64,000 bases of DNA, taken from Polyangiaceae bacterium. Its GTDB lineage: Bacteria > Myxococcota_A > Polyangia > Polyangiales > Polyangiaceae. The stretch lies in NCBI GenBank assembly GCA_013214025.1, contig JABSRN010000060.1:1-64000 (forward strand). The letters are read 5' to 3'. Positions 1-64,000 of this stretch are shown here, one piece after another. The notes under the pieces are model-generated. The model was not told where the DNA came from. It made no database searches and saw nothing but the letters and a program-made list of their open reading frames with translations. Each line of letters starts with the position of its first letter. The stretch's first letter is position 1. The translations under genes and the position numbers were made by a program.

Positions 1-1
1 A

Positions 2-622
2 GGCTACGCGCCTGAGCTCTTTTACCCGGTGCCGACCTCGGCGCTTCAGGTCGAGCGCCTCTACACATGGTTCGACCACTTGGTCACCCGCCGCGACGTA
101 CCCGGAGACGTAGTCGAGGTGGGCTGCTACCTCGGAGGCACATCCGCCTTGTCGTGGCGCTTGCTGCAACGCACTCAACAGAACCGCCGCTACATCTGCG
201 TCGACACATTCTCTGGATTTGTCGCCTCTCAGTTTGCCCGAGACGTCGAGCTCGATACCCCCGCTAGGATGGCACATCACTTCAGTCGCAGTTCTAAAAC
301 GATGGTTCAGCGACTGATGAAGCATTACGGTGCTGGCGGGATCGAACTCATCGAGGGCGATATAGCCGAACTGCCCGTCAACCAACTACCCGAGCCAATT
401 GCTCTGTGTTTGCTCGATGTCGACCTAGAAGTGCCTACCTACGCGGGGCTGCAGCGACTCGCGCCTCGATTGGCGCCCGGCGGGGTCATTCTGGTGGACG
501 ACTGCCCGGAAGAAACGGATTGGAAGGGCGCCCGAATCGGCTACGAACGCTACATGGCCGAGGCCGGTCTCACGCCCCAGTACACCATGGGCATGGGCAT
601 CCTAGAGTCGACCAACAGCTAA
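2..622 (+). CDS. TylF/MycF-type SAM-dependent methyltransferase (5' end outside window)
   Basis: The reading frame is open to the left window edge, so the true start lies upstream; a GTG at 29 is only an internal possibility. The visible part shows a Rossmann methyltransferase: the SAM motif EVGCYLGGTS, then VDTFSGF, then LLDVDLEVPTYAGL followed by LAPGGVILVDDC. This matches the TylF (macrocin O-methyltransferase) family, in which paired acidic residues near DVD and DD bind a metal. Members methylate sugar hydroxyls or small-molecule hydroxyls. The substrate cannot be read here, because only the end of whatever cluster it belonged to is visible. It converges on the next gene across two hairpins. 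Confidence 0.75.
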   Translation, partial: GYAPELFYPVPTSALQVERLYTWFDHLVTRRDVPGDVVEVGCYLGGTSALSWRLLQRTQQNRRYICVDTFSGFVASQFARDVELDTPARMAHHFSRSSKTMVQRLMKHYGAGGIELIEGDIAELPVNQLPEPIALCLLDVDLEVPTYAGLQRLAPRLAPGGVILVDDCPEETDWKGARIGYERYMAEAGLTPQYTMGMGILESTNS

Positions 623-624
623 GG

Positions 625-684
625 GCGGATCCGACGGATCCGCTCCTAGCCAACGAGGCTCTTGTCCCGACCTGCCGGGACAAG
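625..684. terminator. Two hairpins between convergent genes, likely bidirectional terminator
   Basis: Hairpin 1 at 625-643 has 8-bp arms (GCGGATCC / GGATCCGC, loop GAC) and begins 3 bases after the methyltransferase stop. Hairpin 2 at 661-684 has perfect 9-bp arms (CTTGTCCCG / CGGGACAAG) and a 6-base loop. It lies 24 bases beyond the stop of the minus-strand gene ending at 708. Neither is followed by a clean T run, so they are terminator candidates by position and stem strength. Confidence 0.5.
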
Positions 685-707
685 TTCGCCCCAGGCGCTT
701 GTTGCGG

Positions 708-1856
708 CTAGCGACGAAAGCGACGGCGTGACGCCGCGACCATCGCTAGCAGGCCCAGCCAGCCAAACTGTCCCCCGGCGGGCTCTTGCTGACCTGGCAC
801 CGAGCAACCGCAACCGCCCACGAGCACGGTATCGCCGTTCATTCCTAGGTCATCGACTCCAGCTGAGTCACTACCTGGCCCGCCATCGGCCCCTGCGTCG
901 GAGCCGGAATCAACGTCCGGCCCAGCGTCGCTGCCACCGTCCGGCAGCGCTGTGGTCTCAGTGATGACGATGCGTTCTACGGTGACTTTGCCAGCCGCGT
1001 CTGTTGCGGTCAACACCACGTCGTAAACTCCCGGTCCCGGCGGGGTCCAGGGGATAGACCCCTCGGTAGCGCAGCCATCGATATAGACATCCACCGGTCG
1101 AGCGATCGCGCTGCCATCTTGAACGATTTCGAGCTGGACGGTAGCCAGGCGCGTGGCATCGCTGGCAGTGTAATCCAACGTCACCTCTTGCCCCGGCACC
1201 ACCGCGGTGGCGTCGGCGGTCAGCGACGTGGTCGGCGGGGACTCGTCAATGATCGTCACGCCATCAGAAACGGTCACCGACGAGGTACCCGTGGGTGTTA
1301 CGGCCCGAACACCGACGATGTAGCGGGTATCCACCACAAGGTCGAGCTCGGCGATGCTCGCGGAAATCACATCTCCGACGCTGGCGAAACTAGCGATCTC
1401 GGTGCCGTCAACGGTGCTCACAGAGACCTCGTAGTCCGTCGCATCCACAACGGCCGCCCAAGCCGCGTACAAGGTGTCGCAGCTTTCAATCTCTTGCACG
1501 TCCACGTCAATTCCCGAGGGAGGATCCGTATCGATGACCTCGCCCGGGAAGGCCGCCACTAGCTCATCGATACCCACCATGTTGCCGTCCATGGTGGACG
1601 CCACCAGCTCGACCGCGCCGTCGCCGTCCCAGTCGGATGCGATGATCTCTCGAACGGCAGCACCCAATTGCACGGACCAAAGCAAGCTGCCATCGCAGGC
1701 GTTGACCGCATAGACAAAACCGTCATCACCGCCGACGACGATCGCTTCCGGACCGCCAGTGGTCAGCTGAGACAACGCCAGGGTGTTGCCCAAGGCAGGA
1801 ATCGTCTGCCCAGAATTCTCCAGCGCTTCCATCGCTGTCAAACATCTGACCGCCAC
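708..1856 (-). CDS. C-terminal part of frameshifted FG-GAP surface protein, MYXO-CTERM tail
   Basis: This frame continues the protein that starts at 4329; the two frames overlap at 1726-1856. It begins with the end of the beta-propeller (GGDDGFVYAVNACDGSLLW). A fibronectin-III-like segment and an Ig-like segment (SLTADATAVVPGQEVTLDYTA) follow, then an Asp/Gly/Ser linker rich in DGGSDAG. The end is a MYXO-CTERM type tail: GGCGCSVPG, one hydrophobic helix, then SRRRFRR. MYXO-CTERM tails anchor proteins at the myxobacterial envelope after cleavage by a CPBP-type protease. It has no start or signal of its own, so it is not an independent gene. One single-base change would fuse it to the upstream part. 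Confidence 0.75.
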   Translation of the reverse strand: MAVRCLTAMEALENSGQTIPALGNTLALSQLTTGGPEAIVVGGDDGFVYAVNACDGSLLWSVQLGAAVREIIASDWDGDGAVELVASTMDGNMVGIDELVAAFPGEVIDTDPPSGIDVDVQEIESCDTLYAAWAAVVDATDYEVSVSTVDGTEIASFASVGDVISASIAELDLVVDTRYIVGVRAVTPTGTSSVTVSDGVTIIDESPPTTSLTADATAVVPGQEVTLDYTASDATRLATVQLEIVQDGSAIARPVDVYIDGCATEGSIPWTPPGPGVYDVVLTATDAAGKVTVERIVITETTALPDGGSDAGPDVDSGSDAGADGGPGSDSAGVDDLGMNGDTVLVGGCGCSVPGQQEPAGGQFGWLGLLAMVAASRRRFRR

Positions 1857-4329
1857 CGTAGTACTTCGACCAATTTCGGTTTCCGGTGCTGAGCTCGACG
1901 CTCATCAAGATCGGCGTATTCGCCTGGGCTACCACGTACTGCTTCGTAGTCGTACATTCCGAAAGCGAGCCCATCGTCGGGAAGGTGCCGGATTCAAGAT
2001 CCTGCCACATATTCGTCCCGTCATCGTCCACCAGCGTCAGGATCCCAATGTCCATCGCCAGGACTTCGAAAGCAGAATCGTCGTCCACATTCACCGCCAT
2101 CTGGTGAATGCCAACAAGGCCCGAACCAGTCGAGTACACGGTCGGTTCTCCTGTGACACGATCGATCGTCCCGATGGTAGTCAGGCCGGCCCCATAGATT
2201 TGGACGGGGCCGCCATCGAGGGATGCAGCGGTGAGTCGCCGGAAGCTCGACATCACGCCGACCTCCCGCGGGCCTACGATCGGAGTGCCAGTCTCCAAAC
2301 CGAGCACTGTTAGATTGAAGCGATTACCCGGAGCTTTCGTGAGAAAGGCGAGTTCGTCCCCGGCGGCATTTGATAGGTCGGCGGTGAGCAGCTTGCCGTA
2401 GGCGTTGAGCCCGGCGTAGGGATTGTAGGCCGTGTAGTTCCATCGCAGCGTACCGTCCGCGTCAATGCCTTGCACGTCGGTGACGCCCGCGGTCATCGTC
2501 CATACATCGCCGGCGGAGGCACTGCCCAACACCACCGAACTCGCCGAACCATGACTCCAGAGCTGCAGCTCGCCGCCGAGCAAGCTCGCGCCAGTGACGT
2601 CGAGAGCGATGGCTCGATTTTGACTCGTCACCGCGACAATCTCATCGGCGGGGCCGCCGGAGATATCTCCGGCAACCGGGAAGCGTTTGAGATGACCATA
2701 GCCTTGATCATAGGAGCGGATCCGGAGCCCGAGCCTCGGCTGGGGCGCATTGGGCTCGTAGTTCAGGGGCCGCAAGTTGGCGTCGAGCACAATGACGCGA
2801 CCCGCGCGCGTGGCCACAAGCCATTCTTCGCCGTTCGGCCCTGCCGTGCGCTCCACCGTACTGATCGTCGACCCGTCGTCAGGCGCAAAGCGCGAAAGAA
2901 CAGTGGAGCCGCCCGACCCGATCGTGATGAGCAACAGTTCCCCAACTTCTCCGTTAAAATCCAACGAAGAAAACAAGTGAGCCCCGGAAACCGTAGACAC
3001 ACAGGGACGGCGCGCGGGCTCGCCTTGGCTACTCTCCATGGGAGCGGCACAACGTACGATGCTCCAATCCCCCAAGGTGGCGGACAGCACTGCCGCACCA
3101 GCCACCCACTCGTAGACTTCAGCGGGAGAGCCTCGCTCGTGCGTCAAGATCTCTAGCGCTGCGTCTGAGTCGGCATTGATGACCGATTCGAAGCGATTTC
3201 CATCGATAGTATCGAGCTCGGCGCCGGTCTCGGCATTGATGATCTCTGTGACCCAGCCACCGCCGTCGTCAAAGGAGACCACGACTTCGGGCGCGCCTGT
3301 GTTGTCCAGATCGCTGACCGAGGTGGGATCGGCACTGAGCCGGTCGGCACCGAGGCTCGCTGTGGAGCGTTCCCATACTTGATCTGCGGCTGCGTCTACG
3401 GACGGCCAATCCCACATGGCTACACTAACGGAGTTGCTCGAATCCGCCCAACCGCCGTGAGAAAACACGATAATTTCCTCGGCAGCATCGGCATCCACAT
3501 TCGTCGCCGTCAGGTTAGCCCTGCCGATGGGCATGCGCCCGACATCGGTGCTGGTGGCCTCCAAGCTACCGTCCGCGGTACTGAAGACATAAATTTCATC
3601 GTTGCCCTGGTTGACCACCTCAATTATGCCATCGCCGTCGACGTCAGCGAGCAGGTCATCGCCGCCGTAAGTGTAGTCGCGAGTCACCGCCTCAAGACAC
3701 CAGAACCGGGTCGGGGATCCATAGCCGGATTCAAAAGAATACGCCGCTCCCATGCACCCAAGGTTCAGGTCGTCGTTGAGCAGCGCGTATTCGGCCACAT
3801 AAAGATCGAGTTTGCTGTCGCCGCCCATATCCGCGACCCGGAAGGCCGTCGGCTTGGAAACGTCGCCAGCTGGAGACGACCAGAGCAGCGAGCCGTCCGT
3901 CGAACTGATCACCAGCGCGGCGTTGGCTCCAGCAACTCGCCCCTCGGCCAACAACTCGCTTGTACCGTTGCCATCTAGGTCGGCTGTGCCCAGCACCCTC
4001 GTGATGGTGACGCCAGAGCTACTCCAGCGCTGAGCGTCATCGGAGCGGCGTGCCTCGATTTTTCCTTGGGCGAAGAGAATCCCGCCGCTTTCCGCGCTAT
4101 CGACCGGAGCAAACAGCTGATTGTTCGAAAGCGAGCCCCCCAAAGAGACCGCCCAGATACGCCCGGGCACGTCGATAGTCGCCGTCCCCGTCGAACGGCC
4201 CGTGATCGCCGGATCAGCTCGAGGAACAAACCAATCAGCTCGGGCCAGCTCCCCGAGCGTGGCACCCGTTAGCACAGTCGCAACTGCCAAAATTAAGTGG
4301 CCTGAAATAGCAGTACCAAGTCTCATCAT
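1726..4329 (-). CDS. FG-GAP/VCBS-repeat secreted protein, N-terminal part (frameshifted)
   Basis: The protein starts with a signal peptide (hydrophobic core ILAVATVLTGATL, probable cleavage after ARA). Many FG-GAP-like calcium loops follow: DLDGNGTSELLA, DVDGDGIIEVV, NVDADAAEEII, DLDNTGAPEVV, NVDDDSAFEVL. These form a beta-propeller with PQQ-like blades (DGSLLWSS). The Shine-Dalgarno CGGAG lies 2 bases before the ATG at 4329 and 5 bases before the ATG at 4326, so the second ATG may be used. After YYGGGQMFDSDGS the frame turns into low-complexity Arg-rich sequence and stops. The sensible continuation is in the next frame (708-1856). Together they would form a propeller-FN3-Ig-MYXO-CTERM surface protein of about 1,200 residues. 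Confidence 0.8.
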   Translation of the reverse strand: MMRLGTAISGHLILAVATVLTGATLGELARADWFVPRADPAITGRSTGTATIDVPGRIWAVSLGGSLSNNQLFAPVDSAESGGILFAQGKIEARRSDDAQRWSSSGVTITRVLGTADLDGNGTSELLAEGRVAGANAALVISSTDGSLLWSSPAGDVSKPTAFRVADMGGDSKLDLYVAEYALLNDDLNLGCMGAAYSFESGYGSPTRFWCLEAVTRDYTYGGDDLLADVDGDGIIEVVNQGNDEIYVFSTADGSLEATSTDVGRMPIGRANLTATNVDADAAEEIIVFSHGGWADSSNSVSVAMWDWPSVDAAADQVWERSTASLGADRLSADPTSVSDLDNTGAPEVVVSFDDGGGWVTEIINAETGAELDTIDGNRFESVINADSDAALEILTHERGSPAEVYEWVAGAAVLSATLGDWSIVRCAAPMESSQGEPARRPCVSTVSGAHLFSSLDFNGEVGELLLITIGSGGSTVLSRFAPDDGSTISTVERTAGPNGEEWLVATRAGRVIVLDANLRPLNYEPNAPQPRLGLRIRSYDQGYGHLKRFPVAGDISGGPADEIVAVTSQNRAIALDVTGASLLGGELQLWSHGSASSVVLGSASAGDVWTMTAGVTDVQGIDADGTLRWNYTAYNPYAGLNAYGKLLTADLSNAAGDELAFLTKAPGNRFNLTVLGLETGTPIVGPREVGVMSSFRRLTAASLDGGPVQIYGAGLTTIGTIDRVTGEPTVYSTGSGLVGIHQMAVNVDDDSAFEVLAMDIGILTLVDDDGTNMWQDLESGTFPTMGSLSECTTTKQYVVAQANTPILMSVELSTGNRNWSKYYGGGQMFDSDGSAGEFWADDSCLGQHPGVVSADHWRSGSDRRRR

Positions 4330-4942
4330 GTCTCCGAATGTCGTGAAGGTCCCAAATGGCTTCGATGCCGGGGGGGGGCCCAGACATTCACCCCCAAGTC
4401 ACTTTTATAGTTCGGAAAGCGATTCACTCCTACCGGCGAGCAGGCGCAATGGAGCACGCCGAGCCCAAGCGATGCTCTGCAGCCGACACCCCGCCTGAAC
4501 CGAGCGCCGCCCTCTGCCGTCCGTCCCCGTTGCTTGCCGCGGCCCCGCCTGCCGTCGCATCCACCTGCCGTGACGCTGTCGTCCGCCTTCCTCCCGCCGC
4601 TTCGCCGTTGATCCTCCAGTCGTTGACCCACCCGACACCACACGCCAGAAGCGCGTCCCGAACAGTTTGCCGAATAGGCGACTGCAGCAAAAATAAGATT
4701 CGTCGCTCATTGCACTGACACGTAACCGAACCTCCCGGTACTGAGTTCCGAATCTCCGACTGCCCTAGCTTTCAGCCAGCGTCCGTATATGTTCCCGCGC
4801 GCCCCTGATTTACTCCCGCTGGATCTACGCGTCATCAACACGCAACTGACGACTCCGAGAGTGCGCGACGCCTCTCGATATCCAGACATCGGCTGGACCC
4901 GCAAATCCCGCGAGCCCCTCGGGACCCGGAACACGCCTGGAC
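4330..4942. other. Intergenic region, no supported gene
   Basis: About 610 bases lie between the FG-GAP gene and the beta-helix pseudogene. The region presumably carries the promoter of the FG-GAP gene. A run of nine G starts near 4370. Short open frames on both strands have Arg-rich, family-less translations typical of noncoding GC-rich DNA. Nothing else was recognised. Confidence 0.5.
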
Positions 4943-5933
4943 CTAACCCGAAACGTCGCTCTCGTAGGCGCCGATGTCGATCGGTCCCGCCTTAGGTTCG
5001 GGCGTCGCCGTCTATATCGAGCAAGCCCGATGAAGCGTTCACCTCTCCGTTGTTGATCAGTGGTGAGCCGTTTGCCGGGTGTAGGTCGCCCAAGGTCGGC
5101 GCTGTAGCGTGGGTCACCCCGGGCTCACCGAATGGGTTATCGCCGGAGATCAATCCCGCGCCACTCCAGCCCTCTAGCAAGCTGGCCCTGAAAGTAGCGC
5201 TGCCGCCAGATTCGACAAGGAGGCTGGCGTCTTTTGCTGTCAGCCCGAGAGATTCATTCCCCCACACAACAGAGTTGTTGAAGCTCACCTCACTGGTCCC
5301 ATCGACCCAGATCGCCGCACTAGTAAATGGGTGACAATTCCCGGAGAAACTTGAGTTATTCACAATAAGCGCGGCCGAATTCTCGAGGTAAATTGCCCCA
5401 TAAGTGGCGCCGACAAAAATCGTGTTGTTGATGCTCGCCGAAAGAGATTTCCGAAGCACCACGTGATGGGCATTGCCGATGAAACGACTGCGGTCCATCT
5501 GGAGCGTACCGTCGTCTTCGACCAGGCAAGTGCCTGCGTTTTGTTCGAAGAGCACCTCTTCAAGAATCATCTGATGCGGACCATCGACGTAGAGAGCGCC
5601 CCAAGCGTCATGATTTCGAAAACTCACCCGGCGGAAGGTGGCTTGACCACGCCTAATCCGCACTCCGCCGCCCGTACTGGTCGCATGATTCGCCTCAAAG
5701 ATGACGTTTTCGAGCAGCACACTAGTCTGATAAAAGTCAGCTCCACCGCCCCAAGTTCGGTCATTGGCGCTTCCCACCTCATCAGCGAAGCCGCCCGTTA
5801 TAGTAAAGCCATCCACAATCGCATCGCTGACCTCGTATGCTGTGATGACGTGGTACGCGTTGTCTCCGCGAGCGTTCGTCAGGTTTCGCCCCTCCGGTGC
5901 TTTCTCCCTTCTAATGGTATTGGCGTCCACCAT
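4943..5933 (-). pseudogene. Right-handed beta-helix (choice-of-anchor Q type) protein, decayed at both ends
   Basis: The open frame 4992-5933 encodes pectate-lyase-like beta-helix rungs (DGFTITGGFAD, LLENVIFEANHATSTGGGV, FNNSVVWGN). It ends with the conserved LHPANGSPLINNGE...LDIDGDA block. This family normally continues with a segment ending DIGAYE. Here the frame stops, but the +1 frame reads PKAGPIDIGAYESDVSG followed by a TAG at 4943-4945. A single-base indel near 4985-4992 therefore broke the C-terminus. At the other end a TGA stands two codons before the ATG and there is no signal peptide, so the N-terminus is missing or scrambled. It was probably a secreted surface protein; the present copy is likely nonfunctional unless the indels are sequence errors. 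Confidence 0.7.
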
Positions 5934-6005
5934 CCGTCACTCAAGGCGCGCAGCCTCAAAAATAGCCATGGGGTGTCCCGAGGCTGTTCATAGTAGTTAG
6001 GGCAC

Positions 6006-6616
6006 ATGCCCAAACCCCAACCTCGGATCGCCGGTCTACCTGGAAGTCTCCGCAAGCAGAGCTGCACACGAGCAGCCGTCCGCATCGCTCTCGAAGGAGC
6101 CGCCCACGCGGGCGCGGCCACCGAGCTGGTCGATCTGAGCGATTTCGATTTACCGCTCTGCGCCGGAATGGATTCCGACTTCGACTACCCGGAATCCGTC
6201 ATGAAGCTACGGGAAGTTCTCAAACGCGCCGATGGCATCATCCTCGGCACTCCGGAATATCACGGCAGTTACAGCGGGGTGCTGAAGAACGCGCTCGATC
6301 TCATGGCCTTCCCCCAGTTCGAACTCAAAATGGTCGGTCTGGTGAGCGTGTCCGGCGGCGCCATGGGTGGCCTAGAAGCGATGACGGGTTTGCGCGCGGT
6401 ATGCCGCTCATTGCACGCCTGGGTCGTTCCCAACCAGGCTGCCGTCCCTTCAGCGCACAAACATTTTGGCCCAACAAAGAACCAGACAGCCAGGTCAGGG
6501 ACCGTCAACGCTCCGTGGGCGATCAGGTCTCGCGTTTCGCGATGTTGCACTCAGAAGAGGTGGGTCAACTGCTGCGCGAGCAACTGTGCAGCACCGAGAA
6601 CCCCGGCGCAAGCTGA
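6006..6616 (+). CDS. NADPH-dependent FMN reductase, frameshifted near the C-terminus
   Basis: This is a flavodoxin-like NAD(P)H:FMN reductase (SsuE/ChrR/ArsH-related) using FMN as cofactor. It shows the phosphate loop GLPGSLRKQSCTR, the flavin-contacting TPEYHGSYSGVLKNALD and SVSGGAMGG. Frame 1 runs to 6620 but its last 50 residues are not family-like. After about 6467 the neighbouring frame gives PNKEPDSQVRDRQRSV and SRFAMLHSEEVGQLLRE, which is the expected last helix, and stops at 6614-6616. Restoring one T in the TTTT run at 6464-6467 joins them. It is a standalone gene, divergent from the beta-helix pseudogene. Confidence 0.75.
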
Positions 6617-6662
6617 GTAGCCATACCTAGCCCTTTGGATCGGTTCGGCATCCCCACGAGAC

Positions 6663-7913
6663 TCACGCCGCGCGAGAGTATACGGCGTGTCGAAAGCCGA
6701 AACACGCGCCTACACCCGCAACGGCGAAACAGGCGAGCAGCAAGAAGTAAGCCTGATGCCCCAGGGGCCCCGGTGCCGCGTCCAATAGATACCCCCCCAG
6801 AGGCGGGAAGAACACGTCCGGCGTGAATCCAAGCAGAGAGGTGACGCCCGTGGCGGTACCGGTTAACCGCATCGGAATGTGTGCCTCTTGAAACAACGCG
6901 AAGTAAACGGCGCGCAAAGCGTAAACCAACGCGCCCGTCGACACCGCGGTGGCGACCAAACCCCACACCGCGCCCCACTCGGGACTCGCGTTCGCCATGA
7001 CAGCATACAACACCGCAAGTAGGCCGAAGCAGACGCCCAGTAAACGAGAAACCTGGTGGCGGTCGCCAATGAACCCCGCGGCAACCGCCGCAACGGGCCG
7101 CACCCAAACAGCAAGGGTAGCCAGCGTGGACGCTTCTAACTCGTCCACGCCATACACGTCCATGGCGTAAATTGAGTAATTATCGATCCCCTTGTACGCC
7201 GTGTACGCGCAGACAATCACGCCTGCCTGCCACCACACCGCCGGGCGCCTGAGCACATCCACGATATCGCGTTTGCGGAGCGATACACGGCGAGTCGGTG
7301 ATGCTGTCCCCACTGGCTCGTTAAGCGCCCACCACACAAAGGCTGCGACCGCTACGGTCACGCCAGTATAGGAATAGATCACCATCTGCAGCTGAGCCGC
7401 GCGCTGCTCCGGCGTCCATGCGGCAACGTCTGGTGAACTGGAACTGAACACCGCGACGCCGAAGGTAGCGAGCAGGGCTGCGACCAGTCCCCGCCCCCCA
7501 TCGAGCCAACCATAGGCCGAGCTTTGTTTTTGTTCGTTTCCCCAGTCCCGCGCTGCACGGATCAACGCGCCCCAAAACAAGAGAATGGTGGAGAGCCCCC
7601 AAAACGCATGAAGACACCAGAGCCCGCGCGCTCCCGGCAGGCTGGCAAACACCGGCCCGCTCAGCGCGGTGGTCAGCAGCGCGGTGGTCAGCAGCTTTCG
7701 AGCGGAGAACAGATCCGCCAGGGCACCTCCCGGAAAGTACGCCAGCATCGCCACTACCCCGTAGACAGACTGCATGGCTCCGAGCTCAGCGTGACTGAGG
7801 TCGAACACGCGCAGCAGAGACGGCCGAAAGAATCGCGAGATATGAAACGGTAGAGCAAAAATCACCTCCCCCGAGATGATGAGCGCGGCCATCGGCAGGG
7901 GGCTCCGCTTCAT
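6663..7913 (-). CDS. Major facilitator superfamily transporter
   Basis: The protein has 416 residues with about twelve hydrophobic segments. The loop between helices 2 and 3 carries the MFS signature in the form GGALADLFSARKL, and the equivalent second-half loop reads AGFIGDRHQVSRLLG. Length and layout are normal for MFS. A mid-protein basic loop (TRRVSLRKRDIVDVLRRP) separates the two six-helix halves. The pattern resembles YihN-type or uncharacterised MFS permeases, and the substrate cannot be told. It converges on the FMN reductase gene with about 45 bases between the stops. Confidence 0.85.
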   Translation of the reverse strand: MKRSPLPMAALIISGEVIFALPFHISRFFRPSLLRVFDLSHAELGAMQSVYGVVAMLAYFPGGALADLFSARKLLTTALLTTALSGPVFASLPGARGLWCLHAFWGLSTILLFWGALIRAARDWGNEQKQSSAYGWLDGGRGLVAALLATFGVAVFSSSSPDVAAWTPEQRAAQLQMVIYSYTGVTVAVAAFVWWALNEPVGTASPTRRVSLRKRDIVDVLRRPAVWWQAGVIVCAYTAYKGIDNYSIYAMDVYGVDELEASTLATLAVWVRPVAAVAAGFIGDRHQVSRLLGVCFGLLAVLYAVMANASPEWGAVWGLVATAVSTGALVYALRAVYFALFQEAHIPMRLTGTATGVTSLLGFTPDVFFPPLGGYLLDAAPGPLGHQAYFLLLACFAVAGVGACFGFRHAVYSRAA

Positions 7914-8145
7914 CGGTAACCCGTGATTGTAGCGTTTGTCATTGTGCTGGCCGCCACACCAAACCTACTCCGCCGGATGATGTCAAATAGTTAGCTCGCC
8001 AGGCTCAACGCCTTCTGCTTCGAGGCGTTCTGATCGATTGGATGCTGGGGCGGCGAGCGGCCCCTGAAACGGACTTCGACGGCAATGCACGAGTGCATGC
8101 CGCCCATAGGGGCGCGTACGAGTACCAGCCCTGAGCCGCGAGGGC

Positions 8146-8772
8146 CTACTCCCCTTCTTCCAGCTCCTGGGGAGGCAAAGTGTAGCCGAACAGCTGCGTG
8201 ATGAGCTGTCGCCAGAAGTTGTCGCAAAAGGCGATGGTATGCACGCCACCTTGGCTCATATGAAACGTCAGATCGAAGCGGGCGTCGTCTCCCTGCTCGG
8301 GCTCACAGTTACGCCAGGATGTCGTGGTGACTGGATTGCCGAACGGCGTGCTGTCGGGGGAAACATATCATTGGTTTGACGGTCCCTCCCTGACATGGCG
8401 ACGCCCGCAGCGGGGCGAGTCGTACGGGTGACGGCCAGTTTGTACGTGGCAGCGGCGTCTACGGAGTGTCCGGCAAAATAGATCCTGCTCTCGTCAATGC
8501 AGTACTTCGCCCGCATCTGGTCCAGCTTCTTGCTGACCTCGATGCTCTTATTGATGACGTTCCACGTCACCAATAAGCGGTTGCCGGGCACGTGGGGAGT
8601 GGTCACAATGTAGTTCAACTCATTGACGAATCGCCCGAAGGCTTCAGGTTGTGCTGCAGCTTCGTCGCAGTATTAAAGCCGTGCAGATTTACAATGAGCG
8701 GCAAAGCCGACGAGCGGTACGAGTAAACGTGTGGTTGAGTTTCGATGATGTGCCATGGGTTTCCCCCTCCAA
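8146..8772 (-). pseudogene. PHB-depolymerase-like esterase, broken by at least two frameshifts
   Basis: Three reading frames together give one alpha/beta-hydrolase of the polyhydroxybutyrate depolymerase/feruloyl esterase type. In order: HIIETQPHVYSYRSSALPL and IVNLHGFNTAT (oxyanion strand), then FGRFVNELNYIVTTPHVPG in the next frame, then DESRIYFAGHSVDAAATYKL (nucleophile elbow). A third frame gives PVTTTSWRNCEPEQG, SQGGVHTIAFCDNFW (catalytic His) and a TAG at 8146-8148. The second shift is repaired by one extra C in the C5 run (plus-strand G5 at 8356-8360). The elbow reads GHSVD rather than GxSxG, a further sign of decay. The N-terminus before about 8772 was not found. The gene was probably secreted. 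Confidence 0.65.
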
Positions 8773-9364
8773 GATTTGATGATGCTCGAGCCTGATCGAC
8801 GAAGCCCCTCGTCCCACATGCCCCTACGCAGGAGCCAAGCGCTTGGGCCGGTAATCTCGACGCAGCGCTATCCCTCTCGAGCGCGTCCGGTGGCCCGTAG
8901 GGGTGCTCTCGTAACCAGCCAAATCCAAAAACCTTGGTTAGAACCGAAGCAATGCAAGGATGCTCCGAGCACGCGTACCACCCTGTACATCCTGACAACA
9001 ATCGACACAGGGAGGGCGCTTTACACGGAGCGAGCAGCCACACGCCTACTCGAAATCGAACCGCAGTCTCAGGTGCAGCACCCCGCCGCAGTATCCCCCA
9101 CTCCGCCCGCGCTGCTCCCGAACAGGTCCCGCCGATCGCATGCACGACTCCAACCCGCCCCAACAGAGCCCGGTCCCGCTACCGCCCCATTCCCCGCCGC
9201 CAGCCCGCTGGAAACTATGGAATCTATGGATACCGGCACTTCGCTAATGCGATACACTTACTGCAGGCCGTTAGATCTAGGGTTCAATAGTTGGACCGGC
9301 GCCAAGGACTGGCGTGTCTGGGAGGTCTCATGGGCCAACAAAATCTTAGCTTGGTAGGGCAAAT
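8773..9364. other. Intergenic region, no supported gene
   Basis: About 590 bases lie between the esterase remnant and the VWA lipoprotein. The region must hold the missing start of the former and the promoter of the latter. Open frames here have no recognisable translation and no signal peptide. No strong hairpin or repeat was noticed. Confidence 0.45.
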
Positions 9365-11323
9365 ATGAAAGCACGATGGTTGTGCGGCGTGTGTATCGCT
9401 GTGGTGGCAGGCTGTGGAAGCGACGGCGAAAGCGGCGGAGGCGGCACCACTGTAAACACGGTCACCATTGAAGACGGCGACGATCCGGATCGCGATCGAA
9501 TCAGCAACAAGGACGAGGGAGGTGCCACCGCCAACGCGGACGGTGACGAATACCCCAACTACCTCGACAACGACTCGGACGGCGACGGCATTAGCGACGG
9601 GGAAGAGGCCGGCGATGCTGACATCGAAACCCCGCCCATCGACACCGACGGCGACGAGTTCCCCGACTTTCTGGATACGGATTCGGACGGCGACAGCATC
9701 AACGACACCACCGAGCTCGACATCAACTACGCGACAGTCGACACCGACGGCGACGGCATCCTGGACCACGTCGATCTCGATAGCGATGGAGACGGCATAT
9801 ACGACGTCTTCGAAGGCTTCGACGACACCGATGGCGACGGTATCCCGAATTTTCGCGATCTAGATAGCGACGACGACGGCATCTCCGACGAACTGGAATG
9901 GGGAGGCGCCGAAGCCGGCGACCGACCGCAAGATAGCGACGGCGATGGTTTTGTCGATGCCCTCGATCTCGACAGCGACAACGACTTCATTCCCGATAGC
10001 GCAGAAGATCCGAACGGCAACGGCCTCGTCGATGCCGGGGAGTCCTCCCCCACTAGCTCCGACACAGACGGCGACGGCACCCCGGACATTGTCGAAGTAA
10101 CGGCCGGCAGCGATCCGGGAGATCCCTCCGTCACCATCTCCGCCGGCGACTTCTACTTCATCCTTCCCTACGACGGTCCTGGCGACCTAGGCGATCTCGA
10201 CTTTACCACTGTCGTGCAAAAGGCTGACGTCTTCATTTCCATGGACACCACCGGCTCCTTCGGCGAAGAAATCGAGGCTGTGCAAACGGCACTCGAGCAA
10301 ACCATCGTTCCGGGCATCGCGGAGGTCATTCCAGATGCGGCCTTCGGTGTCGGCCGTTTTGAAGACTTACCCATCGAAGACTTCGGGCTCCCCGACGACC
10401 TCCCCTTCGAACTCCTACAAGCCATCACGACCGATGTTCCCGACGTTGTGAGCGGCCTGCAAGCTCTCAGCCCCACGGGCGGCGGGCTCGACGTTCCTGA
10501 GTCAGGATACGAGGCGCTCTATCAATGGGCCACCGGGGTCGGCCTGCCAGATTTTGGTTGGGGACCCTTCGCCCCTCCGGGCATTGGTGGCGTTGGTTTC
10601 CGAACGAATTCGCTGCCCATTATTGTGCACATCACAGACACTATCTCCCATTCAGCGACCGACTATTCCGACGTCGGCATCACGACCCACAGCAAGGCAG
10701 ACGCCCTCGCCGCACTGGGGGCCATCAGCGCGCGAGTCATTGGCGTCGACAGCCTGGAACACATAGGGGCACCCTTTAACCCTCGACCCCAACTCGAAGA
10801 GCTCGCCATCGCCACTCGCGCAGTCATTCCGCTGAACAGCGATGGCAAGTGCCTGACGGGTGTGGACGGCACGGAAGTACCGCCCGTCGACGGAGCTTGC
10901 CCGCTAGTCTTTGATGTCGAGAGTGACGGCAGCGGCCTCGGCCAGACCATCGTCGACGCCGTGGCTCAGCTGGCCACCTTAGGAGAGCTCGACATCAGCA
11001 CACGCACGCGGGGCAAGACTACCGGGCTTCAGAACGAGGTCGTCACCCCCGGCTTTACGACCGCTGACTTCATCAAGGGCGTGGCGCCTGTGCCCCCGCC
11101 GCCAACAGGCTCGACCATCGATGGCGAGGTATTCCGCAACGTCGTTCCCGGCAGCACAGTGGAGTTCAGCTTCGACGCCCTCAACGACTTTCAGCCATCG
11201 ACCGAAGTCGACCAACTCTTCGACGCCGACATCGAGGTCCTCGGAGACATGGTGACCGTACTCGACGTTCGCAACGTCTTCATCATCGTGCCTCGCGCCG
11301 AGCAATCGTACAACATCAACTGA
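9365..11323 (+). CDS. Lipoprotein with calcium-binding (TSP3-like) repeats and a VWA-like domain
   Basis: The protein has 652 residues. A lipoprotein signal ends in VVAGC (Cys about residue 17), followed by a short Gly/Ser linker. Residues about 35-240 hold roughly ten Asp-rich DxDxDG loops ([29 protein letters not shown]) of thrombospondin type 3 character, which bind calcium and form an extended stalk. From about residue 280 comes a VWA/integrin-I-like fold with an imperfect MIDAS ([10 protein letters not shown]; Thr replaces the usual first Ser). [17 protein letters not shown] and [10 protein letters not shown] strands follow. It is likely an outer-membrane-anchored adhesion protein. It lies 12 bases upstream of a MYXO-CTERM protein on the same strand, so the two are probably co-transcribed. 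Confidence 0.85.
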
Positions 11324-11335
11324 TCAGGCCGTCTT

Positions 11336-14300
11336 ATGAAAAGCTTTATCAACCTAGCTCGCCCCTCCATCGCCAGCGCCCTGATACTGGCTCTCCTCTG
11401 CCCCAACGTATCGGTGGCCCATAGCGTCGGCCAGGTGCAAACCGCCAAACGCATCGCCCGGGCCACCCAGGTGTTTCTCGATCCCCAGGGCAACCCTGTG
11501 GGCGACGGCGGTACCAGCGGCAGCGATACCACCGCCCGACAGGGCGACATCCTCACCTTTGTGTTGCAGTTCACGCCGGTACCCAACGGCGCGAGCCGTG
11601 GTGCTGGCGGTTACATCACGGAATACGTTCCGGCTAACACGGAAGTGGTCGGCGTGCGCATTATCGACGCCTTAGGCAACACCATCAAACCCCAGCGCGG
11701 TCCGCAAATGAACGAGGGTTGGGGTCCACGAGCAAGACATGACGAATACGACGCGCTCGGCCTACTGCAAGGCAGCATGGCGCAGCTCTACGCGGACACG
11801 GGCATCTTTTATAGTACTCAAGCCAGCACGCTGCGGGTCCCCAACGATCAGTTCATCACGATTTACAACGGCATCGAGATGGCTCCCAAGGAGCCCAGCG
11901 GCAGCAAGGCGCTCAAAGAGCTTTTAGGCATTGCCGATCCTGACACCATGCCGGCTTACGCTCACACCCAGTGGGACTACGAACACACCATCGCCTATGG
12001 GTACAAGAATGCCTTCACCGGCCGGGTCAACCTCGACGGGCAGGGGAACACCCCCTTCGGCTTCGGTTCGGCGGTAGCGGGGCCTCAGACTCACTACAGT
12101 TATGAGACCCGGTTCGACCCCGAGTGCTCGGACGGCCTCAACAACGATGTCGGCAGCGACGGCGCCGACGGAATCGATTACCCCAACGATCCAGGCTGTG
12201 CCTCCGCCCTCGACAACTCCGAAGCCGACGCCGACGCCTCCAGCGCCCCAGAAGGTCCGTGGCAACGCATCAAGTACTTTGGTTCAGAAATCGGTCAAGG
12301 CACCGATACGGATTGCCTCAATTGTCTCGCTCCCGATTTCGTACGGGGCGGTATCCCCACCGAGCTGGGCTGGAGTCTCTCGGCGGACAACCCGCTGCCC
12401 GCGAACACCAACGCCGTTCGCTTCGCTGTAGGCGAGTTGATCGTCGGCAAAGAGTACTTCGCTGAGATCTCCCTCCGTGTGGTCAATTTGCCCCTCGATC
12501 CGTTCATGGGGCGCGACGTCAACTGCGCTGAAGTGTTTGGCGGAGACGCCGCTCAGCCTCAGAAAGGGCAGGACAATACCTGGCGTTACTTCGTACCCAG
12601 CCCGGCCTGTGTGCAGCTCAACTTGGTGTTTGCTCTCGAGGTCGACAAGCTAACGGCCCTCCAGGACGATATCCTCACCTACACCATTCGCGGCAAGAAC
12701 CTCTCCACCGAAATCCAGACCGGCGTCACCGTGACGGACTATTACATCGTTGGCGACGTTGAGTACTGCCCCAATGCCGCATGCGGTGGCGCGGCGACCA
12801 CAAACTCTGTGGTGCTCGGTCCCGCACCGGACTTCAGCACGCCGGGCGAGATCTCCTGGCCAGGCGTGAGTCTCGCCCCGGGCGAGGAGTACGTCTACCA
12901 GTGGACTATGACGGTGACGGGCGACAAGAAATCCACTATCAACCGCGCTACCTATCGCTCGGACTCCCTGCGAGCCGCCTCCGCGGGTGCAGACGCTGGC
13001 GCCGGCAACGACGACGGATTTTCGGTAGTCTCCCTGACCAACATTGAAGCCTTGGCGATTCTCGATCACGTGGCGACGGTCACGCCATCGAACACCACCT
13101 CCGGCTCGACCGTCCAGTACAGCGTCACGCTCACCAACACCGGTACCGGCGTCGCCGATGTAACGAAAAACCCGTTCATCAACATCCTGCTCCCCCCGGG
13201 CTTCAGTTACTGCCCGCCGGCGGATTGCATGCAGCCCACAGTGAACAACACCGGAGTGGGCGATCCGGCAATTGACGGTCAATTGCTCACGTTCACGGAC
13301 GGCCTGGTCGACATCGCCGAGGGTGGCGGCACGCTCGTGCTCGTTTTTGAGGTCACCTTGGACGGCAATGGCGACGCCTCCGGCGTCAGCGACGGCCGCT
13401 ACACCATCGACATCCAGAGTGAATTCAACGATCCCGGCGTGAACAAGCTGTTCGAGAATCAAACCTTCGAGCTCGCCCCCTTGATCGTTGGCGTCACTCA
13501 GTCGGACATTCCGACCCTGGACGGTCCGATCATGTCCGGCACCACCAGTGTGAGCGGACACACCACCGAGGGGCAAGGCGCGCTTATCACCGTTTACGTC
13601 GACGGCAACGCCGTGGCCACCGTAGTCGCCGGTACCAACGGCGACTTCACTGCCACGGTGCCCACTCTTTACGCCGGCCAGCGAGTGACCGCGAGTGCCG
13701 TCGCCAGTGGCGAAATCGAGAGCGACAAGCTCTCCCCCGAGGTCATCGTCGCCTCCCCTGAATCTACAGGCGGCGACGGCGGCACCGCGACACGGCCGCA
13801 GTGCTCGGACAACCTCGACAACGACGAGGACGGCTTGTTCGACTACCCGGAAGATCCGAGCTGTTCGTCCTACCTGTACGACGACGAGAGCGGCTTGCCC
13901 GCTTGTCGCGACCTGCTCGACAACGACGGCGACGGTAAATTCGACTGGCCGGAAGATCCCGGCTGTCTCGGAGCCGATGACCCCAGCGAGCTCACCTTGC
14001 CGGCCTGCGCCAATGGCGTTGACGACGACAACGACGGTCAGCGGGACTACCCGAACGATCCCGGCTGCAGCAGCGCCCTGGACAACGACGAGTCCGCCAC
14101 AGTCGGAGGGAGTGGCGGCGGTCTCGACGGCGGCGCCGGCAGCATCGACGCCAGCGTCGGAAGCGGCGGCACCAACGGCGGTGGCGCGAGCCAGGGCCCC
14201 AGCGCGACCAACGACGGCAGCGCCCCCAATCTCGGCGGCCTAGACTCCAGCGCCGGTACCAGCACGACGAGCAACAGCGCCAGCAGCGGAGACTCCAGCA

Positions 14301-14428
14301 GCTGCGCTTGCCGTGTCGGCGCGACTCCGACTCCGGGCAGCCGCTCCGGCGGCCTCGGTGCGCTCGTCGCCCTTGGCTTGACGCTCACCCGGCGCCGCCG
14401 TCGTGGGAGTCCACAACGCGAGGCATAA
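11336..14428 (+). CDS. Large secreted MYXO-CTERM protein with DUF11-like and Cys/Asp repeats
   Basis: The protein has 1,030 residues with a signal peptide ending near VSVAHS. The middle holds DUF11/conserved-repeat-like beta-sandwiches (DILTYTIRGKNLSTEIQTGVTVTD; TSGSTVQYSVTLTNTGTGVADV), common in bacterial surface proteins. An Ig-like module (VSGHTTEGQGALITVYVDG) follows. A Cys/Asp motif of the form C.D..DND.DG..DYP.DPGC occurs once near residue 260 (CSDGLNNDVGSDG) and three times near residues 820-915. After a Gly/Ser/Asn linker the protein ends in CACRVG, a hydrophobic helix and TRRRRRGS, a MYXO-CTERM type tail. It probably works with the calcium-repeat lipoprotein just upstream at the cell surface. 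Confidence 0.85.
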   Translation: MKSFINLARPSIASALILALLCPNVSVAHSVGQVQTAKRIARATQVFLDPQGNPVGDGGTSGSDTTARQGDILTFVLQFTPVPNGASRGAGGYITEYVPANTEVVGVRIIDALGNTIKPQRGPQMNEGWGPRARHDEYDALGLLQGSMAQLYADTGIFYSTQASTLRVPNDQFITIYNGIEMAPKEPSGSKALKELLGIADPDTMPAYAHTQWDYEHTIAYGYKNAFTGRVNLDGQGNTPFGFGSAVAGPQTHYSYETRFDPECSDGLNNDVGSDGADGIDYPNDPGCASALDNSEADADASSAPEGPWQRIKYFGSEIGQGTDTDCLNCLAPDFVRGGIPTELGWSLSADNPLPANTNAVRFAVGELIVGKEYFAEISLRVVNLPLDPFMGRDVNCAEVFGGDAAQPQKGQDNTWRYFVPSPACVQLNLVFALEVDKLTALQDDILTYTIRGKNLSTEIQTGVTVTDYYIVGDVEYCPNAACGGAATTNSVVLGPAPDFSTPGEISWPGVSLAPGEEYVYQWTMTVTGDKKSTINRATYRSDSLRAASAGADAGAGNDDGFSVVSLTNIEALAILDHVATVTPSNTTSGSTVQYSVTLTNTGTGVADVTKNPFINILLPPGFSYCPPADCMQPTVNNTGVGDPAIDGQLLTFTDGLVDIAEGGGTLVLVFEVTLDGNGDASGVSDGRYTIDIQSEFNDPGVNKLFENQTFELAPLIVGVTQSDIPTLDGPIMSGTTSVSGHTTEGQGALITVYVDGNAVATVVAGTNGDFTATVPTLYAGQRVTASAVASGEIESDKLSPEVIVASPESTGGDGGTATRPQCSDNLDNDEDGLFDYPEDPSCSSYLYDDESGLPACRDLLDNDGDGKFDWPEDPGCLGADDPSELTLPACANGVDDDNDGQRDYPNDPGCSSALDNDESATVGGSGGGLDGGAGSIDASVGSGGTNGGGASQGPSATNDGSAPNLGGLDSSAGTSTTSNSASSGDSSSCACRVGATPTPGSRSGGLGALVALGLTLTRRRRRGSPQREA

Positions 14429-14592
14429 TTCGCTGTCGGTGCGCCTCGTCGCCGTGCCGCGGGGCTCCGCACCCCGGTATGAGGCGGCAGATACTGTCAC
14501 CACAATTTGTCCGTGGCATGGGATGTCAGCATTAGCGCCTGGGCAGCGATGAACTATGCGTAATATTCAGAGGCTCTAGCCTCGGGAATCCT

Positions 14593-15597
14593 ATGCCTTC
14601 ATCTCTATCAGTCCGCACGCGCCACTCGTTGATCTCCGTCGCAATCGCCGCTGTCGCTCTCGCCGGTGCCTGCTCGGACACAGACGCCGAAGGCACTTCC
14701 GACAAGAACACCCCCGTTGCGAATACCGACGGCGGCGGGCGGGATCCCAGCTTGAGTGATGCCTCACCCGCAGCGGGCGGAAGCACTGCATCTGGCGGCA
14801 CCATCGGAAGCGGAGACATATCGTCCGGAGGCACCAGCAATGCCGGCGGCACCAGCAATGCCGGCGGCACCAGCAATGCCGGCGGCACCAGCAATGCCGG
14901 CGGCACCAGCAACGCCGGCGGCACCAGCAACGCCGGCGGCACCAGCAACGCCGGCGGCACCAGCAACGCCGGCGGCACCAGTAGCACGACTGGCCAGCGC
15001 GCCAACGGATCCAATAGCGGCAATGGCACAGGGTGCGCGGGTCAGATGGACGCCTGTGCCATCTGCGACGGCGACGGCAGTAGCTGCGGATGCTCTAGCC
15101 GATGGTGCATGGATATCGTGTACGAACACAATTTGGTCCGCGCTGCTATCAACCTCGGCACTTACCTCGAGCAACCTCAGGCGGTTCCACCGATCGCGAT
15201 GATGACTTGGGATCCCTTGATCGCCGAAAAGTCCCAATCCTACGCAACAAGCGTGACCCACTGGGACGATGGGCACAGCAGCGACGCCTATCGCAATTAC
15301 ACTAGCACCTACCACACCGGCGACCACGGCGAGAACATGGCTATCGGTACTGGAAGCTACGCGGATCCCGACGAATTTGTCGGGGCAAGTTGGGCTGCCA
15401 GTGAAGCCGTGGGTTGCACGGGCTCAAGCTGCGGTGGGCACTACACGCAGATAGTCTGGGACGACAGCATCGCCGTCGGCTGCGGCTCGAAGGACAACGT
15501 GCCCTTCGAATCCAATGAGGTCACGTACTACGGAACCCTCAGCGTCTGTCAGTATGGCGCCGCCGGCAACTACGGCGGCGAGCCCTATTCGTTCTAG
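14593..15597 (+). CDS. CAP/SCP-domain (PR-1-like) secreted lipoprotein
   Basis: The protein has 334 residues. An N-terminal hydrophobic signal ends in ALAGAC, a lipobox-like site. A 130-residue low-complexity stalk follows, including eight perfect GGTSNA hexapeptides. The CAP domain occupies about residues 170-334 with its signatures in order: YEHNLVRA, WDPLIAEKSQSYA, HTGDHGENMA, CGGHYTQIVW and CQYGAAGNYGG. The conserved His/Glu of the CAP cavity are present. Cysteines CAICDGDGSSCGC precede the domain. CAP proteins are secreted; some bind lipids or act on envelopes, but function is rarely predictable. No strong ribosome binding site is visible before the ATG. Confidence 0.9.
   Translation: MPSSLSVRTRHSLISVAIAAVALAGACSDTDAEGTSDKNTPVANTDGGGRDPSLSDASPAAGGSTASGGTIGSGDISSGGTSNAGGTSNAGGTSNAGGTSNAGGTSNAGGTSNAGGTSNAGGTSNAGGTSSTTGQRANGSNSGNGTGCAGQMDACAICDGDGSSCGCSSRWCMDIVYEHNLVRAAINLGTYLEQPQAVPPIAMMTWDPLIAEKSQSYATSVTHWDDGHSSDAYRNYTSTYHTGDHGENMAIGTGSYADPDEFVGASWAASEAVGCTGSSCGGHYTQIVWDDSIAVGCGSKDNVPFESNEVTYYGTLSVCQYGAAGNYGGEPYSF
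14827..14970 (+). repeat. 18-bp in-frame tandem repeat, 8 copies (GGTSNA)
   Basis: Eight 18-bp units encode GGTSNA. Units 1-4 use AAT for Asn and units 5-8 use AAC, so the array falls into two blocks of four. A ninth degenerate unit (GGTSST) follows. The array sits in the stalk of the CAP protein and can change length without breaking the frame. Confidence 0.9.
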
Positions 15598-15748
15598 GCG
15601 CCTAAGCTCCAACTGCGCTCCAGACACTGCGCGACGGATACTGCGCGCTCAATCAACCGGCCGCTCGATCCCCCGCTTGCGCAGGCGCGCATAGCCCTAC
15701 CAACAAGACGAGGACCGCAGCACCCCCGCTTCATGCTACCCCTCAGCC

Positions 15749-15985
15749 ATGAAGAACAAGACCGCTCTCGCCTTAGTTGCCGCCTTTGCCATAGGCTGCG
15801 CCTCCGCCAAGATATTCATCGTGCCCCCCGCCCACGCCAGCGGCAGCCAAAAGTGGGAGTACTTTTGTTTCGAGGAGAGCGAAGACGCCAAGGTGACGGA
15901 GAAAGCGAACAAGGCCGGCGCCCAAGGCTGGGAAATGTCGGGCTCAGGTGCCGGCTACAACTGGTGCTTCAAACGCGGCCTCTAA
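15749..15985 (+). CDS. Small secreted protein, DUF4177-like
   Basis: The product has 78 residues. A signal peptide or lipoprotein signal (ALALVAAFAIGC, then ASA) is followed by about 45 residues with KWEYFCFEE, NKAGAQGWEMSG and YNWCFKRGL. The pattern W-E-Y, then N..G..GWE, then a short strand resembles the DUF4177 fold, a small beta-alpha-beta domain of unknown function. Two Cys in the mature part could pair. The stop codon TAA is part of the first unit of a 13-bp tandem repeat. It stands alone on the plus strand after the CAP gene. Confidence 0.7.
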   Translation: MKNKTALALVAAFAIGCASAKIFIVPPAHASGSQKWEYFCFEESEDAKVTEKANKAGAQGWEMSGSGAGYNWCFKRGL

Positions 15986-16045
15986 GCACCCTCTCTAAGC
16001 ACCCTCTCTAAGCACCCTCTCTAAGCACCCTCTCTAAGCACCGCC
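15981..16045 (+). repeat. 13-bp tandem repeat overlapping a stop codon
   Basis: The unit TCTAAGCACCCTC is repeated four times without error from 15981 to 16032, followed by a partial fifth copy (TCTAAGCACCGCC). The first unit supplies the last codon and the TAA stop of the small secreted protein, so the repeat grew out of the gene's 3' end. Every unit contains a TAA, and since 13 is not a multiple of 3 the copies close different frames. Confidence 0.9.
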
Positions 16046-16190
16046 CCCTCGCAGAGAGGCCCGCTCGATGGCTGGCGTCGGCTGTGGGCTTCAGCTCTAG
16101 AGCGAGCGATTCCACCGCGGCTCGCACTTTTGCCCGGAGGGGCGCAGCCGTGAGAATCCAACAGTAGATTCGTCCCCGGTGCCCAAATGC

Positions 16191-16224
16191 AAGTCGGGCC
16201 AGAGCTTTCACTCCGGCCCGACTT
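16191..16224 (-). terminator. Hairpin downstream of Cys-rich lipoprotein gene
   Basis: Perfect 10-bp arms (AAGTCGGGCC / GGCCCGACTT) are extended inside by GAG/CTC after one mismatch, with a 6-base loop. It begins 21 bases past the stop of the minus-strand gene at 16246. The trailing sequence on the minus strand (GCATTTGGG) has only a weak T run. Confidence 0.55.
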
Positions 16225-16245
16225 CGGTTGATATTCGCCTAGAGG

Positions 16246-16902
16246 CTACATTCCGGCATCGTCGCCGATGGTCTCGCCGCTGCCGCCGCCGCCATCAGTT
16301 TCGCCGCCGCCGCCATCAGTTTCGCCACCTTCGTCATCGCCGTAGAGGGTCGGGCACTTGGTCGCCAGAGCGGCGCAAGACGCAACCTCAACCTGCTCCC
16401 CTTCCGAGTAATCACTCGTACCCGCAGTATCGCAGGAGGCGCCCGCGACCATGGCGGATTGTGCAGCTAAGGAGTCGCTCTCGCATGCTTCGATCTCAGC
16501 CACGGTCGCAGTGCAGCCGCTCAGCATCGCAGTCAGTGCGGTGCTGTCGCATTCGTCTGACGTATCTGCGCTATTATCAGCGTTGGCGTCGACAACACAC
16601 TCATCACGCATTGTTTCGCACGCAGCGGTATCGATTTCATCTCCGGTAGTCGTCGCCATCACAGCATAAAAGGTACATCCAGCCGTCGGATTGACCTTGC
16701 GCTCCGCGGTGTTGAGGGCGGCGCAAAGCGTCACGGCATCATCTCCGCTGAGGTCGCCAATGCTGCTTTCCGCCGGCAGACCCGAATTGATGCTGTTCCC
16801 AGCATTGTTCGTGTCGCTGGAGTCGTCGTCGGTGCTGCACGCAGCCGCGGTGAACAGGAGGGCAACAGAAATTCCAAGACACTTATTGAATGAGTTTTTC
16901 AC
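16246..16902 (-). CDS. Cys-rich putative lipoprotein, unknown function
   Basis: GTG at 16902 is the likely start. An AAAGG ribosome binding site lies 8 bases upstream, and the product then begins with a normal lipoprotein signal (KNSFNKCLGISVALLF, Cys in AAACSTDDD). Longer in-frame extensions to 17133 translate into a GC-palindrome and are implausible. The mature part (about 195 residues) has about ten spaced cysteines (TLCAALN, GCTFYA, CETMRDEC, DECD, SGCTA, CESD, ASCD, SCAALATKCP) that probably form disulfides. It ends in a Gly/Glu/Asp tail containing two GGGGETD-type repeats. No family was recognised. The style is that of abundant small myxobacterial lipoproteins. Confidence 0.7.
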   Translation of the reverse strand: MKNSFNKCLGISVALLFTAAACSTDDDSSDTNNAGNSINSGLPAESSIGDLSGDDAVTLCAALNTAERKVNPTAGCTFYAVMATTTGDEIDTAACETMRDECVVDANADNSADTSDECDSTALTAMLSGCTATVAEIEACESDSLAAQSAMVAGASCDTAGTSDYSEGEQVEVASCAALATKCPTLYGDDEGGETDGGGGETDGGGGSGETIGDDAGM

Positions 16903-17007
16903 GATATATACCTTTCGATGCCGCCTTGGGCCGCGAACCGCGGGCAAGGCGCAAAAGTCGAAAACGCATTGAACAATGGCCGTGGGCGGAAAGTAAACCT
17001 TCTTGCG

Positions 17008-17048
17008 AGCGGCCGAGCGGCCGCTCGGCCGCTCGGCCGCTCGGCCGC
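17008..17048. repeat. GC-only 8-bp tandem repeat with inverted partner
   Basis: GCTCGGCC is repeated three times head to tail at 17023-17046, and the reverse-complement unit GGCCGAGC lies just before it at 17011-17018. The block can fold into a strong hairpin around GAGCGGCCGCTC. It lies in the 180-base gap between two minus-strand lipoprotein genes, upstream of the 16902 start. Confidence 0.75.
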
Positions 17049-17081
17049 GACTCAGCCCAGCATGATCTACCCCAAACGTGA

Positions 17082-17789
17082 CTACAGCTCGTCGCCAGGA
17101 GGGCGGGCTACCAGACGAGGTTGCTCTAGGCACTGGCTGAACGTGATTTGCGATGTACCGCAGGACGGACCAATCACGATGGGTAGCGCATCGGGATCAA
17201 CCGGGCAGGTCATCTCTACCGTTGCCAGCGCGCCGCCGCAGGAGATGTAGTCAGCAAAATCTGACTTGCACTGCTGGTAAGCAAAGTTTTTCTCGCAGTC
17301 ACACTCGCAGGCTTCGAGCAGTCGCTCGGACGTCCGGGGCTCGTCAATTCCACCATCGACTTCCGGATCGAATCCGGAAAGCGCGATCTCAAGTCGGAAC
17401 TGGCAGCTGGGCGCCTCCGATAGCGCCGAACAGAATTGTTGGCAGGGTCGAGACACTGCTCCCGAGCACAAGCTGGGCAACGGTGGGGCCGTCTCCGCTA
17501 AACTGCCGTCGAAAATACGCGGGGGCTCGGTGTCCGGATAATTTCCATCGCTAAACGTGAGTACGTCAGACGGGCCGGCGTCTTCGGGAGGCGCAGCTTC
17601 GGGGGGCGTGATCGGGGGGACAGCAGCGTCAATCGACGACCCCGAATCCGCGCCGGCGGCGTCGGGCCTTTCCCGGCCCCCCGTGGGGGTCAGTCCTTCC
17701 GCTGGGGCCAGAGTGTGCTCGTCAGCGGCTCGACACGCAAAGGCGCCAAACGCGCCAAACGCGACGATCAATAAGGGGCGGAGTCTCAT
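17082..17789 (-). CDS. Cys-rich putative lipoprotein, unknown function
   Basis: The likely start is the ATG at 17789 (MRLRPLLIVAFGAFGAFAC), which gives a compact lipoprotein signal. The frame extends to 17831 but would overlap the end of the giant gene. The product has about 235 residues. A Pro/Ala/Asp-rich linker (residues about 25-105) is followed by a Cys-rich domain with CSGAVSRPCQQFCSAL, SCQFRLEIA, LEACECDCEKNFAYQQCKSDF, SCGGAL and GPSCGTSQITFSQCL. Six or more disulfides are possible. No family was recognised. The start lies 13 bases after the giant lectin gene on the same strand, so it is probably the second gene of that operon. Confidence 0.7.
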   Translation of the reverse strand: MRLRPLLIVAFGAFGAFACRAADEHTLAPAEGLTPTGGRERPDAAGADSGSSIDAAVPPITPPEAAPPEDAGPSDVLTFSDGNYPDTEPPRIFDGSLAETAPPLPSLCSGAVSRPCQQFCSALSEAPSCQFRLEIALSGFDPEVDGGIDEPRTSERLLEACECDCEKNFAYQQCKSDFADYISCGGALATVEMTCPVDPDALPIVIGPSCGTSQITFSQCLEQPRLVARPPGDEL

Positions 17790-17802
17790 CAGAGCTTTCG
17801 AA

Positions 17803-20800
17803 CTACTGTTGGTCCAAGCAACTGTAGTCAATTTCCCAGTCGTTCACGACTGGCGCTTCCCCCCCTGCCCCGGGCTCCATCTGGACTTCGACCTCCACGA
17901 AGCGGAACCCGCTTTCCGGGCTACCCAGAGCCGCCGCAAGATTGATAGGACACCCAGCGACCCCGCCGGGAATGCAGAGCTCGTTGCCACTAGAGGCCTG
18001 CACGACCGTGAGCTCGGTGTACGTCGCGCTGGCCAGACCCGCGCTCGTCGTTGCCGCCCGAATACTGAAAGTGATCGTCGAATCCGCGGGTGTCTCGGAG
18101 TCGTAGTGGAGATTGCCCCACGTCGGGCTGTCTCCGTCTGTCGTACACACACCTTCGTATTCCTCTGAGGTCGCAGTGGGTAGCGACGACACGCCGCCGT
18201 CTGGACCGGGCGGAATCGGAACCGTCGAGGTCGGCAAACACTCGATCTCGATCGATATTCGCGCCCGGCGGTCGGTCTTTACCTCGTCGCAGGACGTGGG
18301 GCACAGACTGATTTCGGCAGCTCCGGAGTAGTACCATTCGTTGGTCGCCCCGCTACAGGACGCGAGGTCGATCACCTGATCTAGCTCGACCAATTCGTTT
18401 TCGCTGGCCGGAGGCTGGGGCCCAACACAGACCGCGTCGTAATAGTCGATGTCGCAGTTCGACGCAGACCACGTGCCGTCCTGCCGCATGCGAGCGCAGT
18501 TTCCGAGCACGCCGGGCACGCCGCCGTTCCAGTTGTTGTATTGGCCCGGTTCCGGAGCTCCGGCTACACCTACGGATCGACACAAGCCTTGCCGGGGCGT
18601 GTCACATGGCTCATCGCTCCAGGTGCCGTCCGCCAGCATCACGGCACAGTCCGCCCCGGAGCCGTCAGGCTTGGGGATCTCGCACAAGCCGATCTTGGTA
18701 TCGCTGCACAGCTCGTCCGTCCACGTGCCGTCCAGATTGACCATCCCGCAGTCCTGGCTCACTCCGAGCGGCCGGGGCATGGAACACACGCCAAACTTGG
18801 AGAGGCTACAGGCCTCGTCCGACCAGGTACCATCGCTGTTCATGATGCCGCAGTCCTCAGAATCAAGAGCTGGATCTGGCATTTCGCACAAGCCGGGCTT
18901 CGACAGATCGCACTCCACGTCCTCCCAGTCGCCGCCGGTGGTCATGACCGCACAGTCCTCGGTTACATGCGGCCGCGGTATCTCGCAGAGCCCGGACTTT
19001 GTGAGGGAACACTCGGCGTCTTGCCACACACCAGCCGTGGTCATCATCCCGCAGTTTTGCTCCGGCGGAGGATCCCAGGGCACGTCACAGAGCCCGACCT
19101 TGGTGCTGGAACACTCGATGTCCTCCCAGTCGCCGGCGTTCGTCATGTAGACACAATCCTGGGTGGCAGGCGCGACCTTCGGCACATCGCAAAGACCCAC
19201 CTTGGAGAGTGTGCAGTCCACGTCAACCCACGTTCCATCTGCCTGCACCATCGCGCAGTCGTCGTTGATCTCAGGCACCCAGGCAGCTTCGCAGATCGCC
19301 ACTCGAGAATCTGAGCAAAGCTGATCGCTCCAGGTACCATCGTCTTCCATGATGGCGCAGTCCGCGTCCGACAACACGGTAGCGGGAACCTCGCACAGCG
19401 CTAGCTTACTGGCAGTACAGTCCGCGTCTCCCCAGGTGCCATCGGCGAGAACGTAGCCGCAATCTTCGCTGGTCGAGCCATCGGGCGCGCTGGCGAAGTT
19501 GTTGTACTCACCGCCCACGGCCGAGCCACTCTTCGGGCCTTCGCAACTCCCATATTTGTTGTTATTGCAGCTACTAGAGTCAGCCCAATCGCCCGCGGAC
19601 TGCAGGTACGCACACGTGCTTGAGTTGCCTGGCTCGGAAGTATCCCAATCTTCGAAAGTGATCGCCGTGGCGTCCGCCCACTGCCATACGGTAGAGACGT
19701 AGCGCACACCAAACCAAAGCCCAGTCGCGCCGAGGCCAGAAGCGAATCCCTTCACGATATCGTGCTGGGCGCTGTCTTCAATGACTGTGAAATCCCAATC
19801 GGTGTCGATGCCCTGGCAGGCCGTACGCGCAGCCGCCCAGCTTGTTTCCACCGACGTTGTTCTACGGAAGCAACGCCCATCGAGCTCTGTTTCTCCCGAG
19901 TCGCAGCCGAGGCTGTAGAACAGGGTGCCGTCCGCGCGGTACCACTCGCCCTCGCCATCCGGCGAAATGCCACTGTCGTCGCCCATTCCGATCCAATAGT
20001 CGCCGCTGCCCATCCAAGAGAGCGCCTGGGTATCTTTGGTGGCGCTATCTATGCTGATGAGATCCCCACCGAGCCCCTGGCACGCCGTGCGAGCCACAGC
20101 GAACGTTCCTGTGGAGATTTGTGCCAAACACGCATCCATCGTCGGATCGTATGAGCTGCCGACCGGACAGGGTCCGTCAGCCGAGTCATCGGGCTGGACG
20201 CCGCCCCAGTTGTTGTACTCACCACCAACGACTGCGCCCGTCCCGAGTGGACCTTCACAACTGCCATACTTGTCGCGGGTACAGGCGCTTGAGTCCCTCC
20301 AGAGACCATTCTCAGTAACGTATGCGCAGATGCTGCCTGTGCCCGGCTCGCCGCCTCCCCAGCTATCGTAGCCAATGGCAGTCCCATCCGCCCACTCCCA
20401 GGTCCCGCCGTTGTCCGTCACACCGAACCAGATGCCCTCAGTACCCTCGCCAACGGCGAAGCCCGTCACGACGGCATTCTCGGCCGCGTCATCGATTACG
20501 GAATAGTCCCAGCCGGTGCCCATCGCTTGACAGTCTGAACGCGTGTCGGGCCAGTCCGTCCCGGTCAAGGGTGTCTTCGCAAAACAAGAACTGCCGACCT
20601 GGGTCTCCCCTGCACCGCAGGAGGCTCCCCAAATTTGAGTCCCGTCCAGACGGTACCAGTTGCCTTCCCCCTCTGTGGAATAGGCGTCGTCGTCGCTCAC
20701 GCCGATCCAAAAGCCCCCGCCGCCCATCCAACTGAGCAACTGGCCGTTCAACGTATCGTTGTCGAGATTGACGATGTCGCCGCCCATACCCTGACATGCG

Positions 20801-23800
20801 GTAATTCCCTCGGCGAAGGTTCCTCCAGCAGTCTGGGCGAGACATCTCCCGGAGCCAATGTCTTCAGTGAACCCCACCGGGCAAGCCGCCGCCACATAGG
20901 CGTCGGGCTCGCCGGTGTCCCAGTTGTCGTATTCGGAACCGACAGCGCCAGCCGCGCTCGGCGGTCCCTCACAACTGCCGTATTTATCTCGCGTGCAGGC
21001 GCTTGAGTCTGCCCATTCACCCGAATCGGTAACGTATGCGCAGATACTGCCGGTGCCGGGCTCTCCGGTCCCCCAGTTGTCGTAGCCGATTGCCATGCCG
21101 TCCGCCCACTCCCAAGTCCCACCGTTGTCCGTCGCTCCGAACCAGATGCCCTCGGTGCCTTCCCCAACGGCGAAGCCCGTAACGATACTGTTCTCATCGG
21201 CGTCATCGATAATCGTGTAATCCCACCCGGTATCGATAGCCTGACAATCCGAACGGGTGTCCGTCCAGTCGGTCCCAGTCGATGCCGTTTTCATGAAGCA
21301 CGAGCCGTTGAGCTCGGTTGCCCCCGAGGGACAACCTCCGGTGGTGTAGAAGTGAGTGCCGTCGGTTCGATACCATTCTCCTTCACCATCAGGCGAAACG
21401 CTGCTGTCGTCGCTGGCGCCGATCCAGTAGTCGCCGGCCCCCATCCACGTCAGCGCTTGGCCGTTCAATGTACCGGTATCGATGCTGATGAGATCGCCGC
21501 CCAGCACCACACACTCCGCCTGAGCCGAAGCGAAGGTTCCGGAGCCGGTCTTTGCCAAGCACTTGCCGGTAGTCGCGTCGTCCGTAGTGCCAGCGGGGCA
21601 CACGTCAGGGCCACCGTCGTCGGGCTCCGATGTAGCCCAGTTGTTGTACACCCCGCCGACCTCAGCACCGGCCGTGTACACGGTGGTACCATCAGACCGA
21701 TCGAAGGTTCCTTCGATCGCTACGCTCTCCTGGTCGCTCAGTCCGATCCAGAAGTCGCCCCCGCTCATCCACGTCATGGCGTCGCCGTTCATACCCACGT
21801 CGTCGATGTCGATGAGATCGCCGCCGAGTCCTTGGCATTCTGTCCGCGCCGCATCGAACGTGCCGGCTGTGGTTTGCGCCAAGCAGCGACCCGATGTGAC
21901 GTCCTCTGTGGTGCCCGCGGGGCAGCTAGGCGCACCGGCGTTATCCGGCTCCAGCGTATCCCAGTTTTCGTATTCCGAGCCAACGGCCGCGCCCGCGGGC
22001 ATCGGTCCGGAGCAAAGGCCGTACTTGTCGTTGTCGCAGCTCCCTGAGTCCGCCCAGTCCCCATCGGACTGCATGTACGCACAGGTGCTGGCGCTGTCAG
22101 GCTCGCCGATAGGCCAGTTCTCGTATGTGATGGGAGAACCATCCCACCACTCCCAGCTACCGGTATCCGCAACGCCGAACCAAATCCCGTCCGAGTCGGG
22201 CACGAAATTCTCGGCGATCAAGTTCTGAGCGCTGTCTAGGATCATGGCGAAATCCCAACCCGCGCCCATAGCCTGACAACCCGTCTGGGCGGCAGACCAG
22301 CTCGTCTCGATGGATTGGGTCAGCCCAAAACACATGCCATCGGTCTCTGTCTGCCCGGCAGGGCACACCTGACTCCAGAAGTTCCTGCCGTCGGCTCGGT
22401 ACCAAAAACGTTCGCCTTCGACGGAGTAAGTGCTCTCGTCGCTATGGCCGATCCAGTACTCGGTCGCGCCCATGACAACGCCGGCATCGGAGTTCACGGC
22501 TGCAGAAGCCACGCTCACGAGCTCGCCACCCCAGCCCAAGCACTCCGCCCGGGCGGCGGCAAAAGTTCCGGCGCCAGTAGTCGCCCTGAGACACACCCCG
22601 CTGCTACCCCCTTCGGTGGTGCCAACGGGGCAGTCGGTCGGAGCGGTGTCATCGGGCTGGTCGGCCCAGTTGTTGTACTCGGCACCCACCGGACCGGCGG
22701 GGCCGATGGGCGGCCCCTGGCAAGCGCCGTACTTGTTATTGTTGCAGCTGCTCGAGTCTTCCCATTCACCAGAATCCGGAATGTACGCGCAGATGCTGGA
22801 GGTATCCGGCTCGCTGGCACCCCAGTTGTCGTAGGTGATGGGGGTACCATCAGCCCACTCCCAGGTCCCGCCATTATCCGTCGGACCAAACCACAGCCCC
22901 GTCGAGCTAGCACTAACCGCGAAAGCGGTGACAATATCGTTCATGTCACTGTCTTCGATGATGGTGAAATCCCAACCGGTACCCAGCCCTTGGCAGGCGG
23001 TGCGGGCCGCAGACCAACTGGTCTCCTCCGACGGAGTGACAACCAAGCATGACCCGTTGTAGGGGGTTTCTCCGGCGCCACAGGGGTTCGACCAGATCAG
23101 AGTACCGTCGGTCCGGTACCAGAAACCCTCGCCATCCGCCGAAAGGCCAGTGGTGTCGCTCGCGCCGATCCAGAACTCCGTGCCCCCCATATAACTAGAG
23201 GCGTTCGTGTCCGTGCCCGCGCCATCGATATTGATTAGGTCACCCAGACCAGCACCGATAGAGCCACACTCAGTCCGAGCCGCATCAAAGGTGGAAGACC
23301 CGGCGGTCGCGGTCCAGCAGTTGCCGGTGGTCGCGTCCAGATCGGTGCCCACGGGGCAAGCCGGCGGCGTGCTCGGCTGTCCGGCGAGCCAGTTGTTGTA
23401 CTCAGCGCCGACCTCAACACCGCTGACAATGATCTGCGTGCCGTCCGTCCGTTCCCAAGTGCCCTCGGTCGCGACGCTCTCCTGGTCGGAGACACCGATC
23501 CAAAAGTCGCCGGCAGGACGCTGTGCCAGGGCATAGGTGTTAACCGCCGCAGTGTCGATATTGACGAGATCCGCCCCGGTGCCTAGCGCCTGGCACTCCG
23601 CCCGAGCGGTGTCGAAGTCCGTCGCGGCAGTGGTCACCTTCCAGCAGGTATCGGTCGCGGCATCTAGCGTCGTTCCCGCAGGGCACGGCATGTCTAGCGA
23701 GTCGTTAGGCTCCAGGCTCGCCCAGTTGTTGTACTCGCTGGCGGAGGTGCCGGGTCCTTCGCAGAGCGCGGGGTTAACGTCGGATATTGCGTAATCGCCC

Positions 23801-26800
23801 CACCCGCCGCTGTTGGTGGTGCTCATGCCAGCGCAGTCCTGGCTGGTACTGCTCGCGTTCGGCTGATCGTTGACCCGCCAATTGTTGTAGGCGCTGTTCT
23901 GGGGGGTACCGGCCTCCGTTCCTTCCCAGAAATAGGTACCGTCAGGCAGGTACCAAGAGCCCTCCGTCGTCATGTCATCGCCGCCGATCCACGTGGTTTC
24001 CGTGATCAAACCGAATACGAAGTCGTTCTCGTCCAGGTCGTCAATCTGGACGATGTCCCACCCGGCGCCGAGCGCTTCGCAATCGCCCCGCGCGTTGATA
24101 CAGGTCCTCAACGAGGTAAATTCGTAGCACTTGCCGTTGTAGGCGGTCTGTCCCGCTCCACAGGAGTTAGCCCAGAATATCGTCCCATCGGAGCGAAGCC
24201 AGCGCCCCTCTGTCGAGTCCGCGTCTTGGTCCGTCGCGCCAAACCAGAACTCGCCAGTTAACGAACAATCATAGCCTCCGCAAGCCGCGTTCTGGCTAAC
24301 CACCTGGTTGACACAGCCTTCATACCAACCACCGCTCGGTGTGCCCACGTCCGCGGCCTGCAGGTTCGCTCCGCCGCCACAGTTGCTCAATTCGGTGCAA
24401 GCATCGAAGTAAAGGGTCCAGCCTGTTGGATCATTGCCAGCCCAATTGCTCGGGCCGAAACCTGTCAGCTCAATTAAGTCTTCGTTGTCGGCAGCCGGCC
24501 CCGTCCATTCGGTCATGATGGGGCCGCACTTGGTTTCATTGTCGGCCCGAAGAGACACCACAAAGTTGTCGTTCGCGCTGACGCTAAGCGCGTCAATGTG
24601 ACAACCGATGAGATCAAAGTCGGCCACTAGGGTGATCGAAGAGCCATCCCAATAATGAATCTCCTCGTCCGGGTAGCTGCCGATGATTCCCGATCCACTG
24701 AAGTAAAAAAGCTTACCGGCCGCTGTGGGCCCGCTATCGCCAACAATGTGCAGCGCCGATATGTCATCAGTAAACAGGTCGAACTCCAGATCCAGCCACA
24801 CGGACCAGCTCGTCCCGTCCCACTCATAAAAGGTGTCGGTGTCACCGCTAGCAATGTCGACAGTGCCGTCCGGTCGGCGAAAATCTGAGATCTCGTTCAC
24901 CGCAACCACGACACTGGTCGTGCCGGGGATTCGCGAAAATGCGGTAATCACTTGGGTACCGCTGCAGTCGCCGCCGCCGCAAATCATGCCGTCGGCAATG
25001 CCGTGGTTGACCGGCTCCACAACGGGATCGGCGGTGATCTGACTGCCGGCCGTCAGCGCCGGATCGAAACCAAAGTAACCCGCTTCATGGGGGGCGATGG
25101 TGCTCCCGCCGTTACCAATGGTTGCGGCGGCGGTTAACCAAAGCCCCGGAACTGCAACGGCACCGCAGCTGGGGATCGCGCCCACCACTGCGTCCACACA
25201 CGTATGGCAGGAAGGGGTAAGTATTGATCCTGTGGTGCAAACGTCGTGCTCACACACTCCGCCGTCGCCGGGAGGCGTGCCGCTCGGCGACGACACCAAG
25301 GAGCGTGACAGCGTGTTCATCTCGACGGTATCGATGCTGACCAAGTCACCCCCGAGACCAATCGCCTGGCACGCGGCGCGCGCGGCATCGAAGGTGAGGT
25401 CAGCCGTTTGTGCAAAACAACGCCCGCTTCCGATATCTTCGGTTGTTCCCGCAGGACACTCGATCGGAACGCTGTCGTCAGGGTTTGGCGCGGCCCAGTT
25501 GTTGTACTCCCCGGTAACAGGCTGAACGCCCAAGTTGGGTCCCCGGCATACTGCAGGGTTGTTGTCCGAGCACTTTGCGTCGCGCCACGACGAGTCAGTC
25601 TGCATCATCGCGCAGTCCTCGTCGTTGCCACTGTTCCCGTCGTTTGGCTGGCTTGTACTTGATTCCCAGTTCTCGTAGTTGAGGGGGCTGCCCTGAGCCT
25701 GTCCGCCCCCTTCGCCCTGCCAGAACCATGTGCCGTCCTGCCATTCCCAGCGACCTTCGGTCCGGTCACGTGCCCCAATCCAGGTCGGCTCGGATATCAG
25801 CCCCTGAATGAATGTGTTCTCTCCGACGCTTTCGATCCGAGTCAAGTCCCAACCGGTACCGATCGACTGGCAAGTAGTCTCCGCGCTGTCCCAGTCCGGT
25901 AACTCCGACGTATAGATGTAACAGTAGGCGCCGTAGGCGGTCTGACCCGCATCGCAAATGGGCGCGTAAAAATCCGTACCATCCGTCCGGCGCCACAGGC
26001 CCTCTGACGACATCGAATCCGAATCGCTCGCGCCAATCCATGACTCCGTGCCACCGGTCAGCGACAACGCGGCGGCGTTCAGCTCTGTGGAATCAATGCT
26101 GATCAAGTCCCCGCCTACCGCCACACACTCGCCGCGCGCCAGATCGAAGGTGGTGGACGAGGTAATCAAATAGCAAATACCTGTGGTCAGATCCCCCGTA
26201 GTGCCGGCAGGGCAACCGTAGGTGGCATCGTAAATATTGATGCCGCCACGCTCCCAGATATCGTCGTCGTCTACGTCCGTGATGTTGATCCACGCGTCAT
26301 CGCCGGTGAGCAGCGTCGTGATAAAATTGTTCACGTCCGGATCCGGCACACCGGACAGGTCCCAGCCGGTGCCTCGACTCTGACAAGTCGTCTTGGCGTC
26401 CGCCCAATCGCTGCCAACGGCATCCACGTAGTAGCAAAAGCCATCGGGCCCGGTGCTCTCGCCAAAGCCGCAAGTCTCGATGGCTGTGCCCGTCAGTGGG
26501 CCTTCGCACATGGCGGGGTTGTTGTCGGAACAGGAATAATCCGCCCAATCGCCGTCTGTTTGCAGGCCCATGCAGTCGCTACCACTGGGCTCGCTCGTTG
26601 CCCACAGCACGTCCGCCACATCGATTGTAGAACCGTCCTGCCACTGCCAGGTGCCTTCAGTTTCGCGATCGTCTCCACCAATCCAGGTGGTTTCCGTGAT
26701 AACAGCGGTGACGAAAGTATTCTCGGCGGCATCGTCGATCTTGACCAGATCCCATCCCGCGCCAATCGCCTGGCAACCAGCGTCCGCATACTCGTCCCAA

Positions 26801-29800
26801 TCGGTGTCGAGATTGTTGAGCAGGCGGTAGCACCTACCGCTGTATTCGGTTTCGCCAGTCCGGCACGCCGGAGTAAACGACGTCGGTACAGGCCCCGGGA
26901 CGTAAGCCACGCTCGCCTTGTCGGGATCGAAGTCATCCGAGTTCACTAGCGGGAATGTGCAGTCCACTGAACTCGCCAGAATCTCATCAAGGGCGGCCTG
27001 CAGCTGCGCCGTCACATCCCCGCCGGAGGGCGAGACGTAGAAGCCTTCGTTTGTGCCGCCGTAATCCGCGATCAAATCGATTGTAGCCGGCAGGACCCCC
27101 TCGACGCCGATCACGAACGTCCGCACACCGTTTGCCAGTCCATTGGCGGCCACCACAGAAATGTCGTTGACGTTGTTGTTGCAGTCGCCTTGCGGTTCCC
27201 CGTCCGTAACCAGGACTACGACGTATTCGTCTGTCGGGTTCAGGGCTTTCGCCGCGCCGGCCGCCAGGAGCGCACCGCTGAGGGCCGGGTAGATGGGAGT
27301 GCTGCAACCCTGAGGCTCTGTGTTATCGAAGGCCTGTAAAAGTGCTTGTTCGACCGTATCACTGGGGGCCAGTTCGTAGCTCAGCTCGCCCCCCGTGAGC
27401 ATGACGGCGCAGGCGTCGTCGTCGCAGACGGCCCCGCTGCCGCTGCCCATGCAACCTACCGCTGGATCGTCATCGGGGAAGAAGCGCAGTTGGGCGTCGA
27501 TGCCGGCATTTCCGGGGTCCGAGAAGAAGCCTTTGAGTGCTTCGCTCACGGGATGCCAGCGCTCCAAGTAGTCGTCATCATAACTGCCAGAGCAACCGGG
27601 CCCGCCCATGGAGCCGGAGCGGTCGACCATGAAGAACATGTGAACGCCCTGGATGCTGGCCTGGCTAGCGTTACCGCTGCAGATCGGGCGACCACATGCC
27701 GCGTCCCAGTAGAAGCTCCAGTTGTCCCGAGTATCGCACTCGTTCGGTTCTTCACTCCCGTCCTGGGGGTTCACCATTATTTCACGGCCGTTGACCAGGT
27801 TCGGACAATCCGTAATGTTGGTGCACCAACCCGGTTCGATGGTTTCGGTCGTAACGCACTCCTCGACCGATGTTTGGTCCGGATCCAAGGCTCCGAGCTG
27901 CCCCGGATCCAGGTGGATCACCTTGAGGCCAGCCGGTGCCCAGCCGGTACCGTGGTTGCAAACCGTGACTACTTGGTCCGTGCCATCGTCACAGGTCGGA
28001 ATCACGGTGACGTCGTAGGTGCCGCAATCGGGATTTGTCTCGCCGGGGTACCAGGGCCGACACACACCGTTGGACGCCGGCGGGTCCTCGTCTCCACATT
28101 GAGCCCCGCAAAGCGAATCCACAAGTTCGACGCAGCTGGAAGCCCAAGCTGTCAGCGTTCCGCCTCCGTTAGCGACGCTCGGTGGCCCCTTGCAGATGTA
28201 GTCGTTGGTATCGCTGCAGGACCGAGACCGCCAATATTGGGAGCCGCCACCCACATCTCTTAGGGCGGCACAATCTTGATTGCTGCCGTAGCCGCTGCCG
28301 TTGTTCGGCTCTTGGTTGGTTTCCCAGTCGGCGTAAAACCCGCTTTCGACTAGCCCGTTCTCGTCGCCGAGCCAAAACTCTAGGGCTCCGGTGCTTAGGT
28401 CCCACTCCCACTCATTCTCGGTAGTGCGATCATTGCCGGCGATCCACGTGTATGACGCCTGCACTATGCTCGTTATGAATGTGTTTTCACCTGAGCTATT
28501 GATGTCCGCCAGCTCCCACCCCGGACCGATCGCTTGGCATTCTGTAAGGGCAGTGGACCAGTTCGTGTTCGTACTGCGGAGCTCGTAGCAACTGCCCGCG
28601 TACAGCTCCTGCCCACCTGCGCAGCCACAGCTAATGCCCAGGCCCGCGCAAGACGTATCCACCAAATCCACGCAAGCTTGTGTCCACGACATCCCACAAC
28701 AGGTCGCGTCAATGTCACACACAGCCTTCGCGCAACTGTCGCAAGTCCCCACCAGTGCGGCACCCACTTCGCATAGGTCGTGGGTGCAACTGCCCGGAGC
28801 GAACCACTCCGGAGCGTTGCACGTGTCGCCTGCGGTCGGCGTGGACGCCGGTGCTGTCCCCGTAGCCCAGCCCCGAGACTCGCAGTAAAAGTTGTACAAC
28901 GGGCTACCGTCGGAGCCTCCAAAGCTGTAGGTGTTACCTGCGATTACGTGCGCAAAGTCTTCGGACGGCTCACTCGCCAGCCATTCGAATCCGTCCTTGA
29001 GAGGTGCCGAGCCGGAAGTCCCGTACCAAACCCACTCGCTGGCATTGAACGGCGCCGAAGCGCTCTGGGTCGCTCCCATCCACATGGTCCCGCGGTCCAA
29101 AGTCGGCTTAGTATCCGTCGACAGCGACGGGTGGCTCAGGTCAAAGTAGTTGAGCGGAGGAGACCCGCCACCGGCCAGGAAGTTCGATTCCATCACAGTG
29201 GCGGTGCTATCGCCGTTGCCGTCGATAGCAGCCAGGTACATGCCTAACCCTGCACAGACCGTCGCCGCGTCCTCAAAATTTGCTGCGCCGTCGTCACATT
29301 CCGGGTTTACGCCCACCCCCGCTGCTGTGTCCCCGCAGTGAACGTAGCAGTGGGATTCAGCCCCGACCCCGCACGACCCCGCCGCCCCGGAAGGATATTT
29401 CCACTCGTACTCCGCGCACTCGACGTTGACATTGCAATCGGTACTCGTGCCGCGCGCCGCCGCCCCCATCCACGGCGCGGTGGAGCAATCGCAGCTCTCC
29501 TCGATGGCCTCACACTCGGTGCCCACCAGACCCACGCAGTCTTGAGTCCAGGTGTCCGTGCAGCACGACGAGTCCGACGCGCAGACCAACGCCACACACG
29601 AGCCGCAGTTTGTCGCGAGAGATGCGCCGGTCGTACAGGGATCGTGAGAGCAAGGCGCCACCGGTAGTGAGCTCTCCGAACAACAGGTGGAGTCGTAATC
29701 GCAGACGGCAGCCACGCAGTCGGTGCAGCCGTACTCAAGCTCGCCACCGCTCGAACAAGGGTGATGGGTGCACGAGCCCATCGTCGGGTTCGTGCAGTAC

Positions 29801-30345
29801 GTTCCCATCTGGCAATCGCCCGCGATGCTACAGGGTTCATTTTGAGTACCTGCCCTCAGATCCGGCGGATAATCGTTGAACGTTCCCTGGGTCCAGTCGT
29901 ATTCGACGCCACCGTCCGGTGTCGGATCAGTGCCCGCGCCAGCCTCGCTAAAAGTCGGCCACAGCCCACCATCCGGCGCCTCGATGAAGGTTCGGCAGTA
30001 GGGGTTGCAGGGGTTGTCCGCGCAGCCCGTTGGCGCGCTCAGGGACGTCAGGCGTTGCAGTGTTCCTTCGCTGAGGTCATGACTGACATGCCGCCCGCCG
30101 CTACATTCGCTCCATTTGCCGTTTTGACACGTTTGAGTGCCGAGGTAGCAGGACAGCGATAGGCCCTCTTGAGCGATGGTTCGGCCGCAAGACTGTGTCG
30201 CATCGTCCACGCGACAGGTCGTCGACTGGAGGTCCAAATCCGTCGTAACGCAACCGGATGCCGCCGCCAAAACGATGAACCCAAGCACGACGAACCACGG
30301 GCTCGTGCTGGTTATGTGAAGGTCTCGTGACTTACGTGGGCTCAA
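17803..30345 (-). CDS. Giant lipoprotein: VWA domain with recursively nested C-type lectin-like domains (about 4,180 aa)
   Basis: The frame is uninterrupted over 12.5 kb. TTG at 30345 is the probable start: GAGGAG lies 5 bases upstream and the product then opens with a lipoprotein signal (VVLGFIVLAAASGC). The frame itself continues to 30435. Order: Cys-rich C.HDPC modules and two CTLDs (about residues 190-750); VWA domain (about 905-1130) with MIDAS DRSGSM and VLVTDGEPQGD; a complete CTLD from 26865; then from 26472 to 18427 ten interleaved or nested CTLDs plus seven complete ones; finally a closing VWA-protein segment (EWYYSGAAEISLCPTSC) and about 150 further residues. CTLD landmarks are C..GET.YNG.C, AR..CQ..G.GWD, WFG.TDNG, YDNWG..EP, and CA....G.W.D..C....YG.CEG. 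CTLDs bind sugars, proteins or ice, often with calcium. It is likely a surface adhesin or recognition protein. Confidence 0.85.
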   Translation of the reverse strand: MSPRKSRDLHITSTSPWFVVLGFIVLAAASGCVTTDLDLQSTTCRVDDATQSCGRTIAQEGLSLSCYLGTQTCQNGKWSECSGGRHVSHDLSEGTLQRLTSLSAPTGCADNPCNPYCRTFIEAPDGGLWPTFSEAGAGTDPTPDGGVEYDWTQGTFNDYPPDLRAGTQNEPCSIAGDCQMGTYCTNPTMGSCTHHPCSSGGELEYGCTDCVAAVCDYDSTCCSESSLPVAPCSHDPCTTGASLATNCGSCVALVCASDSSCCTDTWTQDCVGLVGTECEAIEESCDCSTAPWMGAAARGTSTDCNVNVECAEYEWKYPSGAAGSCGVGAESHCYVHCGDTAAGVGVNPECDDGAANFEDAATVCAGLGMYLAAIDGNGDSTATVMESNFLAGGGSPPLNYFDLSHPSLSTDTKPTLDRGTMWMGATQSASAPFNASEWVWYGTSGSAPLKDGFEWLASEPSEDFAHVIAGNTYSFGGSDGSPLYNFYCESRGWATGTAPASTPTAGDTCNAPEWFAPGSCTHDLCEVGAALVGTCDSCAKAVCDIDATCCGMSWTQACVDLVDTSCAGLGISCGCAGGQELYAGSCYELRSTNTNWSTALTECQAIGPGWELADINSSGENTFITSIVQASYTWIAGNDRTTENEWEWDLSTGALEFWLGDENGLVESGFYADWETNQEPNNGSGYGSNQDCAALRDVGGGSQYWRSRSCSDTNDYICKGPPSVANGGGTLTAWASSCVELVDSLCGAQCGDEDPPASNGVCRPWYPGETNPDCGTYDVTVIPTCDDGTDQVVTVCNHGTGWAPAGLKVIHLDPGQLGALDPDQTSVEECVTTETIEPGWCTNITDCPNLVNGREIMVNPQDGSEEPNECDTRDNWSFYWDAACGRPICSGNASQASIQGVHMFFMVDRSGSMGGPGCSGSYDDDYLERWHPVSEALKGFFSDPGNAGIDAQLRFFPDDDPAVGCMGSGSGAVCDDDACAVMLTGGELSYELAPSDTVEQALLQAFDNTEPQGCSTPIYPALSGALLAAGAAKALNPTDEYVVVLVTDGEPQGDCNNNVNDISVVAANGLANGVRTFVIGVEGVLPATIDLIADYGGTNEGFYVSPSGGDVTAQLQAALDEILASSVDCTFPLVNSDDFDPDKASVAYVPGPVPTSFTPACRTGETEYSGRCYRLLNNLDTDWDEYADAGCQAIGAGWDLVKIDDAAENTFVTAVITETTWIGGDDRETEGTWQWQDGSTIDVADVLWATSEPSGSDCMGLQTDGDWADYSCSDNNPAMCEGPLTGTAIETCGFGESTGPDGFCYYVDAVGSDWADAKTTCQSRGTGWDLSGVPDPDVNNFITTLLTGDDAWINITDVDDDDIWERGGINIYDATYGCPAGTTGDLTTGICYLITSSTTFDLARGECVAVGGDLISIDSTELNAAALSLTGGTESWIGASDSDSMSSEGLWRRTDGTDFYAPICDAGQTAYGAYCYIYTSELPDWDSAETTCQSIGTGWDLTRIESVGENTFIQGLISEPTWIGARDRTEGRWEWQDGTWFWQGEGGGQAQGSPLNYENWESSTSQPNDGNSGNDEDCAMMQTDSSWRDAKCSDNNPAVCRGPNLGVQPVTGEYNNWAAPNPDDSVPIECPAGTTEDIGSGRCFAQTADLTFDAARAACQAIGLGGDLVSIDTVEMNTLSRSLVSSPSGTPPGDGGVCEHDVCTTGSILTPSCHTCVDAVVGAIPSCGAVAVPGLWLTAAATIGNGGSTIAPHEAGYFGFDPALTAGSQITADPVVEPVNHGIADGMICGGGDCSGTQVITAFSRIPGTTSVVVAVNEISDFRRPDGTVDIASGDTDTFYEWDGTSWSVWLDLEFDLFTDDISALHIVGDSGPTAAGKLFYFSGSGIIGSYPDEEIHYWDGSSITLVADFDLIGCHIDALSVSANDNFVVSLRADNETKCGPIMTEWTGPAADNEDLIELTGFGPSNWAGNDPTGWTLYFDACTELSNCGGGANLQAADVGTPSGGWYEGCVNQVVSQNAACGGYDCSLTGEFWFGATDQDADSTEGRWLRSDGTIFWANSCGAGQTAYNGKCYEFTSLRTCINARGDCEALGAGWDIVQIDDLDENDFVFGLITETTWIGGDDMTTEGSWYLPDGTYFWEGTEAGTPQNSAYNNWRVNDQPNASSTSQDCAGMSTTNSGGWGDYAISDVNPALCEGPGTSASEYNNWASLEPNDSLDMPCPAGTTLDAATDTCWKVTTAATDFDTARAECQALGTGADLVNIDTAAVNTYALAQRPAGDFWIGVSDQESVATEGTWERTDGTQIIVSGVEVGAEYNNWLAGQPSTPPACPVGTDLDATTGNCWTATAGSSTFDAARTECGSIGAGLGDLINIDGAGTDTNASSYMGGTEFWIGASDTTGLSADGEGFWYRTDGTLIWSNPCGAGETPYNGSCLVVTPSEETSWSAARTACQGLGTGWDFTIIEDSDMNDIVTAFAVSASSTGLWFGPTDNGGTWEWADGTPITYDNWGASEPDTSSICAYIPDSGEWEDSSSCNNNKYGACQGPPIGPAGPVGAEYNNWADQPDDTAPTDCPVGTTEGGSSGVCLRATTGAGTFAAARAECLGWGGELVSVASAAVNSDAGVVMGATEYWIGHSDESTYSVEGERFWYRADGRNFWSQVCPAGQTETDGMCFGLTQSIETSWSAAQTGCQAMGAGWDFAMILDSAQNLIAENFVPDSDGIWFGVADTGSWEWWDGSPITYENWPIGEPDSASTCAYMQSDGDWADSGSCDNDKYGLCSGPMPAGAAVGSEYENWDTLEPDNAGAPSCPAGTTEDVTSGRCLAQTTAGTFDAARTECQGLGGDLIDIDDVGMNGDAMTWMSGGDFWIGLSDQESVAIEGTFDRSDGTTVYTAGAEVGGVYNNWATSEPDDGGPDVCPAGTTDDATTGKCLAKTGSGTFASAQAECVVLGGDLISIDTGTLNGQALTWMGAGDYWIGASDDSSVSPDGEGEWYRTDGTHFYTTGGCPSGATELNGSCFMKTASTGTDWTDTRSDCQAIDTGWDYTIIDDADENSIVTGFAVGEGTEGIWFGATDNGGTWEWADGMAIGYDNWGTGEPGTGSICAYVTDSGEWADSSACTRDKYGSCEGPPSAAGAVGSEYDNWDTGEPDAYVAAACPVGFTEDIGSGRCLAQTAGGTFAEGITACQGMGGDIVNLDNDTLNGQLLSWMGGGGFWIGVSDDDAYSTEGEGNWYRLDGTQIWGASCGAGETQVGSSCFAKTPLTGTDWPDTRSDCQAMGTGWDYSVIDDAAENAVVTGFAVGEGTEGIWFGVTDNGGTWEWADGTAIGYDSWGGGEPGTGSICAYVTENGLWRDSSACTRDKYGSCEGPLGTGAVVGGEYNNWGGVQPDDSADGPCPVGSSYDPTMDACLAQISTGTFAVARTACQGLGGDLISIDSATKDTQALSWMGSGDYWIGMGDDSGISPDGEGEWYRADGTLFYSLGCDSGETELDGRCFRRTTSVETSWAAARTACQGIDTDWDFTVIEDSAQHDIVKGFASGLGATGLWFGVRYVSTVWQWADATAITFEDWDTSEPGNSSTCAYLQSAGDWADSSSCNNNKYGSCEGPKSGSAVGGEYNNFASAPDGSTSEDCGYVLADGTWGDADCTASKLALCEVPATVLSDADCAIMEDDGTWSDQLCSDSRVAICEAAWVPEINDDCAMVQADGTWVDVDCTLSKVGLCDVPKVAPATQDCVYMTNAGDWEDIECSSTKVGLCDVPWDPPPEQNCGMMTTAGVWQDAECSLTKSGLCEIPRPHVTEDCAVMTTGGDWEDVECDLSKPGLCEMPDPALDSEDCGIMNSDGTWSDEACSLSKFGVCSMPRPLGVSQDCGMVNLDGTWTDELCSDTKIGLCEIPKPDGSGADCAVMLADGTWSDEPCDTPRQGLCRSVGVAGAPEPGQYNNWNGGVPGVLGNCARMRQDGTWSASNCDIDYYDAVCVGPQPPASENELVELDQVIDLASCSGATNEWYYSGAAEISLCPTSCDEVKTDRRARISIEIECLPTSTVPIPPGPDGGVSSLPTATSEEYEGVCTTDGDSPTWGNLHYDSETPADSTITFSIRAATTSAGLASATYTELTVVQASSGNELCIPGGVAGCPINLAAALGSPESGFRFVEVEVQMEPGAGGEAPVVNDWEIDYSCLDQQ
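18427..19465 (-). repeat. Ten tandem CTLD C-terminal pieces
   Basis: About 33 codons per unit. Each has DC[AG].M..DGTW.D..C...K.GLCE.P, meaning the last three CTLD cysteines and the WND-like strand but no N-terminal half. Counted from the N-terminal side they start CGYVLADGTW, DCAIMEDDGTW, DCAMVQADGTW, DCVYMTNAGDW, NCGMMTTAGVW, DCAVMTTGGDW, DCGIMNSDGTW, DCGMVNLDGTW, DCAVMLADGTW and NCARMRQDGTW. Only before the tenth is there an extra loop piece (GQYNNWNGG). Confidence 0.9.
19466..26472 (-). repeat. Array of ten opened CTLD N-terminal pieces with seven complete CTLDs inserted
   Basis: Opening pieces begin C[PG].G.. at about 26472, 26213, 25460, 23690, 23360, 22635, 21920, 21595, 20890 and 20170. 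Each holds the first three CTLD cysteines and ends near W.R.DGT..W. Seven are followed by a complete CTLD (starting near 25960, 24170, 23085, 22370, 21335, 20630 and 19910). An EYNNW..EPD loop piece then follows before the next opening. Openings 4 and 7 have the loop piece directly, and opening 1 has neither before opening 2. No opening is closed before the tail at 19465. Confidence 0.85.
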
Positions 30346-30350
30346 TCCGA

Positions 30351-30356
30351 CTCCTC
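30351..30356 (-). promoter_or_regulatory. Shine-Dalgarno GAGGAG deciding a TTG start
   Basis: GAGGAG on the minus strand lies 5 bases before TTG at 30345. It is the only good ribosome binding site near the beginning of the giant frame. It sets the start so that the lipoprotein signal is N-terminal. Confidence 0.6.
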
Positions 30357-31160
30357 TAGTTGCGCATAGGCAAGAATCGCCTGAGCCAAATCGAAAATTA
30401 CCAGACAGGGTGTACCCGCGCAAGGCGCACGGCACACCTGAGCAAGAGTCCTAAGAGCCACAGCCGACAGCGTCAGAGCCGATAGCTTCGCGGCGCACGA
30501 GATCGAATCGAAAACACACGCACCTACAATGTCCGCCACACGTCCGCACATGTTCCGAAGCCGCTCGCAAATCATCGTTCGGCGTGAACTATCGACTGGA
30601 TATCCCCCGTCAACTTGTGCAACGCGTCGTCCGAGTGCCGCTGACTCACTCCGTGTCGACAGAAATCTGGGTAGCGAATCCCCCATCGTGTGGCTCTCGC
30701 CCACACTGGCGTCCGAAAACGTGTGGAGAGGGAAACTACAGGGCAGGATTGCTCGGACGCTTCAGCCCTGAGAATTCGTCAAATACCGCTTGGTGAGGAC
30801 TCCCGAATCCGACGCCCTGCGAATACGCTATAATCTTGGCGCGTCCGCACAGAATCTGCCCCGAGCGGTAGAGTTCGTTGAACCGCGGCCCGCCCCCGTT
30901 TCCTGGATTGATGGGAGTATCCGTCTGAATCCAGGTCTCGCCCTACTGCTCATGTCGCTCTCGCCTTCGTAGCGCACGCGATCGGTTCGGGTGGGGCCCG
31001 GGGAGCGCTACGGGTGCCCGGAGGGGCGCGGCCGTACAAATCCAAAATTCGAAAGCTGCTCGAGCCTCAAAGTCCTTCTGATGGCGAGTTCGCGGGATCG
31101 GGCTTCACTCTCCCATCCCAGCTCGTCCCTTGTTTGGTCCGTCGTCAGCACGAGCAACAC

Positions 31161-31204
31161 GCCGGACCGTATTGCCATGTGGTGGAATGGCAATACGGTC
31201 CGGC
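31161..31204. repeat. Perfect 18-bp inverted repeat
   Basis: Arms GCCGGACCGTATTGCCAT and its exact reverse complement are separated by 8 bases. It lies 62 bases beyond the stop of the TetR gene. There is no adjacent T run on either strand, so it may be a factor-assisted terminator or a protein-binding palindrome rather than a classic intrinsic terminator. Confidence 0.8.
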
Positions 31205-31265
31205 AGGCGAAGACGGATTGTCGCCGGCTAGTTGGGCCGTGTCACTAACCAGCTATTGGCGCCAG

Positions 31266-31898
31266 TCACGAACGCGCTTTCCCGCGCAAGCTGCCTAACA
31301 CAAGTTGCGACAAATCTTCAAAACGGTCCGCGTTGCCCCACAATCCGTCGCGCAACTTGGCGAGTCCTGGGGAGATTCGAGGTGAGTCCATGCTGAGGAT
31401 CGCACCGAACAAGAGGAGTGCCAGAGCCTCGCGAACCGGAGCCCCCTCGTCGCTGTCTTCACAGACCGCCGCTTCAATCGTGTCGAGTACGGGTTCGAAG
31501 GCGGTGGTGATCACTTCTGCTGCACGACCAGCAGCCACCAGTTCCGAGATGATGGTGATGAGCAAATCTCGCTCCAACGCTGGCAAGGCGCGCAACTGCC
31601 GCAACACTTCGGACCACACCGCTGCGCCATCGGTCCGACCGGTACCCTCCGCAACCAGCCCGATCGTGGGAGCCAGTCGCTCCACTAAGCTCCCGTAGAA
31701 GCGCTCGACGACAGCCGAGTACAGCTGCTCTTTGGTGCCGAAGTGATAGGACAACGATTGGGCCCGAATGCCCACAGCAGTTGCTATCGCACTCAAGGAT
31801 ACGCCGTCATAACCAGCGCCGGCAAAGAGCTCCGTGGCAGCCACCAAAATGCGGCCCTCAATGGGCTCCGTGCGGTCGGATTTGCGGGGACGGGGCAT
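31266..31898 (-). CDS. TetR/AcrR-family transcriptional regulator
   Basis: The protein has 210 residues, normal for the family. The N-terminal helix-turn-helix occupies about residues 12-60: GRILVAATELFAGAGYDGVS, LSAIATAVGIRAQSLSYHFG and TKEQLYSAVVERF. The rest is a helical ligand-binding domain with no recognisable ligand signature. It is divergent from a cytochrome P450 gene, and a perfect palindrome lies between the two starts. This suggests that it represses the P450 and perhaps itself, released by the P450 substrate or a related compound (inference). Confidence 0.9.
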   Translation of the reverse strand: MPRPRKSDRTEPIEGRILVAATELFAGAGYDGVSLSAIATAVGIRAQSLSYHFGTKEQLYSAVVERFYGSLVERLAPTIGLVAEGTGRTDGAAVWSEVLRQLRALPALERDLLITIISELVAAGRAAEVITTAFEPVLDTIEAAVCEDSDEGAPVREALALLLFGAILSMDSPRISPGLAKLRDGLWGNADRFEDLSQLVLGSLRGKARS

Positions 31899-31942
31899 CG
31901 GGGAGCAGCCTAGCGCAGAGCCAAAACGGGCTTGCTCAGGAC

Positions 31943-31965
31943 ATTATCTGATGCTATCAGATAAT
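31943..31965. promoter_or_regulatory. Palindromic operator candidate for the TetR regulator
   Basis: ATTATCTGAT and its exact reverse complement ATCAGATAAT are separated by GCT, giving 23 bases of AT-rich palindrome in a GC-rich setting. It sits 45 bases upstream of the TetR start and 32 bases upstream of the P450 start. Size, symmetry and position are typical of TetR operators. Confidence 0.75.
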
Positions 31966-31996
31966 TCCCACCGGCGGCAAACTCAGGAGAAAAACC

Positions 31997-33229
31997 ATGA
32001 ATATCGACTGCAACTTCATAGCTTCCGCGTCTTGGGCGGGAGACCAAATGACCGAACGCCTCACGGTTTTGCGAGAGGAAGAGCCCATCTACTGGTCCGA
32101 AGAATCCGAGATTTGGATCATCACCAGATATCGCGATCTTGAGTTCATCTCGAAGCATCAGGAGTTCTTCACCTCTGAGTTCGGAATCCGAGCGGGCACC
32201 TCTGTGAAAGCCGGTCTGATCGATGAAGGCGAGCCGCGCCATAGTTTCTTGCGCGGCAAGATCGGTCGCGGTTTCACGCCGCGTATGGTGAAGAAGCTGG
32301 AGATCAAGTTTCGAGAAATGGTGACAACGGCAATCGACAAGATCGCCAACTCCGGAGAATGCGACTTCGTGGAAGCGGTCTCCAAACCGCTACCAATCCT
32401 ATTGATCGCCGACATGATGGGCGTGCCGCAAGTCGATCACAAACAGTACGCCGATTGGTCCGACACCCTGGTCGCCGCAGACGGAAACTACGACGACCCA
32501 GACATCCTCGCAAAATCCGGCGAGGCCCTTGTGGAGTACGGGGCCTATATGCGGGAACTAATCGAAGCAAAACGAAAAGACCCCGCCGACGACTTGATCA
32601 GCATTCTTCTCAGCGCCAAGGATGACGGCTTGCTCACGGAAGCCTTCACCAATGAGCGCACCATGAAGAACCAGACCGAGGAGTTCAATGAACTGGCCAG
32701 CGACGAGCTCATCATGCTGCTAGTTGTGCTCATGATCGCTGGGAACGAGACAACCCGTAACGGAATCTCTGGCGGCATGCAGCTCTTGATCGAGAACCCC
32801 GCCGAGCGTCAAAAACTTATCGATGATCCGTCGCTGATCCCTGGCGCCGTTGAGGAAATGCTCCGCCTAGTAACACCGGTAAAAAGCTTCGGGCGCACTC
32901 TGACCCAGGACTACGAATTCGGTGGCAAACAACTAAAAAAAGGGCAAATGGTCTGCATGATGTACGGCCCGGCCAACCGGGATCCGGACGTCATAGAAGA
33001 TCCCGACGCCTTCCGAGTAGAGCGGAGACCGCACCACCTCGCATTGGGGGTGGGTCCCCACTTTTGTCTGGGAGCCAGCCTCGCGCGAATGGAGCTGCGA
33101 GTAGTCTTCGAGGAAATACTCCGGCGTCTCCCGGACATCGAATACTCCCGCGGCGGTCCCGAGTTTACGCCATCGGCCCTGGTACGGGCCTGCTCCAGCA
33201 TGTGGGTTCGGTACACGCCGGCGGGCTAA
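31997..33229 (+). CDS. Cytochrome P450
   Basis: The protein has 410 residues, normal for a soluble bacterial P450. The I-helix oxygen-activation motif is AGNETT (248-253), the ExxR pair is E287/R290 (EEMLR), and the heme loop is LGVGPHFCLGASLAR with the axial Cys at 357. An AGGAGA ribosome binding site precedes the ATG. The general pattern resembles CYP families that hydroxylate steroids, terpenoids or fatty acids, but the substrate cannot be assigned. No ferredoxin or reductase gene is adjacent, so redox partners must be encoded elsewhere. It is divergent from and probably controlled by the TetR regulator. Confidence 0.92.
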   Translation: MNIDCNFIASASWAGDQMTERLTVLREEEPIYWSEESEIWIITRYRDLEFISKHQEFFTSEFGIRAGTSVKAGLIDEGEPRHSFLRGKIGRGFTPRMVKKLEIKFREMVTTAIDKIANSGECDFVEAVSKPLPILLIADMMGVPQVDHKQYADWSDTLVAADGNYDDPDILAKSGEALVEYGAYMRELIEAKRKDPADDLISILLSAKDDGLLTEAFTNERTMKNQTEEFNELASDELIMLLVVLMIAGNETTRNGISGGMQLLIENPAERQKLIDDPSLIPGAVEEMLRLVTPVKSFGRTLTQDYEFGGKQLKKGQMVCMMYGPANRDPDVIEDPDAFRVERRPHHLALGVGPHFCLGASLARMELRVVFEEILRRLPDIEYSRGGPEFTPSALVRACSSMWVRYTPAG

Positions 33230-33268
33230 CCACGACGTCGACCCTGCCTTGACGCTCGGCCCGGCTCG

Positions 33269-34671
33269 CTAAAGCTGCCCCGCCGCCCAGCAAAAACCGG
33301 CAAGCACCAAACGGTCGCCAGCGTCGGTGGCGTTTCCTGTGAACCCGTCCTCCGGATAGAGACCGACACGACGCGCCGGGGCGAGCGTGCCACCAACCAA
33401 GCTGCTGCCCGTCTCGTACGCAAACACAGCAGCCTGAGTCGGATCGCCAGCCACACGCGCTATCACCACCGCCCCGCTCGACGGAACACCCCAACTGACA
33501 ATGGTGGGAGTGGAGTAAATTACCGGAGCCCCCGAGAGGCCAACAGCCATGGGATGGGCTGGGGTAACGATATCAACCGAGGTCTGGTCGAACGCCCTTC
33601 CGTGGCCAGCCCCGGGCCCCGCAATGAGCAACTCGTCAAAGAGGTAGGCCTCCCACGTCGCCAGCCCAACCCCGATGCCCGTAAACTCTGAACTCACATC
33701 ACCCGACACCACGCTCGCCGAAATGACCACTAGTTCCATTCCAGCGGCGTCGGACGTGGTGGCCGTCGTGTCTAGCACCGTCACATCGAACCCAATTCCG
33801 GTCGACAACAGCCGCTCAGCTTCGGCGTCACCAGCACTCAGGCTCAAATCGCCGACCACCAACAACGCTTGAAGACCGACCCCCGAACAAGGCACCGTGC
33901 ACACTCCTGTGGCGCAGACTCCGTTCACGCAATCGGCATCAATACTGCAGTCCTCGCCTTCCAGACACGTCGCGCCGCACACTCCTCCACAGTCCGTGTC
34001 GGTCTCGTCTTGGTTCTGCGTGCTATCGCTGCACGTCGGGCAAGCGCCGCAGACCGTGCCACCGCAGTCCACGCCGGTTTCGTCGTGGTTCTGAGTGCTA
34101 TCGCTGCACGCCGGGCAGGCTCCGCAGACAGCGCCACCGCAATCTATGGCAGTCTCGCCCTGGTTTTGGCTGCCATCAGTGCACGTCGGGCAAGCAGCAC
34201 AGAGCGTACCTCCACAGTCGGTCGCCGCCTCGTCCCGATTTAAGATGCCGTCAGCACACCCTGGACATGCATCGCAGACGCTGCCGCCACAGTCGGGCGC
34301 TGTCTCGTCACCGTTCAAGATGCCGTCCGTGCAGTTCGAGCATGCATCGCAGACGCTGCCACCGCAGTCGATCGCAGTCTCGTCCTGGTTTTGCATTCCG
34401 TCGACGCAGGTGTCAATGCCAGAACCACCGCCGTCTCCCGCATCTTGGGAACAGTTACTTCCGTCGGCGCAGCCAGCGTCGCCCGCGGCGACGGTCTCGT
34501 CGCAAACCTGGCACGATCCGCCGCAATCGATTCCCAACTCGTCGCCATAACGGGTACCGTTTCGCAGTCAGGAGCAGTCGCCCCGGTTTCGCCGGTAGTA
34601 AAGTCGAAACCCAGGTGTCCGCACGCCGTGCTCCAAACTAAGACGGCAATGAGGGGAGCAGCGAGACGCAT
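33269..34671 (-). CDS. Cys-rich repeat lipoprotein with GATase/ThuA-like C-terminal domain, frameshifted
   Basis: The start is ATG 34671 (RLAAPLIAVLVWSTACGHLG, lipobox Cys). After DCETV the frame goes astray; the correct frame resumes as RYGDELGIDCGGSC. One extra A in the AAA run (TTT at 34560-34562) would give DCENGTRYGDELGIDCGG, matching the repeats that follow. Seven copies of C.DG..N.DET..DCGG..C..C (about 23 residues each) form a disulfide-rich stalk seen in many myxobacterial surface proteins. From about 33930 down comes a Rossmann-like domain (LQALLVVGDLSLSAGDAEAERLL, MELVVISASV, LATWEAYLFDELL) related to type-1 glutamine amidotransferase/ThuA folds, without a visible catalytic triad. 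It converges on the P450 gene. Confidence 0.75.
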
Positions 34672-34841
34672 TAAGCCAAATACACTAACGCCCGGGGCAT
34701 CCCGAGACAACCGACTTGGATTTCGGCTGTTCTACATCCCTCGAAAGTGGGGTTAATCCGGTTTTGTGGATTGCCGGAATGGAGAGATAATGGAGACCGG
34801 AGTCCACATGGGAACGAAGACGCGAAGACGCGAAGACGCGA

Positions 34842-34901
34842 AGAAAGTTTACACCTGAGTTCAAGGCTGAGGCCGTCGATCTCATGCGATCGAGCGAACG
34901 A
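34842..34901 (+). mobile_element. Scrap of an IS3-family transposase OrfA
   Basis: Twenty codons read RKFTPEFKAEAVDLMRSSER, the typical N-terminus of IS3/IS911-type OrfA (helix-turn-helix protein). There is no rest of the transposase. The scrap is preceded by a period-8 tandem repeat (GAAGACGC, 3.5 copies, 34816-34843) and abuts a kinase fragment at 34901. It looks like a deletion scar left by an insertion sequence. Confidence 0.6.
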
Positions 34902-35287
34902 TGGCCGCCAATCGCGATGCCCGCTACCCGACCATGCGAGCGCTCAGCGATTCTCTGAAGGAGCTCGACATTTCGCCGGGCGGGATCAAGCTCGGCACCC
35001 TGATAGCGCCGGCGGTTGGCGCCGACGGAACAACGCTTCCCACCGGCGATGCGAGCGGTATGGCCTTCGCCTCCAGCGCGACCATCGCCAGCGACGCATC
35101 CAAACTCGCGCCCCCCGCGGGAGTCGCGGCGGCACAAACGGTCTCGTTAGGTAGTACCACGAGAGAGGTCTCAAGGACTCCGCCGGCGCCCAGTGCTCCC
35201 CCGAAGAAACCGTTTAGCCGCCAATTGGCCCGCTGGGGAACCGTAATATGGGGAGGAGGGCGTTCTGTTACCGAGTCCGGATGGTAG
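34901..35287 (+). pseudogene. C-terminal fragment of a Ser/Thr protein kinase
   Basis: The frame begins MAANRDARYPTMRALSDSLKELD, which is the last helix of a Hanks-type kinase domain (normally KALA..P..RYPTM.AL...L). A Ser/Ala/Pro-rich linker follows and the frame ends without a membrane helix. Everything before this helix is missing and replaced by an IS3 scrap. It is almost certainly not functional. The intact kinase-like gene on the opposite strand at 35341 carries a similar helix (RYASAAEMSEALQAV). Confidence 0.65.
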
Positions 35288-35340
35288 TAGCTGGCCGAGT
35301 CGCCAATGCTGATTGGCTCGGGCCCGAGGGTGAGCAATGA

Positions 35341-37518
35341 TCAGCGGGGCGGAGTGATTTTCGGTGTCTGCACGGTGCCGCGGTCCTCAGCTTTGCGGGG
35401 ACTCTTAGCGAGAGAATTACCACTCGATGCGGCTGCCGGATGGCGATTCTCCGCCGCCCGGTCGTCGTTTCGCAGCCTGCCGGCAAGACCCGCGATCAGA
35501 GCCGCAACGGGGAGGGCCAACCAGAGCCGCTTGCCTTTAAGTCGCGACGGCGGTCGCGGGACTGGAGGCGACGGGCGATCGATGCCGCGAAAGGCAGGCG
35601 CGTGGGGCAATTCGACGGGAGACAGAGGGGATGGGGGGGAGGGCGGTCGATTGTTTGGAGGATTTTCAACAATCAGCACTCTGACGGCGTCGAGCTCATG
35701 CGGAAAATTCGCCCGCACCCAGCTGGAAAGCTGTTTATCGCTGGCGAGCAAGCCTTCGGCTGTTGCTACCGCCTGTAGAGCTTCAGACATCTCAGCTGCG
35801 CTCGCGTAGCGATCTTCTCGATCCTTCTGCATCGCCTTGCGACATATCTCGTCGAAACACTCCGGCGGCATGTAGCCTACCTGACTAGCGTCCAGCGGCT
35901 TACTGTGCAGCACTTGCTGATGGATCTGGCCGGCATCTAGCCCTTCAAACGGTGTGCGACCAGTAAGGGCGGTCCACAGCAAGACTCCCGCGCCGTACAC
36001 ATCAGCGCGAACGTCTAGCAACTCGCCGCGGATCTGCTCCGGGGCGCTGAAACAAGGCTTGGCCCGGGCGATTTCCGACTCGGAGTAAGGCATATCGCCA
36101 ACACACTTGCTAATGCCCAAATCCGTAAGCACGGCACTGCCAGCGGTGCTCACCAATACGTTAGCCGGTGTCAAATCACAGTGGAGTAGCTCCAGTGAGT
36201 GCCCAGCCTCGTCCTTTGCCCTGTGAGCCGCCCCGAGACCACTCAGCGCGTCGAGCACGGCGCGAACCGCCAGGCTCGGCGACGACGGCTTCATCTTCAG
36301 TAGCTTCTCCAGGCTCACACCGTTGATGCGCTCCTCGGAGAGCAGGTGGCGATCGCCAACGCTCATCACCTCCACAATCTTCACCAAGTTGGGATGATCG
36401 ACCCGAGCGGCGGTTCGTGCCTCCTCCAAAAATATTTCGACGGACTCCTTTTTCTGAGCGAGTTGCTCAGACAACTCTCGGACCGCAAGACATTCGCCTC
36501 CGTCGTCGCGATAACCGAGATAGATAGCCCCCACATTGCCCCCCCCTAAACTTCCGATGATTCGGAAAGGACCGATCTCGGGGGGAATAGACGAACTCCG
36601 ACTCCGCTCGCGAGCGCGGATTGCAGGACGCCCGTTAGATTCTGGCGCATCGAGAGAGACCGTCTGGCTCGGGACAATCTTGGGGTCCGACGACGGGTGG
36701 ACGACAGCAGACAGAGGCTGCGTATCGCCGCTGTTCGCGCCGATGCCCTCCGTGGTCTGGGAACGCACGCCTCGGATGTGAGCCGAGGATCGACGTCTGG
36801 GCGAATTCAACGGCCCACGTCGGGACGATGCCGGCAACTCAAACTCACGTGTGATGCGCTCGAAAACGTCCGCACCGTCCGGATCCGGTCCAGTCGTCTT
36901 CGAGTCGGGCGCCTCCGGCAAGGGCGGTGTCGGCGTACGCGCCTCCGGCACCGGCGGAATCAGCACGGCTTCAATATTCGGAAGCCGTGCTAGGACTCCC
37001 CCCACATCCACCGCGGGTGGCGGCGACGATTGGCTCGCTGCAGGCGGTCGGCTCGTCCTTACCCAAGGCGGCACTTTGACAACAACTGTCTCCGTGCCGG
37101 TGTGTTGGTATCGCGTTTCGCCCGTCGGTCGCGATGGATAGCTTGACGGCGGACGGCTCGAGGCGGAAGAAGCCGGCGGCTGGCTCGACGTGCGCCTTCG
37201 GTAAGAAGTGAGGATGCCTCGTTTGTACATCTCGGACAGCACACGCAAAACTTCGAGCTTGGGCCGTCCACAAACCTCGACGAGCGCCAATATTGTGCGC
37301 TGCGAATCCGCGTACTCCAACAACTCCGCTTCTTCGGGTGTCAGCTTCCTCCCCAGCTCATCAATGGCGCGATAATTCACTGCGATCACCTCGTCCAGAG
37401 GAGGCAGATCTCGGGGCGAGGGTCGCAAAGTCACAGGGCAAATGGAGGCACAGAATCGGCGCGAAATCGGCGCGAAATCGGCCCCGCCTTGAGGTCGGAA
37501 ATCGCGCCAAGTTCGCAC
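35341..37518 (-). CDS. Ser/Thr kinase-like membrane protein with altered catalytic motifs
   Basis: N-terminal part (about 50-115): DUF4388-type helix-turn-helix segment (LVEVCGRPKLEVLRVLSEMYKRGIL). A long Pro/Ser-rich linker follows, then a Hanks kinase fold at about 310-570: glycine loop GSLGGGNVGAIYLG, CLAVRELSE, LLHCDLTPANVLV, LTDLGISK, SAPEQIRGE, DVYGAGVLLW. Versus active kinases the VAIK Lys is Arg, HRD is HCD, DLKP is DLTP and DFG is DLG. A single TM helix (LWLALPVAALIAGLAG) lies near 675. It may be a pseudokinase or a weak kinase. The start is uncertain: GTG 37518 opens the frame, but GTG 37434 is as plausible because the first 28 residues come from a short DNA repeat. It is divergent from an FHA-SpoIIE phosphatase. 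Confidence 0.8.
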   Translation of the reverse strand: MRTWRDFRPQGGADFAPISRRFCASICPVTLRPSPRDLPPLDEVIAVNYRAIDELGRKLTPEEAELLEYADSQRTILALVEVCGRPKLEVLRVLSEMYKRGILTSYRRRTSSQPPASSASSRPPSSYPSRPTGETRYQHTGTETVVVKVPPWVRTSRPPAASQSSPPPAVDVGGVLARLPNIEAVLIPPVPEARTPTPPLPEAPDSKTTGPDPDGADVFERITREFELPASSRRGPLNSPRRRSSAHIRGVRSQTTEGIGANSGDTQPLSAVVHPSSDPKIVPSQTVSLDAPESNGRPAIRARERSRSSSIPPEIGPFRIIGSLGGGNVGAIYLGYRDDGGECLAVRELSEQLAQKKESVEIFLEEARTAARVDHPNLVKIVEVMSVGDRHLLSEERINGVSLEKLLKMKPSSPSLAVRAVLDALSGLGAAHRAKDEAGHSLELLHCDLTPANVLVSTAGSAVLTDLGISKCVGDMPYSESEIARAKPCFSAPEQIRGELLDVRADVYGAGVLLWTALTGRTPFEGLDAGQIHQQVLHSKPLDASQVGYMPPECFDEICRKAMQKDREDRYASAAEMSEALQAVATAEGLLASDKQLSSWVRANFPHELDAVRVLIVENPPNNRPPSPPSPLSPVELPHAPAFRGIDRPSPPVPRPPSRLKGKRLWLALPVAALIAGLAGRLRNDDRAAENRHPAAASSGNSLAKSPRKAEDRGTVQTPKITPPR

Positions 37519-37627
37519 ATAAAAACGAGTCCAGATCAGGACCGCTATTGCACCTCGAGTAGTGGCATATTATCCCTGTATTTCTCCAGAAAATCCGCAT
37601 GTTTCGGCGTTTTTACCCCCCCCTATT

Positions 37628-39283
37628 ATGACCTCAAAATCCGAGCCGCCGAGCGGCGAAATTCGCGGGTATTTGGAGCTACACAACACGGTCGATAATC
37701 ACACCTGGGTGGTCCCGATGACGGGCGGTCATCACGTCGTCGGCCGGAGCCCAGAAGCGCAGCTCGTGCTGCCCGGAGACAGCGTATCTCGCATGCACGC
37801 CGAGTTCGTTTGCGGTCCGTACGGCCGTTGGTGGATTCACGATTTGGGCAGTACTAACGGCACGCGGCTCAATGGCCGCCGCGTCAATGCGAAACTGCTG
37901 AGCGCAGGCGATGCGGTGCAACTCGGCGACTATGTTTTGCGACTGCGAGTGCCAAGTTCCCCTGGCGTGCAACGCTCGACGATCCCCCCACCACTCGAAG
38001 ATGAGGCGCCTTCCACCGTCCATCGAAGCCACACTCCGCCGCCGTCGTCACGCCCACCGCACCTGACGGCTAGCCACCTTTCGTCCATTATGGCCTTCGG
38101 TCGCGATCTGATGCGCCTTGAGGAAGAGACGGAACGACTGCGCGCTCTCTGCCGATTTGTCGTAGGCCCGGATTTCCCCGGCGAGTCGGTTGCTGTCGTT
38201 CGGCTCGCCAGGAGCGCTAGTCCTCGCATTATCGTCGGACCGATGCACCATGACGGAGGCACCGCCGTCACCGAGTTGAATTCATCCGTACTCGAAAAGC
38301 TGTGGAGTACGCGGGAACCGGTGCGGAGCGCTAGTACCCACGAGATTGGCATGGCCACTTCGCCAAGCACGCTCGCCTGCCTTCTGACTTCCGACGAGGA
38401 CCGGCTAGTAGTGGTGTATGCCGAAGTGCCCAGCAGCCACAATTCCGAAGAATGGCTCACTCTGCTGGCCCTGCTGGCGGAAGCCTATCAACAGGCCGAG
38501 CTAGTCTGGGAAATGCGAACCACTGTGCGTGCCTCCGCCGTGATCGAACACGAGCTCGAGATGGCCCGGCAGATCCAAGAGGGACTGGTCCCCGCGTCGA
38601 TTCGCCCGCCGGGCCTCGATGTAGCGATCGGCTTCGAGCCCTGCCAGTGGATCGGTGGTGACTACGTCGACGCTGTGCCCATGCCAGACGGCCGCACTCT
38701 GCTTGCCGTAGCGGACGCATGCGGCAAGGGCCTGCAAGCGGCCTTGGTCGCATCGAGTCTCCACACACTTGTGCACATGGCGGTGGACGCGCAGGTCGAC
38801 TTACGCGAACTCATGGAGCGTATCAACCGACACTTTTGTCGATTCTTACCGCCACATTCCTTCGTGACCATGGTTTGCGTAGTGATCGATCCGCGCAGTG
38901 GCGAAATCGAATGTGTGAGCGCTGGGCATCCACCGGCGTTCGTCGTCAATGGCACCGGGAAGCTTCGGCAACTGCAGTCTGAAACGAACATCGCACTCGG
39001 CATCGATCCCACACACATGCTCGTTGAGTACGGCCGACTCGCCGGGGACGAATTACTGCTGCTGTATACCGACGGCCTCACCGAACTCGTGGACGAGCGC
39101 GGTTCAACGCTCGGCGTCGATGCTCTTGGGACCCAATTCTCAACAATCGTCACCAGCATCGCCGGGGCTGGCGTGCGGTCCATGCAGGGGCGCTTGGCCG
39201 AGGCGCTCCACGTGTATCGCGCATCGCAAATGACGGCAGACGACACCACATTTTTGATCGCGCGCCGCACGAGCAAATACTGA
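37628..39283 (+). CDS. FHA domain - SpoIIE-type PP2C phosphatase
   Basis: The start ATG 37628 puts the FHA domain at the N-terminus; the frame could extend to 37562. The FHA domain (about 10-105) has GHHVVGRSPEAQLVL, SRMHAEF and DLGSTNGTRLNG, the residues that bind phosphothreonine. A middle GAF-like region (about 155-305) follows, then a SpoIIE/RsbU-type PP2C phosphatase (about 310-550): MARQIQEGLVP, CQWIGGDYVDA, LAVADACGKGLQAALVAS, SAGHPPAFV and LLLYTDGLTE. The metal-binding Asp/Gly pairs are present. Such proteins dephosphorylate anti-sigma-factor antagonists or kinases. Next to the divergent kinase-like gene it suggests a phospho-switch. The AMP ligase gene follows after 12 bases and may be co-transcribed. 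Confidence 0.9.
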   Translation: MTSKSEPPSGEIRGYLELHNTVDNHTWVVPMTGGHHVVGRSPEAQLVLPGDSVSRMHAEFVCGPYGRWWIHDLGSTNGTRLNGRRVNAKLLSAGDAVQLGDYVLRLRVPSSPGVQRSTIPPPLEDEAPSTVHRSHTPPPSSRPPHLTASHLSSIMAFGRDLMRLEEETERLRALCRFVVGPDFPGESVAVVRLARSASPRIIVGPMHHDGGTAVTELNSSVLEKLWSTREPVRSASTHEIGMATSPSTLACLLTSDEDRLVVVYAEVPSSHNSEEWLTLLALLAEAYQQAELVWEMRTTVRASAVIEHELEMARQIQEGLVPASIRPPGLDVAIGFEPCQWIGGDYVDAVPMPDGRTLLAVADACGKGLQAALVASSLHTLVHMAVDAQVDLRELMERINRHFCRFLPPHSFVTMVCVVIDPRSGEIECVSAGHPPAFVVNGTGKLRQLQSETNIALGIDPTHMLVEYGRLAGDELLLLYTDGLTELVDERGSTLGVDALGTQFSTIVTSIAGAGVRSMQGRLAEALHVYRASQMTADDTTFLIARRTSKY

Positions 39284-39295
39284 TCGAGGTCGAAC

Positions 39296-40828
39296 TTGAC
39301 TCTGCTGCACGATTTTCTCGCGATCTCCGCGAAGCGCACCCCGGACTCTCCGGCGTTCATCAGTGGCGAAATCAGCACGAGCTATGGTGAACTTCACGAG
39401 CAGAGTTCGCGCATCGCTGGCTCTCTACTCGATCTCGGGATCAAATCCGGCGATCGCGTCGCCTTGCTCCTCGACGGCTGCGTCGAATATATCATCGCGT
39501 ACTACGGAATCCTGAAGGCCGGGGCCGTCGTTGTTCCTCTGTGCACCGATACACGAACAGAAATTCTCCGAACCGCGTTGGTACACTCCGGCGCTCGAGC
39601 ACTGGTGATGGAGCCCCGAAATTTACGCTATCTACCGAAGAACCCAGGAGACCTACCGGAGCTTCGCCACGTAGCCGTCGTCGGGAAACTTCCGGAACCC
39701 GCAGACGATGCCCGGTTGCGCTCCTTCGAAGAAATGAGCTTGAACGACGCCCAAGGCACGATGCCACCGATCTCACCGCAGGATCTTGCCGCTATCAACT
39801 ACACTTCCGGCACAACGGGCGAGCCCAAGGGCGTGATGTTGTCGCACGAAAACCTCGTCGAGAACGTGCGGTCGATCGTCGAGTATCTACGACTCACGCC
39901 CGATGATCGCGTCGCCATGGTGCTGCCCTTCTATTACGTCTACGGAAACTCCGTCCTGCATACACACATCATGGCGGGTGCCAGTGTATGCGTTGCGGGC
40001 TCCCTCGCCTTCCCTGCCAGGCTATTGCAAACGATGGTCAAGCAGCGCTGCACCGGATTTTCAGGAGTACCGTCCACATTCGCTCGGCTGCTCCAGGTGA
40101 AAACGCTGTCGGCCTACGACTTGCGCGCTCTGCGCTACGTGACTCAGGCAGGTGCGTCCATGACACGCGAGGTCACCCAAAAACTACGGTCAGCACTGAG
40201 CTCCGCTGAGATTTTCGTGATGTACGGGCAGACTGAAGCCGCCGCCCGACTCGCCTATGTGCCCCCCGCACGCCTGGACGAAAAACTCGGGTCCGCGGGG
40301 CGTGCGATTCCCGGGGTCACGCTAACCATTCGTGACAAGAACGGCGCAGAGCTTCCATGCGGAATCCAGGGCGAAGTGACCGCCCAGGGGCGCAACATCA
40401 TGCAAGGCTATTGGAACGATCCCGTGGAGAGCGCGCGGGCGCTCACGCCAAACGGTCTCCGCACGGGCGATCTCGGGACGATGGACGAAGACGGGTTCCT
40501 TTTCTTAGTCGGCCGTGACAGCGAAATGATCAAGAGCGGCGGACATCGCATCGCTCCACAGAAGGTCGAAGACGTCATCAACCGCCTGGATGGCGTGAGC
40601 GAATGCGCAGTGACGGGCATGAACGACGAGATTCTCGGCCAGGCGATCGTCGCGTTTGTAGTGCCTGACGCGGCAATCGTTCTAAACCAACGCGCCGTCA
40701 TGAAGCACTGCACGCTGGGCCTGCCCCGCTTCTGTTTGCCGGCTCGGGTTCACTTCCTGTCCGAACTGCCCCGCACCGCAACAGGAAAACTGAAACGGCG
40801 AGATCTACGCGAACCCATAACCAGCTGA
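39296..40828 (+). CDS. AMP-forming acyl-CoA/acyl-ACP ligase
   Basis: TTG start with a GAGGT ribosome binding site 5 bases upstream. The protein has 510 residues. ANL-superfamily motifs: NYTSGTTGEPKGVMLSH (169-184), MYGQTEAAARLAYV, GDLGTMDEDGFLFLVGRDSEMIKSGGHRI, and the catalytic Lys498 in RTATGKLKRRDL. These enzymes activate a carboxylate as acyl-AMP and pass it to CoA or a carrier-protein thiol. An acyl carrier protein (43122-43373) and an exosortase gene lie nearby. AMP ligases of this kind are recurrent members of exosortase-linked exopolysaccharide loci. The acyl substrate is unknown. Confidence 0.88.
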   Translation: MTLLHDFLAISAKRTPDSPAFISGEISTSYGELHEQSSRIAGSLLDLGIKSGDRVALLLDGCVEYIIAYYGILKAGAVVVPLCTDTRTEILRTALVHSGARALVMEPRNLRYLPKNPGDLPELRHVAVVGKLPEPADDARLRSFEEMSLNDAQGTMPPISPQDLAAINYTSGTTGEPKGVMLSHENLVENVRSIVEYLRLTPDDRVAMVLPFYYVYGNSVLHTHIMAGASVCVAGSLAFPARLLQTMVKQRCTGFSGVPSTFARLLQVKTLSAYDLRALRYVTQAGASMTREVTQKLRSALSSAEIFVMYGQTEAAARLAYVPPARLDEKLGSAGRAIPGVTLTIRDKNGAELPCGIQGEVTAQGRNIMQGYWNDPVESARALTPNGLRTGDLGTMDEDGFLFLVGRDSEMIKSGGHRIAPQKVEDVINRLDGVSECAVTGMNDEILGQAIVAFVVPDAAIVLNQRAVMKHCTLGLPRFCLPARVHFLSELPRTATGKLKRRDLREPITS

Positions 40829-40853
40829 CGGGTTCCGACCATGTAGCGCTTAG

Positions 40854-41795
40854 CTACCGTTTCGTCTGGGCGATGCCTTCATGCAGCGCGGTCGAGGCAC
40901 GAAAACCGAACGCCTTTTCAGCGCGACTCGCGTCTGCCATCGAATGTTTGACATCGCCGGGGCGGTCCTGCTGGTGCACAACCGGAACTCGGCTGCCCAC
41001 TGACTCCGCGATGGCTCGCGCTAGATCGTTGATCGTTATGCGTCCGCCAGCGCCAATGTTGAAGGCGCCGCAGCTGTTGTCCGGTCCTTTAGCGGCCAGC
41101 AGGTTCGCCATCACCACATCTTTGACGAAAGTAAAGTCACGACTCTGCTCACCGTCGCCAAAAATAACGGGAGCCTCACCCCTCGCGTAGGCCGCAAAGA
41201 AACGGGGAATCACCGCAGCGTATGGGCCAGCTGGATCTTGCCGGGGCCCGTAAACGTTGAAGTAGCGCAGCCCTACGAATTGCATGCCGTAGCAACGAGA
41301 GTAAATATCGGCGAGTTCCTCATTGATCTTCTTCGACGTCGCGTAGGGCGAAAGCGAGAGGCCCTCGTTTCCCTCACGTTTGGGCAAGTCCTTGTTGTCG
41401 CCGTATACGCTCGAAGAAGACGCATACACCACGCGTTTCACGCCGGCATCTCGAGCCGCGGTAAATACGTTCGCGGTACCACCAACATTTACAGAAAGAC
41501 TCAGTGCAGGATCCTTCAACGAACGCGGAACGGAGCCGATAGCCGCCTGATGAAAGACGTAACTTGCGGCGGCGGCCGCGCGTTGACAAACCGCGAGGTC
41601 TCGGATGTCGCCTTCGATAAAATCGATCTGACTCTTGACGCCCGCCAGGTTCTTCAGATTCCCCGTTGCCAAGTTGTCGAGCACGGTCACTTTTGCGCCG
41701 CTTTCGACAAGCGCATCCGTCAAGTGCGAACCAATGAAACCCGCGCCACCGGTGACGAGTACGCGCGCCTGAAAAAATTCGGGAGCGCCAATCAC
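40854..41795 (-). CDS. UDP-N-acetylglucosamine 4-epimerase-like SDR (WbpP-type)
   Basis: The protein has 313 residues. NAD-binding TGGAGFIGSHLTDAL, LDNLATG, the substrate Ser region YASSSSVYG and the catalytic YATSK are in normal extended-SDR order, followed by RYFNVYGPRQDP. The family interconverts UDP-GlcNAc/GalNAc or the matching uronic acids at C4. Its ATG overlaps the stop of the UDP-sugar dehydrogenase by four bases (ATGA), so the two are translationally coupled. Together they would make UDP-GalNAcA or a related sugar. It is the last gene of a minus-strand operon NadE-like, ACP, dehydrogenase, epimerase. Confidence 0.88.
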   Translation of the reverse strand: MIGAPEFFQARVLVTGGAGFIGSHLTDALVESGAKVTVLDNLATGNLKNLAGVKSQIDFIEGDIRDLAVCQRAAAAASYVFHQAAIGSVPRSLKDPALSLSVNVGGTANVFTAARDAGVKRVVYASSSSVYGDNKDLPKREGNEGLSLSPYATSKKINEELADIYSRCYGMQFVGLRYFNVYGPRQDPAGPYAAVIPRFFAAYARGEAPVIFGDGEQSRDFTFVKDVVMANLLAAKGPDNSCGAFNIGAGGRITINDLARAIAESVGSRVPVVHQQDRPGDVKHSMADASRAEKAFGFRASTALHEGIAQTKR

Positions 41796-43111
41796 GCCTT
41801 CACCACCTTTTCGTGGGGTCCGCGGTAGACGCCGCGTGTATCGATTACGAGTCGTGAATGCTCCAAGACCAAATCGTAGTCAACGGCGCTGTGGTTCGTT
41901 GCGATCAATACCGCGTCTTGAGAGTGGAGCAACTCGGCGCTGAGTTCTTGCGAATCAAGCTCCGGCAAGTCAGGCCAAGACCGCATGCGCGGCACCGTCG
42001 GAATATGCGGGTCGTGATAGCTGATCCGTGCGCCAGCCTGACGAAGCAATTCGATCAGTTCAAAGGAAGCGCTCTCCCGGGGATCATCCACGTCCTTCTT
42101 GTATGCGATGCCCAGGATCAAAACCCGACTACCCCGAACGGCGCGTTCACGCTCATTGAGTGCTTGCTGCAATCGATTGATCACGTAGGCGGGCATCGAA
42201 ACATTCACCTCACCCGCAAGCTCAATGAACTTGGTTGACAGGCCGTACTCGCGCGCCTTCCACGTGAGGTAAAATGGATCCAGCGGGATGCAGTGCCCGC
42301 CAAGCCCCGGACCCGGGCTAAACTTCATGAACCCGAAGGGTTTCGTGGCGGCCGCATCAAGCACTTCCCAAACGTCAATGCCCATCTTGTCGTAAACTAC
42401 TTTTAGTTCGTTCACGAGAGCGATGTTCACAGCGCGAAAAATGTTCTCGGTTAGCTTCGTGGCTTCTGCCGCGCGGGCGCTGCTCACCGTTACCACCTCG
42501 GTAACCGCGGGTTCGTACAAGGCTACCGCGAGTTCTGTCGCGATCTGGTCAACGCCGCCGACAACTTTCGGAATGGTCGCGGTCTTGTAGTCAGGATTGC
42601 CCGGGTCTTCCCGCTCGGGAGAGAACGCGAGGAAAAAATCTTGTCCGCATTCGAGGTCACTCTCTTCGAGGATATCGCGAACCAGCTCGTCCGTAGTGCC
42701 AGGATAGGTGGTCGATTCGAGCACAACCAATTGGTCACGACGCAGTCGCTTCGCGATTTCTCGAACGGTTGCCTCGACGTAAGTCATGTCCGGCTCGCGC
42801 TGTTTCGTCAGCGGAGTCGGCACCGCGATAACGATCGCGTCGACTTCGCTCAGCCGGTCAAAGTCGGTGGTGGCGTCGAACTTGCCGCTGGTCATAGCGC
42901 CCTTGATGCGAGCGGCACCCAGGTACTCGATGTAGGTCTCGTGCGCGTTGAGGGAGCTCACCTTTTTCTCATCGATATCGAAACCGGTCGTCCGAAACTT
43001 CGCTCGCTCGACGAAGGTCAAGGAGAGCGGAAGCCCCACGTAGCCGAGACCCACTACGCCGATGTGGGCAGTCTTGCTCTTTAGCTTGTTGCGTAATTCT
43101 TGAGCCGACAT
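41792..43111 (-). CDS. UDP-N-acetylhexosamine 6-dehydrogenase (WbpA/TviB-type)
   Basis: The start is the ATG 43111 (SAQELRNKLKSK), 10 bases after the ACP stop; an upstream extension of the frame to 43165 is unlikely. NAD fold: HIGVVGLGYVGLPLSLTF. Family signature ESTTYPGTTDELV with LAFSPEREDPGNPDY is typical of UDP-GlcNAc rather than UDP-Glc dehydrogenases. The catalytic Cys lies in GPGLGGHCIPLDPFYL. It performs a two-step NAD-dependent oxidation of C6 to the carboxylate, giving UDP-GlcNAcA. A C-terminal UDP-binding domain is present (VLILGIAYKKDVDDPRESAS). It supplies uronic acid precursors for the polymer. Confidence 0.9.
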   Translation of the reverse strand: MSAQELRNKLKSKTAHIGVVGLGYVGLPLSLTFVERAKFRTTGFDIDEKKVSSLNAHETYIEYLGAARIKGAMTSGKFDATTDFDRLSEVDAIVIAVPTPLTKQREPDMTYVEATVREIAKRLRRDQLVVLESTTYPGTTDELVRDILEESDLECGQDFFLAFSPEREDPGNPDYKTATIPKVVGGVDQIATELAVALYEPAVTEVVTVSSARAAEATKLTENIFRAVNIALVNELKVVYDKMGIDVWEVLDAAATKPFGFMKFSPGPGLGGHCIPLDPFYLTWKAREYGLSTKFIELAGEVNVSMPAYVINRLQQALNERERAVRGSRVLILGIAYKKDVDDPRESASFELIELLRQAGARISYHDPHIPTVPRMRSWPDLPELDSQELSAELLHSQDAVLIATNHSAVDYDLVLEHSRLVIDTRGVYRGPHEKVVKA

Positions 43112-43121
43112 GGCGCTACCC

Positions 43122-43373
43122 TCAGGACTTCTCAGCCAGCTTCTTCTTGACGAAGTCAGCTGCACTGGCGATGGAGTCGAGATTTTCGGGGATCATTTCG
43201 TCATCGTCGATCTCAATATCGAAGGCACCCTCGATGTGCGCGATCAACTCAAGCATGCCCGTAGAGTCAACGACCCCGGTATCGAGCAGGGAACTCTTGT
43301 CCTTCAGCTCGAAGGAATCATCGAGGTAAAAATTTTCCGTAATGAAGGCGCGCACTTGGTTAGCAATTTCCAT
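43122..43373 (-). CDS. Acyl carrier protein
   Basis: The product has 83 residues, starting at the ATG 43373 (MEIANQVRAFITENF). The phosphopantetheine Ser lies in DTGVVDSTGMLELI (Ser37). Helix 3 is acidic (FDIEIDDDEMIPENLDSI), as in ACPs. The frame continues upstream to 43799 only as an out-of-frame shadow of the NadE-like gene. It sits 37 bases after the NadE-like gene and 10 bases before the dehydrogenase. A likely partner is the AMP ligase at 39296; a carrier-bound acyl or aminoacyl group could decorate the polysaccharide (inference). Confidence 0.88.
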   Translation of the reverse strand: MEIANQVRAFITENFYLDDSFELKDKSSLLDTGVVDSTGMLELIAHIEGAFDIEIDDDEMIPENLDSIASAADFVKKKLAEKS

Positions 43374-43410
43374 GGAGTGTTCTCTCGTGTTCGTCGGGTG
43401 GGAGGGGGGT

Positions 43411-44370
43411 CTACCCGACGAGTAAGGGCTGCATGTGGAGGTACTGAGCAAAGCGCCGCTTTGATTCAATGTCTGCGAACACGATTTCGATCTGTTCGGG
43501 GGTAACTTCGAGTACGGGTGCCACCTCTGAAGCGGCGACGCCGTGATTGTGTGCATATAGGCAAAGGTCCATCTTGTCGTGAGGGAGAGCGAAGTAGAAC
43601 TCCTCCTGGGACTGAGCCATCGTGTAGGTATCGGTCGTGGGAGGCCGAGTGCGTATCTCTCTGGGTACGCCCAGATACTCCGCCAGCGCGTAGACCTGAG
43701 TCTTGTATAGGTGCGCGATGGGTTTGAAATCCGCCGCTCCATCGCCCTGCTTGACGAAGAACCCTTGGTCGTATTCAAGCAGGTTGGGAGTGCCCGCAAC
43801 CGCGAAGTTTAGACGATCAGCGTGGAAGTACTCCGTCATCTTGCGAACACGCTGCTTGTAGTTCGTTGCCGCAACCACCTCGAGGTAGGACTCCAGACTC
43901 ATGCGCTTGGTTTGCTGCTTGCCCGACGGACTCTCGATCGTCAGCCGATAAACGTTGAGGCGATTGCCTTCGAGAATCGACGGCAATGATATTTTGAACT
44001 TGTAGCCCTCGCTGTACTCCGGAAACTGCGATTTAACCGCATGGTCGAGCGCGCTGTAGCAGCCGAGCCCCTCGAGCGCCGGCGCGATATCGCACAGCTG
44101 AGATTCGATGCCGAGGTCGGTCGCCAACAGTCGCCCGAGCTCGAGCGAGTCACCTGAACTCGCTCGCTCGGGCATGAAGAGCCCGTAGGTGCGCTTCTTG
44201 CCTAGCGCACGAACGCAGAGTGCGGCGACAACCGAGCTGTCAATGCCGCCGGAGATGCCGACCACCGCACCACGCTTTTTCATCGTGCCGCGAACCTGCT
44301 TTTCAAGAGTCTTACAAATTTGCTCAACGGCTTGAGCGCAGTCGAGCTGGAGAACGTCGCGAGTGAACAT
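43411..44370 (-). CDS. NAD synthase (NadE)-like ATP-pyrophosphatase
   Basis: The protein has 319 residues. The PP-loop is VGISGGIDSSVVAALC (SGGxDS). Other family features are AVAGTPNLLEYDQGFFVKQGDG, LYKTQVYALAEYLGVP and RPPTTDTYTM. NadE adenylates a carboxylate and amidates it with ammonia. The fold is clear, but the residues at the deamido-NAD site cannot be checked by eye. Because the gene is the first of a sugar-nucleotide operon (ACP, UDP-HexNAc dehydrogenase, epimerase), it may amidate or otherwise activate a carboxylate of the polymer pathway rather than make NAD. There is no glutaminase domain, so ammonia or a separate glutaminase is needed. Confidence 0.85.
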   Translation of the reverse strand: MFTRDVLQLDCAQAVEQICKTLEKQVRGTMKKRGAVVGISGGIDSSVVAALCVRALGKKRTYGLFMPERASSGDSLELGRLLATDLGIESQLCDIAPALEGLGCYSALDHAVKSQFPEYSEGYKFKISLPSILEGNRLNVYRLTIESPSGKQQTKRMSLESYLEVVAATNYKQRVRKMTEYFHADRLNFAVAGTPNLLEYDQGFFVKQGDGAADFKPIAHLYKTQVYALAEYLGVPREIRTRPPTTDTYTMAQSQEEFYFALPHDKMDLCLYAHNHGVAASEVAPVLEVTPEQIEIVFADIESKRRFAQYLHMQPLLVG

Positions 44371-44608
44371 GATCGATGGGCAGCCTTGGGTTGTAGGGAG
44401 TCAGGGATAAGGTGCGCCGGGATCGGGAACGCGCCCTCGGCACTGATGGGCGGACTCTGATCGTCAGACGCGGCCTATCACCGACATGTAGGTGCCGCTA
44501 CTGAATCTGGCTACACATGCGCACTTTCACTCCCACGCGGAGAATGTGCACGTCCGGGCCCCCAAGCCGGAGAGGAACGCTGTAAATACGGCCACTTGCG
44601 GCGGCACC

Positions 44609-45739
44609 TCAGAGCCCTTCTGAGGCCTCCGTAGGTGCGACTGGGTGGAGAGCGTTCACCGCTTCGCACAGCCGCCTGACCACGACCCAGTGGAGAATGA
44701 TCCCGAATACCGGCAGGCTCAGGGATGCCAAAATCAAGTTCAGGGAGAGAGGCTTTCGACCCATTCGGTGCCGAGCAACATAAGCGTTGTAGTCGGTCAC
44801 GTAGCCGCCGAACACCTGGAACACCCAATAGATGTTGAACACGGGAACGAACAAATAGCTGAGCGCCTCCACGGGCGAGCAGCGCGCGTGACCATCTTGA
44901 ATCGCCTCCCACATCTGAAACAGGAGCTGCGATTGAGCGACGGCCGCCACGGCAAACATCACCGCAGAAGTGGCGAAACAGGTGATCGCAAGCAGAGAGT
45001 TTCCGGAGAAACCCGCGGCGAGCAAGACCAGGCCAGTAATCGCAGCACCGACGATCGAGAGTTGAAAGCGCAACGGGTGCAAGTGCGCCCGCGGAGCGGG
45101 CTGACTCGACGGCCCCGCAGAAAATATACTTGCCACCGGCACGTCCGGGTAACTGGACATGCGATCGCGCTCGTCTGGTGGGTCCACTGCAGCCGGGGCC
45201 GCCTCCACAGACGCTGATTGGACAGCGTGATTCGGCAGGACATCGCTAGTGGGGAGTGTATGTTTAAATGCATCGCGCCGCGGCGGCCTCGGACCCTCCA
45301 CCGAAGCCGGCAAGGCCGAGCCAACCACCCCGCCGAGTAGCGGTGAATGCTGCCTGTTGGGGACTCGCCGCGTATTCGGCGGTGGCTCCGCGCCATCCGC
45401 TGCAATCGGCGTGGGTCCGAGCCCAACGCTCGTTTTCTGCAAAGCATCGCCGGACGTGACCTTCGATAGCGGGGGCATCGGCGCCCCGTATCCGCCTGCA
45501 AGCGTCGAGCTTAGACGGAACGAGCTCAATGTTGACGCCCGACCAGCGATGAGAACATGCGCCGCTGTGGGCGCAACATAGCCACCTACCAGTGTTTCAG
45601 AGCGCCCCGCCCGCGCGGCCGACAGGTCGACGGATGCGTTTGGCGCCGCGGACCTAGCCACTTCGTAACCACCGACCAGCGTGCCAGGGCGCGCCGCGGC
45701 AACGGTTCGGTGTCGAAGTTGAGATCCGGATCCTGACAT
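44609..45739 (-). CDS. DUF4328 membrane protein with long disordered N-terminus
   Basis: The protein has 376 residues. The first 220 are Pro/Ala/Ser-rich and hold three copies of a short motif (GTLVGGYEVA, ETLVGGYVAP, STLAGGYGAP). About four TM helices follow, with FQMWEAIQDGHARCSPVEAL, FNIYWVFQVFGGYVTDYN and ILHWVVVRRLCEAVNAL, matching DUF4328. Function unknown. It could interact with the exopolysaccharide machinery, but only position suggests this. It is divergent from the first heparinase-like gene. Confidence 0.75.
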   Translation of the reverse strand: MSGSGSQLRHRTVAAARPGTLVGGYEVARSAAPNASVDLSAARAGRSETLVGGYVAPTAAHVLIAGRASTLSSFRLSSTLAGGYGAPMPPLSKVTSGDALQKTSVGLGPTPIAADGAEPPPNTRRVPNRQHSPLLGGVVGSALPASVEGPRPPRRDAFKHTLPTSDVLPNHAVQSASVEAAPAAVDPPDERDRMSSYPDVPVASIFSAGPSSQPAPRAHLHPLRFQLSIVGAAITGLVLLAAGFSGNSLLAITCFATSAVMFAVAAVAQSQLLFQMWEAIQDGHARCSPVEALSYLFVPVFNIYWVFQVFGGYVTDYNAYVARHRMGRKPLSLNLILASLSLPVFGIILHWVVVRRLCEAVNALHPVAPTEASEGL

Positions 45740-46361
45740 AACGATCGTGCTGGCGGGTGTGGGCCGCGCGGGTGTCCCCGGCTCGGCTCATTCGGTGAAC
45801 AGTGTCGCAACTCACGCGCGAGGGCGCACCTCTCATGTTTTTTAAGTTGGTGCAAGTTCGCCCACCACTGACTCAAACTGCACAACCCGAGCGCCCAATA
45901 TTGAGCATCCGGGGCGCCGATGACCTAGGTGCCGCAAAGTTGCACAACAATTCAACTCACCCGCTTGTCTTTCGCGACAATCGACACGACTGTCCTCGTC
46001 CAAGCGTCGCGCATTTATCGCGGTAGCGGAACGGCTCCGGACGGTTAGATGCCGGGCGCGTAAAAGTCTACCGCTCTAACGAGCAACCCGAAGCCGGACC
46101 GGCCAAAGACATCATTTTCTGATGGCTCTATCGATGTTCACGGAACGTAAAGTGGTGGAGCCAGCTTGATGCAATTCCGCGCCAAAGTTGTTTTGAACTT
46201 TTCGACTGGCTCACGGGTCGCACGAACCGCCGCGGAGCGGCTCCGCATTTCTTTGCGTTTCCGATAACGGCTGCTTTATACGGACCGCGCGTTGCGGGGG
46301 ACTCACAACGCACAACGCACAACGCACTGTTCTAACAATCGCGGCGGCCTGCGGAGAAAAC
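45740..46361. other. Divergent promoter region
   Basis: About 620 bases between the DUF4328 gene and the heparinase-like gene. It has a locally lower GC content (for example TCATTTTCTGATGG at 46110). A period-8 repeat CACAACGC (three copies) lies at about 46307-46326, and a GGAG ribosome binding site precedes the ATG at 46362. No gene is supported here. Confidence 0.5.
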
Positions 46362-48524
46362 ATGCGACAACAGATCATTATCACAACTGCGCTCACGGTA
46401 GCGCTATCGGCAGCGTGCACTTCCGACGAAGACAAGACCGAAAGACCGAAAGGGAATCACGATGGGCGAGTCAGCGTCGATGTCACTAGTCCGCCTCCCG
46501 CGTCGGGAGACGGCGGCCAACCCGTAATCGATCCTGAGCAGCGCTTCACGCCATCCTCTTACCTGCTGCTCACCGCGGCACGGCTCGCGATCGTTCAAGA
46601 GAGCGATGTCGTCGACACGCCAGCCTGGCAGCGCCTGATCGAGAATGTCGACGCGGAGATGGCTCAAGTCGGAGGGCGGAGCAGCACCGAAAATATCGCA
46701 CTTGCGTATCTCGTGACCGGCGAGGCGATCTACGCCGCCACGGCCTACGACTGGGCGCGAGACATCATGGACACCGCCGACGTCGCCTTTGATCGTTACC
46801 TCCACTATGGCGATCACATGCGAGCCGTCGCCTTCGCCTACAACTATTGCTACGATACGCTATCGGGCATGCAACGCACAGAGATGCGCGACTACATGGT
46901 TCGCTGGACCGACGAGGTTTGGTCGCTGCATGGCGCAGACGCGGTCGACAACAACTCCAATTGGGGAATTTCCCAACCCGCCAACAACTACCACTACGCG
47001 TTTCTAGAAGGGCTCGCCTTCGTTGGCTACGCCCTCTTGGGGAGCGGCGACCCGATAGCTTCAGATTATCTCGTTCTGCTCACGACTAAGATCGAAGGCA
47101 GCGGCGGAGTGCTGGAGTATCTGAGCGCGGGAGCTCGCGGCGGCGACTGGCACGAAGGCGTCAACTACGGCCAGCGTTCGAAGCAACGCATGGCATCCAC
47201 CTTTTCAGTAATCGCAGCCGCCGGCGGCCCAAACTATTTCGCCGCGAGCCCGTTCTTCGCCGAGGCGATTTACGCGGCGATCTACCAAGCCTTGCCGGGT
47301 CGCGTGGCTATTCAACCCGCCGGGGATCTCGCCCGCACGTCCGCAATGCCGCTCGGTCCCTACGATCGAGACTACGTGCAAGCCGCGACCTTCTGGATCG
47401 CCGATGACATCGCACGTGGCTATGGGCAGTACTACTTGAACCACTATGCATCGAGCTACAACATGGGCGGCTTCAACGGTCGCGGCTTGTACTATCGCGA
47501 CGTCATGTACGGCCTGGACTTGACCGAACACGATGTGTCGGACCTGCCGCTCTACTACCACTCGATCGGCAACCACTGGATCAATCTACGGTCCAGCTGG
47601 GACGAGGATGCCACCTGTATCAACATTTCCGCGACCCCCGACATGTACCAGGGGCATTCGCATCAGGACTCTGGCTCGTTCACGATATTTAAGCACGACT
47701 GGCTGGCTGTTGACTCCGCCACCTACTCACGCTCCGGCACTACCTGGGAATCCGGTGCGCACAACATGGTGGGAGTTGCGGGACAGGAGCGTCGTGGTGG
47801 CGACAATGTGCCAGGACTTCAGGCCTTTGAATATCATTCTGAGAGTACCTACGTGCAAGTCGACGCGTCGAATCTGATGAAGCACCGCCCGGGCTCAGAT
47901 GAGTTGATGCTGCTCGACGAATACACCCGCGAGATGGTGTACTTCCCAAGCGACGACGTGCTCGTAACCTACGACCGTGTGGCTCCGGGCCCCGACGGAA
48001 GCGACTACAGCTGGCGACTGCACTTTGCCGAAGAGCCAAGCCAGAGCGGCAACCGTTTCAGTCTCGACTTTGGCGGCGGCGGCATTTCGCTGGTCCAGCT
48101 CAGCGGGGGTGCGGCGAGCATTGCCTCGGACTCCGACCTAGAGCCGAGCGGAAGCGAGTCCTTTCGCGTGCAAGAAGCGCCGGGCAACGGCGGCCGATTC
48201 TTAAACGTAATGGCCGTCGCCAGCGGGACGGCACCCTCGCCGGACGTGAGTAGTGTGACCAGCACGAGCGCGATCGAAGGCGCAGTAATCGACACCCGAG
48301 TTGCCATCTTCAGCAGCTCCACCAAGGGTGGCGCCATATCGCTTCCTCTGAGCTACACGTTCACCGGCACTGGGACATTCCGTCACATCATCGCCAATTT
48401 GTCGCCGGGCAGCGCGCTCAGCGCCGAAGTGAGCGCGAGCGGCGGAGAGACAACTGTGACGATTAGCAGCGGCGGCGCACTCATGGCCACAAGCAACGGC
48501 GTGCTGCGTTTCAACCAGGACTAG
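46362..48524 (+). CDS. Heparinase II/III-family lipoprotein (polysaccharide lyase-like)
   Basis: The protein has 720 residues. Lipoprotein signal: LTVALSAACTSDED. An (alpha/alpha)n toroid occupies about residues 60-410: ENIALAYLVTGEAIYAATAYDW, YLHYGDHMRAVAFAYNYCYD, ANNYHYAFLEGLAFVGYALL and GGDWHEGVNYGQRSKQR (likely catalytic Asn/His/Tyr/Arg regions). The beta-sandwich heparinase II/III domain follows with YQGHSHQDSGSFTIFKHDWLAVDSATYSRSG, whose H..QD.G is the family signature. Enzymes of this fold cleave uronic-acid polysaccharides by beta-elimination. It lies within a locus that makes a UDP-uronic acid. The stop overlaps the convergent exosortase stop as CTAG. Confidence 0.88.
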   Translation: MRQQIIITTALTVALSAACTSDEDKTERPKGNHDGRVSVDVTSPPPASGDGGQPVIDPEQRFTPSSYLLLTAARLAIVQESDVVDTPAWQRLIENVDAEMAQVGGRSSTENIALAYLVTGEAIYAATAYDWARDIMDTADVAFDRYLHYGDHMRAVAFAYNYCYDTLSGMQRTEMRDYMVRWTDEVWSLHGADAVDNNSNWGISQPANNYHYAFLEGLAFVGYALLGSGDPIASDYLVLLTTKIEGSGGVLEYLSAGARGGDWHEGVNYGQRSKQRMASTFSVIAAAGGPNYFAASPFFAEAIYAAIYQALPGRVAIQPAGDLARTSAMPLGPYDRDYVQAATFWIADDIARGYGQYYLNHYASSYNMGGFNGRGLYYRDVMYGLDLTEHDVSDLPLYYHSIGNHWINLRSSWDEDATCINISATPDMYQGHSHQDSGSFTIFKHDWLAVDSATYSRSGTTWESGAHNMVGVAGQERRGGDNVPGLQAFEYHSESTYVQVDASNLMKHRPGSDELMLLDEYTREMVYFPSDDVLVTYDRVAPGPDGSDYSWRLHFAEEPSQSGNRFSLDFGGGGISLVQLSGGAASIASDSDLEPSGSESFRVQEAPGNGGRFLNVMAVASGTAPSPDVSSVTSTSAIEGAVIDTRVAIFSSSTKGGAISLPLSYTFTGTGTFRHIIANLSPGSALSAEVSASGGETTVTISSGGALMATSNGVLRFNQD

Positions 48525-50179
48525 ATCGGAATATCCCAGCGCTCAAAACCCAACACCGCGACGCAGAGCAGCGCGTTCGTGACAGCATGTGCCGCGACCG
48601 CGTCGCTCAGACGGCCTCGGTGAAGCAAGACCACGCCGTAACCGATCCCCGCCACAGTTCCTGCTAGCCAAGCCTGGTGGACCACGCCAAAAACTATCGC
48701 CGTCGTGACGAAGGACAGCCAGCCAAAGCGCCGGTAACCAACGCTCGAGAAGTCGACATCCATCAAGCGACGCCCGAGGTATCCGCGAAACGCGAGTTCC
48801 TCAATGAGCGGTACCGTGAGAACCGCGCCCACCACTCGCGCGAGAATCCAACCGGCTCGGCCAGGTCGACTCATAGCGCTCAACTGTTCTTCCAAGTAGC
48901 GCCCCCCCTCGGCATCCCGCGGCACCAGCCACAACCACAATGCAAATACCAGAGCGCCAACGACTATTGACACGACGGACGGTGTCGACAGCTCCACGCG
49001 CAGATGCTTGCGGTAAACCCACAGCGCGGCGAGCGCCGCGCCCACACGCAGCGGATAGAGCGCATCGAAGCCTGTACTGAAAAGTCCCGTCACCTGCGCG
49101 GTCACTAGCACTGCAAACAGGGGCACCAAGTAAGGTGCGGTTGCGTTTTCCACATTTTTCGACGGCGTCGACCGCGCGAAAAACGAGGACTGTCGACTGA
49201 GCGCCACAACGCCGAGCGCAATCAGGCAAAACAACAACCATCCGGCCTTCGAGTGAAATCCGCCAAGCGCCATGTCCCGGGAAACATGCTCGCCCAAGTA
49301 CATCAGCGCGATAATGCGCGCGCTATTGGATAGCCAGGTAGCGACAATCGCTACGGGCAAGAGCCACAGTACCGCCGGGAAGCGCAGATCGTCCCGATAG
49401 CGGTACAGGTAGCCACACAGAAATACCAGAACGAGACCCACCCCTTCGGCGCCGGAGCACTCTGGACTGATTTCTACACGAAAACTTCCGAGAGTCAGCA
49501 TTGCGGTGTCCGCATCGACCGCCACCTCTCGACTGAAAATCGACAGGACGCTGGAGCTCAGCCGGAGGGTCTCGCTCGCGAGCCAGGGCCAGAGACTCCG
49601 GGAGCCGAAGCCGGTGCCCCATGCGAGCAGTCCGAGAACACTCCCGCTCAGCAAGATGTTGCCGACCAGCCGCGCAGAGCACGCCCACAAGGTGCCCGTG
49701 ACGAGGCGGAACCAGCTGAGCCCGCTGACACCCACGCAAAGAATCCACACCGTGACCAAAAGCGCCGGCGCTTGCTCGCCAAATCTGGGCTGAAAAATCT
49801 GCGCGCTGAAGTAGAACAGCGCGGCAAACGACACCGTGTGAAAAAGAGCCCAGTGCCAACTTAGCGGACCGATTGGCGCCGCCCCAATCTCCCGAAACTC
49901 GCTCTGCGCTTTTTCCCCCGCAAGCAGCACGCCACCTGTCAGTACGGCCACGAACACGGGAACCAGGGCGCCCGTGCCGCGCAGCAGTGACCGCCAACCG
50001 AGATCTTTCGGGATCTGACCCCCATCAAAACTCAGCGCGAGTGCGATGTATTCAACGATTAAGAGCAAGACTAGCCAGAGCCAGCGCGACGACAGCTGGC
50101 GGGCGTCGCGCTCGACCTGACTCGGCGTCGTTCTCGCTGCCTGCCCGAAACTGCCCGCGGCGCCGGGCTCCCTAGGCAC
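48521..50179 (-). CDS. xrtE: Exosortase fused to a CPBP protease domain (XrtE type)
   Basis: The protein has 552 residues with many TM helices. N-terminal exosortase half: the active-site Cys241 in ECSGAEGVGLVLVFLCGYLY, Arg288 in NSARIIALMYLGEH and His309 in GGFHSKAGWLLF, the classic Cys/Arg/His set. C-terminal CPBP (Abi/Rce1-like) half: E460-E461 with FRG in IEELAFRGYLGRR, His501 in FGVVHQAW, and His531/Asn535 in AAHAVTNAL. This fusion is the architecture of exosortase E/protease of VPEID-CTERM systems. It should cleave and process C-terminally tagged surface proteins. No protein with a VPEID-type tail is seen in this window. It overlaps the upstream AsnB-like gene by 8 bases. Confidence 0.88.
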   Translation of the reverse strand: MPREPGAAGSFGQAARTTPSQVERDARQLSSRWLWLVLLLIVEYIALALSFDGGQIPKDLGWRSLLRGTGALVPVFVAVLTGGVLLAGEKAQSEFREIGAAPIGPLSWHWALFHTVSFAALFYFSAQIFQPRFGEQAPALLVTVWILCVGVSGLSWFRLVTGTLWACSARLVGNILLSGSVLGLLAWGTGFGSRSLWPWLASETLRLSSSVLSIFSREVAVDADTAMLTLGSFRVEISPECSGAEGVGLVLVFLCGYLYRYRDDLRFPAVLWLLPVAIVATWLSNSARIIALMYLGEHVSRDMALGGFHSKAGWLLFCLIALGVVALSRQSSFFARSTPSKNVENATAPYLVPLFAVLVTAQVTGLFSTGFDALYPLRVGAALAALWVYRKHLRVELSTPSVVSIVVGALVFALWLWLVPRDAEGGRYLEEQLSAMSRPGRAGWILARVVGAVLTVPLIEELAFRGYLGRRLMDVDFSSVGYRRFGWLSFVTTAIVFGVVHQAWLAGTVAGIGYGVVLLHRGRLSDAVAAHAVTNALLCVAVLGFERWDIPI

Positions 50180-52160
50180 AACGATCGATCAGCGTGGTGA
50201 GGGTGATCGTGTGCCGAGGGTCTGGCGCTCGGGCGATGAACTGGTTGTGCAGGATCTGCGTGGAAATCGCTCCCACCAGGCCCATATTGTCGACGTTGGA
50301 AAACTGGCCGTCCGCCGCGCGTTTCTTGCACTTGGTCCAAAGCACCTCGATTGCCCGAGGCTCGAATATGCCGGCGTCCTTCACCGCCGCCGGAGCGAGC
50401 AATTCGTCAATGAACCCCTGGCTCTTGCCGACGAATGCCAGCGCATCCGGGGCGCGATAGGGTTGTTTCTTCCGCTTCAGAATCGATGCCGGCACAAGCC
50501 CCTCGGACGCTCGCTTCAACACGTGTTTCTCGTCGAGCACGCGCAGCTTGTAATGAGCCGGCAAGGAATGGGCGAGCCGCAGCACATTCACGTCCAAGAA
50601 CGGAAAGCGACCTTCGACGGAGTTGCCCATCAGCATGCGGTCTCCCTGGGAGCTCAGAAGGTAGCCCGCGAGCAATGTGCGCATCTCAAGGTATTGGTCC
50701 TGCGCAAGCACATCCCAGGAGCTGAACTTTTCGGGCAAGCGGTCCAGCAGCTCGGCCTCCGGATCGAAAGCCCTCAGCGACTGCTTGAGATCGCCGGTGA
50801 ACATTCGCTGCAGAGCCTTTGCTCCGCTCCAGCGCATGCCGTGGGAAAACCCGGGCGAGAGGGATTTTTCGAGATCCCGCCCAAAGAAACGCCGCGACAG
50901 CGCGCGCTGTTTCACGGGGGAACGAGCCAAATAAGGATACAGGCGGTCGAGCAGCTGGGGGCGCAGTTCGCTGTTCGGCTGGCGCGCCCAAAACCGCCGC
51001 ACCTTTGCTTCCCGAAACAGGTCGTAGCCGGCAAATACTTCGTCCGCGCCCTCCCCCGTCAGGACAACCTTGATGCCCTTCTCGCGCACGAGCCGCGACA
51101 GCAAGAAGAGCGGCGCCGGCGCTGTTCGAAGAAGCGGGCGCTCGGCAAACCAGATCACATCCGAAAAAACTTCGGCGATGTCGTCCCGGGAGACAACTAT
51201 CTCGCTGTGCTCGGTACCTAGGCGCGAGACCATTTCGCGCTGAAAGCCGGTTTCGTCGTATTCCGCGTCTTCGAAGCGCAACGAAAACGTTTGAAAGCTT
51301 GCCCCCTTCGCTTCGAGACCGAACGATGCCGCGAGCGAGCTATCGAGCCCACCGGATAGATAGCTTCCGACCGGCACATCGGCGCGCAACATACGAAGTC
51401 GCGTCGCCTCTTTCAGCGTCTCGCGAACCGCATCGGCCGCATCCTCCACGCTGCCGGAAAATCCCATCGATGGGTCAATCGGAAACTCGTGCTCGAAAAA
51501 GGCGCGATCCGACACCTCGCCCCCCTCATAGATTCTGAGATGTCCCGGTTCGAGCTCACGGATCCCGCTGAACACTGACGTCGGGGGAACGATGCTCCAA
51601 AAACAGAAGGTCTGGGATATCCCCGCTGGATCGAGGGAACGGGGGAGCTCCAGGTTGGCCGAGAAGATCGCTTTTACCTCACTCGCAAAATAAACGCGCC
51701 CGTCGTGTTCGGCGAGGTAAAGCGGGCGAATCCCAGCCCAATCCCGTGCTAGCAGCAACTTTTTCTTGGCGGTATCCCAAAGCGCGATGGCAAATTGGCC
51801 GTTGAAGCGCGCAAAAGCGTCTTCCCCCCATTGCTCGTAGGCGGCGACGATGACCTCCGTGTCGCTCTCCGTACGAAAGCGAGCGCCGAGCGACGAAAGC
51901 TGCGCGCGCAACTCGATGTAATTGAAAATTTCGCCATTGAAGGCGATATATGTGGTTTCCCGGACTGTAGTGAGTGGCTGCTGGCCACTTGCAACATCAA
52001 TGATCGACAGCCGAGCGTGCGCCAAACCCAGGGCTTCATCACGATATACGCCAAACTCATCCGGTCCCCGGTGATGCAGGGATGCGGCCATGCGGGTGAG
52101 CGTCTCTACATCCGGGCGAGGTCGCTCTTTACGGTTAAAGATTCCGGCAATTCCGCACAC
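50172..52160 (-). CDS. asnB: Asparagine synthase-like glutamine amidotransferase, exosortase-locus type
   Basis: The start is GTG 52160, chosen so that Cys2 (CGIAGIFN) becomes the N-terminal nucleophile after Met removal, as required for class II glutaminases. About 662 residues. Glutaminase domain: LHHRGPDEFGV, GLAHARLSIIDVASGQQPL, YIAFNGEIFNYIELR, RTESDTEVI. Synthetase domain: PVGSYLSGGLDSSLAASFG (PP-loop SGGxDS), VVLTGEGADEVFAGYD and YLEMRTLLAGYLLSSQGDRM. Homologues sit in exosortase and O-antigen loci, where some amidate uronic acids. It is co-transcribed with the exosortase and divergent from the GT2 gene. Confidence 0.9.
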   Translation of the reverse strand: MCGIAGIFNRKERPRPDVETLTRMAASLHHRGPDEFGVYRDEALGLAHARLSIIDVASGQQPLTTVRETTYIAFNGEIFNYIELRAQLSSLGARFRTESDTEVIVAAYEQWGEDAFARFNGQFAIALWDTAKKKLLLARDWAGIRPLYLAEHDGRVYFASEVKAIFSANLELPRSLDPAGISQTFCFWSIVPPTSVFSGIRELEPGHLRIYEGGEVSDRAFFEHEFPIDPSMGFSGSVEDAADAVRETLKEATRLRMLRADVPVGSYLSGGLDSSLAASFGLEAKGASFQTFSLRFEDAEYDETGFQREMVSRLGTEHSEIVVSRDDIAEVFSDVIWFAERPLLRTAPAPLFLLSRLVREKGIKVVLTGEGADEVFAGYDLFREAKVRRFWARQPNSELRPQLLDRLYPYLARSPVKQRALSRRFFGRDLEKSLSPGFSHGMRWSGAKALQRMFTGDLKQSLRAFDPEAELLDRLPEKFSSWDVLAQDQYLEMRTLLAGYLLSSQGDRMLMGNSVEGRFPFLDVNVLRLAHSLPAHYKLRVLDEKHVLKRASEGLVPASILKRKKQPYRAPDALAFVGKSQGFIDELLAPAAVKDAGIFEPRAIEVLWTKCKKRAADGQFSNVDNMGLVGAISTQILHNQFIARAPDPRHTITLTTLIDRCA

Positions 52161-52441
52161 GTTGGATCCACTTTTTCTGCGCCAGCCCGCGCGATGTAGC
52201 ACCGCTCGCGCAGATTTCTAAAGTCTTTCTTGCGGGTCGCGCCGCGCTGCCTGAACGCACATCGCGACGCGAGGCGCAATATTGCACAACGATCCGGAAT
52301 GCTTTGCTCACCCGGGGCCCGCGATACCCGCTCTCGTTTTCCCTTGTTGACCTCGCCCCAAATCCCGAGCAAGCCTCCCACAAGTTCAGGGTTGTGAGCT
52401 GGCGCAACACTCCCCGAGTCGAACCCCCAGTGCCTGCGATC

Positions 52442-53479
52442 ATGAGTCCAACGCCCTTTTTGACGATCGGAATTCCTTGTCTCAACGAGGAAGCATTCAT
52501 CGAGCACTGCATCAGCTGCGTGATGAAACAGGACTATCCGATGGATCGCATGGAAGTGATCGTTGCCGACGGAGGCAGCACCGACCGCACCCGGGAGATC
52601 CTGGATGAGCTGGGCCAGAAGTATCCAAACCTGCGCTGGATCGACAATCCGGCCCGGATCCAGGCTCCCGCCATGAATGAAATCATTCGGCAAAGCACGG
52701 GGGAATTCCTCATCCGCCTCGACGCGCACTGCCAATATCAGAGCGACTACGTCAAAACCTGTGTTCAGGTACTGGCGCGCACCGGCGCCGACAACGTCGG
52801 CGGCGCGCAACGAGCTCGCTCCCAGTCTCGTTTTCAGCGCGCGCTCTGCGCCGCCTTGACCAGTCCGGTCGGCGTCGGCGGCGCGAACTATCGCGATGAA
52901 CAAGCCGAGGGCTTCGTTGACACAGTATTTTGCGGCGCCTTCCGTCGTTCGGTTTTCGAAACCGTCGGAATGTTCGACCCCAATGCTATCACCAACGAGG
53001 ACGCCGAACTCAATCAGCGCATTATCGAAGCTGGTGGCAAGGTTTATCTGAGCCGTGATCTGGTCGCCGAGTATTTTCCTCGCGATTCCTTCCGAACGCT
53101 CGCGAAGCAGTACTTCAAGTACGGCCAGGGGCGAGCGCGCACGCTCCTCAAGCACGGACATTTCTTGAAAGTACGACCTGCGCTGCCGTTCCTGATGGTA
53201 ATCGGCGGCGCAACATTGTTGTTCACCAGCCCGCACAAGCTTTCGACATGGATGTTGTTCAGCGCTTATTCGGCACTAACCGGTACCGAGGCGATTCGCG
53301 TTGGGCGCCGGGAGAGGCTGAGTGCCATCCCGCTCGTTTGGGCGATTTTTCCGGTACTGCACATCTCTCACGGTATCGGGTTCGCGCGCGGGCTGAGCAA
53401 GTACCTCAAGAAACCGGACTGGGCGGAAGCGGAAACAGTGCCCCCACTCGGCAGCGCCGCGTCCGTCACGAGTGCGTAG
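52442..53479 (+). CDS. Family 2 glycosyltransferase
   Basis: ATG 52442 starts the conserved fold directly (TPFLTIGIPCLNEEAFIEHC); the frame upstream to 52304 is unconserved in style. GT-A motifs: MEVIVADGGSTDRTREIL (nucleotide binding), LIRLDAHCQYQSDYV (DxD-like DAH), FCGAFRRSVFETVGMFD and TNEDAELNQRI (acceptor/base ED). C-terminal membrane-associated helices lie at about 240-320. The arrangement resembles ExoA/succinoglycan-type and exosortase-linked GT2 enzymes that transfer a sugar to a lipid-linked acceptor on the cytoplasmic face. It is first in the plus-strand group GT2, oxidoreductase, SDR. Confidence 0.88.
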   Translation: MSPTPFLTIGIPCLNEEAFIEHCISCVMKQDYPMDRMEVIVADGGSTDRTREILDELGQKYPNLRWIDNPARIQAPAMNEIIRQSTGEFLIRLDAHCQYQSDYVKTCVQVLARTGADNVGGAQRARSQSRFQRALCAALTSPVGVGGANYRDEQAEGFVDTVFCGAFRRSVFETVGMFDPNAITNEDAELNQRIIEAGGKVYLSRDLVAEYFPRDSFRTLAKQYFKYGQGRARTLLKHGHFLKVRPALPFLMVIGGATLLFTSPHKLSTWMLFSAYSALTGTEAIRVGRRERLSAIPLVWAIFPVLHISHGIGFARGLSKYLKKPDWAEAETVPPLGSAASVTSA

Positions 53480-53503
53480 CGAACTCAGGCAAGGGAATTA
53501 CTG

Positions 53504-54625
53504 ATGAGTCTCAGAATAGCGATCGTGGGTTGCGGCAAAATTGCCGATGGCCATATCGAAGAGATCCGCAAGATACCACACCTCGCCGAGGTAGTGGCGG
53601 TCTGCGATCTCGAACCACTGATGGCAGAGCAAATCGCCACGCGTTTCGCCATCCCCGCTCACTATGCCGACTTTGACGAACTGCTGGAGAAAGAAAACCC
53701 TGACGTCGTGCACGTCACCACTCCGCCGGGCAGTCACCTCCATCTCGCCACTCGCGCGCTCGACGCGGGCTGCCACGTTTACGTAGAAAAGCCGCTAACC
53801 CTCAACTACCCGGACTCCTGCTCCCTCGTATCACAGGCTGTAGCCGCCAACCGCAAGCTAACGGTCGGTCATACATACTTGTTTGATCCCCCCGCACTCG
53901 CTATGCGCGAGTTAATTGAAGACGGCGTACTGGGCGAGCCCGTGCACGTCGAAAGCTTCTACGGCTACAACCTTGCCGGACAATTCGGCAGTGCGCTGAT
54001 GAGCGATCCGAATCACTGGGTGCATCAACTGCCTGGCAAGCTCTTTCAGAACAACATCGATCACCTGCTAAACAAACTCGTCGAGTTCCTACCGGACGAA
54101 AAACCAAAGATGAGCGCCTTCGGAAGCATCCGGCGGAACAAACGCTACGGTGATATCCGGGATGACATGCTGGACGAGCTGCGGGTCACCATTCACGGCG
54201 AGAAGGTGAGCGCCTACGCAACTTTTTCGTCACACATCGTTCCCGCCGGCCACTCCTGCACCGTGTACGGAACCAAACAGACAATCCATACAGACTACCT
54301 GGCACGCACAGTTACGCTCGCCGAGACGACAAGTTTACCGAGCGCCGTCGGGCGTCTCGTTCCCGCATTCGGACAGGCCGCACAATTTGCCAAACAGGGC
54401 GCCAAGAACTTGCGCCGCTTCGCCAAGTCAGACTTTCACTTTTTTGCGGGCCTCAATCACCTGCTTCGACTGTTCTACGAGAGCATCGCCAACGGAACCG
54501 AAGAGCCGATCCCTCATCGAGACATCCTGCGCATCGCTTGGATGCTCGACGAAGTGTTCGCCCAGGCACCTCAGGGGACCCAAACCCGAGAGTTGCCGAG
54601 CGGTCCGATTGAGGCGAGAGCATGA
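53504..54625 (+). CDS. Gfo/Idh/MocA-family oxidoreductase
   Basis: The protein has 373 residues. Rossmann NAD(P) fold: IAIVGCGKIADGHIEEI. The EKP motif (HVYVEKPLTLN, residues about 92-102) is the family signature. The C-terminal substrate domain includes GHTYLFDPPALAMRELI and SDPNHWVHQLPGKLFQNNIDHLL, with a conserved H..D-like arrangement. Members oxidise or reduce sugar hydroxyls, including the UDP-GlcNAcA C3 oxidation by WlbA/WbpB. Given the UDP-HexNAcA enzymes in this locus, a similar step is possible (inference). Its stop overlaps the next ATG (ATGA). Confidence 0.9.
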   Translation: MSLRIAIVGCGKIADGHIEEIRKIPHLAEVVAVCDLEPLMAEQIATRFAIPAHYADFDELLEKENPDVVHVTTPPGSHLHLATRALDAGCHVYVEKPLTLNYPDSCSLVSQAVAANRKLTVGHTYLFDPPALAMRELIEDGVLGEPVHVESFYGYNLAGQFGSALMSDPNHWVHQLPGKLFQNNIDHLLNKLVEFLPDEKPKMSAFGSIRRNKRYGDIRDDMLDELRVTIHGEKVSAYATFSSHIVPAGHSCTVYGTKQTIHTDYLARTVTLAETTSLPSAVGRLVPAFGQAAQFAKQGAKNLRRFAKSDFHFFAGLNHLLRLFYESIANGTEEPIPHRDILRIAWMLDEVFAQAPQGTQTRELPSGPIEARA

Positions 54626-55635
54626 GCACCCTGGTCACCGGCTCCAATGGCTTTCTCGGGCGAGCCCTGGTGAAGAGACTGCTTGGCGCCGGCCAGCAGG
54701 ACGTGGTCTGCCTTGTGCGCGCCGGCAGCAACCGCAAACGACTCGATGCCGTGCTAGCTCAATACCCATCGCTAAACCCGCGCGTTCTTGTCGGTAGTTT
54801 GGCCCGGGTCGACGATGCAAGAACCGCCATCGATGGCGCGAGCGCGATCTATCACCTCGCCGCATCTCTCAGCGGAGCGGCCGCCGACATGTACTTGAAC
54901 ACGGTCGTCACCTCGCGAAATCTTCTCGAAGCGGTCACCGAGCAGCAGACCCCGCCTAAGGTCGTGCTGATCAGCTCCTTCAGCGTCTACGGAGTGGCCA
55001 ACTTGCCTCGGGGCACCGTCGTCGATGAGCACACACCGCTCGAAGCGTCTCCCAAGCTTCGAGATCTGTACTCGCAAACCAAGCTGCGCCAGGAAAAATT
55101 GTTTTGGGAGTACAAGGAAAGGTCCGACTACCCGCTGGTGGTACTGCGCCCGGGTGTAATTTACGGCTCCCAAGGTTCGCGCCTCTCCGCCCGAGTCGGG
55201 GTGCAACTGCCCGGGCTATTTGTTCTACTTGGCGGGAACAATCTGCTGCCGCTCACCTACGTCGACAACTGTGCAGATGCTATCGCGGTTGCCGGCTCAA
55301 GCGAAGCAGCGCTCGGGCAAGTTTACAACGTGGTCGACGATCACATGCCGACCTGTCGCGAGTATTTCAAACGCTACGAAAAGGAAGTCGAGAAGCGCCC
55401 TAGCATCCGGGTTCCGTACTTCGCGCTGCGGCTCGGCTCATCAATGGTGCAAAAGTACCACAATTACTCGAAGGGCCAGCTTCCCAACATATTCACTCCT
55501 TACAAGAGCGCAACCATGTGGGGCGGGAACCGTTTCGACAACGGTCGACTCAAGGCCATCGGTTGGAGACAGCTGATTTCCACCGATTCAGGCATCGGCA
55601 TTACCTTTCGCGCGTTCCGACAGGCGCAGAACTGA
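54622..55635 (+). CDS. NAD-dependent epimerase/dehydratase (extended SDR)
   Basis: The protein has 337 residues. Cofactor loop TGSNGFLGRALVKRLL, IYHLAASLSGA, catalytic Ser region LISSFSVYG and YSQTK (Tyr/Lys). PLVVLRPGVIYG and LPLTYVDNCADAIAVA are typical of NDP-sugar or dihydroflavonol-reductase-like extended SDRs. The sugar substrate is not predictable. The four-base overlap with the oxidoreductase argues that the two act in the same pathway. Confidence 0.87.
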   Translation: MSTLVTGSNGFLGRALVKRLLGAGQQDVVCLVRAGSNRKRLDAVLAQYPSLNPRVLVGSLARVDDARTAIDGASAIYHLAASLSGAAADMYLNTVVTSRNLLEAVTEQQTPPKVVLISSFSVYGVANLPRGTVVDEHTPLEASPKLRDLYSQTKLRQEKLFWEYKERSDYPLVVLRPGVIYGSQGSRLSARVGVQLPGLFVLLGGNNLLPLTYVDNCADAIAVAGSSEAALGQVYNVVDDHMPTCREYFKRYEKEVEKRPSIRVPYFALRLGSSMVQKYHNYSKGQLPNIFTPYKSATMWGGNRFDNGRLKAIGWRQLISTDSGIGITFRAFRQAQN

Positions 55636-55653
55636 CGCCCGGCGCGTCCAGAC

Positions 55654-56316
55654 TTAGAGGTGATCAATCGTGAGTGCTTTTGCTTCGAGTCCCGAACTTT
55701 GCAGCTGCTCCAACACGGCTCCGATCGCACGAGGAGCGACAGCGTGATTGTCGTGCATCAACGCAATGTCCCCCGGACGAAGCGGGTTCCGCTCCAGCCA
55801 TGCGATGATCTCCCACTCGTGGTCACAACTGTAGTCCTTGGTATCGACGTTCCACAGCACCGTGCTCTGCCGCGAACGCATCAGGCGCCCAAGTTTTCCA
55901 GCTGTCAATTTTCCGTGGGGCGGGCGGAAGAAGCGAAGAACACCGAGCCCGTGCTCTTTTGCCAGAGCCAGAGTTTTTTCGATCTCTTCGGCGAGCTGGG
56001 CCGCCGTCGTGTGGCTCGGGTCCGTATGGTGGTAAGAATGGTGCCCAAGTGTATGACCCTCCGCAACAATGCGCCGAGCGATCTCCGGATGCTCCGCGAT
56101 GCGACCGCCCACGGCAAAAAACGTCGCCTTAGCACCGTAGCGGGCGAGTTCATCAAGCAGCTTCGGCGTGTGCTCGGGATGCGGCCCGTCATCAAAGGTA
56201 AGGAAGACTGCACGGTCAGCATTTTCGACTCGTTCGGTCAGTGCCCAACTGGGCAAGAGTCCGAACAGTGCTCGACGCACCGCTTGACGCAGCCGGTTCT
56301 TTTGCGCAATTTCCAT
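55654..56316 (-). CDS. Polysaccharide deacetylase (NodB/CE4)
   Basis: The protein has 220 residues. CE4 motifs in order: LTFDDGPHPEHT (catalytic Asp and metal Asp), GHHSYHHTDPS (metal His pair), RFFRPPHGKLT, a Trp in VLWNVDTKDYS, and IALMHDNHA (catalytic His). All five motifs are present, so it should be an active metal-dependent N- or O-deacetylase. No clear signal peptide is present, which suggests cytoplasmic action or export by another route. It stands on the opposite strand between the SDR and the kinase-like genes. Confidence 0.9.
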   Translation of the reverse strand: MEIAQKNRLRQAVRRALFGLLPSWALTERVENADRAVFLTFDDGPHPEHTPKLLDELARYGAKATFFAVGGRIAEHPEIARRIVAEGHTLGHHSYHHTDPSHTTAAQLAEEIEKTLALAKEHGLGVLRFFRPPHGKLTAGKLGRLMRSRQSTVLWNVDTKDYSCDHEWEIIAWLERNPLRPGDIALMHDNHAVAPRAIGAVLEQLQSSGLEAKALTIDHL

Positions 56317-56467
56317 CGTTCAGTCCGTCTTCGAAGCAGTGCCCTAGCACGATATCGACCGGGAAATCCGCGTGACCGGACTCGACGGCAGCCCCCTCAT
56401 CGGGTGGTCGGAACGCACCCTATGCCCGCCACCACGTTTCAGTTAGCAAGCTCGCCGGAACCAAAAA

Positions 56468-57490
56468 ATGGACAGTAATTTCCAATGCTTCTGGCCGGCG
56501 ATCTGCGGCGGGCCCGGCGCCTATTTCGCAGGCGATACACGCCTATTGGCGGCAGAGTTGTGGCACGACCGACCAAAAACATCTGTGTACCGTTTCCGCG
56601 TCGCGAACAAAAGAGTCGCCTACTATTTCAAGATCTACAAACGCGAGGCGGAATACGCGATCGCGAAAGTTGAGCACGATACCTTGACCGCGCTCGGGAA
56701 ATTGTTCGACGACGCACCGGGGCTCGGAGTGGTACATCCAGTTGCTTACGTTCGAGAACTGCACGGATTCGTCAGCGAAGAATTCGTTGGCACGGACTTG
56801 TCGAGCTTCTTCCGAGCGGCAGTTCGCCGCGGCGCGAGCGCTGGCAAGATGCGAGACGGGGTTCGCGTGGCTCACCGACTCGCCGTCTGGCTCCAGATTT
56901 TTCAGCGCGGAGAACCGCCGTCGGCCGGGGAGCCCTACGACCTGAGTCGAATGCACTCGACCGCCAGGCGCGACCTACAAACAGCACTCGCCTCGAAAAT
57001 GGTCACCGCCCGGACCGCAGAGCGCGTCCGCGAGGCGCTGGACGATTCCCGTGCAAAGCTCGAAGGCCGCGCAACAACACTGGTCCCCGCTAATGTGGAC
57101 GCCAAACTATGGAACTTCCTGCTCGGTCCGAGTGGAGAAATTCGAGCGTTAGATTTTGTTGGTATTGGTACGGGACTCCCGACATTAGACGTGGCGAGGC
57201 TCTGGGTCGGACTCAACTGGCTCAAGGTATTCCCGCACCACTCGCGCCGACGCGTTTCGCGACTGCAGCAAGAGTTTCTCCGAGCACTGTCGCCGATCCC
57301 CGACCCCACCGAACTTCACTTTCATCAACTCTGTGTCATGACGGAAATCGCGGCCTTCTATGCCGGGATCCGCTCGGATCGTTATCGCCGAAAATTTCGG
57401 AACATTGCGCTATTCCCGCTGATCCAGCGCTATTTCGATCGCTCTCTTCGGGCTCTCACAGAGTCACATGGCGGCGGTGGCCAGTCATGA
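56468..57490 (+). CDS. Aminoglycoside-phosphotransferase-fold (LPS-kinase-like) protein
   Basis: The protein has 340 residues. N-lobe: TSVYRFRVANKRVAYYFKIYKREAEYAIAKVEHDTL, in which Lys in FKIYKRE may be the ATP Lys. The C-lobe has LVPANVDAKLWNFLLGPSGEIRALDFVGIGTGLPTLDVARLW, which aligns by eye with the HGD..PGN....G....IDF motif of APH/choline-kinase and Kdo-kinase folds; the usual His-Gly is replaced. It is probably a small-molecule or glycan kinase, possibly degenerate. Its stop overlaps the start of a second APH-fold gene. Confidence 0.65.
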   Translation: MDSNFQCFWPAICGGPGAYFAGDTRLLAAELWHDRPKTSVYRFRVANKRVAYYFKIYKREAEYAIAKVEHDTLTALGKLFDDAPGLGVVHPVAYVRELHGFVSEEFVGTDLSSFFRAAVRRGASAGKMRDGVRVAHRLAVWLQIFQRGEPPSAGEPYDLSRMHSTARRDLQTALASKMVTARTAERVREALDDSRAKLEGRATTLVPANVDAKLWNFLLGPSGEIRALDFVGIGTGLPTLDVARLWVGLNWLKVFPHHSRRRVSRLQQEFLRALSPIPDPTELHFHQLCVMTEIAAFYAGIRSDRYRRKFRNIALFPLIQRYFDRSLRALTESHGGGGQS

Positions 57491-58527
57491 ACGTCGATAT
57501 CGAACGAACCCAGGAGCTCCTACGGCGTCGTGCGCATTCCTACTTCGCGCACGCTCGAGGCACTGAGCCTGAAATCACACAACGGCCATTTCAAGAACGC
57601 TCGACCTACCCGCTCTACCTGTTCGACCTCAAGTTCGGGGACCGTACGGAGCAAGTAGTCGTCAAGTTCGCGCCGGTGTTCCCGGAAAACAATGAGGGTC
57701 AGACCGAGTTCTTCAACATGAGGCAGATTTGGCGGGATGCTCCCTCTGAACCCGATGGGCTTGGCCTGGTCCGCCCGTTGGATTTCTATGAGGAAACCGA
57801 CGCGCTGGTCTCCGAGTTCGTCGAGTCAACCCGCTTTTCTCCGTGGATGATGAAGGCCTGCGAATTCGGGGCGTCCTTCGAGCAACAGGCGGAACTCCGT
57901 CGTCGAATCAGCCTGGCGGGTCGCTGGCTTCGCTTGCTGCACGACACAACGCGCGACCCCGATTCCTGTACGCTTGCGGAATCGACCTTCCTCCCGCGTT
58001 TTGAGGAACTCGCGGTTCGCCTCAACGAGCATGGTTTGCTCAGCCGCTCGACAGAGCAGCTCCGGAAGTTTTTTGTGGCGGCTATTAGTCGTCACGGCGA
58101 TCTACGCGTGCCGAACGCACTCGTTCACGGCGACTACGGGCCCCAGAACATGGCCTTCGCCGACGGGAAGCTCTACGTCTTTGATCTGCAGCGTAAATTC
58201 TCCGAAATTGTATTCCACGACCTCGCCTACTTTCTGGTCACGCTCAAAACACTCAATCCCTACCCGACCTATCCACGCTTTAATCGCAGTCGCGCAGTTT
58301 CTCTCGAAAGTCCTTTCCTGGAAGGGTATTTCTCAGGACAATCCACGCCAAACGAGCAGATCTTGCTCGATTTGTTGGTGCTAAGGAACCTGTACCAACG
58401 AGCGCTCAAGCAGTTTCAGAATCTGTCTGAGGGCCGTCTCGGCCCTCGCGGAGCGAAACTCATCGTTGAAGCAAAGTACGCTCGTACGCTCGCGAGAGAG
58501 CAACGCGCCTTTGCGCGGCGAGGTTGA
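57487..58527 (+). CDS. Phosphotransferase family protein (APH fold)
   Basis: The true start is ATG 57487, overlapping the preceding TGA as ATGA; the frame upstream to 57109 lies inside the previous gene. About 346 residues. The catalytic loop NALVHGDYGPQNMAF (HGD..PQN) and the metal loop LYVFDLQRKFSEIVFHDLAYFL are complete, so unlike its neighbour it keeps the full APH signature. An N-lobe Lys lies in QVVVKFAPVFPEN. It probably phosphorylates a sugar or lipid-linked intermediate. It is three bases upstream of the second heparinase-like gene and so in one operon with it. Confidence 0.8.
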   Translation: MNVDIERTQELLRRRAHSYFAHARGTEPEITQRPFQERSTYPLYLFDLKFGDRTEQVVVKFAPVFPENNEGQTEFFNMRQIWRDAPSEPDGLGLVRPLDFYEETDALVSEFVESTRFSPWMMKACEFGASFEQQAELRRRISLAGRWLRLLHDTTRDPDSCTLAESTFLPRFEELAVRLNEHGLLSRSTEQLRKFFVAAISRHGDLRVPNALVHGDYGPQNMAFADGKLYVFDLQRKFSEIVFHDLAYFLVTLKTLNPYPTYPRFNRSRAVSLESPFLEGYFSGQSTPNEQILLDLLVLRNLYQRALKQFQNLSEGRLGPRGAKLIVEAKYARTLAREQRAFARRG

Positions 58528-58530
58528 CCG

Positions 58531-60678
58531 ATGCAACGCCTCAGCTCACTCTCTTGCCTAGCACTCGGATGCTTGATTTCAGTCGCGCTCGGGTGCGCTC
58601 GCAGCTCGGCCGGCGGCGCACCACCGCAGACACGGGGCGCTCAGGGGCAACCCGCCCCTCCCGCGTCACTCTCTGCGAGGCAATTCGCGGATGGTCCCCA
58701 AGTAGGGTTACAGGTCGACGATACTCGCGAGGCCGCCGCCTACCTCTTCGTCACTAAAGTACGCTTCGAAGAGCTCCGACAGGAAGCCGCTCAAGGCTCC
58801 CCCCAGTGGAAGGCGCTTGAGCGGAACGTCGCCCAAACTCACCGAAACGTCGGAAGCCGCCGCAGCGGCGCCGGCAACATCGCGTTTGTATATTTGCTCA
58901 CCGGTGACAAGCAGTACGCAAAGAGCGCCTACGCCTGGGCGAAACACGGAATGGACACCGATAAAGTCGAGCGCGATCGATACCTCTACTATGGGGATGC
59001 CATGCGCCCAGTCGCGCAGGTTCTGAACTATTGCGCGGACGCGTTGTCAGCCGAACAAAAGGCTTCTTTGGCGAACTACCTGGCGGAATGGACGACTCGT
59101 ATGTGGCAGGACCGCCGCATCCAGTGGGCCCTCAATACCCCCGTGCACAACTACCACATGGCATACTTGGAGGGCACAGCGCTCGCGGGGTACGCCCTCC
59201 GCGCAGCCGGCGACTCCCGCGGCGATGCCTTCATCCGAAAGCTGCACAAGCAGCTGAAAAAGCCCGGGGGTGTGCTCGATTATTTGCGGACCGAGGGCGC
59301 GGGCGGCGACTGGCCAGAGGGTGCAAACTACGGTCAGCGGTCAAAGCAACGCCTCTTTGCGACGCTCGCGCTCATCGCAGCAGCCGGTGGCAAGAATCAT
59401 ATCGCCTCGGAACGCTATTTCGCCGAGTCGATCTACTACGCCGTGTATCAGCTCCAGCCCGATCGTCGGTCTCTGCACCCGGCAGGCGATTTGGCCCGGC
59501 ACAGTCTGTTGCCGGCTACACCTCTCGACCGAGACTACGTACAAATCGCGACCTATTGGCTGGCAGACAAGGCTGCGCGACAGCTCGGACAGTGGTATCT
59601 GCGCCGCGTCGTGCCGAGTTACGACACCGGCTCACCAGCCCTTCGGCATCTGCTCTACCAGGATCTGATTTATTCGGTGAAGGATCCAACTCGGAAGCCG
59701 GAATCGCTGAAACTCTTCTACTTGGCCAAAGGTTCTCAATGGCTAGGCATCCGTAGCGGATGGCACCAGAACGCCACCGCACTCACGATTAGCGGCCTGC
59801 CGCGCACGGAAATGGGACACGCGCATTTCGAGACCGGCTCCTTCACCCTATTCAAAGGGGGGTGGCAAGCCATCGATTCCGCCACCTTCAGTCGTTCGGG
59901 ATTGCTGTGGCAGCCAGGCGCGCACAACGGTGTCAACGTGGACCACGCCGAGCGCCGCTTCGGACGAAAACTTGAAAAGGGCCGCGGCATACTGCAGCTG
60001 AGCGACACCGACGAGTACAGCTATGCTCAGGTCGACGGCGCTCCGGCCCTGCGCCGCAAAGCACCGCGGGGGCAGAGTAGCCTATTGCTATCGGAGTATA
60101 TCCGGGAGTTTGTGTTTCTGAAGCCGGACACGCTGGTGCTCTATGATCGCGTGAAAGCAGCGGACCCGGCCACCCCCTTTGACTGGCGCCTTCACACCGC
60201 GACCCGCCCCGCCCTGCGAAACAAGCTGTTCCAGTCCCGCCACGAGAAGGGCGGGTTGAGTCTCTCAGTCCTGGCCGGAGATTCGCCTCAGGTAGAAACC
60301 AACGACGACCTGAAGAGTCGATCTTGGCGTATCTCGACGACCTCCCCGAGCGGACGGTTCTTGAACGTGATCCGGGTGGGGCTCGGTCCCGCGCCGAAGC
60401 TACAAGCACGTAATGTGAGCGCCGGCGAAACCATGCAGGGCGCGAGGCTGGAAAACGACGTGGTGCTTTTTTCTACGGCGCCTCTCGGTGCTTCGCCGAC
60501 AACGGCCTTTCAATACAGCCTACCGAAACAGAGTAAACGGGTTCACACATGGGTGAATATGCCAACGAAGGTTGCGGTGACTCATACGATTTCCGGCAGC
60601 GAGATCCGCATTACTGTGACTCCCGGCGGCCCATTGAAAGCCAATACGCAGGGCGTGGTCCGCTGGCTCGAACCCTAG
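58531..60678 (+). CDS. Heparinase II/III-family lipoprotein, paralogue of the 46362 gene
   Basis: The protein has 715 residues. Lipobox LISVALGCARSS. It has the same layout as the first copy: NIAFVYLLTGDKQYAKSAYAW, YLYYGDAMRPVAQVLNYCAD, HNYHMAYLEGTALAGYALRA, GGDWPEGANYGQRSKQR, HPAGDLARHSL and MGHAHFETGSFTLFKGGW. In the beta-sandwich the first copy's HSHQDSG is HAHFETG here, so His is kept but Asp becomes Thr. It is likely an outer-membrane lyase for the locus polysaccharide. The stop overlaps the convergent DUF4091 gene as CTAG, exactly as in the other copy. Confidence 0.88.
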   Translation: MQRLSSLSCLALGCLISVALGCARSSAGGAPPQTRGAQGQPAPPASLSARQFADGPQVGLQVDDTREAAAYLFVTKVRFEELRQEAAQGSPQWKALERNVAQTHRNVGSRRSGAGNIAFVYLLTGDKQYAKSAYAWAKHGMDTDKVERDRYLYYGDAMRPVAQVLNYCADALSAEQKASLANYLAEWTTRMWQDRRIQWALNTPVHNYHMAYLEGTALAGYALRAAGDSRGDAFIRKLHKQLKKPGGVLDYLRTEGAGGDWPEGANYGQRSKQRLFATLALIAAAGGKNHIASERYFAESIYYAVYQLQPDRRSLHPAGDLARHSLLPATPLDRDYVQIATYWLADKAARQLGQWYLRRVVPSYDTGSPALRHLLYQDLIYSVKDPTRKPESLKLFYLAKGSQWLGIRSGWHQNATALTISGLPRTEMGHAHFETGSFTLFKGGWQAIDSATFSRSGLLWQPGAHNGVNVDHAERRFGRKLEKGRGILQLSDTDEYSYAQVDGAPALRRKAPRGQSSLLLSEYIREFVFLKPDTLVLYDRVKAADPATPFDWRLHTATRPALRNKLFQSRHEKGGLSLSVLAGDSPQVETNDDLKSRSWRISTTSPSGRFLNVIRVGLGPAPKLQARNVSAGETMQGARLENDVVLFSTAPLGASPTTAFQYSLPKQSKRVHTWVNMPTKVAVTHTISGSEIRITVTPGGPLKANTQGVVRWLEP

Positions 60679-62675
60679 CGTCTCCGGAGTGGCAAGAACC
60701 TGACACCGACAGCCAGTCCGAATGCACCCAGTAGGGCTAGCAGAGCCAGCACGCACCCGACTACGACAGATGTACGCTGCCGCGGGGGACCACCGGACGG
60801 GGCGCTGGGGAGAAACCGAGCTGCCCGGGCATCGGTTAGCCACCGCCCATGCTGCTCGCGCTCAACCACAGGCGTTTCCCCATACCCGATGATGGCTCGC
60901 AGCTTCGCGCGGGCCGGTCCGAAATGCTCCGCCAGCCACGGCGCCGGTGCATTCCTATTCGTTTCGCTGAGGGCGCGCGGGATCTGTTTGTGGACAACGC
61001 GGTCAGCTGCGGACGCGTTCACCTGTCGAGCCAAAAGGAACAGCGCTGCATCCTGAATTCCTCGACGCAATGCTTTGAGCCGCATGGATGGCAAGACGCC
61101 GGGAAAACCAACGTCGCGTCCCCGGATCACCTGACCCTGATCGCTGCGATGACGGGACTCGGGCACCACGCCCCGTTGCTGGCCCGGGTAGAGCAGGAGG
61201 CCATCGTAGAGACAACTATCGCCATCAGCGTTGTGAAAGGTTTCTGCGCTCACGAAGGGATCGGTCACCCCTTGACCCCCGCGGTTGTCGTCGTTCCAGA
61301 AAGTCGATTCCCAAAGAAACCACCGCCCGACATCGTAGGAAGCCGAGATCCAAGCGTTGGCGATCCAGCCTCGCAGCGGCGAATCGAGCATCATGGGAGC
61401 CGTGCGCGGCAAGCGACCGTTGTATATCCACACCGCCTTGTTCGCCTCGCGGGCGGCGTGGGCGGTGGCGACGTCGAACTGAGACGCGGGAACAAGAACC
61501 AGACCTACGTTCTGACCGCTGGGATCCTCATGACACGCCTGTCCGACCACGACTCGAGAAAACTCCGGTCGGTCTTCCAGCAATTTTTCCCACGCGGGGC
61601 CGTTCGGATTTTCGCAGTCCTCACTCGACGCGTAGAGAAATACGTCTTCGATGCCGTCAGGTATCGCACGCAACAGCTTGCGCAGTCGCTCTAGCTTCTT
61701 CGGTGTCGGCCCCTTGAACGCCGAATAGGTCCCTACAGACACCACCGCCGGCGGCACACCAATGCCCGGGCCGTGATAGCCGGCAGATGGCCGAAACCAG
61801 CTCCCGTCCAGCGCCGAGCGGATTCGCGAGGCGTCCTGGTGCGAGACGAGATACGCCATCGCGTCCACGTGATGCGCGTGCAGCAGTTGCCACAATTGCT
61901 GTTCGATTGCGTTCGGCTGGGTGAAATCTGTCGTTCCAAACCGGCTCTTCAACTCTTGTGTGCCGTAGTACGCGAAAAAACTCACCGCTCGGTAAGGAAG
62001 CCGCGCCCCCCCTACGACCACTTCGATCGGCACAGTCGCCAGGAGTTCCCGCTCGTGCGGCGTGAACGGTGAGTGGCGATTGTAGATGCGAAGCGTGCTG
62101 TGATGGACGCCCCGCCCGGCATCGCCAGGCACTCGTAAATCGACCCAAACAGCGCCGTTATGCTCTGACTCCACGCGAAGTGGATAAGGAGCCCAGGGCG
62201 GTGCATTCTGGATCGGGATCAGCGCGTCCGGCGTCGGCCCCAAGTACTCCGGCCCATCCGGGCGCGCACCAACGAACCAAGCCAGTGATTCTCCCTGATG
62301 CCGGCTGTGGGAACGTTCGTCTACCGTTACATAGTGTTCAACGAAGCGTTCAGACTCGATAGATGGCGAGCCGGCCAAGGGCGATACGAAGTCATTCAAC
62401 TCAACTTCCACTCCGTTGAGCGATCCCTCCGAGGCGCTCACCACAACCTGAAACGCAACTACCTCATCGCGCAAGGCTTCCAGGCGGAGCGTGGACGGCA
62501 GCTCGCCGCTGTCCACCACTTGGTCTTGAAGCACCCGTGTCTCGTCGTCGAAGATTCGGACCGACGACATGGATGCGTGAGCGGGGGCACAACCCCACAC
62601 GCCCAAGACCCACGACAGTGAGGCCAGCAGAGCTGCCCGCGTCGCCCGTTGTCTTGCCCGATTGCGTCCAGGCAT
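60675..62675 (-). CDS. DUF4091 protein (GH123-like), envelope-anchored
   Basis: ATG 62675 begins a signal peptide (ATRAALLASLSWVLGVWGCAPAHA) one base after the stop of the upstream gene; longer frames to 63005 are shadows of that gene. About 666 residues. An N-terminal beta-sandwich (VRIFDDETRVLQ, RDEVVAFQVVVSA) precedes a TIM-barrel-like domain: RAVSFFAYYGTQELK, EDVFLYASSEDCENPN, VWIYNGRLPRTAPMMLDSPLRGW and GRWFLWESTFWNDDN. LRRGIQDAALFLLAR is the typical DUF4091 end. The family is related to GH123 N-acetylgalactosaminidases. A C-terminal TM helix plus LRRR anchors it. It probably acts on the locus glycan; the enzymatic residues were not verified. Confidence 0.8.
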   Translation of the reverse strand: MPGRNRARQRATRAALLASLSWVLGVWGCAPAHASMSSVRIFDDETRVLQDQVVDSGELPSTLRLEALRDEVVAFQVVVSASEGSLNGVEVELNDFVSPLAGSPSIESERFVEHYVTVDERSHSRHQGESLAWFVGARPDGPEYLGPTPDALIPIQNAPPWAPYPLRVESEHNGAVWVDLRVPGDAGRGVHHSTLRIYNRHSPFTPHERELLATVPIEVVVGGARLPYRAVSFFAYYGTQELKSRFGTTDFTQPNAIEQQLWQLLHAHHVDAMAYLVSHQDASRIRSALDGSWFRPSAGYHGPGIGVPPAVVSVGTYSAFKGPTPKKLERLRKLLRAIPDGIEDVFLYASSEDCENPNGPAWEKLLEDRPEFSRVVVGQACHEDPSGQNVGLVLVPASQFDVATAHAAREANKAVWIYNGRLPRTAPMMLDSPLRGWIANAWISASYDVGRWFLWESTFWNDDNRGGQGVTDPFVSAETFHNADGDSCLYDGLLLYPGQQRGVVPESRHRSDQGQVIRGRDVGFPGVLPSMRLKALRRGIQDAALFLLARQVNASAADRVVHKQIPRALSETNRNAPAPWLAEHFGPARAKLRAIIGYGETPVVEREQHGRWLTDARAARFLPSAPSGGPPRQRTSVVVGCVLALLALLGAFGLAVGVRFLPLRRR

Positions 62676-62676
62676 C

Positions 62677-63795
62677 TTAGCCAGAAAGCCCGCTGAGAAT
62701 TGGCGGCGGCGAAAGTTCGAAGTCTCGGTAGTCATTCGGGTCACCGGATTTTCCCGCCAGTGCAGCCTTGGCGACGTTGTACATCTCGCGAGCGGTGACG
62801 TAGTGGAGCTTCCAGCTGCGGCCGTCGTTGTAATGCTCACGAAGCGCGCGGTGCATGCTACGCCCGTGGTCAGACAAGAGCGATGCTGCCTGTTTGTCAG
62901 GCGCGCCGTGGGTGTAGACCTTGACGAAAACCCAGTCCGGGCGGCCATCGACGACGATGTTTTGCCCCGCCCAGCTGTGGACTCGCGACGCGGTGGCCGG
63001 GTCATCAGCAGTCACCGCGCCATTCTCGATGCGGAGGCTCATGCGGCCCGGGCGTTTGGCGAAGCCGAGCGGCCCTTGAATCATCAGCATGCGATCGCGG
63101 TAGCTTTCGCCTACGCGAGCGCGAGTGCCATTTTCGTAGGCGCGACGGCGGCCCATATCGCCTGTCGGCCAATAGATTTGGTTGACGAGATTCGGCTGAC
63201 TAACATCAGGGCACGAAGGAAATGTAAAATCGGCGTAGCAACCGGTGGAGAACAGAAGCGGCAACTCCCGATCGATTCCGCATCGAGTCCCATCTGGTCG
63301 ACCATTCGCGAGTGCCCAGTTACCGTGAATGAACGCGTAGCGCGGTCGACCGTCCGGCGCGCGGCTAAAATGACCACGCTCAGCGTAGGTCTTGAGATAT
63401 TGCTCCAGCTCGGCACGCATGGACGCTTCGGTGGCGTCGTCGTGGTGCATGTGCAATTCGACCTCTCCACAGCCTTGCCGCACCAGTTGGTCGATCCGAT
63501 CAAAAAATTCAGGTCGGTACTCCTCTCCGGGAAAGAAGAACGAGTGTTGAGGCTTCTTGCCGTCGGCATCGACGAAGCCGTCAATCATTTTCGGGTAGTC
63601 ACTCAGCCATTTGTCGACCCGCGCGAGCCCCAGCCCTTTGTCTGCGCCGCCCCACAGGGGCTCAAAGTGGTCGCAGAAGCAAAAGAGCAAATGGCGTGTG
63701 CCCGACGCGCGCTCCTGCAGCGAAGCGCGCGCTACGTGTCTCGCGTAGCCAGGAAGCCAGGTTTCGAAATATTTATCGCGCAGTCGTTGAAGCAT
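62677..63795 (-). CDS. NodB-like polysaccharide deacetylase-related protein
   Basis: The protein has 372 residues with no signal peptide. LLFCFCDHFEPLWGG carries Asp-His in the position of the NodB motif 1, KPQHSFFFPGEEYRPEFFD follows, and GEVELHMHHDDATEASM supplies a His-x-x-His-like metal site. The block YAFIHGNWALANGRPDG, CGIDRELPLL, STGCYADFTFP is characteristic of a group of uncharacterised deacetylase-like proteins. The TFDDGP motif is absent, so activity is uncertain. It is directly upstream of the DUF4091 gene (1-base gap) and almost certainly co-translated. Confidence 0.7.
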   Translation of the reverse strand: MLQRLRDKYFETWLPGYARHVARASLQERASGTRHLLFCFCDHFEPLWGGADKGLGLARVDKWLSDYPKMIDGFVDADGKKPQHSFFFPGEEYRPEFFDRIDQLVRQGCGEVELHMHHDDATEASMRAELEQYLKTYAERGHFSRAPDGRPRYAFIHGNWALANGRPDGTRCGIDRELPLLFSTGCYADFTFPSCPDVSQPNLVNQIYWPTGDMGRRRAYENGTRARVGESYRDRMLMIQGPLGFAKRPGRMSLRIENGAVTADDPATASRVHSWAGQNIVVDGRPDWVFVKVYTHGAPDKQAASLLSDHGRSMHRALREHYNDGRSWKLHYVTAREMYNVAKAALAGKSGDPNDYRDFELSPPPILSGLSG

Positions 63796-63839
63796 AGGGG
63801 CGGTTCGATCGTTTGGAGAAGTGAACTGACAGGAGACGC

Positions 63840-64000
63840 TCAGCCGGTAAGGAGAACGCCAAGGTTCTGCTCAGGCGGCACGAGGGAATGGATTCGAAGG
63901 AGCTCTTCCTCTCGACTGTCGTTCGCCCGAGCTACGATCAAGATCGCATCGACCCATTCCGCGGCTCCCTCGCCATGCCCGAGCCGGTAAAAGCCGGTCA
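63840..64000 (-). CDS. C-terminal end of a probable tyrosine autokinase/P-loop ATPase (partial)
   Basis: The minus-strand frame, open to the right window edge, ends at TGA 63840-63842. It reads GFYRLGHGEGAAEWVDAI, LIVARANDSREEELLRI, HSLVPPEQNLGVLLTG. VDAILIVARAN followed by a helix and LGVLLTG matches the last strands of CpsD/BY-kinase-type ATPases that control exopolysaccharide chain length. Only 53 codons are visible, so the assignment is tentative. The location at the end of a polysaccharide locus fits. Confidence 0.5.
   Translation of the reverse strand, partial: TGFYRLGHGEGAAEWVDAILIVARANDSREEELLRIHSLVPPEQNLGVLLTG

Follow-up and report, generated by a model that had tools for sequence, protein, structure and literature searches.

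Evidence for a concentric nest of ten C-type lectin domains in a giant protein of a Polyangiaceae bacterium

Domain insertions are mostly single-level, and the locus analysed here raises the question of whether a C-type lectin domain (CTLD) can be opened by another of its kind over and over within one chain. The window, i.e., the whole stretch of 64,000 nucleotides that was analysed (contig JABSRN010000060.1, Polyangiaceae bacterium), contains at 17803-30435, on the minus strand like all of the features described below, a single ORF of 4,210 aa. Its product, predicted to be a lipoprotein from LAAASGC near residue 61 (the N-terminal start of the ORF is uncertain), comprises Cys-rich modules, CTLDs, a weak VWA match with DRSGS, the CTLD nest and a C-terminal domain of ~200 aa (17806-18420), which is common to three nested paralogs and to non-nested relatives. 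In the whole protein, Lectin_C (PF00059) is found in 13 stretches, amounting to 468 bits. The VWA profile (PF00092) scores 16.7 bits, under the Pfam cut-off of 23.8, and the protein fails the criterion for this family. In this weak VWA stretch a DxSxS motif (DRSGS) was spotted by eye, and the region is labelled VWA-like only. The lipoprotein N-terminus and the probable VWA region would hold the nest on the cell, and the best reading of the sequence is that of a surface lipoprotein of a myxobacterium-like bacterium bearing a concentric lectin nest, whose secretion and expression are inferred.

The ORF contains exactly ten N-terminal (A1), ten long-loop (A2) and ten C-terminal (A3) pieces of CTLDs, a count that had been made in a first-pass annotation and was reproduced here together with the positions. 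Layer 1 opens with A1-1 (26215-26472, assigned from the sequence), behind which the rest of the nest is inserted. Nine left arms follow, each running from an A1 to an A2, the higher coordinate being in every case the start of the A1: layer 2 (25459-26214, also assigned from the sequence), layer 3 (23686-25458), layer 4 (23359-23685), layer 5 (22633-23358), layer 6 (21925-22632), layer 7 (21601-21924), layer 8 (20884-21600), layer 9 (20170-20883) and layer 10, the innermost (19465-20169). As the annotation had also reported, seven complete CTLDs (B) occupy the slot between A1 and A2, in layers 2, 3, 5, 6, 8, 9 and 10; the slot is without B in layers 4 and 7. A1-3 is interrupted by a further foreign insertion of ~343 aa (24262-25290). 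The A3 pieces then stand in a row, starting again at the higher coordinate, from A3-1 (19384-19464) and A3-2 (19282-19362) through A3-3 (19180-19260), A3-4 (19078-19158), A3-5 (18976-19056), A3-6 (18877-18957), A3-7 (18775-18855), A3-8 (18673-18753) and A3-9 (18571-18651) to A3-10, which starts at 18501 in the closing segment of layer 1 (18421-18546). In this segment the tenth A2 (GQYNNWNGG) is placed directly ahead of the tenth A3; it is the sole A2 of the tail, as previously noticed, and the remaining nine belong to layers 2-10. Linkers of ~9-10 residues separate consecutive A3 pieces, and ~6-9 residues lie between an A2 motif and the next A1.

We consider it highly probable that these pieces form a concentric nest of ten CTLDs within one secreted protein, closed intramolecularly and in mirrored order, A1-n with A3-(11-n). 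Each A domain would be cut at its long loop, giving A1, A2 (EPD/QPD) and then the entire next A domain, with A3 coming after the inner closures, and in seven layers the second complete CTLD would enter the same loop ahead of A2. That the nesting takes place in the long loop, as first proposed, is confirmed, but the proposal needs correction in that there are two insertion sites: in layer 1 all of the inner content lies between A1 and A2, whereas in layers 2-9 the next layer lies between A2 and A3. In this arrangement A3-1 closes layer 10 and A3-2 closes layer 9. For A3-3, A3-4, A3-5 and A3-6 the closure of layers 8, 7, 6 and 5, respectively, is inferred from counts, mirrored similarity and profile tiling; by inference too, A3-7 is assigned to layer 4 by an ortholog signature, FG[VI]CS[ML]PRP, in common with layer 4 of a paralog, A3-8 to layer 3 by mirrored similarity, and A3-9 to layer 2 by DTPRQG[LM]C, in common with layer 2 of the paralog.

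The same genome offers an independent view of this grammar. A second giant paralog on a separate contig (C122) has 11 A1 and 11 A3, and two smaller ones are three deep (C151, 3/3) and two deep (C26, 2/2), and thus the equal counts at other depths that had been suggested as a check on homologues are indeed found. Furthermore, when all 21 layers of both giants are taken together, the A1-A1 similarities track the A3-A3 similarities if the arms are read as mirror images (r=0.77), with no such agreement on a parallel reading (r=0.11); mirrored order is what had been anticipated. The mirrored value was reached in 0 of 20,000 permutations and is the top of 220 shifted registers; it is r=0.50 vs 0.07 in parallel (p=5e-5) when the divergent layer 1 is excluded, and the 4,210-aa protein taken alone gives a mirror signal with p=0.04. 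The test at the DNA level is weaker (r=0.43, p=0.012, paralog layers 2-11), and layer similarities are mostly saturated. In orthologous layers of the two giants dN/dS is about 0.39/2.2 for A1 and 0.33/2.4 for A3, indicating purifying selection on both arms.

These comparisons also bear on how the nest was built. It would have grown through interior insertion of layers, with both arms duplicated together. Alternatively, the nest could be real but its left-arm units and A3 units duplicated in tandem independently of each other, with unbalanced versions purged by selection. This remains possible, given the saturation of interlayer DNA similarities and the lack of significant B-A3 co-variation within paralog layers 6-10, but we regard it as unlikely: these layers are a recent five-layer block visible on both arms, the outer layers of the two giants correspond one-to-one on the A1 side and on the A3 side alike, and one-sided steps would mean misfolding intermediates. 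An alternating B/A3 pattern in the same block (top A3 pairs 7/9 and 8/10), striking by eye, is not significant. Growth of both arms together is the reading that we find probable, namely a balanced-bracket repeat to which whole interior layers were added on both arms, up to ten and eleven levels, which would form a doubly linked lectin rod when folded.

The closing of the brackets was examined by structure prediction. The AlphaFold2 (AF2) model of the two innermost layers (layer 9 left arm, residues 1-238; layer 10 left arm, residues 239-473) was obtained from a clean 16-row alignment, denser alignments having been discarded because MAFFT drew fragments of the tail and of CTLDs onto the B domains. 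Every part of the model is folded, with a mean pLDDT of 79.3 (mostly 71-90 in A1-9, 86-89 in A3-1 and 84-86 in A3-2, which forms three strands). DC-SIGNR (1xar_A; Z 17.8, rmsd 2.4, 127 aligned) and ASGR1 (5jq1_B; Z 17.5, rmsd 2.0, 121 aligned) superpose on residues 236-503, i.e., A1-10 plus A3-1, aligned across the inserted B-10. The CTLD fold is recovered for the B domains (Z about 18 to PDB CTLDs) and for A-10 (Z 17.5-17.8 to PDB CTLDs), the only A domain superposed. The pairing of A1-n with A3-(11-n), as proposed earlier, is borne out by the model at the centre of the nest, where A1-10 and A3-1 are modelled as one CTLD around an inserted CTLD and the A3 pieces are confidently folded. For layer 9 it is supported only indirectly, by the predicted strand pattern, the confidence and the elimination of other partners, and the A1-9/A3-2 pair is absent among the 50 superpositions listed for this model. 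The pairing in layers 1-8 is inferred from sequence alone. Since the pTM of the two-layer model is only 0.42, the rod and the domain-domain geometry are not established. A four-layer AF2 model of the paralog (L009), based on a 9-row alignment that is too shallow, has pLDDT 53.8 and pTM 0.26, with A3-3 and A3-4 unfolded, and its superposition list includes B domains only.

It could also be supposed that the halves complete each other as CTLDs in part across different molecules, by domain swapping, or in a non-mirrored register. The recursively inserted HABAS domains in Si3 of cyanobacterial RNA polymerase do exchange secondary-structure elements (PMC11515920), and an exchange in the outer layers is not excluded by any measurement here. 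However, the short linkers between A3 pieces and from A2 to the next A1 favour same-chain closure, no shifted register surpasses the mirrored one and the two-layer model closes intramolecularly, which makes this explanation improbable.

A further explanation dispenses with nesting altogether: the A1 pieces would be truncated CTLDs serving as spacers between B domains in a degenerate tandem array, the A3 pieces an independent short Cys repeat, and the equal counts coincidental or due to unrelated amplification. Along the chain A1 does alternate with complete B domains while the A3 pieces stand in a row, and lone pieces fall below the curated Lectin_C cut-off of 22.6 bits, as seen for all of the four A1 (spanning profile positions 2-56) and three A3 (81-106) tested. 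When spliced in mirrored order, however, A1+A2+A3 cover the profile from 2-4 to 105-107 of 107 in 10/10 cases, with 36.8-52.6 bits, and all ten A domains qualify as PF00059 members by full-length match; that ten of ten splices tile the profile above the cut-off and 7/7 tested halves stay below it indicates that the nest is not due to chance. The halves are thus exact complements, and the same is seen in their cysteines, which in the two giants number three in 21/21 A1 and three in 21/21 A3, with none in A2 (the B domains have six each, one of them eight). Either half alone would leave one Cys unpaired, and together they provide the count of the long-form six-Cys set (C0-C0', C1-C4, C2-C3), the bonding being inferred. 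A tandem array would, moreover, have to account for A1 and A3 being equally numerous at each of the four depths, purifying selection on both arms, mirrored similarity and the joining of A1-10 to A3-1 by AF2, and we hold it to be very improbable; the nesting interpretation of the first-pass annotation is supported. The misassembled repeat that might have refuted it can practically be dismissed, since, although the assembly is a draft in 184 contigs, the ORFs of 12.6 and 13.7 kb are intact on two independent contigs, four paralogs have the same grammar, the copies are at most about 78% identical (DNA repeats compared) and exact repeats reach no more than about 20-24 nt.

Because CTLD termini adjoin and the long loop is an out-and-back excursion, the base of each CTLD in the nested protein matches the top of the one before it. 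Repeated stacking would generate, by inference, a rod with two chain crossings per joint, both chain ends basal and the B domains as side branches, and a C1-C4 disulfide, likewise inferred, would lock every bracket. The likeliest job of such a protein, which we propose only tentatively as both ligand and function are inferred, is that of a long protease- and force-resistant surface adhesin or glycan-binding stalk. Among the Ca2+/sugar motifs, EPD/EPN/QPD is retained in A2 of most layers and A3 mostly has WSD/WTD/WED in place of WND, and sugar binding by the A domains, judged from these motifs, is doubtful.

So far a single genome is known to carry the deep nest. A tandem-A3 profile, run against 183 genomes from the order and 377 from the phylum, and an A2/A1 junction profile, run against 317 genomes from the class and a further set of 281 from the phylum with a different centre, gave multi-layer matches in this Polyangiaceae bacterium genome only; these searches cover one phylum only. 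One shallow case came up, in an M4-protease-like ORF (G149, locus L061). Among the strong relatives of the C-terminal domain (L021 and others), CTLDs are few or lacking and a nest is absent, and one scan of genome contigs returned two weak relatives and no nest. In C26, C151 and G149 a CTLD is likewise opened at the long loop by another CTLD, between A1 and A2 in the first two, which have N- and C-terminal regions in common with the giants, and between A2 and A3 in G149; these proteins differ from the giants in having two or three levels only and no B side branches.

The tandem CTLD receptors (mannose receptor, DEC-205, PLA2R and Endo180) also bear many CTLDs on a long surface chain and rank first when the two-layer segment is compared by Foldseek and by sequence, but their CTLDs are arranged consecutively and not mutually inserted. 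Recursive insertion of same-family domains within one chain, of the A1-B1-C-B2-A2 type, is already known from Si3 of the RNA polymerase beta' subunit, built of recursive HABAS/SBHM insertions (PMC11515920, PMC13114784), and a survey from 2026, covering 2.7 million classified domains, singled out the six-level nesting of RNA polymerase as its complex case (PMC13114784). Self-insertion of this kind, over at least two levels, is shown by the CTLD nest, whose grammar is present in two giants and whose AF2 model closes the innermost layer and supports the second. Si3 belongs to an intracellular enzyme and has another fold, about nine HABAS insertions, branching and domain swapping; the CTLD nest has ten or eleven regular concentric levels at the same long-loop sites, disulfide half-sets split over the two arms and B side branches. 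Its ten and eleven regular levels, deeper than the six singled out in the survey, are a new extreme, absent from the other genomes sampled, and it is the deepest regular domain nest among those that we found described in the literature.

Domain parsers and structure predictors read such proteins as truncated domains, which makes the nest a demanding test for these tools. The outermost pair, A1-1/A3-10, would enclose about 2,650 residues, and its closure would have to wait until this entire stretch has been synthesised and exported; the domain that opens first closes last, and how such a chain folds co-translationally and is exported is a hard question. The natural depths of 2, 3, 10 and 11 provide material for testing nest growth, folding and load-bearing, and the ten- and eleven-level paralogs indicate that nesting can be open-ended, like tandem repetition.

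The minus-strand ORF at window positions 17803-30435 encodes a giant protein of 4,210 aa, in which Pfam recognizes Lectin_C in 13 stretches and, only weakly, VWA. Exact segmentation placed ten N-terminal pieces (A1) of split C-type lectin domains (CTLDs) at residues 1322, 1408, 1660, 2251, 2360, 2602, 2838, 2946, 3185 and 3423, and ten C-terminal pieces (A3) at residues 3658, 3692, 3726, 3760, 3794, 3827, 3861, 3895, 3929 and 3979, consecutive A3 pieces being joined by linkers of ~9-10 residues. The long-loop piece (A2) precedes the next A1 in nine layers, counted from the outermost (1) to the innermost (10), and the tenth A2 lies just ahead of the last A3; a complete CTLD (B) occupies seven of the A1/A2 slots, layers 4 and 7 being without it. 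All the numbers given by the first-pass annotation (ten A1, ten A2, ten A3 and seven B) are borne out.

The A1 of layer 3 is itself interrupted by ~343 aa (aa 1716-2058; window 24262-25290, minus strand). Inside this insert a Cys-rich module, CEHDVC..G..L...C..CV, seems to begin, resembling those at aa 222, 262 and 550; it is apparently split by a ~290-aa stretch without significant Pfam match and then continues as WYEGCVNQVV...C, so that the insert appears to be yet another insertion within an insertion. Elsewhere in the window, a CAP (Cys-rich secretory) domain protein (14593-15597, plus strand) carries a (SNAGGT)n linker, a repeat that accounts for the long overlapping ORFs on the opposite strand.

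A1, A2 and A3 are complementary parts of one fold. In fact, when tested alone, four A1 pieces matched Lectin_C positions 2-56 and three A3 pieces positions 81-106, each under the cut-off, whereas splicing A1, A2 and A3 of each layer in mirrored order (A1-n with A3-(11-n)) covered Lectin_C from 2-4 to 105-107 in 10/10 cases, with 36.8 to 52.6 bits. Searched against solved structures, one half of the inner domain aligns with the first part of known CTLDs and the other half with their last part. Exactly three cysteines occur in 21/21 A1 and 21/21 A3 arms of the window protein and its giant paralog. In CTLDs, the C0-C0' disulfide lies within A1, C2-C3 within A3, and C1-C4 bridges the two, leaving one cysteine over in either half alone.

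Three further proteins of the same genome (5.77 Mb, 184 contigs) share the C-terminal domain and the A1/A3 grammar. The giant paralog on contig C122 (L009, C122:318-13997; 4,560 aa) matches the window protein at both ends and has ten B, 11 A1 and 11 A3, the equality expected of a homologue of other depth; a three-level nest is found in contig C151 and a two-level one in C26 (L010:6472-7764 and L011:8055-8888). Grammar and equal A1 and A3 counts are thus found at four depths. The smaller nests have their insertion between A1 and A2, like layer 1 of the giants, and this site is therefore probably the older. An independent two-level CTLD-in-CTLD occurs in an M4-protease-like ORF of a same-family genome (L061:3436-4251, minus strand), the inserted domain sitting just ahead of the last Cys-rich third. 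L032 (G005:C21:25000-32000), a relative of the family, stands out by a W/C/Y-rich repeat (CGWRWRYVYTYI...) that extends over several hundred residues in its N-terminal half and is most unusual.

The two arms have a mirrored history. A1-A1 and A3-A3 similarity matrices over all 21 layers of both giants correlate with r=0.77 when A3 is mirrored vs 0.11 when parallel; the unshifted mirror is the best among 220 shifted registers in both directions, and 0/20,000 random orders reach its r. Leaving out layer 1, divergent on both arms, gives 0.50 mirrored vs 0.07 parallel (p=5e-5); the signal is weaker at the DNA level. Layers 1 to 5 correspond one to one between the giants, A1 as reciprocal best matches and A3, counted from outside, mostly likewise. 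Synonymous sites are saturated, with dN/dS at ~0.18 for A1 and ~0.14 for A3, indicating that the giants diverged long ago and that selection has maintained both arms since. Layers 6-10 of the C122 paralog are one recently amplified block on both arms (similarity 0.52-0.79 for A1, 0.57-0.78 for A3). The insertion of entire layers, as judged from these sequence comparisons, best accounts for the mirrored arms and the shared recent block; separate duplication of the arms, their balance then being maintained by selection, is not excluded.

In a structure predicted for layers 9 and 10 of the window protein, its two innermost (clean 16-row alignment; mean pLDDT 79.3), the innermost A1 is closed by the first A3 around an inserted CTLD. 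Within model residues 236-503, the superpositions of DC-SIGNR and ASGR1 align 121-127 residues at Z 17.5-17.8 and rmsd 2.0-2.4; they cover A1-10 and A3-1 and skip the 130-residue insert B-10. None of the listed superpositions spans residues 1-533, as A1-9 with A3-2 would; this pairing is inferred, since the model has confident strands there without other free partner (A3-1 and A3-2 at 84-89, three strands apiece). With a pTM of 0.42, the relative placement of the domains is not established, and a four-layer model of the C122 paralog was poor, only its B domains superposing on CTLDs (Z about 18).

Recursive self-insertion is not in itself new, being known from cyanobacterial RNA polymerase, where HABAS domains are inserted into HABAS domains (PMC11515920) in a nesting called six-level (PMC13114784). 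The CTLD nests are alike in this respect but are regular, lineage-limited and, at ten and eleven levels, deeper. No description of nested CTLDs was found in open-licence full texts, and when several hundred genomes from the same order, class and phylum were searched with profiles for the A2-A1 junction and for the tandem A3 tail, multi-layer matches came from the source genome only.

Close termini are a known trait of inserted domains (PMC13114784), and the CTLD has neighbouring termini as well as a long loop able to accept an insert. Given the short A3-A3 linkers, successive A domains must be neighbours connected twice; so joined, they would stack into a stiff rod whose two ends both lie at its base, the B domains branching off. 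This rod is an inference, as are the C1-C4 locks and the closing of levels 1 to 9. Calcium motifs are only partly retained in the nest. A lipobox-like LAAASGC and the VWA-like region make the cell surface the most likely location of the protein, and, although no ligand is known and the function is inferred, the likeliest use of the nest would be as an adhesin or glycan-binding stalk.
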